NCBI RefSeq assembly: GCF_026914265.1
Contig: NC_069133.1
Coordinates: 50,667,182-50,731,181, forward strand
Direction: 5' to 3'
From: Mya arenaria
Lineage: Eukaryota > Mollusca > Bivalvia > Myida > Myidae
Length of the DNA stretch: 64,000 nucleotides
The translations under genes and the position numbers were made by a program. The notes below the pieces were generated by a model, which was not told where the DNA came from, did no database searches, and saw only the letters and a list, made by a program, of their open reading frames with translations. Positions 1-64,000 of the stretch are shown in pieces. How positions within the stretch are numbered: position 1 is the first letter of the stretch; each line of letters opens with the position of its first letter.

Positions 1-111
1 AAGTTCTGGACAATAAATGACTCTGAGGGTGTTTACAAATAAAATATATTCAAAATTATTACTTCGTGCCCCGCCCGAGCTGTAATTAACCATTAATAGA
101 ACACCATCTAC

Positions 112-3100
112 CTAGGAAGCTGGCCATGATCGCCTTTGCATTGTCAGCAGATATCTTCAGATACTCTGCAAGCTTTTCTTTGCCTGAAAATCAAAACATC
201 CTTTAATCTTTTAAATTGGAAATTTCCTGTATTTTAACATCCAATATTAGGCCGCGACTTCTGACAAAAAATAAATAAAAAAATCCTGAAGGGACAATAT
301 CACTTTAATTAAAAGGTTCCTGATTCCATCTAAAAAACATAATTTAATAACATTTCAGACTAGTTGTCAACAACAAAAAATTACTAAATTCCTTCAACTC
401 TAAGAAATCCCGTTGAACAACAATCATTTAAGTTTTTTTGTTCCTCAGTTTGATACGACATTAGCCACTTCAATCCAGCAACATTGCAACTCAATACTCT
501 CAATAATCTCATTAGAATTTCAGACAAAATCATTTTTACTGCAAGGATTGCTTTTATTTCTCATTAATTCCCAGTGTGATTAGAAAGTTAAAACAAATGG
601 ACTTCAATTAATCGGAATTAATCTGATTCTAAATCTAAGATGAAACATTTCCAAGGACAAACAGATAATGTTGGGAAATAGATGAAGTTGTTAACACTGT
701 ATTTGACCTTGAAGTTCCAAATATCAAAAGCCTTATAATTACGCCTTGAAGAGTCCACTCTCCTACAATACAGATGAGTTAATCTTGATTATCATGAAGT
801 CTTAAATTTAACAATTAGGTTCTGGAAATAATTTGCCCTTAATAACACACACTTAATAATAGAAAAGAATTATAGCCTTTAGGGATTCTGTGTTCTCTCA
901 AATTTTGATCACTGAATAATTATGAAAAAAAAATGTTGATGATTTGTCTTTTAATTATTTAATGCGCCACTATTTAACCCACCTACTCCATACATGATGG
1001 AGTAGACCACTCTCTTAGTCTGTTCCCGCTCTGTGCTTGTGATACTCTCCACCGCCTTACCCAACCTGTTTAAAAAAGAACCAGCAATCACCTTGGTAAC
1101 ATTATTATAATCAACAATAAGATAGGTTGTTATAATTTGCAGTAAAAACTAATACAAATATATAAGAGCAAATATCACACTTTATGACCCAGATGTTGGC
1201 CATAATGGTCGGCCAATCTGGGCTGTATTGGCAATGGGCTCACTGACAGCTGAATATTAATGATCAACCATTATGAATAACAGAAAGGAGAAAATGCAAG
1301 CCATGCCCATGCTCACATTTTTAAAGTGTGATCATGCAGTTGATGCCACTGACAACACACAAAATTTTAGTTTCATTAACATAAAATATGAATCAAAAGA
1401 CAGGTTTACCATATCATTTAATAGTATATTTTTTAGTATAATTTTTATGTGAAAATTTTATGATGAATGTGTTACAAAACATTTTGAGGAAAGATCACTG
1501 TTGCTCAAACCAAAGTAATAAAATACCTTAAAGGCCTGTCACACCTGACCGATTTGGCTCGCTGGAGTTTAAAACAGGAGCACAAATTAGTAAGAATGGA
1601 AACTGAATTGTCATGATAGCCGCGAAAAATTATAAATGTTGTTGTGCTGCCAGAGTGAGCGCCAGCAGTAGGACTACAATCACAGAAATCTGGTATGGCT
1701 TTGTTTATGTCAGTGGAGCACCAGTTGCACTCCATAATTGATCCGCGGCTCTAAGGTGGCATCAATTTGTACCATACTGGTACAGATCTAATACCCTAGA
1801 CCTGCTGATGTACAAACGATGTACTACCATTCGTAACAATGTGATACTATACTACTACTGTACTTTACTGTACACCAGTAATACAGCTACCGTGGACAAT
1901 AAAAATATTCATTCCCTTTACCTCCGGTCAGCCATGGCAGATCGTTAGAAGAATGGCGGCTTTTTGGTTTAACATCAGCAACAGATAATAATATTTCGCA
2001 TGACATTGGATCTACTTATACAACACCAGTATTGCTACAGCCAGTTGTGATGGTCCAAGTGCTTTCCCTATGGAAGTCCGCAGATTTTCTCTGACCATAA
2101 TTTTTTTTGTTAACATATATTTTTTTAATGCTCAGGTTTTGTTACAGTGTGTGACAGGTCTTTCAATCTAAGGATAAACAGAACTGACTATTAAGTAATA
2201 TGTCATATACAACAACAACACAAAATTTCAATGATGTTTTAAATGTCTCCCTATAGAATACATTTTATCTATATGTACTTACTGTAAGGTCTCACAGTGG
2301 TCAAAATTAACACATTAGCCCGCAAGCCCTGTACTCGTAAAATGTCTTCCAAGCTTGCTCAAATCCTGAATTTTATATAGCAGGGCTTGTTAAAAAATTT
2401 GATGCCTAGCTATAGTATAGGAATTCGGGCTTGTTCATCCAAAAGTCTAATTTCAATGATTGGTCCCATATGGTCTGATAAGAGTTAACCATATCTCACT
2501 GTATATTCAAAGATTGTCACTAGACTTATAAAAAGTATGGGCAAATTTCTTAGCATAATTCATGAGAAATGTATTTCTTTTATGTTGTTTATCTTAGTGC
2601 TTCATAAAAATAAATCATGTCCTGTAACTTATTTAATTATGTCCATAATGCTTCAGATGAAAAAACCATTCTTATTAAGTTATTCTTATTATTGCTTAAA
2701 ACTTTTTACTTAAAGATAATAGAGAACTTTTTTTATGACCTAGCATAAAAGTTGAGTTTAATTAGAAACATAAATGCCATCGGTTCACAGTCAAGTTTTA
2801 TCCTGTGTTACTGACAGTATTCATATAAGAAATTTATAACATTTTTTTCTCTAACTCATTAAATGTTGGAAGTAATTTCTAACACTTTCACATTTCTTCA
2901 TACATCTGAGTCCAGTAGTAAATACAAATATCACAAATCATACTTCTTAACAAATATCATATTAATAATTAAACTGTTCTAAAATTATTATTATCTGTCA
3001 TTCATCATTTTTTTAATCAAGTGTGCTAGGCATCTATTAACAATGACTATCTGATATCTATCTTTAATAATTACTTTTTGTCCTCAGACTTAATTAAATA

Positions 3101-5253
3101 AGGTAACCTTACAGCAAAAATTTTTGAAAAGGAAATATGAAAATCTGCGATCTGATCTTTTGTCATCAATCTTATATCATTCGTTTGCAGATATTTACGC
3201 AAAAATTTGCTCTTTCCATGACAAAAAATAAATAACTTGTAAAACTGGTGAATCTGTGAGAGTGCAGCTTTAAAATAAAATGTTATCAGATTTTAATGTC
3301 AGGGTTCGATATGATGTTTTTCCATGTGACATAGGTATGTATCATATGTTGATTTATTTATTAGAATAAAAAACAAAATCATTCATAAAAAATGATTTCA
3401 AAGTCGCAGCCATTGGAGTCATTTTAACTGTACTAAATATAAGGAGAATATCAGGGATCATCAAATTGCGCCATGTGCATGATCTAGCAAAAATGACTAG
3501 TATAATTAAAGCTTAATCATTTGATGTTCGAAGTCTCCAATTCATGCTATTTTAATGAAAGTTGCTGAAAAAGAACACAGTTAGCAATCACTGGAGACTT
3601 GTATGTTTTCCCCAATCAATAAAGCAATTGAGTTAAGACAGCATTTCTACAAACATACATATATATTGTCACTAGTGTCATTTGAACTTATTTCTTATTT
3701 GCTATGAGGAAAAATATCTTGAAGTTATGGTCTAAGTAAAAAAAAATGCTGCTGATAAGAAGATAAAATGCTGGCGAAGATAAAAAGCCCGTATGGAACT
3801 CTTTTTTAATGGTCACCACATTGTAATTACCTCCCTTGTTAAAGACTGTCGTCTGTAGCATCATGGAAACCTTGTGTTGTGGCAATATTTAGAACGCTAA
3901 TTAAATATTTCTCGCTTCAAATGTCACCATAAAACGGTTTTAAATGCACCTTTTAAGAAATAATGCTTCAATCTCCTTGGAACGATTTAAAGACCGATTT
4001 TACTATTAACATAATCTAAATCACTGCGCACATATCCATGACAACCACGAACTATCGCATATCCATACGCAATAATTTTCACTAAGCACAAAAGAGTTCC
4101 AGCAAAAAATACATTTTTACTTAATGTTTTAAAGTACTAATGTTACAAAAAGACCTCTTTTTTCTTGGCAAAAAAATAAAATATTCTTTTTTAGATTTTC
4201 TTTCAAATTTATTCTAAAATATTAAAAATACTGCCTGATAATTATAATTCATGTTCCTCTTTAATTGCAAATATGATCAAATGTGTAAATGATAAATATT
4301 ATATGAGAGAATGAGCATGTGATTTAAGTAGTGTGTTACAACGTGTTCAAATCAGTCTTTACCACTGAGCCGTAAGTGGAGTGAATATATCAGGAATGTC
4401 CGGGTCGTTGAACAGCTTGAGTAGCATGGGGTCATCAGCCAGGTGACCCAGAAGTCGTAACTCTATCTGCTGAAAGTCTGAATGAAACACATGGCAAGTA
4501 AATTAATCAATGTTTTACATTGATGTGGCATAGTCCATACATGTTCTATGCATGCTGACTCCATGTCATAAACACTTAAAAAAAAGTTATCCCCTAAAAC
4601 TATAATATGGAGTGGACACAATGATATGACCATCTGACCCCATTTTAAATAGTGACCTTTAACATAAATGACTGTCTCTTAAAAAAATGAAACCCAATAA
4701 TTACATTCAAACAGTTATTTTATCAAAGCCGCTGAACATACAAACATATGTGTACAAAAGGGTCATAAACAGCCTGAATGCTGACATCATAAATATGACA
4801 TGAGATCAGAATAGCTCCAAGTCAAATTTTGTTTTAATAAAGCAGTATTATGATAAATCAAGAACGTTTAAACAAGAAACGTAAAACATTATGTGCTTCA
4901 GTACCACTTTGACAGAAACAATTGTGCAAGATTAAATAAAGTAATTAAAACAGAAATGCATTGATTACAAATTATTATTATCAGAAAACTGAAGAAAAAG
5001 ACCTCCTTTCCTGAAGACTTTTTTTTCCAAATCTGTAACAATTCATCTACAGTCCATCTATGGACTGACTGACAGTCTCATCATCCTACCTTCTACCAAA
5101 AAGTGCAAACCAGTGTACAAAGTCTTTTACAAATGGGCCATAATAATAAATTTTCACGCTAAAAGCTTTTACCTGCAGCTATGAATGTGTACCCTGGTCT
5201 GCTTACAAACGGATCTCGGGCATATATCTCCACTGTTGAATTGCTATCCTTGT
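112..5253 (-). CDS. POLN: POLN exons 13-16 (palm motif A, O-helix)
   Basis: Exons 5253-5173 (EIYARDPFVSRPGYTFIAA), 4477-4363 (motif A DFQQIELRLLGHLADDP, with the catalytic Asp as the first complete residue at the junction), 1065-983 (O-helix REQTKRVVYSIMYGVG, with the nucleotide-binding Arg, Lys and Tyr) and 183-112 (KEKLAEYLKISADNAKAIMA). All residues expected at motifs A and B are present, so the polymerase appears catalytically sound as far as it can be read. The next exon, with motif C, is outside the window. Confidence 0.88.
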
Positions 5254-8200
5254 CTGAAATTCAAAATTTACAAATAAATAATAAGGAAAACTTGCATTCC
5301 TGGATTTTTGCTTAGAGCACAATGTCATCCATTTCTGTCAGTCCAAAGAGCAAAACAGCCTTCCCAATGGTCATTCATTCAATCAAGAGTTATGTGCCTT
5401 GCTACAGTTCATGCATGCATATTAAATAGTCCTTGGTAACATATTAACCAAATTTCATGGATATTTTGTAATATTTTCAAATGGTTAATGTTTTTAATAA
5501 CATAGCAACGGCCTTCACTGACATTGATATAAAGTCTATTTAGTCTCAGGCTGTTTTTTTAATAAGTGTTTTTAACAAACCATCATTGCTTAAAAGATAA
5601 AGCACACTGATGAATAATCAAACCTGGAATGAAGCAGGTCTTAAGTCCTCCAATGGTGACTGGCAGTTTGGGTATGGCCTGTATATTAGGTTGGTAGGAT
5701 GTGAGACGCCCTGTGGCAGCAGCAGTCTGGTCCCAGTGAGTGTAGAGAGCTCCATCACGGACACAGGATAGCATACCATCTATGTAGGTAGACTTTAGCT
5801 TCTGTAGCTGGAACATACATACAGCTCATCATTATGCTCTTCATAATACTTGTAAGAAGTAAAAGTCTGCTAAACAATCACTGATACACATTTTTTTAAC
5901 TGTTTAATAGGATTGTATATGTGATGACTTGACATTAAACAAGAGAACAACATGTAATCAAACAAATGGGGGACTTATGTCTCGATCATTACTTTTTAAC
6001 TTGATTGATCTACAAGACTACAACATACAACAAAATTATAATACAGGGTGGCCTAATGTTACACATTTTTAGCTGCTAATTACATATATTCTTTGTAATC
6101 AAATTACATTTTAGTGTTTCAAGCTTAAAGTATGCCTCATAAAAACAACTATACTTAACTGTAATTTGAAAGCCATAAGTTGACCTTACTTTAACTGTCA
6201 ATGAACCATGTATTACCAACCTGTCTATGTTCCAACACAATGGCTGGAAGATCATGTAAGGGAGCTAACTGTGTAAGCACTGCCTCGGAAGTTGACGTCT
6301 CCTTGCCAACTGAAGTCTTTGCCAGTTTGGCACGGTTTGGAAGCTTGAGGTCAAGTTTGAGCTCCTCAAAGAGCACCTGGGAAGATGGTTATACAAAATT
6401 AAAAACATAAACAATATCATTTAACATATATATAACAAAACACCTATAAAAAAACAAACGTTTTACAGCTTCATTCTAGACAAAAAATAATACATTTTGC
6501 TTGACATTGCAATATGACAATGTTATATAAATATCTGGCTAAGGATTGAAGACCAGCAGGCCACCAGTGTTAAGACACATTAAGTATTTTATCTTTATTT
6601 GTCTCACTTGTGACTGTCTAGATTGGGTGTATTCCCTAACGTCTTGAGTCTGAGTTTTAGGCTCAGGCTCAGAAAAACTGCTTCAAAATATCTATAAAAT
6701 TACCAATTTTGACAAAAGATGCCTGATTATATGTGGCAGATACAGCCATCTTTGCATGTATAATAGCATTATTACAACAAAAATATTTTTTTGCTTTTCT
6801 GAGTCTGAGTCTCAAAATGCAATTATCGGCCCTTGTGGTGGACTCAGAGAAGGAAAACATGGCCTGCTGCCTTGTGGGCCAGCTGCTCCAACTGAACCAG
6901 CTTCCTAAAAATATAAGTTTCTATACTATCTCACCTGTCTAAGCTGGTGGTAACTGCTGAGAAGGAACACTCGGGCAGCTGCCGTGTGGGCATGTTGCTC
7001 CAACTGTAATTGGCCAATCAACATTTCTATACTATCTCACCAGTCTAAGCTGATGGTGATTGCTGAGAAGGAACACCCGGCCAGCTGCCATGTGGGCCAG
7101 CTGCTCCAACTGTACCAGCCTCTTTTGTAAGTGGCCAGTCAACCTTACTATACTATCTCACCTGTCTAAGCTGATGGTGACTGCTGAGAAGGAACACCCG
7201 GCCAGTTGCCATGTGGGCCAGCTGCTCAAACTGTACCAGCTTCTTTTGTAAGTGGCCAGTCAACCTTACTATACTATCTCACCTGTCTAAGCTGGTGGTG
7301 ACTGCTGAGAAGGAACACCCGGCCAGTTGCCATGTGGGCCAGCTGCTCCAACTGTACCAGCTTCTTTTGTAAGTGGCCAGTCAACCTTACTATACTATCT
7401 CACCTGTCTAAGCTGGTGGTGACTGCTGAGAAGGAACACCCGAGCAGCTGCCGTGTGGGCCTGTTGCTCCAACTGTAATTGGCCAATCAACATTTCTATA
7501 CTATCTCACCTGTCTAAGCTGGTGGTAACTGCTAAGAAGGAACACCCGAGCAGCTGCCGTGTGGGCCTGTTGCTCCAACTGTAATTGGCCAATCAACATT
7601 TCTATACTATCTCACCTGTCTAAGCTGATGGTGACTGCTGAGAAGGAACACTCGGCCAGCTGCCGTGTGGGCCTGTTGCTCCAACTGTAATTGGCCAATC
7701 AACATTTCTATACTATCTCACCTGTCTAAGCTGATGGTGATTGCTGAGAAGGAACACCCGGGCAGCTGCCATGTGGGCCAGCTGCTCCAACTATACCAGC
7801 TTCTTTTGTAAGAGGCCAGTCAACCTTACTATACTATCTCACCTGTCTAAGCTGATGGTGACTGCTGAGAAGGAACACCCGGCCAGCTGCCTTGTGGGCC
7901 TGTTGCTCCAACTGTACCAGCTTCTTCTATAAGTAAAACACCAGAGTCACAGTATAAAATAGGCTAAGGTCTACTTATTAATTACACAATGTGTTTTTTT
8001 ATAAACTTTCCCACAGGCAAATTCTTTAAGTTTACAAATCAACATTTCCTTTGTAAGAGGACTAGGAGTGTATTCCTATGCTCATCTGTGGTTGTTTTTT
8101 CATTCAAAACAGGGGCATAGCTCAACACTAATTGCATGACTGACAAAAAATGCCACTGTTAACACCAATGCTAAACTAAATGTTTATTGTCTGTTAACAA

Positions 8201-11200
8201 TTCAAATGTCCCAGCAACACAGTCAGGTCATAAACCTTTCACAGTCAGTATTAGGAAAGTTGTTACTTGTGTGGGTTTTTAAATGCATCCATTCTTATAA
8301 GAGCAGCTAGCTAGTGTATACAGAAGTCATGTGCTCTTGTTTACAACTTAGCATTTTAGTTTTAACTCAGATTATCCTTGCCCACTGCCTAAATTTCTTC
8401 GTCATAGGATTTCCAGCTTTTTGATCTGCTTTTAATTTACTGGCAGCTTATGCCAAAACGTGTTTTTTGCTCAACATTCTTTTGTGAAACATCAGATCTG
8501 GGATCCAAGCAATTTAACACATGTACACAATAAAATTAAATCACCTATTTTAGTATCAAAACTTTTTAAGGCTAAACTTATAATTACAGTGTCTCACCTT
8601 GAGAATGTCAGAAAGCTGTAGGAGTGTGTGCGTTGCCACGGTGAGTGGCCTCATCTCCATGGCAGCCAATAAAGGGGTCAGTGGGGCCTCAAGGTCATGG
8701 TACAGGGACCAAAGGCCACAGTTCTCCAACTTCTGCATAGATCATGAAACATCAAAATCATTATAACAATAAAGCATTTTTTATTCTAGAAATAAATTTG
8801 AACTCTGTTTTTAAATATTAATCACTCTGCACACAGATATGCCTATAATGAAAGCCCTGACTTTAATACTTATATACATCTAGAAATGTAATAACTTATT
8901 GTAGATCACCTAAACCATAATAACCTGTTTAACTCTGTTCCAGGCAACACCAAGCAGGGCCATATCACCAGAAAGGGCTGAGAGACTGGACTCACTAGGT
9001 GCCTGTAATGTAAATATATATGTATCACTGTGACCTTGACCTCAATAAAAAAGTAGAAATGCATCACAGTGTCACAAAGAACTTAAATAGAACTTCAAAA
9101 GTTTTAAAAAAACTATCCAGGCATGTCCTTTATCTTGCACAGTTAAGATAATATACTGTGACTTTGACCTAACAGTTAAGTTAAGAGATTTTGAGCTCGC
9201 TAGTTCAGAAATTTATGTGAGATATCTCAGTTAGACTGCAATGGCTAACTAAGTCAGGAAATCTTATTGTCACTATTAACTTGCAGTGAAAATAATTGAA
9301 GTGTGACGTTGAACTTGCAGAATTAATTAATCAAAGTGTGACCTTGAACTTGAACAGTTAAGAAAAGTTGAACCTTGAACTTATAATCTTAAGAAATCTA
9401 AGCGTAACATTTAAGATGCAATATTACTTAACCTTGACCTTAGAAATCTAAGCTATTATGCACCAACCAGTCTAGGGGTACTAATGTGTCAGTGAATAAT
9501 CACCCTGAAAAAGGGGCCTTCATACCTGTTGAGGCATATGTAATGCTGTAAGGAGCTGTGGGAAGCTGTTGACTGGTTTGTCTGGATCCAACAGCCACCA
9601 TCCCACACCGACATCATACAGTACCCAGTCTGGGGACACTAAGGTGTGGAACATTAAATGATCTCGGATAATAATTGTCCTATTTGCAGCATCTATTCCA
9701 AATATTAGAGTCCCAAAAATTACAATCAATCAATATTGAAGCAAGGAGAGAATCTTTAGTTACTTTATCCAAGTCACTTAATCAGTGTGTGTATACCATG
9801 TGATAAATTACGTCATATATGCTCTGTGGGAAGGCAACATTTTGCATAAAATGAAGACTTAAATCAAAGATAACTTTTCTTTTACTACACCATTTTAAAT
9901 CAAACAAAGGGTAGTCTATGCCACTTAAAGGGCCCTGCCTTCGTTTTATTACCGAAGTTTGATTAGGTGATTAGTTTCCTCAAACACTTCAACAAACCTG
10001 TTTCCATAATAATGTTTTGACAGTGCTCCGTCAGACAACCTTATTGTGAAAAGGTTTTTCGAAGTGTTTGAAGAAACTAAACTCTCAATCAAAATGTGGT
10101 AAAAGGCGGGGCTCTGTAAGAGGCGTAGACTAAAATGGTGAAGAAATAGTGAAGTTAGGTAGATAAATTAGGACAGCCTCATGAATAAGCTGTATATAAC
10201 CCACCTCTGATATACACTGTAACACATGTAAGTGTACAAGGCCAGCAATAATGATTGATCCACCTATCTGGACACTGTTTTCATTAGTTATTGAACGGAC
10301 ATGAATCTCACAGATATTTGCCTTTAATAATTATAAACTTGACCACTGCATGGTTACCAGAGAATCTGGCTTAAATATGAAATTTAAAATGATACCAAAG
10401 GAATGTGATCTATAAAGCTATTAAAACATTTTGGGTACTAAGACAACTTGATAATCCAAATAAAATCTAACAGTTATTATTTAACCACATCAAACAACAA
10501 TTTTGTTAACTTTACGAAATTCATTACTCAAAATGAATTAAAGAACTAGGGAAAGCATAGACTTCAATTTAAAGGGTATCGGATAAAGATTGTTCAGTTA
10601 TCTCCCTTACAGTCCAGGCTTACAAATTGTAAATGCAAAAAAATGTACCTTTGTCATGACAGAAGCCATGAGCATGGAGGATCTCAATCAGAGTGTCTTT
10701 CAAATGCATTCCAATCTTGGTAATAGATCTCTGCCCGAGAAACTTTTCCCAGAAGATTCTTAAAGTCAGACAGGAGATACAGATGAAAATTATTTTATTT
10801 ATTTTGCGAGGTCTTTTTTTCATCATTTTTTTCAGTCAGATTTCAGGTTTATAAAACATAGTGTAATTTCAATTTAACAATGCTTCCCTTCATTAAATGG
10901 CATAGCAACTTTTACATCTTACAAAAACTTTCTACAAATCAGACTCAGTATTCAAAGACCTACTTAAATAACACCTTCCTATCCTCATCTCTAAACCTGG
11001 TAGGGAACACAGCCAACTGGTTTCCATGGCAACCAAGAGGCATCACTGCCACACCTTCAACATCTGAAGTCTTCTTGGCCTTCCCAACAGCTGATTTCTT
11101 CTGTGAAAATAACAAAACAATAGTATAAATAACAACTTAAAGTGACTCTCTTATTCAAACCCAATACATACACATGTATAACAGACATAAATTTTAAGTG

Positions 11201-14200
11201 ATAAACCTTTAATTACTTACTAAATAATGCATTAAAAGAAAATATTAATTACTGATAACAAGATTGTAACCGTGTATTTAATAGCAGAAAGGGCAAAAAT
11301 ATTAAGTGTTTGGTAAATGATAAAAGATTTACTGTGATTTACTTTAGTCTCATATTAGGTAAAAATACCTTGTTTCAAGCTCATTTCTTTCAAATTAAAC
11401 TCGGTTTACTTCATCAGAACAATTGTTTTCGACATTTATTCATCCTTTTTTGAAATATTAAAACAATATTAATACATGGTAAATCTTATTTGGGAGTAAG
11501 AGTGCATCTTTAAGCAAGAACTCTGTACACCTATGGTTGACCAGTTTAATGTCATTTAAGGTTCTTCATAAACCCAACAAACAAGAGCACCCAAGCGAAG
11601 GCAACATTTTCTCAGTTAGCTCAGTAAAAGGGCATAACTCAACCATGACTCAAGTCAAATTAGCGGATCTAGCTACGCATGCACGTACACATGCATGCAC
11701 ACACACACCCTTTCTAAAAAAGTATACCTTATTTTCATGACCAAAAACATTTTCCCGAAGCTGCGTGGAATGGTCCGCATACACAAGGGAGATAACTACA
11801 GTCGAGCTGCTCAGTATTGTCTCCTGAACTTGCTCAATTACTTCCCTTGATGATTCACCGAGATCAATGGTGTTTTTCTGGGAGAAAAATTGTTTCTTAA
11901 AAAAGACTGTTATTAAAGTAATAAATCACAACAAGCAGTAAATTGAGCTTTACAATAATTTAAAAATAAATCATGGTATGTTATGTAATAAAAAAGGAAA
12001 TAAATCATTCACATTACATTATGCGACTCATTTATTTAATCACTGCAACTAAAAAAAGACAATATATGAAAAAATAAAGTCTCAGAGAAATGTCAGACAG
12101 AGTTCTTTTTTTAAAACATATTTCAGAAAAAAATGCTTTATTAGCTAACAAAGTGGTAAAAGAACTTTTAATCGGAATTTTCTCACAGTACTAACATGCT
12201 GTGAGCGCCCTGGCTTTATTTTGTAAGACTGATCCTCTTTCCTTGGCTTCTTTACTGGCACACTAAACCCTGGGTTGCTTGTAGGTCTTTTCTTGCTGCC
12301 TGGAATTTAATAGGAATTCCCTCATTCTTAAGTCTTATGTGAGAGAATAATTATTTGATTATTATTGATTTCAACTCGTTAGATCCTTTTTCAGATGTTT
12401 ATAAATGATTTAAGTTTAGCATTCAGGACACAAAATTATAACACAAATTTGTCATTCTAATTATTCAAGTACATACAGGCTGTTTGGCAACGTTTTAAAA
12501 TCTGTATGCCACAGAATTGTGAAGTTAAAAAAACAACAAACCTTTTTTGAAATGAAAGCAGTTATTATTCAAAAGTTTTTGTTAAAAAAATTATCAGAAT
12601 GCATGTTTATCATTATTATATAATTTTCATAATATGATCTATTTGGTTACAGTTAAAAAATTCAAACACTTGTTAGCACCATAATATTACACCAGAATAC
12701 ACTCAAATATAAATGTTTCACTTTCTCACTCCTTAAATGTATGTAGTATAATTTTACTCAATTTGAAAAAATAATACTTTACAGACATCTAGTTTTTATT
12801 TTGTAAACAAATTTCAGATAGAGGTACAATTAATGGAGTTTAAAGTAACAGCTTAGTGGGTTTTTAGTTTATATCCACTTCAAGGTACAAGGTGAAACTG
12901 AATGAAACCTGGTTATAACCAGAACTGGAACTATAATGATTTTATTTCTATGCAAAACCTAGAAAACTGAAAACAAGAGTCCTGTGTAGATGGTCCAGGG
13001 CCTTAGAATTGTGAAAATGACAACAACATAACAATATATTGATACATAATCTTAATCAAGCAGCTTTAATCCTTATTTTCATTGAACATACTTTTCTGTC
13101 GTGAAATTTACAAAGTAAAGGTATGTACATCAAATTTTCTTGATTTTGCATTAGTTAACTTATAAACAGCAACAACAACCGAAAATTCATAATAAAAAAA
13201 TCCACTCATTGCAATACCTGTCACTTGAGTTGGGCTGATAAAAAAGAGTTGAAGTTCCAATATTGAGACGCATTTAATTAATATCAATCATAAATTTATT
13301 TTATTATTTTAAGTATTTCTATATATTGAATCCTTTGAAACATTTCAACATGTTTTGTATTAAACAATATAGTTGAGAAATTTTTCAAAATGGCATTTTT
13401 CATTTAGTACCTACCCTTTGTTCCCTGAAAAAGCTCCTGGCTTTAAAAATACTGGGAACAGACCCTTTGAGTTTTTATCCAATGGGTTTTCAGATGTAGT
13501 CACTGTGAATTTTCTTCCATCGGGCTGGTTATTTTTCTGCATTTCTGTTAAATTATCATCTAAAAACCCAGCAAGTGTTCCCTGCTTCACCAGATTTCTC
13601 TTGACCACACCAGGAGATGTTGAATATGGACTTTCTGTGTTTAAATTCATTTGTTCACATTCATTCTTCAACTCAGATGCCTTATTTTGCTGTCTTGCAA
13701 TGATTTCATCAGCTTTTCTTGATTCAGGATCACCTATATTCGTTTTGATTGCAGACAGTGCATCTGAATTACCTCCCTTTTTGTTGAAAGCAAACACTGT
13801 GTATGAATGATCTCCCTTAATGAAAGCCAAATTTGCTTCCGAATTATCTCCATTTTGGTTGAGGACAGAATGTGGATTTATCTCTGTATCACTGACAAAA
13901 ACTGGACTAAATTGGAAATTGCCAATGTTGAAATCTGGGCTAAACTCTTGAAACTTAGAAGATGTACAACTCACACTGGTCGTTTTATTGGAGTCTCCAA
14001 ATTTTATTGGTTGAACCTCTGATACAGTTTTTCCACCAAGAGGCTTTGCTTTCTTATTTCTGTTCCGTTGCTTAACTGGTATATCTTGTGAAAATAAACA
14101 TTGAGATGGATCAATGCTGTCTTTGTCTGCAGTATTCATTCCCTGGCCACCATCGGAGTCGGTTCTTATCAAACTAGATTCAATTCTTTCTCCCATTACA

Positions 14201-15926
14201 TAATATTTATCTATGGCTGTATCTCTTCTTCTCATGTCATCTTCTTTATTTCTCCTTGTAGAGCTATTGTTCTTAGCCTTGGTATAGTCATTTTTATGAA
14301 TTATACATGGTCCACTAATGTCAGTTTCATTTTCATCATCAACAATTCGAAAAGATGCCAAGGATGGGAGCAAACAACCATTCCTGACATTAGATACATC
14401 AGTATTCAACTGATCATTTACATTTCTATTATTCTCTATGGGAATAGCCTCTGATGCTCCTTCATACTCATAGGTATCCTTCAGATTGTCCTCATCATGA
14501 AACTGAGATAGAAGTCGGAAATCTTGGGTCTCCACCGGTGGCGAATCAGAGTAATTACTGGTGTCTTGGCTCAATGCCACAGGTTTCTTTTGGTACCTTG
14601 TGGATTTAGGTTCATCATTATCAGAAAAAGCAAAAACATTCTTCTTCATCTGAAAGTTGTTCTCTTCAAAAATCAAATTGTTCTTTCTGATTTGAGAGAA
14701 GTTGAGTTTTCTTGCAATCAATTGTGCATTATTAGATCCATTTTCAAGATTTGCAGAAGTAGTAGTGTTCATACTGACTGAATTGTCCATCATTAAATTG
14801 GAATAATGAAGTGGTACAGTAGATGACAAATTTGGCATCATACCACTAGAATTTAAAGTCTTGGAAGCAGGTGTTGTTGACTTTGGTCCAACATATTTTC
14901 CAAATTTTGCCTCATAGATTGACCTGTAGTAATTTTGTGGATCAGCAACTCCTGAAATAAGAGGACTGCAGACATACAATAATTATATAACAAACAGCAA
15001 TTAAAAACAATAACATTAACACAAGATATGGATGAACAGTATAAATGATAGGCCAAACAAGAATTAATGTTACAGTTCCTGCAATATGCTGAAAAACCTA
15101 AAGCTGGAATGGTAGGGAATTATAATTAATTAATTATATATACATGTATTTGTATTTCATACACTTCAAAATTTGGAAAATTGTTTTATTGTGTATGAAG
15201 TATACATATCATTGTCTTTGAGTATTGTTGACATACAAACACATTCTGACATTGTTGCCAAGAACTAAATACTGTAAACTCAAAACTGTGACAGTCCTTT
15301 TTCAAATAATTATAAATGCCAAATAGTTTATATTTCCAATAGCAATAATAATTCTGTAACAAATTTACAAATGTGTGCATATCAGAATACATATGCTTTT
15401 CTTTGTTTATGTCTCCAAAAAGGTCAAGATTTAAAAATAGAGCCAGACGGGTAACAGGAACTACAACATTATTTTTGTTTGGCTGTAAACAAAATAACAC
15501 GAAAACAGACAAGAAGGCATCCTAACTCATACTGCCAATCTGCAGTTTAGCAAACTTTAAAGTATATACAGACCTGTAACTAGTCAGTATGATATTCTGT
15601 AGCATAAATAAATCTGTTTCAATAGTCAAGATGTTTACTTAAATGCTAGTAAATATTTAAAAAAAAGAGGTTCAAACAAGCTTTTGCATGGGTAACTTTC
15701 ACTTTTGTTGTTTTCTTTAATAAACTTACTGACTCGTCATCATCTAACCTCACATATATAGATGTCATTCCTTACCTGGTGTCTGCGCTTGTTGCATGAT
15801 CATTTCTGCTCTCTGTTGGTGGAAATCAGAGAACAAGGAGGCCATTACACGTTGTGCATCTACAGACAGATGGCAGAATCTATCAAGACGGGGAGGAGCA
15901 TCGGCTGGTGTCCACACTGAACTCAT
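112..15926 (-). CDS. POLN: DNA polymerase nu (family A), 3' end outside the window
   Basis: Family-A DNA polymerase of the translesion and repair type (POLN); expected to be nuclear. Coding exons in transcript order: 15926-15776, 14951-13415, 12295-12187, 11877-11728, 11100-10975, 10730-10649, 9638-9526, 9002-8925, 8732-8598, one of the repeated exons at 7.84-6.94 kb, 6376-6221, 5807-5624, 5253-5173, 4477-4363, 1065-983, 183-112. Every junction is GT-AG and the phases join. The product matches human POLN as I remember it: a degenerate exonuclease region (DWVLYDVGVGWWLLDP), thumb (GLWSLYHDLEAPLTPLLA), TGRLTSYQPNIQAIPKLP, motif A (DFQQIELRLLGHLADDP) and the O-helix (REQTKRVVYSIMYGVG). Motif C and the C-terminus lie beyond position 1. 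About 1,080 residues are encoded here, longer than the corresponding part of the vertebrate protein because of a large N-terminal exon. The alternatives POLQ and HELQ fit less well. Confidence 0.9.
1066..4362 (-). other. Long POLN intron
   Basis: A 3.3-kb intron between the motif A and O-helix exons. Apart from the inverted-repeat element at 1532-2162 I see only AT-rich sequence and short chance open frames. Confidence 0.7.
1532..2162. mobile_element. Small inverted-repeat transposon (MITE-like) in a POLN intron
   Basis: The left end AGGCCTGTCACAC (1532-1544) and right end GTGTGACAGGTCT (2150-2162) are inverted copies with one mismatch. They are flanked by TTAA on the left (1528-1531) and TTCA on the right (2163-2166), as if a TTAA target had been duplicated and one side mutated. 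TTAA duplications are known from piggyBac and Kolobok elements, but no transposase is present to decide between them. The inside has no coding potential. Confidence 0.5.
5624..6376 (-). CDS. POLN: POLN exons after the array (thumb to palm)
   Basis: Exon 6376-6221 (156 nt, phase 0-0) encodes VLFEELKLDLKLPNR through STSEAVLTQLAPLHDLP to EHRQ. It is the exon that the array exon HQLRQ must join, giving HQLRQ-VLFEEL, collinear with NQLREILFGKL in human POLN. Exon 5807-5624 (184 nt) encodes KLKSTYIDGMLSCV, then HWDQTAAATGRLTSY and PNIQAIPKLP, the conserved family-A motif that contacts the primer-template. The family form NQTGTVTGRLS is here DQTAAATGRLT, so the key Thr-Gly-Arg is kept. The donor is GTTTGA. 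Confidence 0.88.
6838..7926 (-). repeat. POLN: Tandem array of nine POLN thumb exons plus one decayed copy
   Basis: A unit of about 106-121 bp is repeated head to tail. Each unit holds a full exon with an AG acceptor and a CAG or CTG/GTGAGA donor, phase 0 at both ends. Exon copies in transcript order: I 7926-7843 (84 nt), H 7802-7722, G 7684-7616, F 7578-7510, E 7472-7404, D 7363-7283, C 7242-7162, B 7121-7041, A 7003-6935, then a decayed copy at about 6912-6838 that has a stop and no donor. Long copies (B, C, D, I) encode 27-28 residues beginning [KR]LVQ. Short copies (A, E, F, G) start at LEQ after a different acceptor (ATTACAG) and encode 23. H is long in sequence but usable only from LEQ. 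All contain a form of AARVFLLSSHHQLRQ, which matches VAGERFLITSNNQLRE in human POLN. The gaps between exons are 37-41 bp and begin GTGAGATAG, so reading through a gap hits a stop at once. Confidence 0.88.
8598..12295 (-). CDS. POLN: POLN exons 3-9 (exonuclease-like and start of thumb)
   Basis: Seven exons: 12295-12187 (basic; acceptor GGCAG, not the upstream CCAG, because only this keeps the frame open), 11877-11728 (STVVISLVYADHSTQL, matching the VITVMYTDGSTQL region of human POLN), 11100-10975, 10730-10649 (KDTLIEILHAHGFCHDK), 9638-9526 (DWVLYDVGVGWWLLDPDKP), 9002-8925 and 8732-8598 (GLWSLYHDLEAPLTPLLA). The acidic metal-binding residues of an active proofreading exonuclease are not apparent, as expected for POLN. 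Intron 6 contains a small inverted-repeat element. The start of exon 10730-10649 is the least certain: the phase-0 acceptor TCGGGCAG was chosen over an upstream AG that would break the frame. Confidence 0.8.
9912..10132. mobile_element. Fold-back MITE in POLN intron 6
   Basis: A roughly 220-bp imperfect palindrome. The left arm TAGTCTATGCC...GGGCCCTGCCTT and the right arm AAGGCGGGGCTCT...GGCGTAGACTA are reverse complements over about 30 bp at the ends, and further inside CTCAAACACTTC pairs with GAAGTGTTTGA. It has no coding capacity. It lies between the exons at 10649 and 9638. Confidence 0.55.
13415..14951 (-). CDS. POLN: POLN large N-terminal exon (disordered extension)
   Basis: A 1,537-nt exon encodes about 512 residues that are rich in Ser, Asn, Asp and Lys and look disordered. 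The acceptor is TTATTTCAG before position 14951. The donor is GTAGGT after 13415, leaving GG to pair with the C that opens exon 3. No folded domain is visible. Near the C-terminal end the peptide QGTLAGFL resembles a PCNA-interacting (PIP-box) motif, Q-x-x-L-x-x-F-[FYL], although the last position is Leu rather than an aromatic residue. The vertebrate POLN N-terminus is also disordered but shorter. The long open frame on the opposite strand here (13373-13810) is a shadow. Confidence 0.8.
15776..15926 (-). CDS. POLN: POLN coding exon 1
   Basis: The first coding exon starts at the ATG at 15926-15924 (MSSVWTPADAPPRLDRF) and ends after CCAG at a GTAAGG donor, in phase 1. The one left-over base joins the GA that opens the large second exon to make a Gly codon. 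It encodes about 50 residues with no recognised domain. The start is chosen because it is the first Met in the only frame that splices into exon 2. A further 5' UTR exon upstream cannot be excluded. Whether this exon belongs to POLN rests on phase and continuity, not on similarity. Confidence 0.7.
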
Positions 15927-16346
15927 GTCTCTGCAGCTGGGACACGTTTACTTGAAATTCATGGAATTATGTCTCTTGTAATTAGGTCTAGAAAATATAT
16001 AATAATGCACATTTCAGAATTTTTAAAATAGCAAATTGAAGAATTATGGTTGGGGTTAAGAATGTAATGTATGGTTAGGCTGACAACTAAATTAAGACCT
16101 ATCGTTCAGGCCCCCAACCTGTTGAAGTTACAAACCCTTACAGGACACAAATCTCGCACACCTATTAAAACACACGTTTTTTTTATGGTGATCAATAATA
16201 TTCGATGTTCTAGATCAATACAGAGCCTTGCCTTGGTCACACTTGGCAGGTTTCATCTTGTTTCTTTGAGTAATTTTCTAAAATTCCATTCAATGTTCTA
16301 ATACACTTAAAGATCAAAATGTAGCACAAGAGGGAATGACGTCACA
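15927..16346. other. Upstream flank of POLN
   Basis: This should hold the POLN promoter and 5' UTR, since POLN is transcribed leftwards. No TATA box or other clear core element was recognised on the minus strand. Confidence 0.4.
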
Positions 16347-17487
16347 TCCCAGCAGGCACACAACGTTGTTTCAACGTTGAAATATAGTTGTATATCGGTC
16401 ACAACGTCGATCAACAATATTTCAACGTTGAAACAACGTTGACGCTTCAACGTTGAAAAATTGTTGACATTTCGACGTTAAAACGACGTTGAAATACGGT
16501 CGATACCTAAACATTGAGGATGGTTGAAAAATGGTTGTCATATTGATGTTGTCATGACATTCGAATATAGATCGATATTCTGTTCTGATTATATTAATAT
16601 TTCCACATTCAATTTTTTATAGAGAGCCATTCATGCTTGACGAGTAGACTTCTTTTTTTTTAGGCTGAATGGCCATCTACTGCAATATAGAGTTACCCTG
16701 ATTGGAAAGTTCGAAACGAGTTGCGCCCCTAGCGTATTGCATAGTTCCGGTCAGTTTTCAAATAAATATTGATTGTGCAGATCATCAGTAACAGCAGAGC
16801 TTTAAAATTATCGTAAATTCCATTAGTTCATGCTAACAAATGGAATGTGGAAAGTGACAGTCGGTTCCATTCGAGTAAGTACGTTTGGTATTTATTAACA
16901 AAATGTCAAAAAATTATGTTTTTGAACGAATAATTTGTTGAAAAATCATGCATTTCGGATACGACGGGATTTCGGATACGATTTCCATTGTTCAAATTAT
17001 GGTGAAAAATGTTCATATCAAGCGGTGATCTTGAATTGTTATTAACAATACTATTCTGCATCTATTATGTTTATAAAGGATGGTTTATTTACATTTATTG
17101 TTTTAATCTTTTACATTTCAGCATGGATGAAGAAGAGGTGGCGCATCGCATTGTTGATGGGGCAGTTTTTACCATTAACATGTACATTCTGTATAAATGT
17201 AATCCAAACAAAACTGTGTTCTTTATAGTTTTCACCTTACCTTAACCCTTCAGCGGTTTAACTGCAACGTCTATTCAATGTTGAAACTGCAACTCTGATT
17301 CAACCTCATTTCAACGTTGTTTCAACCTCATTTCATCGTTGTTTCAACGTTAAACCGCAACGTTGTTTCAACGTTGAAATCACAACGTCAATACAACTTT
17401 CAAATACAACCATATTTCAACCTTTTCTTAACGTTGAAGGATGACTGTTGTTTCAACGTTGCTTCAACGTTGGTGTGCCTGCTGGGA
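16347..17487. mobile_element. Transposon with CAACGTT-rich terminal inverted repeats
   Basis: Both ends carry TCCCAGCAGGCACAC... and its inverse ...GTGTGCCTGCTGGGA. Inside each end is a cluster of short direct and inverted copies of TTCAACGTTGAAA-like sequence (about 16360-16510 and 17260-17470). The middle holds no transposase. One short open frame at 17123 (MDEEEVAHRIVDGAVFTI) follows a polypyrimidine-CAG, so it could be a leftover first exon. Flanking AT on both sides is compatible with a 2-bp target duplication, but this is ambiguous. The superfamily is not determined. Confidence 0.75.
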
Positions 17488-18450
17488 TAGTTCATGCTCG
17501 TTTTTGAGGCCTCGCAGTTAAGTTGACTTACATTCAAGATATGTATAAAAAGAAATCATGTTTTACATTTAATTGCAACAGCAAAAACATTTCAATAACT
17601 TTGCAGTTAAGTGTTTAATTAATATAAAAGCATATATATACTTATTAAGGATTATTTTATGACCATGTATTTGGCGAGGTTTTTCTTTTGGCAGGTTATT
17701 ACCTAGCTAACACGTTATATATTACCTTTTTTAAACATCAAAAAAATAAATATCAACATTAAAGTTATGGAAGCCAGAATTAGTTATTACCAATCAAGTT
17801 TTTGATGTTATATTGTTATCAATTTGTCTTTATTCCCAATCAAACTTTAAGCACACGTCTGCTTCGACATCATTTTGTCATAATTTATCAAAACCTTTTT
17901 AGATTGGTGTATCGTCTTTTTTTCAAGTGTTTGGTATTTGTGCCCTCCAAAGCATAAATTGACTGTGATTAACTGTCTATAAAATGAACGATTTTTGACA
18001 TAAAATTGATAAGATCGTGAATCTGTACTTTGACAGATGATGTCACATTAAGTTGAATTAACCAAAGATGTTAAACAGTACAGTAGCTTTTTTCGAGAAG
18101 AATCCGTGTCCACGTCCCCGATGTTAAATACCTTCCTTCGCACCTCAATAAATTAATATAAATGTTCCAAAATAGATTACGTCTGTTTGATAGAAATGGC
18201 AAATTTTATTAAAAGGGAGGCAACTATGTAAGAAGGAGATAAAGAAACTGTTTAACATCTATAAGGCAATGGTGACTTCCCTTTATAATACAAGAGAAGA
18301 CGCATTATTTTCCATCTTATTTTCCATTTTTAACGTCTCATGGAAAAAATTGTTGAAGGTGACCAAGGATCACAAAACATGAATTGGATAATGATCATGG
18401 AGTTCAATTCGTAAAATGATCGAGGACAGTTGTGGCAAAAATAGTCCGTA
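17488..18450. other. Intergenic sequence before the first duplicated unit
   Basis: AT-rich sequence with no open frame, RNA gene or repeat that I can support. Confidence 0.5.
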
Positions 18451-18742
18451 AAAACATTTGGAAGCTAATTTATAACAGTCGAGTCAAATTACAGGGGCAG
18501 GTTGCGTTGTTGTTTTTTTGTTTTTTTTAATTATTATTATTATTATTATTTTTTTATTTTTTTAATCATTTTTAAGTAAGAATATGTTGTGGTAACTGTA
18601 ACTTGTGGAAGCTAATTTATAACAGTTGGGTCAAATCACAGGGGCAGGTTGCGTTTTTTTTTTTTTTGTTTTGTTTTGTTTTTTTGTTACTTTTATGTTT
18701 TTTTAATTATTATTATTATTATTATTATTTTATTTTTTTAAT

Positions 18743-18921
18743 CATTTTAAAGTAAGAATATGTTGTGGTAACTGTAACTTGTGATAACTGGCCAAATTTT
18801 TTTTTTAATTTTATTCTTTTATCTTTGTACAAAAATAAAAGAATAAATTTTAAAGATTTTTTTTTTGGCCAGTTATCACAAATTACAGTTACCACAACAT
18901 ATTCTTACTTAAAAATGATTG
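18743..18921. repeat. Large hairpin (fold-back) with poly-T/A core, unit 1
   Basis: The left arm AGTAAGAATATGTTGTGGTA...AACTGGCCA and right arm TGGCCAGTTATCACA...CATATTCTTACT are reverse complements over about 50 bp, enclosing an AT-only core that is itself palindromic. It is preceded by two direct copies of GGAAGCTAATTTATAACAG (about 18460 and 18607). Probably a decayed MITE. Confidence 0.6.
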
Positions 18922-19536
18922 AAAAAAAATAAAAATAAAAACAAAAACAAAATAAAAGAAGAATTTAGAACAAAAACTTCGTGCACGTACATGTATTTAG
19001 GCCGTAATGTTCAGCAAAATATTTCCCGAAATGCCTACAGGAACTTATCGGTAACAGTTGAATAAATATTACAATTTAAATATCCTCTGGGTTCTTTGCA
19101 TTTCATCGACATGGTGAATTGTAAAAAAATATATTGTGTGTTAAAATTAGAGGATTTAATAATACGGTGTCTCGAACATATCATACACAATTTCCATGAA
19201 TCACATATGATTAGGCATCACTTCAATACACGTGATAAAAATTGAAGGATTTTGTACTGCGTCTGTCTAAGGATGATTATTTACCCTCTCTATGTGATTG
19301 TAGTCAAAGTTCTTGAGTGCTGAACTCCGTTTGTTGTATAGCCCCATTTTGAAAAAAAGACATTTTTTTAGGTCCGGTACATTTATGCGACAATTGAAGC
19401 TACAGCGACAAGCCCAGGAGCAAACACGTAACAAAGGCCCTGCTTAATTCACAAAGCTAAGGCTTAAACCGTTTTTGTGAATTATCTATAACAAAGGAAA
19501 GTTGCGATTGACATCCTTCGGATGATTTGCTTCATA

Positions 19537-19590
19537 CTTTCAGGGATGACCAGCTATCAATTTCAGAAGATCATAAAGGAGTAATTAAGT
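19537..19590 (+). other. Conserved block in all three units, possible small exon
   Basis: The sequence CTTTCAG followed by a short open stretch (GATGACCAG..., readable as RDDQLSISEDHKGVIKW) and AAGTGGTGCG is kept in unit 1 here, in unit 2 at about 30750-30800, and in the diverged unit 3 at about 42755-42805. It sits about 2-4 kb upstream of each receptor start and has splice-like borders. It may be a 5' leader exon or simply shared flank. No function can be assigned. Confidence 0.25.
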
Positions 19591-19766
19591 GGTGCGTTTT
19601 TTACCACAGTTATTTATTATTTTGTTGTTATCTTTCTACATGGTGTATAATGGTTAAACCGTATGTGTCGAACTTCTTATCAACGATATCAAACGTTACA
19701 ATAATATTGATATAACATGGATATACCGTCCTTCGATTATGGTATATAAAGCATTACCACACTGAA

Positions 19767-20108
19767 TTATTTGGGAAAAAAATCACTGATAGCGTCTAAC
19801 CTTGTTTTTAACACAATAACACATTTATTGTGGAGGCCTACTAAATGACACTCTCCGTAAATTCCAGTATATTTGCCCCTACAATGTGCACAAACCCTCT
19901 GCAATGGTATGTTTTCGGGAAGAGCACTGTATTCTTCTGTATGCTCTACCTCGTTGTAATCGTAGTCTTGGTCTTGAGTCAGGTATAACTGTTTCCTCTC
20001 TTTGCTGCAGGAGGGGGGGGGATTACAATCCATAGTTGAATCATAACCACTGTCAGTGAGAATGTGTGTCTTATGTTCATTTGCTTGCAGTGATGCAAGC
20101 GGATCACA
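19767..20108 (-). CDS. Possible 3' exon of an unknown protein, unit 1
   Basis: An open stretch of 113 codons with an acceptor-like ACACCAG before 20108 and a TAA at 19767. It reads CDPLASLQANEHKTHIL, then TDSGYDSTMDCNPP, a charged YDYNEVEHTEEY part, and a Cys/His-bearing end (RVCAHCRGKYTGIYGEC). It is antisense to the receptor and 1.4 kb upstream of it. The upstream open piece at about 20165-20290 (HPDGSINSVEDSGDEK, NDVDNLSGNQLSSAAS) could be the preceding exon, but no clean donor joins the two. I do not recognise the protein. DSGYDS fits the pattern of a beta-TrCP phosphodegron, which is suggestive only. Confidence 0.3.
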   Translation of the reverse strand, partial: CDPLASLQANEHKTHILTDSGYDSTMDCNPPPSCSKERKQLYLTQDQDYDYNEVEHTEEYSALPENIPLQRVCAHCRGKYTGIYGECHLVGLHNKCVIVLKTRLDAISDFFPK

Positions 20109-21402
20109 CTGGTGTCATTATTATGTATTTATTTGCCAGCGAATATTTTATATTTTTTTCCAGATGCTGCACTTGACAGCTGATTCCCACTCAGATTGTC
20201 CACATCGTTACACATTTTCTCATCGCCACTGTCTTCTACACTGTTTATACTGCCATCTGGGTGAGTCAAACTACATCTACACTTTGCCAATGGTGAGTTT
20301 CCTCCAAATACGTGTCTTTATTTTACTATAAAACACTTTATCGCATCCTTTAATTTCGATTTACATTGAACTCTACCTTAAGTTCACATGTATGTCACTA
20401 CCGCTACGCGTTAGTTATAGCTTATTATTTTGAAGACAAACTACAACTACATTTTACGAAAATCTAGCAAGTTAAGAACTTTCTTTAAAATATTTTTACT
20501 AAAAGGTATACTTAAAATTGTGTTTGCTCCGAGTAAAATTTATGAAGATAACATCACTTGCCTTTTATTTTGGCCATGTACATAATTTCCATGACGGTAT
20601 TATTGTGTGGTCACGAAGCTGAATAAGCTGTGATTCATGTAATTTGAATTTTGAGATATATATACGCGAAACACAATTCATTTTCACGTTAACTGACAGA
20701 GAAGCTATACTTTTGCAAAAACGCATATATTAAATACTTGACTTTTCGATGACATTGAACTGCACCATATATATTTAGTACGTATTGTCCATTTAGACGC
20801 GTGTTGATGGAGTAAATGACAATGAGCCCCGAAATTTGACAAGAATCAGGACAGTCATTTTATCAGTATGTTTGCAACCAACACTGCTCTAATGACTGGC
20901 ATTTATATCGCCGATATGTTAATGCACTTTGATATTTGTTCGCATGGCTATTCAATTGACAACAGTTACTGACGCCCGGTCGATTGCTACCTAGAGGAAC
21001 GAAATTGGAAGTACTGGATCTAGATATCAGTCTAAATCAAATGGAATTACAGGGATGATAGCTAAAATGTATTGTTTCCACGGCCCCTAGAGAGACAAAA
21101 CGCCACGAGAAATATTAAATACAATTACGAAATATCATTATATGCACACAGGATTTCGTAAATAGTTTAATGCAAGGCATGCACATTATTGCTAGTTGTG
21201 AGCATTGTCGGATATTTGGCATAAAAGTTTTATTTCCATAAAATAATTAACGCATTATCTTCTACACTTATATATCAATAAACGTGACATTTATATGTTA
21301 ATAGAACATGACGCTAAAAAGTGTCCGTCGACAATTTGCGAGCAATCAAATATTATTATCATTTTTTTAATTATATAATTTCCTCTGGCATTTGCAATAC
21401 AC

Positions 21403-21409
21403 TATAAAA
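21403..21409 (+). promoter_or_regulatory. TATA box of receptor copy 1
   Basis: TATAAAA lies 95 bp upstream of the start codon. The same element is kept at 36966-36972 in copy 2 and, as CTATATAATA, in copy 3. Position and conservation support it, but there is no transcript evidence. Confidence 0.4.
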
Positions 21410-21503
21410 TGACAAGTTAGAAATTCATGGGAAAGCTCATGTAATACCGTTTAAACGCAAGTGGATCCTCTGTTTTGGCTGGTTCAGATAAAAAGGTGGA
21501 ACA

Positions 21504-23197
21504 ATGAAAGCTGTGCTTGTTTGTATATCTTTTATTTGCATTACTAACGTTTTCGTACATTCAAAGAAAAATAATAAACCACAATGTAATATACAAACAA
21601 AAACTGTGAAAAACAAACTGTTTCCATTGGTCGGAAAAAGCCGCGAGAAAAGACAAACTTGCAAAGAATATCGCGTTGTACATACAAATTTTCGGACCTA
21701 TTTTAAAAGCCTAATGGCAAACTATAGCAACTATGTTCCGCCGTACTATCCTAGTAAAGGCTGGCAAAGAGACGAAAACTTTGTACTAGACATTCGGATG
21801 CAACCGGAAGCGCTGGTTGATTTGAACGATGTGGATGAACGTATGACAACAGTTTTGAGCTTCCTTGTTGAATGGAAAGAATCGAATCTGGTTTGGGCTG
21901 GAATGAACACGTTTGTTTATTCGGTCATTCTCGACGCTGATATGCTTTGGAAGCCACACATCAAGGTCGGAAATCCACATACCAGTCAGAGAGTAAAGAC
22001 CGATACTAATGTAAGTTCAACTTTTGCAACTTAACATGTTTAATAAACGGCAATTTTAGGACGTTCATTTGATTAAGCACTGTTGACTTACATATAATAT
22101 AAACATGCATGTCTTTTTATGACGTTCACTTGATTTGACGGAAACGTAATATAGTAAATTCGATTTTTGATCATTTGTTGTTGTTGTTTGTTTTCAAAAC
22201 TTTGGGTATATATCTGTAAACTTAGGACCGCCCTGCTTTTTGTATTTTATATAATAATTTTATATTCCAGGACAAATTAACCCTTGAGTTTAAAGGTGAA
22301 GTCACATGGAGCTTTGTTTGGACAGTGGACACACGGTGCAAAATTGACATCACATATTATCCATTTGATCGCCAATATTGTCTAATCGTCTTGGTCCTCT
22401 CCAGCGATCTTAAAGACTATCTAAATTTTGACCATACCGTTCCTCATCTCGCACTAGACAACGGAAATTGGAAACACATGAATACTTCTATTTACAATTA
22501 CACAAACTACAAAACTATGAAAACGCATATCGTAATTGAATACACATTCGATAGAAAATCAGTAACACCTATGCTAGTTTTCATGGCTCCAGTAACTATT
22601 CTCGTGTCATTGTCGCCGTTAGTTTTTGTTCTTCCCAACGATGGATCGGAGAGACTCGGCATCGCAATGACCGTGTTGTTGGCGGTGTCCGTGTATATGA
22701 CTCTGGTCGTCGACAAGCTACCAGACTCCTCCGACCCGTTGCCGCTGATAACAACTGTCTTTTTTGCCTGGTACGTTTACAATGCTTTCGTTACGCTACT
22801 CGTACTAATTAACGGACGTATCTCCCGCATAAGCGATAAGCGATCAGTGCCTAAGTGTCTTCAATGCTTGGTTCGGTAAACACGTCGCTGCTTCTGTTTG
22901 GCTGATAAAAACTATACGTGTGTTGAATCTCGAAAAGAAGAAAATGCCCAATGCGAGGAAAACAATATGAGTATGAAAAAAATAACATGGAAAAGTGTAA
23001 GTTCCATGCTGGACAAATGGTTCATAATTTTATTGTACGCTTTGGAGATCGTTTACGCTTCTGTCGCCTTCGTTGTTCTTACTTCAGGAGGCAAAGACGG
23101 ACACACAGCCTACCGAGTTCCCGGGGATTTTATGGACGATCCATTTAGATCTTTTATTGGAGAAGCACAGAGTTACGAATGTACATTATGGGAATAA
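21504..23197 (+). CDS. Cys-loop (nicotinic-like) receptor subunit, copy 1, with one nonsense codon
   Basis: Pentameric ligand-gated ion channel subunit of the nicotinic type, expected at the plasma membrane. Exons are 21504-22010 (169 codons, donor GTAAGT) and 22271-23197 (acceptor TTCCAG), joined in phase 0. Seen in order: signal peptide (MKAVLVCISFICITNVFVHS), a short propeptide ending SREKR, the ectodomain, the Cys-loop CKIDITYYPFDRQYC (13 residues between Cys), M1, M2 (ERLGIAMTVLLAVSVYMTLV, Glu at -1', Leu at 9'), M3, a short loop and M4 (WFIILLYALEIVYASVAFVV). A TAA at 22877-22879 replaces the Leu TTA of copy 2 just after KCLQCLVR. The frame beyond is open to TLWE-stop. As read, the product would lack M4. 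It could be a null allele, a recent pseudogene or an assembly error. Confidence 0.85.
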
Positions 23198-23918
23198 AAT
23201 TAAAATTTAATACACATGAACAGTCTTAGTCTCAAATGGAGCCTTCTTGCATATCTGAGTATTACCGGCCATGTGACCAGCTGTAAAATCGATCTTCAAC
23301 CCAAACGAAAGATGAGTCAATTGCAACAAAGCGTTCATTCAAAACATTTTAAATTATACACAATTTATTTAAAAGCAAACGCAAAAAATGAAGTAATATT
23401 TGGAAGATTTAACAACTTATACTTACAATTCGACGATTTGGTTTGAAATTACATCGCGTCATGACGTCTTTAAACAAACACACTTTTGATGAAACTGTGG
23501 TTCTACCGACATATATCATAAACTTACCCTCGGACAATCAGTGGAGGCCTCGTTACCCGCTTCTTTACGTACCCCCAGATTGGATATAATGTATATATAC
23601 TTTTCCCCTTCATAAACATAAGCTGGGACTGATGTGTATCTTTCTATTGCAGTAAACATCTTTTGAATGATTGTTTGCTGTTCTAAACACGTCACTTATT
23701 TCAAAATTATGCGAGTTAGAAGGGAATTATGTGTTTATTATGTATGCGTCCGTGCTTTTAAGCGCTATTTGTATAATAATATTATTATTATAAAGTCATT
23801 GTTATTCGTATTTATTGGCTTATATTCTTGGTATCTTGATATATTTAGCATAAGGACGTGTCTCTTTTTTCATTAGATAGAACCATTTATCATATTGTGC
23901 AACTGACCTTTCTTATTC

Positions 23919-23924
23919 AATAAA
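23919..23924 (+). terminator. Candidate polyadenylation signal, copy 1
   Basis: AATAAA about 720 bp past the stop, conserved at 39493-39498 (copy 2) and 49179-49184 (copy 3) in the shared 3' flank. Use is not proven. Confidence 0.35.
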
Positions 23925-25915
23925 CAAGAAATGTGGCATTGTTGTTTTGAATGTTTGTTGCCAAATTTCCCTAACAATGTTCGTGGGAATTAATGTGAGG
24001 CCGAGACTTGGTAAACACAAACAGATTTAACCACCACTAGCCCAGTAGTGTTTTCATTGACCATTCCAAGGCGATAACGTAACATTTATTGATATCTATG
24101 TAATCTGTGTATGATGTCTTGTGGCTCTGTGTGTCTCGTTTTGTGAATGTTGGTCTTTCTTAAACTAATAGTCAACTAATTGACCGCCGGGGTGGTACCT
24201 GTAGTCTTTGTTTTAATATTGCGAGGGATGCCTTAAAATGAACGTTTTGAATGTTCCCCAGTAACTTTCTAGAAATAAATGTTTTCTTATTAATACATTA
24301 TCGGTATAATGGTGGTCTTCCTATCGACGAAAGTTGTATACATGTACCATAGCTTTTTCGAACTACTTTTTCAAAACGAAACTAAGACCATTATTGGCCA
24401 GTTAAGGCCAACTAGTTTGAGTTTTCAATATCTTTTTTTTCTACATCCATTATAGACAAATAATTTGGTCAATCTCCATGTTGGAATCAAATATGGAAAC
24501 AATGGTTATACAACGGTTGTGAACTTCGCCCCACCCTTTTCCCAACATGTATCATAATACAGGTCATGATGGAAATGGCTTGATAAATTATCATTCATGA
24601 ACAAGTTAAATAGATAATTCATTGAAATTGATGCCAATGTAGACGGAAAATCGAGAACACCTTGAGCAAGTCATGACGTCAAAGTCCAACTGCTAATAAG
24701 TAAATCACTTATATGAAACTTACAATAATTGCAATTTAACTTTAACTTGGACAATAATTTAAAAAAGCAGGTCGGATAGGAAGGTTTATGTCCAACTGGA
24801 ACAATACAAAGCAAAATATCCCAAAGTGACCATGCGCTGCCTTAAGTAGTTGCTGAGTTTATTTTAGTTGTTTAACTAATCTGCTCGAGGAGAAAGGTTC
24901 TTCAAATCATTTAATTCAAAGTCACGCCGCAGACGTAGCAGAAATCCATGTGTATCATGTGTATCATGACAAGGTATAGGACGATCACGTCGATATCGAT
25001 GTGTAGAAGACATACCACAATGGAAAGTCATATGATTAATAAAACCGTGTAAACACTTAATTAACCAAAACGTAATATCAGTATGATTTAGAAATTTATA
25101 ACATTGAGTTTTATGAAACAACAAACATTGAGAAAACAGTGAACATTATTGAACACTTCTGAACAGACATAATGACACGCAGATGGAAAATAGGTCGTTT
25201 TTCAATTCTCAAGCCAAAACGTAAAGAAATAAAACCTGCATTGTTTCATATTTAAGTAATGACACAATCTTGTAATATCAAGTTAAAAGAAATTATCTAA
25301 TAGATCAATGAGTCATAACTTTACATAAAATACATGAATGTTGACAAGCAAGTCATTAAAGTTTTGCTAATTTACAAACACAAAACGCTTTTTGCCGGTA
25401 ACGTAATTCACAAATGAAATGAATTTCAGAATATCAATACATCTAAGGCATATACTTCAAATAGCGTCATAATTAATATGTTTTATATTTTTAACCATCA
25501 TGTAGCATAAACTTGTTTTAGAAAAACGTGTTATGATTGCACTTTTCTGTACATGTGGGTATAGTCGTGATCACATTTGTTATATTATAAAAGCAACACT
25601 AAGTTATGTATTAAACAACTTTTTAAAATCCCAATTTATAACATTTTAATTTGTTATTTTAAGATAATCATAGTAGTATAGTAATTCAAACACGCGTTCA
25701 AAATTTAAACAGTCAATTGCAACTAATGTCAGCAAGATACACAAATTTGTTTCTTGGTAACGTAATTCACACTATGAGTAAACTGAACTAAATTCTCATT
25801 AAATGCTCTTCAAACAGTATTCTATATTCGAAATGGTTGTCTGTGTTTAAAGATATCTATTTTCGTTTATGAAACTGGTCAAACAACTGCATCGCTGTAT
25901 TAATGTCAGACTCCG

Positions 25916-28504
25916 CTACTTTGTACATTTTCCTAGAACCAAAAGGCATGGTTCACCGACAGAACAAAGCATGTCATCAGAACTCATCCAAATTGAATCA
26001 TCTTTGTTTGGCCATTTGAACGTTGGACATACTTTGCCCTTCCCGTGTTCCATAAAGGAAACTTGTAAGGGAAGTTCATCATCGGAAGGATCGTATTTTA
26101 CTACTTTGCCGATGTACCAGTAATCGTTGTAAATGGCTGCATCAAATTCATTTCCTGTGAATGACGACCTTGATTCGAGCCTTCTTGCCTGGTCAAGAAT
26201 GACTTCTGGTTCATTTTGAATATCTGTGTGCATGTCAGTTTCATTGGTTTTGCCACTTTGTTGTACAATGGTATGCTTGATCCACCCGTCACAGCTGGCA
26301 TTGAACTTCCCGTCTGTGAAACATTCTTCACAAAGGCATGAGGTATTCTTTACAAATATTTCATTGTTCCCCACCGGAAATACACTATGCAATTGCAATG
26401 TACCTTTGATTGGTTTAACATTAACTGCCAATAACTTATTGTAGGCTTCGTCACATTCTTCCTTTGTCACAAATGCGTACTTTGTCTGACTGTTAGCTAA
26501 CGATTTACCCCAGTTATAATAGTCTTCTGCTGACTGTATCACTGCTGTTTGCCGCTTGACCGCTAAATCGGCCAACCTCTTGGAAGAGCCCCCTACACCA
26601 TCGCATGGTCCTTTTCCGTGACCCGCTTCCCAAAACTGCCACGATGCGTTTAAACCAAAGAGTCGAACGTGATTTGCCACGAGATACATGGTATTCTTGT
26701 TTCTATATTGTGACGTGGGCGAATCAGTTATGTAGTGCACATAGGAGATTCCCGGATGTTCATTCTTTAAGCGTTCTGTAATTCTCTTAATAAATGCGTA
26801 CACTGTGCCCCTATTGTGAGACTGGGTATCTGATACATAAATGAAGGATTCGTGATTCAAGTGTTGATCTGAGCTTTTCGTGTATATAACAACCGGGTGA
26901 AGGGTGACGGAACATTTATCGAAGTATGCCGTTTGAATTTCATCAGCGTGACCGCAAGAATAATTCTCGGCGAAATCCATTTGGCAAATTGCGTGTGCTG
27001 GCGGTAGTCGCTCTTTTAAGCGTTGTACTTGTTCGAATTGGGTTTTAACACGTGATGTGTGACTTCTAAATTCGATCAGATCTTGTTTAAAGATTTCAAC
27101 AAATTCAAGTTTAGGCATTTCTTCCTGTGCAATTAACATTCGTTTTGTCAATCTACCTTTATGTTCAACTTCTTTTCTCTTCCATTGCCCAAATTTGATA
27201 GTGTCAGTGTTGCAGTTTAGAATTTTATCAACTATTTCATCATCAGAATATTGCCGAAACATCTGGTCAGGATTTTCCGTAGTAATGGCACCAACATTCT
27301 TCAACCCTTTAACTTTTAGGGCAGTATTTTGGTGTTTATGACAAAGGCAAGTTTTACGTGCGCTATATTGGACCAATTTGGCGTAACGAGGCCTGTAGCT
27401 TGAAAAAGTGGTTAAAGTTATTTTAACCCCAGGATTTTCCGCTTTAAATTTCAGATGGAGATTATACATATAATCATTCAAAACTCTTGTTTGCTTCATT
27501 CCCGTCTTCGTTTTTGTACTATCTCTCTTTCCTGGTAGACATGAACTGTTATCATCGCGTTCGAGAAAATCTCTTACCTTTTTGGCCAATTGGGTTCTTT
27601 CAAGGACTTGACGACGTTTTACAATGCTCTTTCCCATATCTGCTTTCAGTAGTTGGCCTCTGTTTACTCCCAGGACACGGCTTGATTTTGCTCTTAGGCG
27701 GTACTTTTTCATCAACTTTCCAGAGACCACCTCTAAGGCTTTGCGTTGACGAGATCTGCCTCGATTTTGAACTATTCTAGATTTTATCTCTTCCACTAAG
27801 CTGTTATGAAATGTCAATTTCTTGACAAGTCTTGTATGTTTTGCCGGTGATATGCCTAAATGTCGTAGCTCATGAATGGATTTGCTCTTCGGTGTCAGGT
27901 TTGCTTCGGAAAACGGTCGTTGTCTTACTTCTTCTTCAAGACTACAATGTCCCCCCTTTTTGCTTGATACTGATGCATTACTGCTTCTATTTGAATCGGA
28001 AGTGGTTCTCTGTACTTTCTTTCTAAGTGAATTGTTTCTCTTTCTTAGTTCACTCAACTGCCTTTCAAGCTTATTAATATTGACCTGTGCTTTCTTTAAA
28101 GATTGACTTTTCTTCCATTGGCCCCTTCTTGAACAAAATTTCATATTTACGAGAAGCCTCCTATCTTCTGTGACCGGCGTCCTGCTTTCATTCATGGCAC
28201 TAGTAGAATCACATGGCCCCCCGGATTGATCGTCAACACTTGCAAGTGATACATCTTGTATGATGTGTTCATTCTGTTCGCTTAATCCGTCTGCAGCTGG
28301 TTGTTCTTTCAACCTCCTCCGATGTTGCTGCATGCATTTTCTCACCCGTTCCCGTCTAATTGGCAGTTTATGAGGCCCAATCTCTGAGGTCGGTTTATAA
28401 TAACCTCTAACGCGATTTGTCTCCTTTTTAAGGTAGTCAGAACCTTCTTTGGCTTTCTTTCTTTCCCTATATGCCCTTTGAATCTCTGCACGTGTTTTCC
28501 CCAT
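25916..28504 (-). CDS. DDE-type transposase-like protein, intact, 862 codons
   Basis: A single uninterrupted frame starting at ATG 28504. The N-terminus is basic (MGKTRAEIQRAYRERKKAKE) with a Lys/Arg-rich coiled stretch at about 120-170. A CLCHKHQN cluster at about 385 may bind zinc. The core has three blocks typical of an RNase H-fold nuclease: MDFAENYSCG (about 509), ITDSPTSQYRNK (about 593) and EAGHGKGPCDGVGG (about 630), with Asp, Asp and a Glu/Asp as candidate metal ligands. Another Cys cluster (CLCEECFTDGKFNASC) follows at about 765. The last 80 residues (YWYIGKVVKYDPSDDE, VSFMEHGKGK, FKWP) look like a small Tudor or SH3-type barrel. I have seen this architecture in uncharacterised invertebrate proteins but cannot name the superfamily with confidence. 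The lack of breaks suggests a recent or still mobile element, or a host-adopted gene. Confidence 0.65.
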   Translation of the reverse strand: MGKTRAEIQRAYRERKKAKEGSDYLKKETNRVRGYYKPTSEIGPHKLPIRRERVRKCMQQHRRRLKEQPAADGLSEQNEHIIQDVSLASVDDQSGGPCDSTSAMNESRTPVTEDRRLLVNMKFCSRRGQWKKSQSLKKAQVNINKLERQLSELRKRNNSLRKKVQRTTSDSNRSSNASVSSKKGGHCSLEEEVRQRPFSEANLTPKSKSIHELRHLGISPAKHTRLVKKLTFHNSLVEEIKSRIVQNRGRSRQRKALEVVSGKLMKKYRLRAKSSRVLGVNRGQLLKADMGKSIVKRRQVLERTQLAKKVRDFLERDDNSSCLPGKRDSTKTKTGMKQTRVLNDYMYNLHLKFKAENPGVKITLTTFSSYRPRYAKLVQYSARKTCLCHKHQNTALKVKGLKNVGAITTENPDQMFRQYSDDEIVDKILNCNTDTIKFGQWKRKEVEHKGRLTKRMLIAQEEMPKLEFVEIFKQDLIEFRSHTSRVKTQFEQVQRLKERLPPAHAICQMDFAENYSCGHADEIQTAYFDKCSVTLHPVVIYTKSSDQHLNHESFIYVSDTQSHNRGTVYAFIKRITERLKNEHPGISYVHYITDSPTSQYRNKNTMYLVANHVRLFGLNASWQFWEAGHGKGPCDGVGGSSKRLADLAVKRQTAVIQSAEDYYNWGKSLANSQTKYAFVTKEECDEAYNKLLAVNVKPIKGTLQLHSVFPVGNNEIFVKNTSCLCEECFTDGKFNASCDGWIKHTIVQQSGKTNETDMHTDIQNEPEVILDQARRLESRSSFTGNEFDAAIYNDYWYIGKVVKYDPSDDELPLQVSFMEHGKGKVCPTFKWPNKDDSIWMSSDDMLCSVGEPCLLVLGKCTK

Positions 28505-28528
28505 GGGTCTGAAACATTAAATAATGCT

Positions 28529-28563
28529 GGTGAATTACGTTACTATTTTGTGAATTACGTTAC
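28529..28563 (-). promoter_or_regulatory. Paired 14-bp motif just upstream of the transposase-like gene
   Basis: Two inverted copies of the motif (GTGAATTACGTTAC on the + strand) start 20 bp apart, 26 and 46 bp before the ATG. Six other copies lie at both flanks of the gene. The arrangement is typical of subterminal transposase-binding sites, and the pair near the start could also let the protein act on its own promoter. Confidence 0.5.
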
Positions 28564-29900
28564 TACTTTAAACATGTGTTTTCTCCCTTCGATGTTTTCC
28601 TGCGTACAAACAAATAACAACTATGAAAAATCTTACTCTTATGCTAAATTTAAAGAACAATAAAGAAGTTTCACGTTTAAAAATAATTGAATAATCAAAG
28701 AAACATTAAACATACCTTATTCTTCACTGAAAACAGCCTTTAAATTTTGTAAACAAATAATTTCCCGCTTCAAAACTTTTGGAGACGACGCACCGGGAAG
28801 AGTATTTAGTGTATATGTTCATTAAATCTCGTTCAATTGATCCTGGGATTAATTTCCCTGGCTTTAAACAAAAACGTTGTAACGTAATTCACAGTAACGT
28901 AAATCACGTTTTGTAATATAGAAGGTTATCTTGATATCATATGAATACAGATAAACTGTTGTTATATTGTTATCGTTTTATCTATGTATGAGCTTTATTT
29001 CGAGATTATCAAGAGTGTGTATATTGTGTTAGAGAGAGCATGTAATACCCATTAACGTAATTCACATTTTCACCCAATTTTAGGGGGTCGATATTTAAAT
29101 GTTATTTATTTATACTTTCAATTAAAAAGGTTAACAATTAGATCGATATATATTACAGTACATATAAATAGGTCAATAAACAGGCAATAGTTTGTTGCAT
29201 TCGAATAATAATACGATTTGTTGAGTGTGGTTGAAAAACGGTAACGTAATTCACATAGTTTTGTGGGACAAGTGAATATTGCAAGCTCACTCGAAATTTT
29301 CAAATTGTTTGTCACAAAATGGTCACTAAATTTTACAATTAAGTTTTATGTATAAATAGATGTAAGTTTTTTAAATGAATATTACTTTAAACTATGTATT
29401 AGATACGTTTAAAATATATCACCCTTAGTTTGTGACAGCCATTTTATGGGTTTTAAACCATCTTTGTTGAAAAATTACAAAATAAATCAGATGAATATAT
29501 GAAATATTGTTTTATTGTAATAAAGGTACATAATAAATCTTTGAAAATATGCATTGACATATTGGAAAAACCTTATTATTATTCGTTTATAGCCATGTGA
29601 CAAGCTCTTTGCGTATTTGATTAACTTAACTCGTTTTGGCTGAAAAACATTTGGAAGCTAATTTATAACAGTTGGGTCAAATTACAGGGGCAGGTTGAGT
29701 TGTTGTTGTTTTTATTTTGTTTTTTTTTAAAAAAAAATATTTTTTTTTTTTTTTTTTTTTTTAATCATTTTTAAGTAAGAATATGTTGTGGTAACTGTAA
29801 CTTGTGGAAGCTAATTTATAACAGTTGGGACAAATAAAAGGAGCAGGTTGCGTTTTTTTTTTTTTTTTTTTTTATTATTATTATTATTACTTTTTTTTAA

Positions 29901-30120
29901 TCATTTTTAAGTAAGAATATGTTGTGGTAACTGTAACTTGTGATAACTGGCCAATTTTTTTTTTTTTTTAAATTTTATTCTTTTATCTTTGGCCAAAAAA
30001 AAATTGTTTTTAAATTTTATTCTTTTATCTTTGTACAAAGATAAAAGAATAAAATTTAAAAAAAAAAATGGCCAGTTATCACAAATTACAGTTACCACAA
30101 CATATTATTATTAAAAATGA
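29901..30120. repeat. Large hairpin, unit 2 copy
   Basis: The counterpart of 18743-18921, with the same 50-bp arms ending in AACTGGCCA and TGGCCAGTTATCACA. The AT core is longer because a TTTTATTCTTTTATCTTTG segment is repeated. Confidence 0.6.
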
Positions 30121-30963
30121 TTAAAAAAAATATTAAAAAAATTAAAAAAAAAATTAAAAGAAGAATTTAGAACAAAAACTTCATGCACGTACATGTATTT
30201 ATGCCGTAGTGTTCAGCAAAATATTTCCCGAAATGCCTACAGGAACTTATCGGTAACAGTTGAATAAATATTACAATTTAAATGTCCTCTGGGTTCTTTG
30301 CATTTCCTCGACATGGTGAATTGTAAAAAATATATTGTGTGTTAAAATTAGAGGATTTAATAATACGGTGTCTCGTACATATCATACACAATTTTGATGA
30401 ATCACATATGATTAGGCATCACTTAAATACACGTGATAAAAATTGAAGGATTTTGTACTGCGTCTGTCTAAGGATGATTATTTACCCTCTCTATGTGATT
30501 GTAGTCAAAGTTCTTGAGTGCTGAACTCCGTTTGTTGTATAGCCCCATTTTGAAAAAAATAGACATTTTTTAGGTCCGGTACATAATATGCGACAATTGA
30601 AGCTTCAGCGACAAGCCCAGGAGCAAACACTGTAACAAAGACCCTGCTTAATTCACAAAGCTAAGGCTTAAACTGTTTTTGTGAATTATCTATAACAAAG
30701 GAAAGTTGCGATTGACATCCTTCGGATGATTTGCTTCATACTTTCAGGGATGACCAGCTATCAATTTCAGAAAATCATAAAGGAGTAATTAAGTGGTGCG
30801 TTTTTTACCACAGTTATTTTGTTGTTATCTTTCTACATGGTGTATAATGGTTAAACCGTATGTGTCGAACTTCTTATCAACGATATCAAACGTTACAATA
30901 ATATTGATATAACATGGATATACCGTCCTTCGATTATGATATATAAAGCATTACCACACTGAA

Positions 30964-31311
30964 TTATTTGGAAAAAAAAATACTGATAGCGTCTAACCTT
31001 GTTTTTAACACAATAACACATTTATTGTGGAGGCCTACTAAATGACACTCTCCGTAAATTCCAGTATATTTGCCCCTACAATGTGCACAAACCCTCTGCG
31101 ATGGTATGTTTTCGGGAAGATCACTGTATTCTTCTGTATGCTCTACCTCGTTGTAATCGTAGTCTTGGTCTTGAGTCAGGTATAACTGTTTCCTCTCTTT
31201 GCTGCAGGAGGGGGGGGGGGGGGGGTTACAATCCATAGTTGAATCATAACCACTGTCAGTGAGAATGTGTGTCTTATGTTCATTTGCTTGCAGTGATGCA
31301 AGCGGCTCACA
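30964..31311 (-). CDS. Possible 3' exon of an unknown protein, unit 2
   Basis: The copy of 19767-20108, again open, with DSGYDS and RVCAHCRGKYTGIYGEC kept. Differences are a few substitutions (SALPENIPLQ to SDLPENIPSQ) and a longer run of Pro codons from a G-tract expansion. That the frame survived duplication mildly supports coding, but the copies are too young for this to be strong evidence. Confidence 0.3.
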   Translation of the reverse strand, partial: CEPLASLQANEHKTHILTDSGYDSTMDCNPPPPPSCSKERKQLYLTQDQDYDYNEVEHTEEYSDLPENIPSQRVCAHCRGKYTGIYGECHLVGLHNKCVIVLKTRLDAISIFFSK

Positions 31312-31934
31312 CTGGTGTCATTATTATGTATTTATTTGCCAGCGAATATTATTTTAATTTTTGCAGATGCTGCACTTGACAGCTGATTCCCACTCAGATT
31401 GTCCACATCGTTACACATTTTCTCATCGCCACTGTCATCTACACTGTTTATACTGCCATCTGGATGAGTCAAACTACATCTACACGTTGTCAATGATGAG
31501 TTTCCTCCAAATACGTGTCTTTATTTTACTAAAAAACACTCTCAACGCATCCTTTAATTTTGATTTACATTGAACTCTACCTTAAGTTCACATGTATGTC
31601 ACTACCGCTACGCGTTAGTTATAGCTTATTACTTTGAAGACGAACTACAACTACATTTTACGAAAATCTAGCAAGTTAAGAACTTTCTTTAAAATATTTT
31701 TACTAAAAGGTATACGTATAATTGTGTTTGCTCCGAGTAAAATTTATGAAGATTACATTACTTGCCTTTTATTTTGGCCATGTACATAATTTCCATAACG
31801 GTATTATTGTGTGGTCACGAAGCTGAATAAGCTGTGATTCATGTAATTTGAATTTTGAGATATATATACGTGAAACACAATTCATTTTCACGTTAACTGA
31901 CAGAGAAACTATACTTTTGCAAAAACACATATAT

Positions 31935-34900
31935 CCTTTCAAATACCGCTACCGTACATCGACGCGCTACCGTAGCCGCCTAATGCAGACCAATTTTTCA
32001 AGGGTGCTGGTTACCGCTACTGTTTTACTGTAGGAATACTGTAGACGACTGAAACGTACTGAAAAAGTAGGTACGTCCAGTTCCACAGCCGCAAAATGCA
32101 CATTTTCCACAAATTTGTGGTACGTTTTTCATTAAAATAAGAAGGATTGTGAATTTTAAAAACAGCATTAATACGCTATGGTACTTTGTCTTAGAAACAG
32201 TTACTACACTACGGAATTTCTTTCAAATATAATAACCATGCAAAAATAGCAACGGTATTTCTTTAAAAATCGTCATTCAACATTATTCGCCTCTGGCTTT
32301 TATAAATTTGCTTTAATAAAACAGCATGGTTATGCTTTTCCTCTTGTATCAGAAGTACGCTGTGGTATCACTGTTAAATTTAAGAAATGAGCAAAACTGC
32401 GCAGTGGTATTACTGTGATATTTGTTTTACGGACTGTGTGTTAACTTCGATAAGGTAGACATTTCATGTTTGAATTAAACTAAATCAGTCACTTAAGTGC
32501 ACTTTGGTAGCGTTCTTGAATCTAGAAGTATGCAAAACTACGCAGCGGTATTTTCTGTATAAACATAATACGTAATCAACATAGCACAACCCATTTCAAA
32601 GGCGACGTTGCCTTTGAAGGTCATTTAACGCTAGTAAAGCTTCCTTTTAAAACTGTTGAAATATATGCTATAACTTTCATATAAATCCAACCGGACATCT
32701 ATTACGTGATCGCTATAAAGTTATCATGGATAGTGACTGCAAATATATCAACAGAACATCCATTACAAAATAGCTGTCACAATTGCCATGAAAACCACTG
32801 CAATAGACAATAAACCAACAGGACAAATATCACAAGGTCGCAAAAGGTTACATTGGAACTACAGTGACCCCTGTTATGAAAGTTCTACAGGAAAGGAGCA
32901 TGACTTAATACAACATGCATCAATACATATCTGTCGATGAAGCATTGATCAAATGTCACGGTCACCATTCAAGAATCGTTGGTGCTCCGTGTGTCATGGG
33001 GTATCTCAGGAATTACCAGGCTCACTTAAGTCGAAAGATAGAAGTAATGTTGACTCAAACAGTTGTAGAGAACTGTAGAGAAAACATCACAGGATGATCA
33101 TGTTGTATTTGCCGACAAGTTTAAAACATCAGTTCCTCTGGCGTTTGGAAAAAGATCTATACATTCGTGTCACGCATTAAACACCGGAAGGACATATTGG
33201 TCAATAGCAAAATCAGTCCACGAAAAGAGATGGCAAAGTTAGGATGCTCAGCAGAGGGGAACACATGGCATGAAATATTTCCGACCGGAAGCTTATGTCC
33301 ACTGCATGGGAATAATCAAAACATGTGTGCAACCCGATGACATGTTTCAATCCTATCATAAATAGCCGGCAGAACAAGGTTTTGACGGAAGAAGTAAATA
33401 CAAAAGGAAAGTGGGAAAAAACATGCATCAAAGTATTTTTTATTAAAAAAGAGCATGGGTGTTACAGTCAACATTTACAGTGTACCAACACAAAGTGCTT
33501 ATTTGTGGACCTAATTTGTGTGGTCTGCCGTGGACATCTCGCTTGTGATTCATCATGTATAAAGCGTCAACCCTCCGGCTACCGGCTAAGCTGTTTGAGA
33601 GAATGGTACTACTTTTTTACAGTATATTACAAACATGCTGTAGAATGTTAAATAGTAACCATAATCAGGTTTAATAACACATTGATCGTTGCATGTACCA
33701 GCAAAATGAAACATGAACAACATCTTTTAAAATCAATCAGCTGTTTAATGTTTTATGTTTCTGTTTTTAGCTTGCACGAGTATAATTCTAATGTCTATAA
33801 ACTAAAACTCAAATGAAATGTTATTTTATTTAAGGGAATGTTTTATTTAGTATCGTGGCATTACCTCTAGAAAAGGCCAAATGTGGAGGTCGAGTCCAAC
33901 AAGACTATGGCTCCAGAAACACAGATGAACAAAAAAAAAACTCGTGTATGTAAAACATTTTCAAAAATATATGTGTTTTTTTATATAGTTGCATTTTGAA
34001 ATGACCCTTTCAATCGAAACAATGAGCGGTCTCTGAAGTTCATGAAAATGCATACATTAAATTAGTTCTACTGTTTAATGGCACATCTTGAATTTCATAG
34101 TCTAGTACAAGAAAGCGCCGTTTAGATCAATCATGTATTTAAATAAATTTTCAATATAGTATTGATGAAATAATCATAACAAAATGGTGTTCAGGTATCA
34201 ACCTTTTCTTCCTGAAGGGACGAATAATGTTTGTTTTAATGTTTTTTTATAGAATTAAACATTTCATGCTTAAAATGAGAACATATTTTTCGAAATAACA
34301 CATATACGATGCAATTGTCGCTAACAACGTGTCTTTATAACAAATATTCATCAATATGTGATTTCTTTTTACAGACCGATGCTATTGCATTGCACCAGAA
34401 ACTCCACTAGACTGTTGCCGTTTCATTAATCGCATGCTGTGATTATACTGGTGTTGTTTCCCGTGACAAATCTTGCGATATTTTTAGCAATATAATAGTT
34501 ACAGTCAAAACTTTGATTGATATTTTGGTCTATATTTTTCTATTATACAATTATGTACATGTGTTCTTTGTTGATATGAGAAAAAATATTATCATTATTG
34601 ATTTTCGTCATGTTTGATTTTATCCTTATGTATTCCTCGAGTTCCTATGATGTAAATAAATGATCTATACATTTTATAACCATGATATATGAATGAATTA
34701 TGAATCCGTATTTGGATTTTAGTCCTATAAGTATACATTTATATGGGAAATGAATGAACATGTGTGTAAAATATCATGATAGAGAATCGTTATTGTAATT
34801 TCTTTCTGATTTATTTGATAAAAAAACATATTATTTTGTAATCGCTCTATGCATGTGTAAATACTAGAATAAACAAAAATATGTAAAATATAATGAAAAC

Positions 34901-36280
34901 AACAGGGACAAGACCATTAGTCGAACAGTAAAAAATAGGCCCTGTTAAGGGTTACACGTCAAGGACCCAAATAACGATGAACTCTGGACACAAACATTGT
35001 TACACCACTTCTTAAATCATAAGTTTCACTTTTTGTTTTATTACTGAATTTTACATAGAATGAGACGTGCCTGAAAAACTGTGATAGTGTGATGTCTGCA
35101 TTAAAATTAAGCAGGCTAAATTAGCGTATTCAAGCACACACATGCATAATATGATTGAAATAATAAAAACATTTTGCAACGTTGCCTTACATCCATCTTT
35201 TTAAGCATTGTACTTTTGAAATATTTTGGAAAACCTTTTTCTACTACTGTAGTACAAAATTGTATTTATGAGGAAAACGACAGACATAAATATCGAGTTA
35301 CTACAAAAGTTCAAACTGCCATAGTGTATCTATGCATGCACATGTGGTATAATTCCAAGATTGATCATAACATTAAACGTCTGCGGCAATTTTGAAATAC
35401 ATTTACCTGAAAGGTTTGTACTAGAACTACCAGAGTGTATTAATGCATAACATTATCCTTTATGTTCTTAACAAATTGTTCAAATAAGTAATTCCTATCT
35501 ACAAAACTCGCCTATAGTAGTTTTATAAACATTAAAAAGTAGCCAATACCGAAGATGAAAAATACCACAACCTACATATCACAGGATTACCATTGCGCTG
35601 TTTTGCATGTGCGTTTACCTACTGATGATTGTCTTCAGTCAAATTACTACAACACACGTCTACGGTTATTTCTACATTTGTTCTAAATTCATCATATCCG
35701 TAGTGTATTAATGTGAGTTTTGTATTTTTCCGAAGTCAACCAGAGCGTAGTTATGCCGATATGTCATATTTATTAATAAGTGAATATTTTAGTTGCCATT
35801 ACATAATAAAACCAATAAAATGCATTTTATTGTATTATTGTGTCTATTAAAGGGTTTAAGTATAAGGAAAAATGTACATTTTCACTAGAACATTACCTAA
35901 TTAGGGATAATGTATATGTCACTAATTCGTGAAATGCAAACTTGATTTATAAGGGTGTTATGTTATATAATTTTATGTACTATATAATGTTTGTAATTAA
36001 TTTCTTTAATTGTGTTATAAATTTGTACTGTTTCAAAATTGATAAACATTTTATCTAATTGCTAACGCATTTTAATCAGGAGATTTAAGTCTCTGCTTTT
36101 AGCAAAACATGTACAAGATTATAAAAATAAGCGGTATTCCCACGCTGTACGATAGCGGTAATCAGAAGCCGAAAATTTGAGTACGGTTTACACTGCTGTG
36201 GTAGTTCGCCGGTGTATGATAGAGGTAATGGGGACACCCAATTTTAGGGTCTGCATTAGGCGGCTATGGTAGCGGAAAGG
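31935..36280 (+). mobile_element. Broken piggyBac-like DNA transposon inserted in unit 2
   Basis: Unit 1 preserves the empty site (CATATATTAAATAC at about 20725), so both borders are exact. The ends are inverted repeats: CCTTTC, then CGCTACCGTAGCCGCC and TAATGCAGACC on the left, with the reverse complement on the right. The duplicated bases are ATAT, or TA if the ends are read as TCCTTTC. Inside, degenerate ACGC-AG/TG-GGTA-like subterminal repeats occur near both ends. Coding remnants at about 32880-33660 in different frames include YISVDEALIKCHG, DHVVFADKFKTSVPLAF and a Cys-rich end (CTNTKC, CVVCRGHLACDSSC), which fit the DDE core and C-terminal Cys-rich domain of piggyBac transposases. Several frame breaks are present and the N-terminal half is not found. 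Confidence 0.75.
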
Positions 36281-36965
36281 ATATTAAATACTTGACTTTT
36301 CGATGACATTGAACTGCACCATATATATTTAGTACCTATTGCCCATTTAGACGCGTGTTGATGGAGTAAATAACAGTGAGCCCCGAAATTTGACAAGAAT
36401 TAGGACAGTCATTTTATCAGTATGTTTGCAACCAACACTGCTCTAATGATTGGCATTTATATCGCCGATATGTTAATGCACTTTGATATTTGTTCGCATG
36501 GCTATTCAATTGACAACAGTTACTGGCGCCCGGTCAATTGCTACCTAGAGGAACGAAATTGGAAGTATTGGATCTAGATATCAGTCTAAATCAAATGGAA
36601 TTACAGGGATGATAGCTAAAATGTATTGTTTCCACTGCCCCTAGAGAGACAAAACGCCACGGGAAATATTTAATACAATTACGAAATATCATTGTATGCA
36701 CACAGGATTTCGAAAATAGTTTAATGCAAGGCATTGACATTATTGCTAGTTGCGAGCATTGTCGGATATTTGGCATAAAAGTTTTATTTCCATAAAAAAA
36801 TAACGCATTATCTTCTACACTTATATATCAATAAACGTGACATTTATATGTTAATAGAACATGACGCTAAATAGTGTCCGTCGACAATTTGCGAGCAATA
36901 AAATATAATTATCATTTTTTTAATTATATAATTTCCTCTGGGATATATTAGCATTTGCAATACTA

Positions 36966-36972
36966 TATAAAA
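36966..36972 (+). promoter_or_regulatory. TATA box of receptor copy 2
   Basis: TATAAAA 95 bp before the start codon, same spacing as in copy 1. Confidence 0.4.
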
Positions 36973-37066
36973 TGACAAGTTACTAATTCATGGGAAAGCT
37001 CATGTAATACCGTTTAGACGTAAGTGGATCCTCTGTTTTGGCTGGTTCAGATAAAAAGGTGGAACA

Positions 37067-38776
37067 ATGAAAGCTGTGCTTGTTTGTATATCTTTTATTT
37101 GCATTACTAACGTTTTCGTACATTCAAAGGAAAATAATAAATCACCATGTAATATACAAACAAAAACTGTGAAAAACAAACTGTTTCCATTGGTCGGAAA
37201 AAGCCGTGAGAAAAGACAAACTTGCAAAGAATATCGCGTTGTACATACAAATTTTCGGACTTATTTTAAAAGTCTAATGGCAAACTATAGCAACTACGTT
37301 CCGCCGTACTATCCTAGTAAAGGCTGGCAAAGAGACGAAAGCTTTGTACTAGACATTCGGATGCAACCGGAAGCGCTGATTGATTTGAACGATGTGGATG
37401 AACGTATGACAACAGTTTTGAGCTTCCTTGTTGAATGGAAAGAATCGAATCTGGTTTGGGCTGGAATGAACACGTTTGTTTATTCGGTCATTCTCGACGC
37501 TGATATGCTTTGGAAGCCACACATCAAGCTCGGAAATCCACATGCCAGTCAGAGAGTAAAGACCGATACTAATGTAAGTTCAACTTTTGCAACTTAACAT
37601 GTTTAATAAACGGCAATTTTAGGACGTTCATTTGATTCAGCACTGTTGACTTACATATAATATAAATATGTATGTCTTTTTATGACGTTCACTTGATTTG
37701 ATTGTTAAACGGAATATAGTCCTATTATCGCTGTAAATTCGATTTTTGATCATTTGTTGTTGTTGTTTGGTTTCAAAATTTTGGGTATATATCTGTAAAC
37801 TTAGGACCGCCCGGCTTTTTGTATTTTATAAAATAATTTTATATTCCAGGACAAATTAACCCTTGAGTTTAAAGGTGAAGTCACATGGAGCTTTGTTTGG
37901 ACAGTGGACACACGGTGCAAAATTGACATCACATATTATCCATTTGACCGCCAAAATTGTCTAATCGTCTTGGTCCTCTCCAGCGATCTTAAAGACTATC
38001 TTAATTTTGACCATACCGTTCCTCATCTCGCATTAGACAACGGAAATTGGAAACACATCAATACTTCTATTTACAATTACACAAACTACAAAACCATGAA
38101 AACTCATATCGTAATTGAGTACACATTCGATAGAAAATCAGTAACACCTATGCTAGTTTTCATGGCTCCAGTAACTATTCTTGTGTCGTTGTTGCCGTTA
38201 GTTTTTGTTCTTCCCAACGATGGATCGGAGAGACTCGGCATCGCAATGACCGTGTTGTTGGCGGTGTCCGTGTATATGACTCTGGTCGTCGACAAGCTAC
38301 CAGACTCCTCCGACCCGTTGCCGCTGATAACAACTGTCTTTTTTGCCTGGTACGTTTACAATGCTTTCGTTACGCTACTCGTACTAATCAACGGACGTAT
38401 CTCCCGCATAAGCGATAAGCGATCAGTGCCTAAGTGTCTTCAATGCTTGGTTCGGTTAACACGTCGCTGCTTCTGTTTGGCTGATAAAAACTATACGTGT
38501 GTTGAATCTCGAAACGAAGAAAATGCCCAATGCGAGGAAAACAAAATGAGTATGAAAAAAATAACATGGAAAAGTGTAAGTTCCATGCTGGACAAATGGT
38601 TCATAATTTTATTGTACGCTTTGGAGATCGTTTACGCTTCTGTCGCCTTCGTTGTTCTTACTTCAGGAGGCAAAGACGGACACACAGCCTACCGAGTTCC
38701 CGGGGATTTTATGGACGATGCATTTAAATCTTTTACTGGAGAAGGACAGAGTTACGAATGTACATTATGGGAATAA
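37067..38776 (+). CDS. Cys-loop (nicotinic-like) receptor subunit, copy 2, intact
   Basis: The intact member. Exons are 37067-37573 and 37850-38776, 477 residues. Signal peptide at 1-20, furin-type site SREKR-Q at about 55, ectodomain with MTTVLSFLVEWKESNLVW and MLWKPHIKLGNP, Cys-loop CKIDITYYPFDRQNC, M1 (MLVFMAPVTILVSLLPLVFV), M2 (ERLGIAMTVLLAVSVYMTLV), M3 (ITTVFFAWYVYNAFVTLLVL), a loop of about 70 residues and M4 (WFIILLYALEIVYASVAFVV). Glu at -1' and the lack of a Pro-Ala insert in M2 predict a cation channel (family knowledge). The loop C region shows no adjacent Cys pair, so it is not a classical alpha subunit. The single intron lies just before the Cys-loop. The ligand is unknown. Confidence 0.92.
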
Positions 38777-40660
38777 AATTAAAACTTAATACACATGAAC
38801 AGTCTTAGTCTCAAATGGAGCCTTCTTGCATATCTGAGTGTTACCGGCCATGTGACCAGCTGTAAAATCGATCTTCAACCCAAACGAAAGATGAGTCAAG
38901 TGCAACAAAGCGTTCATTCAAAACATTTTAAATTATACACAATTTATTTAAAAGCAAACGCAAAAAATGAAGTAATATTTGGAAGATTTAACAACTTATA
39001 CTTACAATTCGACGATTTGGTTTGAAATTACATCGCGTCATGACGTCTTTAAACAAACACACGTTTTGATGAAACTGTGTTTCTACCGACATATATCATA
39101 AACTTACCCTCGGAAAATCAGTGGAGGCCTCGTTACCCGCTTCTTTACGTACCCCCAGATTGTATATAATGTATATATACTTTTCTTCTTCAGCTGGGAC
39201 TGATGTGTATCTTTCTAATGCAGTAAAAATCTTTTGAATAATTGCTTGCTGTTCTAAACACGTCACTTATTTCAAAGTTATGCGAGTTTAAAGGGAATTA
39301 TGTGTTTATTATGTATGCGTCCGTGTTTTTAAGCGCTATTTGTATAATAATAATATTATTATTATAAAGTCATTGTTATTCGTATTTATTGGCTTATATT
39401 CTTGGTATCTTGATATATTTAGCATAAGGACGTGTCTCTTTTTTCATTAGATAGAACCATTTATCATATTGTGCAACTGACCTTTCTTATTCAATAAACA
39501 AGAAATGTGGCATTGTTGTTTTGAATGTTTGTTGCCAAATTTCCCTAACAATGTTCGTGGGAATTAATGTGAGGCCGAGACTTGGTAAACACAAACAGAT
39601 TTAACCACCACTAGCCCAGTAGTGTTTTCATTGACCATTCCAAGGCGATAACTTAACAGTTATTGATATCTATGTAATCTCTGTATGTTGTCTTGTGGCT
39701 CTGTGTGTCTCGTTTTGTGAATGTTGGTCTTTCTTAAACTAATAGTCAACTAATTGACTGCCGGGGTGGTACCTGTAGTCTTTGTTTTAATATTGCGAGG
39801 GATGCCTTAAAATGAACGTTTTGAATGTTCCCCAGTAACTTTCTAGAAATAAATGTTTTCTTATTAATACATTATCGGTATAATGGTGGTCTTACTATCG
39901 ACGAAAGTTGTATACATGTACCCTAGCTTTTTCGAACTACTTTTTCAAAAAAAAACTAAGACCATTATTGGCCAGTTTAGGCCAACTAGTTTGAGTTTTC
40001 AATATCTTTTTTTCTACATCCATTATAGACAAATAATTTGGTCAATCTCCATGTTGGGATCAAATATGGAAATAATGGTTATACAACGGTTGTGAACTTC
40101 GCCCCACCCTTTTCCCAACATGTATCATAATACAGGTCATGATGGAAATGGCTTGATAAATTATCATTCATGAACAAGTTAAATAGATAATTCATTGAAA
40201 TTGATGCCAATGTAGACGGAAAATCGAGAACACCTTGAGCAAGTCATGACGTCAAAGTCCAACTGCTAATAAGTTAATCACTTATATGAAACTTACAATA
40301 ATTGCAATTTAACTTTAACTTGGACAATAATTTAAAAAAGCAGGTCGGATAGGAAGGTTTATGTCCAACTGGAACAATACAAAGCAAAATATCCCAAAGT
40401 GACCATGCGCTGCCTTTAGTAGTTGCTGAGTTTATTTTAGTTGTTTAACTAACCTGCTCGAGGAGAAAGGTTCTTCAAATCATTTAATTCAAAGTCACGC
40501 CGCAGACGTAGCAGAAATCCATGTGTATCATGTGTATCATGACAAGGTATAGGACGATCACGTCGATATCGATGTATGGAAGACATACCACAATGGAAAG
40601 TCATATGATTAATAAAACCGTGTAAACACTTAATTAACCAAAACGTAATATCAGTATGAT

Positions 40661-42380
40661 TTGGAATCAGAATGAATACGCATTTTTGAATACATCTTTC
40701 TGTATATTTCCTTGTTTTAAACAAAGAAAACGACATTGCTAGACTTTGAATGAATTCTGTTTTTTTCATATAAAATTTAGAATTGTCATAAACCAGAAGT
40801 TGCCGACCAGTTAGCGGTAACTGTATATTATTCATTTTTAATTTTGCGAATGATATAAGCCGTTGTTAACAAATGGTTACACAATTCTACTTTTAATTGA
40901 TTTGTGAATATTAACAGTTGTATTTGACTCTATCATGTTTTGGAACTATTTTTCCCACTCATGCATCTAAAAAAATATGTTATGACTATTTTACTTTTTG
41001 ATACCGAAATTGCAGAAAACATACACTTAAAGGATAAAAAATACATTCTGGCTTTAGTGGGGTGCGAACACATACATGTACAGACAAGGAAAAATACAAA
41101 AACATACAAATAACCTCATGCCCAAAAGGACTCATTCACAAAAATAAGGATCACACTTAGCCTTTAAGGCTTTTGTTGAATCGCGTTACTAACGCCTTTT
41201 AAAGTCGTGGACTTTAAAAACAATATTTGAGCATATTTCCGCATTTGTTGAAGGATTCCAGCTGTTAGTATCTAAGTTTTAACACTCCTTATGATTTACC
41301 GCATTTTTTCCATCATACAAATAAAGTGCATTTTGCAAAAACATGAGCGAGTCCCTTTAAAACGTATGTATTTATTCTGCATATAATGATGCTATATATA
41401 TTGGATAATGATATGATTTCTGCAATAATTTCTATTTACAATACCTTAATAACAATCAAATACTGGTGCCTTGATATAAAACGCAAGACATATAGTTAGA
41501 GTAGCGCAAATTAGATTGATGAAGAAAATCAATAGGGAACGCAAGTAACATACACGAAGAAATTATTGGAAATGTAGATAACATGTACTGTTTATTGGTT
41601 TCATGTGAGTGCTTTATATATGTATCTTAAATATCAATTAAAGACATCTACCCTTGAAAGTCTTGCAACGTTTTCCCGGCGACATTCAGATGCCATGCAT
41701 CAAACCGCTCTTTTGGTTCCCATTTCTGATGTACATCTACATGGTGTATAACGAACGTCACACGTGTGTGTCGAAATCCGCATAGACGATACCAAATGTT
41801 CACAGATGATCAAAGCTAAAGGAGGCCACATCAAATATAGTTGAGAGTTTCTCACCTGTCCCCTTTTTGGTACGGCTTATTCAGCGCCATTTTGGGAGGT
41901 ATTCTGGATGCCAATGTTAGGTAGGCCGGATTCTTATGAAAGTGCAAAAATATTTAATCAAATTCCATAAGAAACAAAGAAACAAAATTGCCAATTCTTA
42001 ACCGAATTTATCAACAAACAAATCACTATGTTAACATTTTCGAAGTATAAATGCATTTTTAATCTCAGGGAAGCATTCCACAACACTAAGTTTAATATTC
42101 AAATCAACTTTTATGCGAGCTCTGCAATCCTTCAACATCTTATGTCAATTCTACGAACCACTGCTAGTCGCGCAAATTAAATATTAAGTAAATTCTAATA
42201 ATATTGGGAAAAAACGAATGTATGTTTATTGACAGATTAACCACTCATACAAATGTACGTGCACTTATTCTTCACGGCCTACAACTTACATTAATTTTAT
42301 TTCCTGACCCTCGGTAAAGCTTTAACTTTATGTAGCCTTGTTGTCTATGGAGGTCTGTGCAATTCGGAGAAACGACTAGG
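40661..42380. other. 3' flank of unit 2 and spacer to unit 3
   Basis: Parts match the region after receptor copy 3 (40670-40860 and 41565-41820). The rest shows no gene. Chance frames only. Confidence 0.5.
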
Positions 42381-42929
42381 CGTCTATCTAACTAAAGGAT
42401 GATTATTTCCCCTATCTATGGATAAAGTTTATGACTGCTGAAGTCCTTGAACATCAGGTCAGGCTAGGCTATTTTGTTGTTTATTTTTACCTCGAACGCA
42501 ATTATATATGAATAGCATCCTGTTAAGAAATATATTTTGAGGTAGGTACACAATATGAATCAATGGAAGCTACAGGGACAAGTCCAGTAGCAGACACTGT
42601 TACCAAGACCTTGTTTAAATGCATGAAAGATTAAGCTTGACCACCAAATGCTTCATAAGGATACACGTTCACAGGATGTGCCATTTTAAGTGAATTACTT
42701 ATAAAATATAAAGTTGCGATTGACTTCCTTTGGATGATTTGCTTCAAACTTTCAGGGATGACCAGATATCGATTGCAGAAGATCAGAATAGTGGTACTAA
42801 GTGGTGCGTTTTTTTTTCATCAGAAGTGTGTGTTATTTTCTTGACGTCTTTCTACATAGTGTATAACGACCAAACCATCGACCTTCGTATCAACGATACC
42901 AAATGTTCAAAGACAAAATATGTTAAACG

Positions 42930-45510
42930 TTAAACAAAGATTTTACGACAGGTCGAACCATTTTCAATGCAATAGCCAGCTTACTTTCAGGCACAACTCT
43001 TTTTTTATTGAGTTTATTTACAATATAGCTTGGAATTGAAATGGGATGAATATTCTATCAAGGAAAATTTAAAATTAATATTGATCTTGATTGATATTTT
43101 ACCTTTTAATGACAAAAAATTATGTTTGTGTTCAACACTGTTAACATTATTAAATGTAACAAGAATGCTATAGTTTGAGTTTTTGTTGCTGACACCCTTC
43201 CCCATACCAAAGATGGGCACAAGTGTATTGTGAGATAAGATAGTGAACAAAGCACGAATCATTATACATACCATGCTACAAAACTTTTTCAGGATTTGAC
43301 CAACACTCGACCTCAACATTCACTCGCCCATAAAGTCCCATCACTCTGCATAATAACGACACTGGCAAAAAAATCGACCAGAAAATCTACAAGTGATGTG
43401 ATAATCTTACCCCACCCTGCAACTGCTCAAAATTGGTCTGCATTTAACGATAGTTAATTCCATTTCTGTGGTGAATGACAAAAAATCACTCACAACAGAA
43501 ATGAATTATCTCTTTGCCGGTGCAGTTCTGAACATCCAACAAATATCAACATGAATTAAACCCATTTAACATGTGGCGATTGTTTGCAAAGACTCGTGAT
43601 CTTGAACCATGATCTCTGTGTACTGTAGTCTGTGACTTGTGGAATAATTTTACATCATCAGATATTGTTTGTTGATTGATCCATGTTTATGCACTTTTAA
43701 AAGCTTTTTTTATGTTTTGAATTGATATTGGCGTATCATAATGCAATTACTGTGACTTTAAGCGTATTGAAAAAAGTTGAACCATTTTGAGAACAATTTT
43801 GGGGGCGATTTAAACATGGATACCGAGTGTGCCGACGCCAACAGGGGAGCAGTTGTCCCCCTTCTTAATAAGCTTAATGAAAGTTTTTGTGGCTCGGCTG
43901 CGGAATTTATCTGATGAGCCGTGAGCCGTGAGCCGCCTTGCCAGATAAACTTCCTCCATCCACGGCACTAACCTAGTATTCTCTATCTTTACGTTGCAAA
44001 TGATGACTTTCATCCAATTGACTAAGAACATCATCTATATTCGGTTTCTAAAATAATTGACGAAAACATAAATTACAGTAATACACAAATAGTTATCCAA
44101 AACTGGATGCATTCCCCGAGCCTCCTCTCCTTACCATGTTGAAACTGTTTGGTTCGTGGAAGAGCATATGTAATAATGCAAATTCGAGGTGAAATTATTT
44201 GTGAATATTTTTAATGCGCAATAAAAATTCTTCATTTTGCTAAAATTGCTAATTATTTATAAATTCAATTTTTGTTGTTATAATGTACCGGTATCAAAAG
44301 ACATTTTGACAATATTTCAAGAATATTTAGAATTGCACTTGTAATGTTTTGGTTTCATTAAGAAATTAGTTTGTCTTTGAGTGTGAAAAGCCAGATCATA
44401 CTATGGATAGAGTCTGGACTATTGCTGTTATTTGCAATTGTTTAATCATATTTTTGGCTTACTGTTTAATCATTATTTTTAGCCTTTCTTTGTATTGTGC
44501 AGTAAGCCATCTGTAACCAAGACCTTAAAGTTTTTAGAGTAATTAACAAGTCTTACTTACTTGTCTTATTTGCATTATTATACTGTAAGTTTTAATTGGC
44601 CATAGGGTCCTTTCAATATTTTGTTTTAGGACTTTTAATTGGTTAAGTTTTATTGTGTCCCCTCGTACCATTTACTTATTGGAAGAGGACATTTTTGTAA
44701 ATGGGTTCTTATAGAGAATTTTTGGGAGGGAAAGAAGGAGGACTGGACTTGTTTGACTTGCAATTAGGAAACACCTGAATTTTTCTAAGTGGCACAATTG
44801 TAGCCACAGTGGCATAACAAAATACTTCTAAATAGTCCGGCCACAAATGAAGATTTCATATGACTATACATGCAATAAACTTAAATACTGGAATCGCAAT
44901 TGTATTAATGTTATTTTTTGTTATTAGTTATTTTTGATTTGAAGGAATATTATTCACAAAATAAACAAATGGAAAACTTGAACAAGTGTTTGTGTAAAAA
45001 ACTACATGAGCCAAACTGAGTTACTCTAAGGCTCACCAACGGTGGCTGTCAGCAGGGACTGAAAACAAGGAGGTACAGGGGCTCAGGTTTTCCATTCGAA
45101 TTTGCCTTACAACATATACTCAAAGCTCTCCGATCCTTTGGCACCCAACGTCAATTTTCTAGCCATCGTCAGTCATTTAAATCAAATAATAACTCTGCTT
45201 ATTTCTCAGAATAATACATGATATCGTAGACGCATCTAAAATATTACGGATGCAATCTATAATTGTTGTTGCCTCTATTCACCGGCTTTGAGTAGCTACA
45301 ATGTTATGTAGAATGTGATATGCATACATTTTCAGCCCAAGGTTTCTTTCTCACTTCGTTGGCTTATCGTTTATATTAAGTATAGCTCATATTTATATGA
45401 TTGCTGGTCAAAGGAATTATGGTCTAAATATAATCTTCCTTTTTGCTTCCGCTGGATTGTAGAAACGTAGACAGTGAAAGCTCTAGAATATTATTATATG
45501 TGTCCTTTTT
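42930..45510. other. Unit 3-specific sequence without a gene
   Basis: No supported gene. A GC-richer patch at about 43810-44000 (GATACCGAGTGTGCCGACGC) looks like a repeat fragment, with a minus-strand open piece KFRSRATKTFIKLIKKGDN. I cannot place it in a family. Confidence 0.4.
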
Positions 45511-46740
45511 TACTAAAAAAGCTCTCAACGTATCCTTTAATTTTAATTTACATTGACCTCTACCTTAAGGGACCTTTATATGTATGTCACTATCGCTACG
45601 CGTTAGTTATAGCTTATTGTTTAGAAGACGAAATATAAATACATGTAACGACAATCATGCAAGATAAGAACTTTTTTCGCAATATTTATACTAAAAGGTA
45701 TACTTAAAATTGTGTTTTCTCCGGGTTCAATTAAACAAGATTACAAGTCTTGCCTTTAAATTTTGGCCATGTACATAATTTCCATAACGGTATTATTGTG
45801 TGGTCATAAAGCTGTTATTCATGAAATTTGAATTTTGAGATATATATACGCGAAACACAATTTATTTTCACGTTAACTGACAGAGAAACTAAACTTTGGC
45901 AAAAACGCATATATTAAATACTTAATTCTTCGATGACATTGAACTGCACCATATATATTTAGTACGTTTTGCCCATTAAGACGCCGACAAACGTAAACAT
46001 TCACAAGGAAGCGAGTTGATGGAGTTAATGACAGTGAGCCCCGAAATTTTACAAGAATCGGGACAGTCATTTTATCTGTATGTTTGCAACCAACAATGCT
46101 CTTGTTTTTGGCATTTATATCGCCGATATATTAATAAACTTTGATCTTTGTTCGCCTGGCTAGTTAATTGACAACAGTTAATTGCGCCCGGTCAATTGCT
46201 ACCTAGAGGAACAAAGTTGGAAGTACTGGATCTAGATATCAGTCTAAATCAAATGGAATTACAGGTATGATAGCTAAAATGTTTTGTTTCCACGGTCCCT
46301 AGAGAGACAAAACGCCACGAGAAATATTTAATACAATAACCAAATGTCATATATGCACACCGAATTCGTAAATTGTTTAATGCAAGGCATTTACATTATT
46401 GCTAGTTGTGAGCATTGTCGGATATTTGGCATCAACGGGTTTAATTTCCATCAAAAATTAACGCATTATCTTCTACACTTATTATATATCAATAAACGTG
46501 ACATTTATATGTTAATAGAACATGACGCTAAATAGTGTCCGTCGACAGTTTGCGAGCAATCAAATATAATTATCATTTTATTTTAATTATATAGTTTCCC
46601 CTGGGATATTTTAGCATTTGCAATACTTTGGATCTATATAATATCACAAGTTACTAATTCATTGGGAAAGCTCATGTAATACCGTTTAGACGTAAGTGGA
46701 TCCTATCTTGTTGCTAGTTTAGATCGGAAAAGGTGGAACA

Positions 46741-48438
46741 ATGCAAGCTTGTTTGTATATCTTTTATTTGCATTACTAACGTTTTCGTACATTCAAAGGA
46801 AAAAAAAAATGATCACCATGTAATATACTTACAAAAAGTATGAGAAACAAACTGTTTCCATTGGTCGGAAAAAGCCGTGAGAAAAGACAAACTTGCAAAG
46901 AATATCGCGTTGTACATACAAACTTTCAGACCTATTTTAAGAGCCTTAGCGAACAATAGCAACTACGTTCGACCGTACTATCCTAGTAAAGGCTGGCAAA
47001 GAGACGAAAACTTTGTACTAGACATTCGGTTGCAACCGGAAGCGCTGGTTGATTTAAACGATGTGGATGAACACATGACAACAGTTATGAGATTCCTTGT
47101 TGAATGGAAAGAATCGAATCTGCTTTGGGTTGGAATGGACACGTTTGTTTATTCGGTCATTCTCGACGCTGATATGCGTTGGACGCCACACATCAAGCTC
47201 GGAAATCCACATGCCAGTCAGAGAGTGATGGCTGATACTAATGTAAGTTCAATTTTTGCAACTTAACATCTTGAATAAACTGCAATTTTAGAACATTCGT
47301 TTGATTCAGCACTGTTGACTCTGCGACATATAATATAAATATATATATATATTTTTGACGTCCATAGATTTAATTGTTAAAAGGAATAAAGTCTCATTAT
47401 CGCTGTAAATTCGATTTTCGATAATACAGTGTTTTTTTGCGGGTTTTTTAATCAAAATTGTTGGTAGATATCTGTAAACTTATGACCGTTTGGCGTTTTA
47501 AATTTTATATTATACATTTCAGGACAAAGTAATCCTTGAGTATGAAGGTCAGGTCACCTGGAGCTTTGTTTGGACAGTAGACACAAGGTACAAAATTGAC
47601 ATCACATATTACCCATTTGACCGCCAATATTATCTAATCGACTTGGTCCTCTCCAGCGATCTAGAAGATTATCTAAATTTTGACCATACCGTTCCTCATC
47701 TCGCATTAGACAACGGAAATTGGAAACACATAAATACTTCAATATATAATTACACAAACTACAACACCATGAAAACGCATATCGTTATTGAAAACACATT
47801 CGATAGAAAATCAGTAACACCTATGCTAGTTTTCATGGCTCCAGAAACTATTCTCGTGTCATTGTTGCCGTTAGTTTTTGTTCTTCCCAACGATGGATCG
47901 GAAAGACTCGGCATCGCAGTGACCGTGTTGTTGGCGGTGTCCGTGTATATGACTCTGGTTGTCGACAAGCTACCAGACTCCTCCGATCCGCTGCCGCTGA
48001 TAACAACTGTCTTCTTTGCCTGGTACGTTTACAATGCTTTCGTTACACTCCTCGTACTAATCAACGGACGTATCTCCCGCATAAGCGACAAGCGATCGGT
48101 TCCTAAGTGTCTTCAATGCTTGGTTCGGTTAACACGTCGCTGCTTCTGTATGGTTGATAAAAACAAATAGTTTATTGAATCTCGAAAAGAAGAAAATGTC
48201 AAATACGAAAAAAACGAAATGAGTTTGAAAATAATAACGTGGAAAAATGTAAGTTCCATGCTTGACAAATGGTTCATAATTTTATTGTAGGCTTTGGAGA
48301 TCGGTTAGGCTTCTCTCACCTTCGTTGTTCTTACTTCAGGAGGCAAAGACGGACACACAGTCTACCGAGTGCCCGGGGATTTTAGGAACGATAAATATAA
48401 ATCGTTTACTGGAGAAGCACAAAGCTACGAATGTACAC
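46741..48438 (+). pseudogene. Cys-loop receptor copy 3, pseudogene
   Basis: Homologous to copies 1 and 2 throughout (exons about 46741-47242 and 47523-48438) but decayed. A 4-bp deletion after the ATG shifts the signal-peptide frame, a 1-bp deletion lies at about 46950, and both Cys of the Cys-loop are Tyr (YKIDITYYPFDRQYY). TAG follows VDKNK in the M3-M4 loop, a second TAG falls inside M4, and the normal terminal stop is lost. Splice sites and M1-M3 are well kept (ERLGIAVTVLLAVSVYMTLV), so inactivation is fairly recent. It could still be transcribed. Confidence 0.85.
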
Positions 48439-48639
48439 TATGGGAATACACTTGGAATTTAGTATACATGAACAGTCTTGGTCTCAGATGGGACTTTGTT
48501 GCATACCTGAGTACTACCGGCCATGTGACCAGCTGTAAAATCCATCATCAACCCAAACGAAAGATGAGTCAAGTGCAACAAAGCGCTGATTCAAAACAAT
48601 TTAATGTATATACGATTTATTTATAAGCAAACGCAAAAA

Positions 48640-50650
48640 ATGAAGTATTATTTGGAAGATTTTACAAACTCATACTTACTACATGACGATTTGATTTGAA
48701 ATAACAAGGCGTCATGACGTCTTTAAACAAACATACTTTTTGATGAAACTGAGTTTCCACCGACATATTTCATAAATTTACCCTCGGAAAATCAGTGGAG
48801 ACCTCGTTACCCGCTTCTGTACGTTCTCCCAGATCGGATATTCCTAATGTATATATACTTTTTCCGTTGATAAACATAAGATGGGACTGATGTGTATCTT
48901 TGTATGGTAGTATAAGTCATATTAATGTTTGTTTGTTGTTCTAAACACTGTTACTTGTATTTCAAAGTTGTTCGAGTTTGAAGGGAACTATGTGTTCATT
49001 ATGTGTGCGTCCGTGTGTTTAAGCACTGTTTGTATGATATTATTATTTTGTAAAGTCATTGTTATTCTATTTTATTGGCTTATATTCTTGGTTTCTTGAT
49101 ATATTTAGAATAAGGACGTGTCTCTTTTTTAATTAGATAAAACCATTTATCATACTGTTCAACTGACCTTTCTTATTCAATAAACAAGGAATGTGGTATT
49201 GCTGTTTTGAATGTTTATTGCCAAATTTCCCTAACAGTGTTCATGTGAGTAAGAGTGAGGCCGAGACTTGGTACACACTAAACATATTTAACCACCGCTA
49301 GCCCATTAGTGTTTTCATTGGCCGTTCCAATGCGATAACCCAACATGTATTGATATCTATGTAATCTGTGTATGTTATTTTGTGACTCTTTGTGTCTCAG
49401 TTTGTGCATGTTGGGCTTTCTTAAGCTAACATTCAACTAATTGACTGCCGGGGTAGTACCTGTAGTCATTGTTTAAATATTCCGAGGGATGTCTTAAAAT
49501 GAACGTTTTAAATGTTCCCCAGTAACTTTCTAGAAATAAATATTTTCTTATAAATACAATATCGGTATAATGGTGGTCATCCTATCGACGAAAGTTGTAT
49601 ACATGTACACTAGCTTTTTCAAAACGATACTAAGACCATTATTGGCCAGTTAAGGCCAACTAGTTTGAGTTTTCAATATTATTTGTGACGCTCACCAAAA
49701 GACTTGACCTTACGATATTTTGTCACTCAGTCATACATAAATAATGAAAACAATATTCTGGTTGTATTAAGGAAACTATAAAGCAGGTTTGAAATAAGTT
49801 TTTCATAGGCGCAACTACTTCACTGATTTATGTAAAAATCAAAATGTCAAATATATATACCTGTTTCACACGCCGTTAATATCATTTCTTACTGCATCCA
49901 TTATAGACAAATAATTTGATTAATCTCCTTGTTCGATTTAATTATGGAAATAATGGCTATACAACGGTTGTAACTTGGCCTCACTCTTGTTCCAACATTT
50001 GTCATAATACAGGTCCCGGTGGATATGGCTTGCAATTATATTGATGCTAATTTAGACGGAAAATCAAAAACTTCATGAACAATTATGACGTCCATGTTAA
50101 ATTTCCAATCGAAGTTAATCACTTATATGAAACTTACAGTAATTGCGATCTAACTGTATCTTGGACAATTTTATTTGAAAAGCTGGTCATACTCCGAAAG
50201 ATTTAGACGGTCGAGTCGCTTCAAATCGAAATAATAGGAATTATATCTTATTCATTATTAACTCAACAGTTAACACTTTATATACACAATATCAGTATGA
50301 TTCGGAATCTGAAAGAATTTTGAAAGAGTTTTGAATACATCTTTCTGTATATTTGCTTATTTTGAACAAGGAAAACGACCTTGCTAGGCCTTATATGAAT
50401 TCCTGTTTTATATACAATTTAGATTTGTTATAAATCAGAACTATAAGTTGCTGACCAGTAAGCGATAACTTCATTATTAATTCTTTTTAATTTTGCGCAT
50501 GGTATCAGACATTGGTATTCAAATAATTACAATATCTACTTTTAATTGACTCGAGAATATAATAATATTTTTATAGGGCCTCGATTATATTTAGGCTCTA
50601 TTTCCCCCGGTAATGCATATGAAAACACTTATATTATAACTAGTTTACGA
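48640..50650. other. 3' flank of receptor copy 3
   Basis: Matches the 3' flanks of copies 1 and 2, including the AATAAA at 49179, apart from the insertion at 49680-49893. No gene seen. Confidence 0.55.
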
Positions 50651-50655
50651 AAGTA

Positions 50656-51440
50656 AGTGTGAGCTGTGTATCTCGGTTACTGTCCGAACACGACAGGAAA
50701 CGACGTGAGGCATTTTCGACTGGAATTCTGCAACGTTACGCAGAAGAGGAGGATACATTTCTTGATCGTAGTGTTCAACCTGACGAGACTTGGTTGTCTT
50801 ACTATGACCCCGAAACAATAGTACAATCATCTGTTTGGAAACACCTCGCACACCACCGCCAAAGAAAGCGCGCGTACAAAAGAGCCTATGCAGTGAGATG
50901 TTTATCAAGGAATTATCCTGCAACATCGGGTCCCAGACGGCAGAGCAGTCAATGCAGATTATTACTCAAAGGTATTTGTTATTGGTTATACTAGTATGCA
51001 AACTAGAAATATTGATAAGATTTTGCGTTATGTATAAAACTAAGTGTTTAATTATTATCAATAATTTAGATATTCATAAATGAAAAAAACAGAAACATCT
51101 GATAATTTAAACACTTGATATTCTTTTTAAGGTTCGAAGGAGAGATCTTATTCAAACATTCCGAAAGAAGCGACCGAATGCAGACCTGGACTGCATAATT
51201 CTTTATCTGGACATTTCACCGGCTCATAGGGCTGCATCAACGCAACTGGAGATAGCTGTCCTCGGATTTGAGCTGTTAGAGTATCTGTTTTACAGTCCTG
51301 ACCTGGCCCCTATGGACTTCCGCACTTTTCCGGACATCAACGGCTAGTTACGGAGTCAGCGTTTTTAGTCGACATCTGACCTAATGCAATCGACACGGAT
51401 GATCGTTTCCATCCTTGACAAAGAGTGGTACGTCGTTCGA
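50656..51440 (+). mobile_element. Mariner (Tc1/mariner) transposase, 5'-truncated and broken
   Basis: Catalytic-domain remnants in order: SRLLSEHDRKRREAF, VQPDETWLSYYDPETIVQSS (first Asp), then in a shifted frame PPKKARVQKSLCSEMF, IILYLDISPAHRAAST (second Asp; usually HDNAPAH) and YSPDLAPMDF. The spacing and motifs are those of mariner DD34D transposases. The N-terminal helix-turn-helix half is absent. At least one frameshift lies near 50835. A roughly 150-bp segment beginning GTATTT and ending TTTTTAAG interrupts the frame at about 50980-51131 and looks like an intron or insertion. Confidence 0.8.
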
Positions 51441-51504
51441 AATAATCAGTATTGCAAAAGTTATTATACAATTCCGCGATCATCTGGCACACCCCTCGTA
51501 TATT

Positions 51505-51760
51505 CGTAGATGACATAAGAAGTATACTGTTTATTGGTTTCATGTCAGCACTTTATATATGTAACTCTAATATAAGTTTAAGACAGCGACATTGAAATTC
51601 ATGTATTTTTTCCTGGTGACATTGGGATGCCATACATCACACCGCTCTTATAGTTCCAATTGCTGATGTATATCTACATGGTGTATGTAATACAAACGAC
51701 ACGTGTGTGTAGAAATCCTCAAAGACTGTGCAAAATGTTCACATATGATCAAAGCATCAC
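51505..51760 (+). repeat. Second copy of the 41565-41820 sequence
   Basis: ACTGTTTATTGGTTTCATGT, TGATGTA-ATCTACATGGTGTA and ATGTTCACA-ATGATCAAAGC occur in the same order in both places. This marks either the end of unit 3 or the start of a further, lost unit. Confidence 0.6.
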
Positions 51761-52124
51761 TAAGAAATATACGTCAAAGACTGATTTTATCGTTCGTCCA
51801 ATTTATTTTCACCTGATTCATGGACGTTTGCTGATTTTGTTTGATACGTCGAATGCTGCACTATCTACCACCTATATTTACATTCAAAGTGGTTATTCAT
51901 GTGAAAAACACACACGTTTCTACTTTGTATTTATTTTTATTTGGAATTAAGCCTGGATGAATAGTCTATTAATTTCAATAAAGATAATAGTTAAACGTAA
52001 AAACAGGAAAGAACTGTGTCAACCGTTTAGGGAAAACCTTATGGAGTATTGGGTGTTACATACCATCTGCTCGGACTAAACCGCTACCAAAGACATTAGA
52101 TACCAACACATGTTTGATAATTAC

Positions 52125-53116
52125 TAGGGATGCAAACGAATATTCGAATATTCGATCGAACTTTTGATATTCGAATGTCAAAATCGGTATTCGAATATTC
52201 GATGTTTTTTGTTTGATAAACAAAATAATTTTGTCAACAACTGGGTTGTTGTTTATATTCGCTTGTCTTGTTCTTACAACGATTGGCCCCTTATGCCAAA
52301 GGTGTGAACGTAATGACACTATACACGTGTCCTGGGACCAATATTTAATCCTATTCCCAGACGCGTCCTATGTTAATTAGGGACATATCGTTCGACTATA
52401 AACAGTGCCTGTAATTTTAAGAAAACTGGCTATTAAACAAGTGTCAATTATTTTCGGTAAGTTTTAATGACCATGGCAATAACTGATATACAGAAATGGC
52501 CACCAAAGTGGTGTCATGGCTACCTATTAAGCTGTGCAATATTTCTCAAATCGCCGTAATGATATGAATAACATGTGCTAGTTGTGTGCTATAAACTGCT
52601 TTCCATGTTCTATATAACGTTCCTGTTAGAAATCTAATTGTATAAAATAGGGGTTAAGGACATTGTGTAAATAGATGATTCAAAATTCATGGTTATTTTT
52701 GTTTTATTATTTAACTAAATCCCGAGTAGGTTAGGTTTTTCCATAGATATATTTAGTAGAGGTCAATCCCAGAACGAGGCTGCTCATACAGAATGACCCT
52801 CCGTTGGTGCATTACGACATTCAACCTTAGCCTTGTTTACAAATATGAATGCAGTGATAGTGAAATGATCTTTGTTTTTTGTTTGGTCAAAATCTATTGC
52901 TTTTTGTTGGATTTTTTCTTCTTCTGGAAATGGGCAATTGTAGATGCTAATATTGGATAACATCTGGGCCGTCGTGTATACCGGCTACGACAAAGAAGGG
53001 TTAAAAGGCCCCGGCTATTAATAAAGAAAAAATACATTCATTTTGGTAATCGAATATTCGATCGAAAGAATTACCGCATATTCGAATATCAATTTTGCCA
53101 TTCGTTTGCATCCCTA
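52125..53116. mobile_element. Non-autonomous hAT-type element
   Basis: The 992-bp element starts TAGGGATGCAAACGAAT and ends in its exact inverse ATTCGTTTGCATCCCTA. It is flanked by 8-bp direct repeats ATAATTAC (52117-52124) and TTAATTAC (53117-53124), with one mismatch. The 8-bp target duplication and the T/CAGGG-TGCAAA ends are typical of hAT elements. Just inside both ends is a run of ATTCGAATATTCGATCGAA-like palindromes. No transposase is encoded. Confidence 0.8.
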
Positions 53117-53124
53117 TTAATTAC

Positions 53125-53927
53125 AGTTCAATAAAGATTTTCGCCTCTCATTCAACGAAGGTTTATCGAAAGCAAGGTGCAAACGATCGCTGGTACCTTA
53201 GCTATGCCCCTCCACACACATGCCAACAGTTACATGTGACAATTAGAGGGGCCGCACTGCGACTATAATGTTAACCATCATGCAAATAAAGGTAGATGGA
53301 GATAGTGTACTTGCTTCAAGAATATTCAGTTCGATCGAGAACATCTACTTATGGAAGGATGATTTGATCTTAAGTATGCTTTGTTGATAAAAGTGTGTTT
53401 TTTCATCAGAAATTTATTATTATAAGTTTTTGCAAAGATACTACGTACTGTTATTCAACCGATATGTATGATATTGGGATAATGGGTTACAATGTTTTTT
53501 ATCGACAATATATTATATTTATCATATAAGTAAAAATTCAGACGAATTACCTTCGAAATTTTAAACCATCTTCGCCGTTTACCTCAATACAAACTATAAA
53601 TGCTATGAATAATAATGATAAGGTTTCCCTGAACGTAGCGATATAGTTTCTTTCTAATATTCAATACAATAAAAGAGTTGACAAAATACCCAGGCATAAC
53701 CTTTAAACCAGTATACATACAAAAATGTTGTACATGTATTTATATTAGTATAGAAAGCCGTATATAAATGCACAGTTATCTGTAAAAATTGATAAAAAGT
53801 GAATTGTGTTCTTTATTTCATTTTAAAATTTAAAACTACCCCCAATTATTATACACAACACTGCTACCGCGAGCTGAGGCAATCAACTTTTAAATACCAT
53901 AATTTGTCTGATAAATGTATGTAGGAG
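53125..53927. other. 3' flank of receptor copy 4
   Basis: AT-rich, with no gene or clear repeat seen. It should contain the 3' UTR of the minus-strand receptor. Confidence 0.5.
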
Positions 53928-56435
53928 TTATTCCCATTTAACGCATTCATAGTTCTTTGTTTCTTCTTTGAATTTCAGAAATCCTTCATCGAAGTGAAAA
54001 CCCGTCGGAACTTCAAAGGGTTTGTGTTCATCTTTATACCCTGTTGAAAGAATAAAGAAGGCGACAGCTGAATAACCCAGCTCCAATGCATACAGCAAAA
54101 TAATCACCCATTTATCAATTATTGAACTAACATTTGTCCATGAAATTGTTCTCACAATATTCTCATTTTCTTGCAATTTCTCGTTCATATCCATGTTAGA
54201 GCATTTGCGATTTTTCTCGGGCTGTATGTTGATGTGCGCATCATTTACATCGTTATTTCCATCAGAAGGGAAGTTCATGCAGATGCAACGACGTGTTAAG
54301 TAAGGTAAACCTTGAAGACGTACTGGTACCGCTTCTTGAATACCTTGAAGACGTACTGGTACTGCTTCTTGAAGGCCTTGAATACTTATTGGTATCGCTT
54401 CTTGAAGGCCTTGAAGACTTACTGGTATCGCTTCTTGAAGACCTTGAAGACTTACTGGTACCGCTTCTTGAGGGCCTTGCAGAGTTTCTGGTACCGCTTC
54501 TCTAAGACATTGAAAACGTACTGGTTTCGCTTCTTGAGGACATTGAAGATGTTCTGGAATCTCTTTTTGAGGACCTTGAAGACGTAATGGTACCGCTTCT
54601 TTATTATTTGTATCAGTTTAATTTTCTTGGCCATTTCCGGTTTCAAACGCACTAAGAAAAACGTTTTTCTCAGCAATACAGAAGCATCGTCGGGAAAAAT
54701 TAACAAAATCTTGAATACATATCGGGACAGGTCGCTTTTTGCCTAGGCGGTATATCTTTCCGTTAACTATAACGAGGAGTGTGATGAAGGCATTGTAAGC
54801 GTACAATGCAAAAAAGACGGTTGTTATGAGTGGCAGCGGTTCTGAGGAATCCGGAATCTTGTCGACAACCAAAGTCATGTACACTGACACCGCCAACAAC
54901 ACGGTTAGGGAGATACTTAGTCTGTCGGATCCGTGATTTGGAATCATAAAAACGAAAGGCAATATCGAAATAAGGATGAATGCAGGAGCTATGAAAACAA
55001 GAACTGGTTTGACTGATTTCCTGTCGAATGTATATTCTATTATGAAATGCGTCTGCATGACTTTGTAATGTGTGAAGTTGTAAATTGACGTCGAAACATG
55101 TTTCCAAATTCCATTGTCTAGCCCATTCTGTAAAGGGTCATGATGGAAACTAATGTAGTTTTTAAGATCGCTTGAAAGAACCAACTCTATACGACAATGC
55201 TGCCGGTCAAAGGGAAAGTATGTGATATCGATGTTGCACCTTGTGTCCACTGTCCAAACAAAGCTCCAAGTCACTTGCCCTCTGAAGTCAAGCAGAATCT
55301 TTTTCTGAAATATAAAAATTAACATACTTTAACAGAGTATGGATGCATCAATGTGGTAAGTGTAAATAATTAAAGACGTGTTGTTTGACCTAAACATTTG
55401 ACTCTTGTCAAGCTATCTCGATATTTTTCGCGTTCTGAAACTCGTCTTGAATGACATTATCATACCTCTTAAGAGCTAACATTGTTGCACCGGCTTGGTT
55501 AATTCGTATACAGAAAATATTTGAATCCGGTCGATGAGTACTTGAAATTGGTTAATCAGTTTACTATGTGTTTAATATGTTACTTTTTCATTACTCTTCA
55601 TTGTTTTCAAGTCAATGCGTGTTCTGATGAGACTTATATTTTTTTTTATTTAGTAATTCTCTGGGCTCCCCTCGACAGGTTTAAAAAGATTTCAGCACTG
55701 AGCAAAGGTCGTGAACATTTACCAGGGGTATAATAATAATATTACAGCTTTAACTCATGCAGCTAAATCGATCAGGAAAAAGTTCGGAGAAAAAAAGTCT
55801 GATTTATTTTAAACCTTTTAAAGGTCAAATATAGGCTAATATTTTGCCATACATGCAATGGCACAATCAAACACATTCTAAAAGAAAGAAAAACTTACAT
55901 TTTTATCTAATATGTTATCGGCCATCGATTGTCTCCCAACTTGTGGATTTCCAACCTCAATGTGCGGTTTCCAAATCATATCGGAGTCAAGGATGACGGA
56001 ATAAACAAACGTGTTCTTTCCAACCCATACCAAATTCGAGTCTTTCCATTCGACAAGAAATCCCAAAACCGTAGTCATCCGTCCATTTACATCGTCTATT
56101 TCAACCAGCACTTTAGCATTCATGCGAATTCTCAGGGCAAAGCTCTCATCTCGTTCGTATCCTTCATTTGGATAATAAGGTGGGACGTATTTGCTATAGT
56201 TCGACATCAGAGTTTTGAAATACTTCCGAAAATTTGTATGAACAACACGTCGCTCTGTGCAAGTTTGTCTTTTACGACGAGTGTTTTCAATTAAAGGAAA
56301 CGTTTGATTGTTTTCGCTATTTTCCTGACCGTCAGAATTGGTATATCCTTTTTGTGCGCAAAGAACGCACACAATACTGAATAAAAGAATAAAAAAAAGA
56401 AATAGGCTCATTTTCATATCTTGCAAGTACCTCAA
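53928..56435 (-). CDS. Cys-loop receptor subunit, copy 4, with stop codon and minisatellite in the M3-M4 loop
   Basis: A diverged paralogue with the same two-exon layout: 56435-55899 (donor GTAAGT) and 55304-53928 (acceptor TATTTCAG), phase 0. It has a signal peptide (MKMSLFLFFILLFSIVCVLC), furin-type site NTRRKR-Q, ectodomain, Cys-loop CNIDITYFPFDRQHC, M1, M2 (DRLSISLTVLLAVSVYMTLV), M3 and M4 (WVIILLYALELGYSAVAFFI), ending YECVKWE. After M3 the frame reads VPICIQDFVNFSRRCFCIAEK to GNGQEN, then TAA at 54620-54618. Past this stop the same frame stays open through nine 11-residue repeats, a second RRCIC block and M4. Either the stop truncates the protein before M4, or it is spliced out, read through or an error. 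Start Mets at 56435, 56417 and 56411 are all possible. Confidence 0.85.
54304..54603 (-). repeat. 33-bp minisatellite in coding frame of receptor copy 4
   Basis: Nine units of 33 bp. On the coding strand each reads as a version of EAVPVRLQGLQ, in the receptor frame on both sides. The last unit runs into LPYLTRRCIC. The core VP-x-x-LQ-x-L lines up with VPKCLQCL, which precedes RLTRRCFC in copies 1-2, so the repeat seems to have grown from the gene's own post-M3 sequence. Confidence 0.8.
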
Positions 56436-56508
56436 CTCATAACATCATTCATTTTCATTGCGGTCAGGTTAACAAACGGAAATAAACGCAGCAGAAAAAA
56501 TTAAAAGC

Positions 56509-56515
56509 CTTTATA
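56509..56515 (-). promoter_or_regulatory. TATA box of receptor copy 4
   Basis: TATAAAG on the minus strand, about 75-80 bp before the first ATG, similar to the placement in copies 1 and 2. Confidence 0.35.
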
Positions 56516-58555
56516 GTGCATTACGTTTATGGTCGATAGATGGGATGCGATTGAGTTGTCTACTATATTAAATGTAATACCATTTCCATATGATTCTAAT
56601 TACATTACAGGATTTTGATTACTCTTCACAAACATTATCAAACACTAAAGGCCTGAAATCAGGCGGATGCTGCCTACATATTTGATTGATAAAATCACTT
56701 ACAAATTGTTGGCGAGCTATGTCATTAATTTGCGTTTTTGCTAAGAACTGTTTTGTTATTATTTTATCCTATAACGACAAAGTTTTAATTGACAGTGTGA
56801 CGGTATTAATATGTTTCAACCGCACAGATATTTATCTGACAGAGTGCCCGTATCTGATGCGGGAGTTCCTGTTTCAATTATATTTAGTTGAGATTCAATA
56901 TGAAAGACCTACATTCATAGCTTTTTTGCGTCTAATTTTACAATATTTTAAGGTTCATGTGGTTGTACCAAATGCCTGTTTAAATTGCAAAAACATATCC
57001 ACTTTGTTAGATATACAAATTGCTCGGATTATTGCTGGACACTAGTAATAGAAACAAGACACGCCAGTACGTGGTACTATATGTGCGTGTTAGTCCCGGT
57101 TCTGTTTGTATAAAATCTTACGTAACAAAAAAGAACAGACGTTAACATTAAAAAGAAATGTGTGAAACTAAATTTAGCGTACCTTTATATGCCACTAGTA
57201 ACACAATGGCTGTCAAAGGAAACGTTATTTTGATAGAAATATATATGTGTATGGCTGAAATGTTCGTCGCGGTACACACAGTATGTTAATAACCTTTCGT
57301 CCCTACCAAACTAATGGTCACAAACATTTTTCCTAACTAACGTCACCAAAGAGACGCAGCTCTCCATAGATTGAACAGCTGGAAGAACCCTAGAGACAGA
57401 GGAACTAAACTACCTAGATGGGTATTCAATGTTTAACTTGGCGTATATCGCTACTGTGAGTCTGTACGAAGCCTAACGACGGATCCGAACAAACACACTA
57501 CTTCATATTCGATACCTTGTATTGAGACATGAATTCAGGATAAATGAAGACAAACACGTGCATGAGTATTATCACGATTTACGATCAGATTCCGTGTAAA
57601 ATAGTTGAAACAATCGACATTGAAATTGTTGATTGACATAATCGAAAACATGTCTGTGACTTCCCCCATAGACGGAACTTATTTTCAACAATCATTAAGA
57701 CATAATCTTAATCCGTGCATTAAGAGTTTATTCACATATTCCATTAAATAATATAAGCTGCAGAAATTGAAATGTCGTTTCGTTTTGTGTTTCATCTTAA
57801 TAAACATTTGTTTCGTATGAAATGTCTTCATAGAAATAACCTTGCTTGTAAACATTACTCACTCTGCTGCATTCCTGGTCATTCTATTTCCAACAGAATA
57901 CGCAAAATTAAAAAGAAAAAACGAACAACAAATTTACCCATATTCATCAGAGAAAATCGCTTAAAAATGTAACAGTTTGGTAGCTTGTTAAACAGGTTCA
58001 AGGCTAGCCATTTTCCTGACGTATACCCATTAAATATACGTTACCATCTATGAAGTCACAAGAATAAACGGTCCTTGTAAATTTCACTGAGAATGCTATG
58101 GAGTTTAAAATAGGGTAAGAAATATGCCATCATATTGTATCAATACATTCATATCTGTGAAATAATTTTAGAATTATAACGATAAATGTACTAAACTATT
58201 ACTCTAAAGCGATATATAACTAGCCAGTCTGTTGGGAAAAGACGACGACAAAACAAAATCACTAATCAAAGCGCTGCTAGCACTCATGTATGCACTGCTT
58301 GTGGACCGGGTAGAGTGTGTTTATTTAATAATAGAAGCAGCTGCAGTGACCTACCATAATTTAATATTACATTTATAATACCGCTTGTGTGCACTATAAC
58401 AAGCTTCCTTATACTCAGTATTTTTATCCATATCGCAACGGAATTTCCAACGAAATGAGGGTATGGCAAACAGTTCGCACAGCAACGCGGTAAAAATAGT
58501 AAAATAAGAACTGCCGTGCTGTAAACAGGGCTTTTGAAATTTTGTGTTCCGTTAG
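56516..58555. other. Intergenic, no gene seen
   Basis: AT-rich sequence with chance open frames (for example 56686-57045) that show no codon or motif signal. Confidence 0.5.
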
Positions 58556-59020
58556 GAACAGAACAGAACATTATTTATTCGATTTAAACCATTACGGTTT
58601 ATCATCATAAAGATATACAAAATAGATACATACAAATGTTAAACAATAAGCAATGCACGAGCTACATATGACATATCAACAAAGTGATACTTAAATATTA
58701 AGCAATGCATGAGCTCATAAAGATGAAAACAAGAGAACAAATCCTTATATTTCATCACATCTTGAATATATTATGCAAAGAAAAAAATATCATACCGTGT
58801 TGTTTAATATGTTATTTCTAATTCTATACGCATCTTTTATATAGGTAGCACGATTATTAAGTTCTTTTCTTCTTTAAGAATTAAGCAGTGAAATTATTTT
58901 GAAAATACTTGGATTTCTCCAATTAAACGTTTTAATGTGTCTTCGTCTAAGATCTCCATAAAGTGCACATTTATACAAGAAATAGAGGATATTTGTTGAA
59001 TTCAGTGTAAGATCGTATTT
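58556..59020 (-). mobile_element. LINE-like 3' fragment
   Basis: On the minus strand, KYDLTLNSTNILYFLYKCAL followed by LRRRHIKTFNWRNPS and IFKIISLLNS-stop resembles the very end of LINE second open frames from invertebrates (basic RRxxI..., then a NPS.FK..LLNS end). An AT-rich tail follows. Truncated at its 5' side. Confidence 0.4.
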
Positions 59021-60403
59021 TATTTCACGAGTGGCCTCTTTGCGAAGGGAAGTAACTGCGGCATAATCGCTATGTCAAAGTTACCTCCTCTTCGCGCAAG
59101 CAGTCCTTCCACTAAAAAAAGTTCCACACTTTATGAAAATGGTTGTTGGAATTGAAATTATTATTAGATAAAACCCTAGTTCCATCAACGAAACCTATCA
59201 TGTTTAACATTTAATGAGACAAAAAACAAGTATTTAAACAAAAGCACTTCGTAAATAAAAAAAATGTATCGCGTAGAAATACAATTCAATGAAACTTGAG
59301 CATGTGACATTTTTGTACATTCAAAAACAATTTCAACAGATTTAAATTAATAATGATGGACTTATACAAGTGTGTATTCGTAAAAGCAACGGAAGTCTGT
59401 GTTAAGTGTTTTTCGTAGTGTATATCTAGTCACTGTCGCTCTCAGACTCTGGATCGTACGGGGTTTTTTCGGGGTGAATTCATGCTCAGTGCAGCCGAAG
59501 GATGTTTTGTTGTTGAGACAGCGAATTAGTTTCATATCTATTAAAGGTGAATGCCACGTTCCCGTGTGTTTATGAAGACCCCAAAGGAAATGTCGAGGAT
59601 GTGCCCGAAGATGCTTTTGAAAGGGATGCAGCGCAAACTTTGAAAGTTTTTAAAAAGAAAAATGTATTGTTGAACTGATGAATGTAAACTGGAAATTGGT
59701 CAAATTCAAAATGCTTGTGCATACATGTACGCGGTTAGAGTTTGTAGGAAGAAATGGTCTATCAACTCTATTACTAGCACATGTGGCCAAGTAAATATTC
59801 AACCGATACCTACCAATTGTAACAGTATTTTCCATGAAATAGTTCATACATAAATTGGTAAGCTTGTTCTTTTTTAATAGTTATAATCAATCGCAAAAAA
59901 ATGTTTGTTATATTAAAATATTGCATAATTTGATTGTGACAATTCAATACGATTCGGTCAATGGGTATATATTACTGCACTACAGACGACAACAAACATG
60001 TACTTTTGACATACATGTATTTTTTCAAAATCAAGGGAAGCAAATCTTCTAAAAGATGGAAAAAGTAGTCCCGAGTTGTCTGTACAGAGTGGAATTGAGC
60101 AAGGGTTATCATTTCACTCGAGCCAGAGTGAAATGATCAAGTTATCATTCACTAATATTTTTCACTCTTTCACCGGTATGCATGAAATAAAAGGAACTTA
60201 TCTTCAATGTCATTTGAGTTTCACACTTGGCATACACCTTCATGTCTTTCAATACGGTTTCGTCCGTATCTTCCGGTTCCTTTTCTTAACCGATGTGTAG
60301 AAGTTCTCATTTGAACGACTAAACGCCTCTTTTCTGAGTTTCTGTTAACGTCCAAATATTGTTCGTACTCAAAGTTTAATTTCATATGTTTATACAATAG
60401 GGA
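59021..60403. other. Sequence between two LINE-like fragments
   Basis: A short inverted pair lies at about 59040-59095 (GCGAAGGGAAGTAACT and AGTTACCTCCTCTTCGC). No gene seen. Confidence 0.4.
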
Positions 60404-60775
60404 TTAAACGATTTTATTTTCTAAATCCATATGCCATTCTTGCATGATATTGTCGATCATGGTCTGCTTAAAATGTACAACTAAATAATTGCAATTAATA
60501 GAACGGGGATCATTCCATACATATACATAGCCATATCTGCACAATAATTCTTTAACTTTTGATAACCAATTTGATTTACAATCGATACAGTCTAGTAACA
60601 AACATTTATATAAAGCATTTATAACATTATTTTTACTCTTAACCACTTCCAACCAATACTTTATAATTCTGGAAAATATGTTTATATACAATAGATATTG
60701 TCTCAATTCTCCAAAAAAGCGGCTTTGCTACACGATAATTTAACACCTAAAATGCGTTTACAAAACTTCAAATGT
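60404..60775 (-). mobile_element. LINE-like open-frame fragment
   Basis: On the minus strand HLKFCKRILGVKLSC, then in a neighbouring frame ELRQYLLYINIFSRIIKYWL, a NWLSKVKELLCRYGYVYVWN block and KQTMIDNIMQEWHMDL. The order (HxKFCKxILGV, RIIKYW, NW..KVK.LL...G....W, KQ...D...Q.W) matches the region after the reverse transcriptase domain in many invertebrate LINEs. At least one frame break; no reverse transcriptase core is present here. Confidence 0.55.
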
Positions 60776-63700
60776 ATGCTTCCGATCTCCTTCGATAGGC
60801 AATAGTTAGGCAATGCACTTGTCTACACCTACATCTACTGACTCTGAGCTATATAACTGATTCATGAGAACAGGTGAGCATGAAATTTGGTCGACATCTC
60901 TTTGGTAATCTAATAATCTCTAAATCATGATACCTTTTACATATGAAGAAACTTTTATAAGTTTATCATTTCGAAGGCACACACAGTTTAAACATTATTT
61001 CTATATTGATTCATATTAAATAATAAAGTCCATTGTTTTAATACATAATAATAATTTTAACGATATTTTCAGCTTGACAACACATTGCTGTGCATTCTAT
61101 TTAATTTACTCCTGCGTGTTTAATTTATAGCTAAGGACGTGCTAGTTTGTATCATGAGAATATGAACTACTTAATATTCCATACATGCATCATTTCTCTA
61201 TAGACAACAGCCTTTTATCCACCAATATTAAATACACTTACATGGAATATATGAATAAAGTAGCAGTATTGATACACATTATTCGCGTCTGGCAATATAA
61301 TGCTCTGCATAATACTATTTGGTGCTTTGTGGTAGACTTTATTGGTGTGTGAGCATGTTCCGGTCAACACTGTATCCGGTGCCCCGGAGTAAAAACACAA
61401 ACGATCGCTTTCATCTGAATTCAATGGTATTTAAAAAAAACTAATATTGAAATACTATGACGAGTCTCAGTTAATACCGGTTCCACTGAAATTGGTGCCT
61501 ACGAGTGTTGTTTGTCGATTGCTAGCTCACCCTATAAACATTAATTGTTGTCAGGTCATTTTATTTAATTGTCAAGAATGGGATACACATTTTACCCACT
61601 TTAAGGATTATTTCGAAATAATTTGTATCAATGTGTTGGTGTGGTACTTTTATCAGTACTGTTAACTGACGCTTTTTTCAAGCGATACGGTGTAAAGTAG
61701 ATTAAGTCAGCATTAGCAATAATGTTAAATTATGATGCCCTGTTATCCCAAATAAAATTACCAAAATTTACAAGAGTATTGATCGCATACATTGATTGCG
61801 TGAAATGTGATGTGTAAAATATTTCCAAAACGTAGCTTACGTTATAAAATCTATAAAATGGCAAGTTCACAACAGGCCTTCAAAATTAAGATATATTTGC
61901 CTGTTGAATACCTGAAGTTTACAATTGTGTGATTCATACTATTCGTTTACATTTCATGTTGCTATCTCTATGCCAGAGACCACTTATACGAAATCGTTTT
62001 GGTTACATTTTTGAAAAAAGCAACGCAAGAAGACAATAATAGTTTGTTACTTTCTATAAATCACGCATACATTAAATAAGTTTTCATCACAATGGTCTGG
62101 TTAGAACAAATGTAGGTTTGGTTACTGTCCAAAGGACACAAGTGGATTTACACTTTAGGTTGAACACTGTTATTGACTTATCTTTTCGGACTAATATCAC
62201 TGCGAATTACTAACACAAAGTAGGACCTCCTTCTTTCTTGGAAAGTACAAACGCTTGAGTTATATTCATAATTAGTTCAACTTTTATATACCAGTTGACA
62301 AGATGGTGCCAATTCTTCCTTTTTGGTTAACAAATTAGAGAACATTTTGGATAATGACTCGCACTTCAAGGCCAACATCCCTTTGGAATCAATATTTGTT
62401 CGTAATCTTTTTAACTATTTTGAAAGGTCTTTTAAATGGATTATGAACCCGTTACCTACTACCTTTTAAAAACTAATATTTTTTGCCATGAAAAATGCAA
62501 AATAGGTAATTAAAGGTCCAGTTTCAGTCGTAATAAAGAACAAACAATATCAAATGCAACTTATCTATCTATAATGTAGAAACGCTAATCAATTTAACAT
62601 ATTGAGTGAATAGCAAGTAATTAATATAATAACAATCTGCAAATAGGTTCAATTTATATCATATTTTGAGAGTGTATCCGTAAAAAGATGAATATAAAGT
62701 CACATAAATTACATTTTGCTCTTATCTCAGTTTTTTTTTTAAAGATGTACATATATCAAACACATGATTGTCAATATGAAAATACTCCACGCCAATGAGA
62801 ACATATTTTATCAGTAGATCTGTAACAATTCGATCTTAGCTTACTGTTTTCTTATGTATAATTTGTGTAAAATTCTTAATTTTAAGAGTGTTGATAACTG
62901 CCTTATAATATCAAGACAAACTATTTTTCTTTCGTAAAATCAAGTTAAGTCAGTTTCTTGACTAAATGCGATATAAGATACTTTAGATTTTCCGAGAAAT
63001 CGGGGCCTTAGGTATGCTTAGTTTGAAGGTCATAGGTTAAACCGATATTCTATTAATTACAACGATAAAACGATGAAATACAATATTTGCGTATACTTTT
63101 ATTACATATTAACTTGAAGGTCCATTAATGTTTGAATCATTGTCAATTTAGATCCTCATTTAAATCGCATTGATGATCATTGATTCACATTTAAACTTAT
63201 AATGTTTGCAAATGCCAGGTATGTCAAAGTGATAGCCTGAGTGTGGACGTATTATTTCATTCACCATCAATCAAAGTGCAGGTGGATCTGACTGAGTCAA
63301 CCATTATACAATTTGCTGAACTGTTGTATGTCATTACGTTGTCCTTCGGATCTTTGAATGTGTCTTAATATTATAAAAACAGTATTTGTCATTGATAGAT
63401 TCAACTGTATTGATGCGATTGTGGTCTGTCTATGGGCTTTGTAATTATGCATGTGCTATTTATATGTTTGTGTCTATAGTTCATTGCCAGTTGAGCTCTT
63501 GTGTTGTGCCTTTCAACATGGTTTATTTGGAATAATTCGACAACTGCACTTGGCCCTGTAGTTTTATTTTACGTTTTATTTTAGTTTGCGCTTCTGAAGG
63601 AGTATCCTTTCAACTACAATGTGTCGGGAAATTGAACAATTTCCAAAAGTACCCTACATCATGTTTCAAATTGATATTATCCTTTAAGTGTTTAGAGACA

Positions 63701-64000
63701 CGGAGTCCAAGTTATATAAGATACAATCTTTCTTAATGATGCAACATGATTAAACATTTAAGGTACTTTAGTTCACTGTGACAAACTGTAAATAATAAAA
63801 GCTTTCACAAAGGTTTGTTTGTTCCTAAGCACGTTTCAAAGAACGAAATTGCGCTTGGAAATACAATATTTTATGCAGATTGTAGACGAAATATAATATT
63901 TAAAATGACGTCATTCATATTCATCTGAATATAAAAGAGCATGCAGTATCATGATTAACAAAAACATATGTCACCGGAGTTAAAAGGACTACAACACATG
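60776..64000. other. Intergenic, no gene seen
   Basis: No supported gene. Near the right edge TGACGTCA (63906-63913) and TATAAAAG (about 63931) lie close together on the + strand and could be a promoter for a gene beyond the window. This is weak. Confidence 0.35.

Follow-up and report, generated by a model that had tools for sequence, protein, structure and literature searches.

A thumb exon of the clam DNA polymerase nu gene repeated in nine tandem copies within a minisatellite-like array

Genes in which a coding exon has been copied head-to-tail are described as cases of tandem exon duplication (PMC9013439), and exons whose donor lies far under ~50 nt from the branch point, as in OGDH (PMC7969005) and in a human survey in which 57 clusters (9%) fall under this approximate threshold (PMC5740500), are described as mutually exclusive through steric hindrance. 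Among invertebrates, in-gene duplications of exon 4 are reported for an earthworm metallothionein, where they are said to be absent from the transcript (PMC12783039), and a duplicated exon in a bivalve, that of oyster AOX, yields two mRNAs (PMC5589949). Gene structure altered by minisatellite expansion has been reported for human segmental duplications (PMC2812944). The array of exon copies in the POLN gene of Mya arenaria resembles each of them and also departs from each. It differs (i) from tandem exon duplications in comprising nine near-identical copies that are 37–40 nt apart, minisatellite-like and of unproven use, (ii) from steric-hindrance exons in that its inner acceptors are weak and that exclusion would reach only neighbours among the nine, (iii) from the earthworm metallothionein, which has two duplications, one of them inverted, (iv) from oyster AOX, a different enzyme whose duplicated exon is shown to be expressed, and (v) from the human case, which concerns paralogs and no polymerase exon. 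In a non-exhaustive search of open-licence PMC papers, neither this array nor a DNA polymerase with alternative thumb exons was found to have been reported.

The DNA analysed, hereafter the window, is a stretch of 64,000 nt. The gene lies on its minus strand, from ~15926 to past window position 1, with 16 exons inside the window, all open and with compatible frames (the E3 acceptor and the E2 donor, and thus the edges of these two exons, are uncertain). Its product finds its best solved match in human DNA polymerase nu (4xvi; E 3.9e-81), followed by a thermostable DNA polymerase I (E 9.2e-39); the best match is POLN across the polymerase domain, with a Pfam DNA_pol_A score of 119.6 bits, which bears out the identity proposed in an earlier note on this sequence. 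Of the tenth exon, which is in phase 0-0, there are nine complete copies, lettered A to I in the order of the gene, and a tenth, decayed copy J, all at 6836-7926 on the minus strand (Table 1), as that note had likewise counted. The nine share a 69-nt core directly followed by GTGAGATAGTATAG and differ pairwise at 2–10 of the 69 nt; J is 85.7% identical to A across 70 nt. Being adjacent, homologous, equipped with splice sites and in the same phase, the copies constitute a tandem exon duplication, and with highly identical tandem units of tens of nucleotides or more (TRF: 121 nt x 8.1, 90%) they constitute a minisatellite as well. Among the best-scored candidates of a DNA search of the whole genome (1,216,080,610 bases, 18 contigs), no second site of the array was found, and the rest of the 16 POLN exons showed no second copy within the locus at E<=0.01. 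The matching Mya arenaria genome is described as 1.22 Gb in 17 scaffolds, sequenced with PacBio (PMC10663159). The MITE-like repeat just beyond J gave at least 47 match rows genome-wide, its own copy counted.

Table 1. Exon copies and flanking features of the POLN array (window positions).
Feature	Positions	Strand	Donor start	Description
POLN exon E9	8598..8732	(-)		upstream of array, ends in phase 0
Copy A	7843..7926	(-)	7842	84 nt, 28 aa (KKLVQLEQQAHKAAGRVFLLSSHHQLRQ); ancestral length; both splice sites strong
Copy B	7722..7802	(-)	7721	long form hits in-frame TAG; open as short form 7722-7790 (23 aa)
Copy C	7616..7684	(-)	7615	short, 69 nt, 23 aa
Copy D	7510..7578	(-)	7509	short, 69 nt, 23 aa
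Copy E	7404..7472	(-)	7403	short, 69 nt, 23 aa
Copy F	7283..7363	(-)	7282	long, 81 nt, 27 aa
Copy G	7162..7242	(-)	7161	long, 81 nt, 27 aa
Copy H	7041..7121	(-)	7040	long, 81 nt, 27 aa; exon end altered to CTG before GTGAGA
Copy I	6935..7003	(-)	6934	short, 69 nt, 23 aa
Copy J	6836..6904	(-)		decayed remnant; U-rich acceptor retained out of frame, donor lost
MITE-like dispersed repeat	6629..6816	(-)		22-nt terminal inverted repeats, just beyond J
POLN exon E11	6221..6376	(-)		downstream of array

The gaps between the copies fall into two types, distinguished by several sites, and all begin with GTG AGA TAG, so that retention of a gap is stopped in frame, in agreement with the stop noted previously at the start of each gap. 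The introns between neighbours measure 37 nt before the short copies C, D, E and I and 40 nt before the long copies F, G and H; the intron from A to B is 40 nt long if B is entered at its long-form AAG and 52 nt long if it is entered at the start of the short form. The 37–41 nt given before for all gaps thus fits these introns but overlooks the inner acceptor of B, F, G and H (CAG, or TAG in B, before TTGGAG/TTTGAG), which gives an intron of 52 nt. Copy B is open solely as the 69-nt form, its long form containing an in-frame TAG, which agrees with the earlier note's description of its copy H as open in the short form only. All copies are open in at least one form, but they are not equivalent: they encode 28, 27 or 23 residues and their acceptors are unequal.

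Splice-site strength was assessed with an acceptor matrix from 21 POLN and POLQ sites, assigned from frame and homology rather than from transcripts, and ranks are percentiles among 1005 other AG sites of the locus. The acceptor of copy A, at the 99.6th percentile, is the sole strong one with an intact frame; that of J (93.6) is good but in the wrong frame, and J has no donor. The acceptors of the short copies C, D, E and I rank at 51.0, the long-form acceptors of B, F, G and H at 17.5–26.8, below all 21 training sites, and the inner short-form acceptors of the same four at 5.3–34.1. The training acceptors themselves range from 39.9 to 100 when left out one at a time, with three of the 21 at or below 61.3 (E7 39.9, Q10 49.6, E3 61.3); the short-copy acceptors overlap these weakest sites, and use of the short copies is thus possible. 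An earlier matrix built from 14 sites had placed A at 98.5 and the others at or below 25, with the short copies ranked lower; we prefer the 21-site version. The donors score 10.3 in A–G and I and 7.3 in H, while 15 other donors score -0.2 to 10.9 under the same leave-one-out scheme. The copies had been called splice-competent, which holds for their donors but not equally for their acceptors: splice sites comparable on every copy, as mutually exclusive exons would have, were not found among the nine, A standing at 99.6 and B–I at 51 or less.

Within the exon, copy A aligns without gaps to human POLN (4xvi). Relative to A, the long copies F, G and H lose one residue and the 23-residue copies lose five residues of the thumb, and a Gly common to human POLN, Taq and clam POLQ is Ala in B, D, E and I. 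The array exon precedes the motif VLFEELKL, the equivalent of which in clam POLQ is VLFIELKL, followed by PPNG. By comparison with the human POLQ sequence, the array exon would lie just before Insert 1, inside the thumb. The POLQ thumb is given as 2093-2217 and Insert 1 as P2144-F2177 (PMC11080051). By this homology the alignment supports the thumb location in POLN that had been suggested earlier. When a single spliced form of each copy was scored against Pfam DNA_pol_A, the long form in the case of A, F, G and H and the short form otherwise, A obtained 119.6 bits, followed by C 112.3, E 109.6, F 109.5, D 108.6, G 108.2, I 107.7, H 104.5 and B 102.1, as compared with 88.0 when the exon is skipped. 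All nine spliced forms still match the family; hence none is excluded as a protein.

We consider it likely that the array is an exon-anchored minisatellite that has grown into the downstream intron, with copy A as the working exon and the rest mostly skipped. What supports this reading is that copy A has the sole strong in-frame acceptor, the gap-free alignment to 4xvi and the best DNA_pol_A score, that changes among the copies fit neutrality, that long-period tandem repeats make up a tenth of the sampled background, that exon copies occur also in POLQ and near one helicase exon, and that no docking site for the gaps was found. Against it stand a pN/pS of 0.47, gaps that vary less than the cores, short-copy acceptors close to the weakest training sites, the duplex score of core A (z -1.91), and a background that is uneven, with two of six sampled stretches and L024 free of arrays of period >=30 and the window low in them. 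The copies, their lengths, their splice-site scores, their genome context and a small background rate are direct observations, from which we infer the route of expansion, the default use of copy A and the skipping of B–I. An initial tandem duplication would have taken in the exon, its donor and a short piece of the next intron, and unequal exchange would then have multiplied units of ~106 and 121 nt until eight additional complete copies and a remnant had formed, the whole expansion taking place inside the former downstream intron. Copy A would still have the upstream intron, the acceptor and the reading length with which the exon started, and is in all likelihood the exon normally used, joined as E9-A-E11. 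Copies B–I would each combine the strong original donor with a makeshift weak acceptor; because their acceptors are weak, they should be mostly skipped, and occasional in-frame inclusion of one or several of them would amount to noise.

Arrays of this kind are part of the genomic background. In six 8-kb clam stretches whose positions were picked blind (48 kb in total), arrays of period >=30 cover 4808 of 48000 bases, two of the six stretches being without any; one array is of 112 nt x 7.7 (91%), while further arrays have units of 45, 50, 63 and 75 nt in 6 to 13 copies. A further array of 106 nt x 7.9 (L031) was dropped as a second description of a co-located 36-nt array. Elsewhere the coverage is 0 of 10000 bases in L024 and 1772 of 9901 in L025, and in the window it is 1381 of 64000, mostly the POLN array itself. 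Nearby exon-derived copies at E<=1e-5 were found for 2 of 12 exon stretches in POLQ, for 1 of 17 distinct exons of helicases and for 1 of 16 POLN exons, and a third POLQ stretch (Q09) has a weaker nearby copy (E 6.9e-4). The helicase set comprised 30 loci, 13 of which were near-identical and were dropped, with copies sought within 1.5 kb; some of these exons may be transposon-borne and the copy may not be intronic. The POLQ and helicase cases thus indicate, with small numbers, that exon-anchored duplication is not peculiar to POLN in this genome.

Two POLQ exons deserve separate mention. Upstream of the exon encoding VCYGMIYGIG there are 17 matches of 24–37 nt to its start at 82-nt spacing (C6:4654147-4655540), and eight of the 17 carry a 20-nt acceptor identical to that of the real exon; this is the mirror image of the POLN array, acceptors being repeated instead of donors. 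The POLQ counterpart of the array exon is followed ~125 nt downstream by a partial tandem copy of itself, now decayed (L025:7861-8150, C6), and it is curious that the homologous exon should be duplicated in both genes. This paralogous exon was not among the hits of the protein search at E<=10 and was located by reading the locus. A 14-nt minisatellite of ~206 copies lies at L024:5483-8337, flanked on both sides by what can be read as later POLN exons.

Fourteen of the 69 core columns vary among the copies, nine nonsynonymously and five synonymously (p 0.16-0.26 against neutrality); by our own count the changes are 10 nonsynonymous to 5 synonymous, the neutral expectation being 75–79% nonsynonymous (p 0.20-0.31). 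The mean pairwise pN/pS of 0.47 is in the direction of constraint. Assuming 16 random changes, the probability that all nine frames stay open by chance is 0.52-0.58. Neither the open frames nor the substitutions depart from neutral drift. The data do not tell constraint or diversification apart from neutrality, nor constraint from a recent amplification in which copies exchanged sequence. When C, D, E and I are taken as one class and B, F, G and H as another (A falls in neither), variation within classes affects 1 of 77 gap columns and 13 of 138 core columns (Fisher p 0.02, post hoc), a possible sign that splice signals have been kept, though the two gap types are themselves different.

Alternatively, A and B–I might all serve as alternative exons, one copy or a set of non-neighbouring copies being chosen per transcript, with neighbours excluded by the closeness of donor and branch point, to give POLN isoforms with different thumb helices. 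We regard this as unlikely, although it has several points in its favour: the nine donors are intact, every copy is in frame in at least one form, pN/pS is 0.47, and the duplicated exon of oyster AOX provides a bivalve precedent for splicing (PMC5589949). In addition, a likely branch point, TTGAT/TTGAC, lies 22 nt from the donor by our own count; it fits the consensus (C/T)TNA(C/T) (PMC4463651) and its distance is under the steric threshold of ~50 nt between donor and branch point (PMC7969005; PMC5740500). Steric exclusion of neighbouring copies is plausible on these grounds, which supports the earlier note where it held that neighbours should be hard to splice together. Its further claim that each transcript would contain just one copy finds no such support. 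Non-neighbouring copies are at least 143 nt apart. Hindrance between neighbours leaves 88 non-empty combinations of copies, of which nine consist of one copy, and none of the 88 shifts the frame, the length of each copy being divisible by three; mutual exclusion hence does not follow from steric hindrance. Nor was a docking or selector RNA structure found for the gaps when the two gap types and core A were paired with both flanking introns (six duplex tests, 200 shuffles each), the gaps giving z -0.08 to 0.88. Core A against the downstream intron gave z -1.91 (3.5% of shuffles), which is not significant across six tests, and was set aside. Neither the spacing, of at least 143 nt between non-neighbours, nor RNA pairing of the gaps provided a device that would prevent joint inclusion of any two copies; one of another kind, such as a regulatory protein, might do so. 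What weighs further against alternative exons is that the inner acceptors are weak, that the changes fit neutrality, that the additional copies lose one or five residues and fit the family less well, and that the shared Gly is replaced by Ala in B, D, E and I.

The notion that several copies are included in one mRNA, giving a thumb with a variable number of 23–28-residue repeats, strikes us as decidedly improbable. The phase 0-0 of all copies, the introns of at least 143 nt between non-neighbours and the 52-nt introns that the inner acceptors of B, F, G and H make with the previous donor would allow it, and in humans the splicing of introns of 43, 49 and 56 nt has been reported (PMC4463651); but the acceptors are weak, and an insertion of 23 or more residues into the thumb would probably be disruptive. 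Even less credence is due to the idea that the array acts as a decoy, its extra donors reducing correct POLN splicing and thereby braking expression, with an exon extended to a later donor meeting the TAG. Nine donors do face a single strong in-frame acceptor, each gap does start with an in-frame stop, and inactive splice variants are said to make up most human somatic POLN transcripts (PMC5472330). However, such splicing is purely hypothetical, and exon definition would be expected to favour the 84-nt exon A. Arrays of the minisatellite type are often variable in length, and the copy number rests on one assembly. That it is an assembly artefact is nevertheless the most improbable reading of all, since the copies differ from one another by 2–10 of 69 nt and an array of ~1.1 kb is short for reads of PacBio, the technology of the matching genome (PMC10663159).

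If the array is an exon-anchored minisatellite, it represents a minisatellite born from a coding exon in a gene that is not visibly broken. Were the extra copies used after all, they would provide an alternative thumb in a DNA polymerase whose gene has been linked to a transmissible cancer and for which RNA-seq data are public (BioProject PRJNA874712; PMC10663159). A POLN homologue is reported there as the polymerase most highly upregulated in the clam transmissible cancer as compared with hemocytes, a result restated in PMC11978232, and the known error bias of human POLN is said not to match the cancer's signature (PMC10663159). One may speculate that several of the nine copies are used, alone or combined, to give POLN with different thumb helices, and that this isoform mix contributes to the unusual mutational signature of the cancer, but we consider this a long shot.

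Several observations were made beyond the POLN locus. Searches for MutS and polymerase B gave exons in pairs whose scores are the same or nearly so and whose members lie within a few Mb of each other (C6 29.8/32.5 Mb; C6 19.7/20.9 Mb); these may be real duplications or retained haplotypes. An open frame of 866 residues with a basic N-terminal part lies on the minus strand of the window at 25916-28516. Four further stretches of the window, at 21492-22879, 37055-38776, 47502-48170 and 53928-56444, appear to be copies of a gene which, from its sequence, we take to be nicotinic-receptor-like; the first two, ~15.5 kb apart, have near-identical open frames at their start. By one receptor-like stretch, at 54309-54601, a 33-nt repeat x 8.9 lies within an open frame and gives 11-residue repeats.
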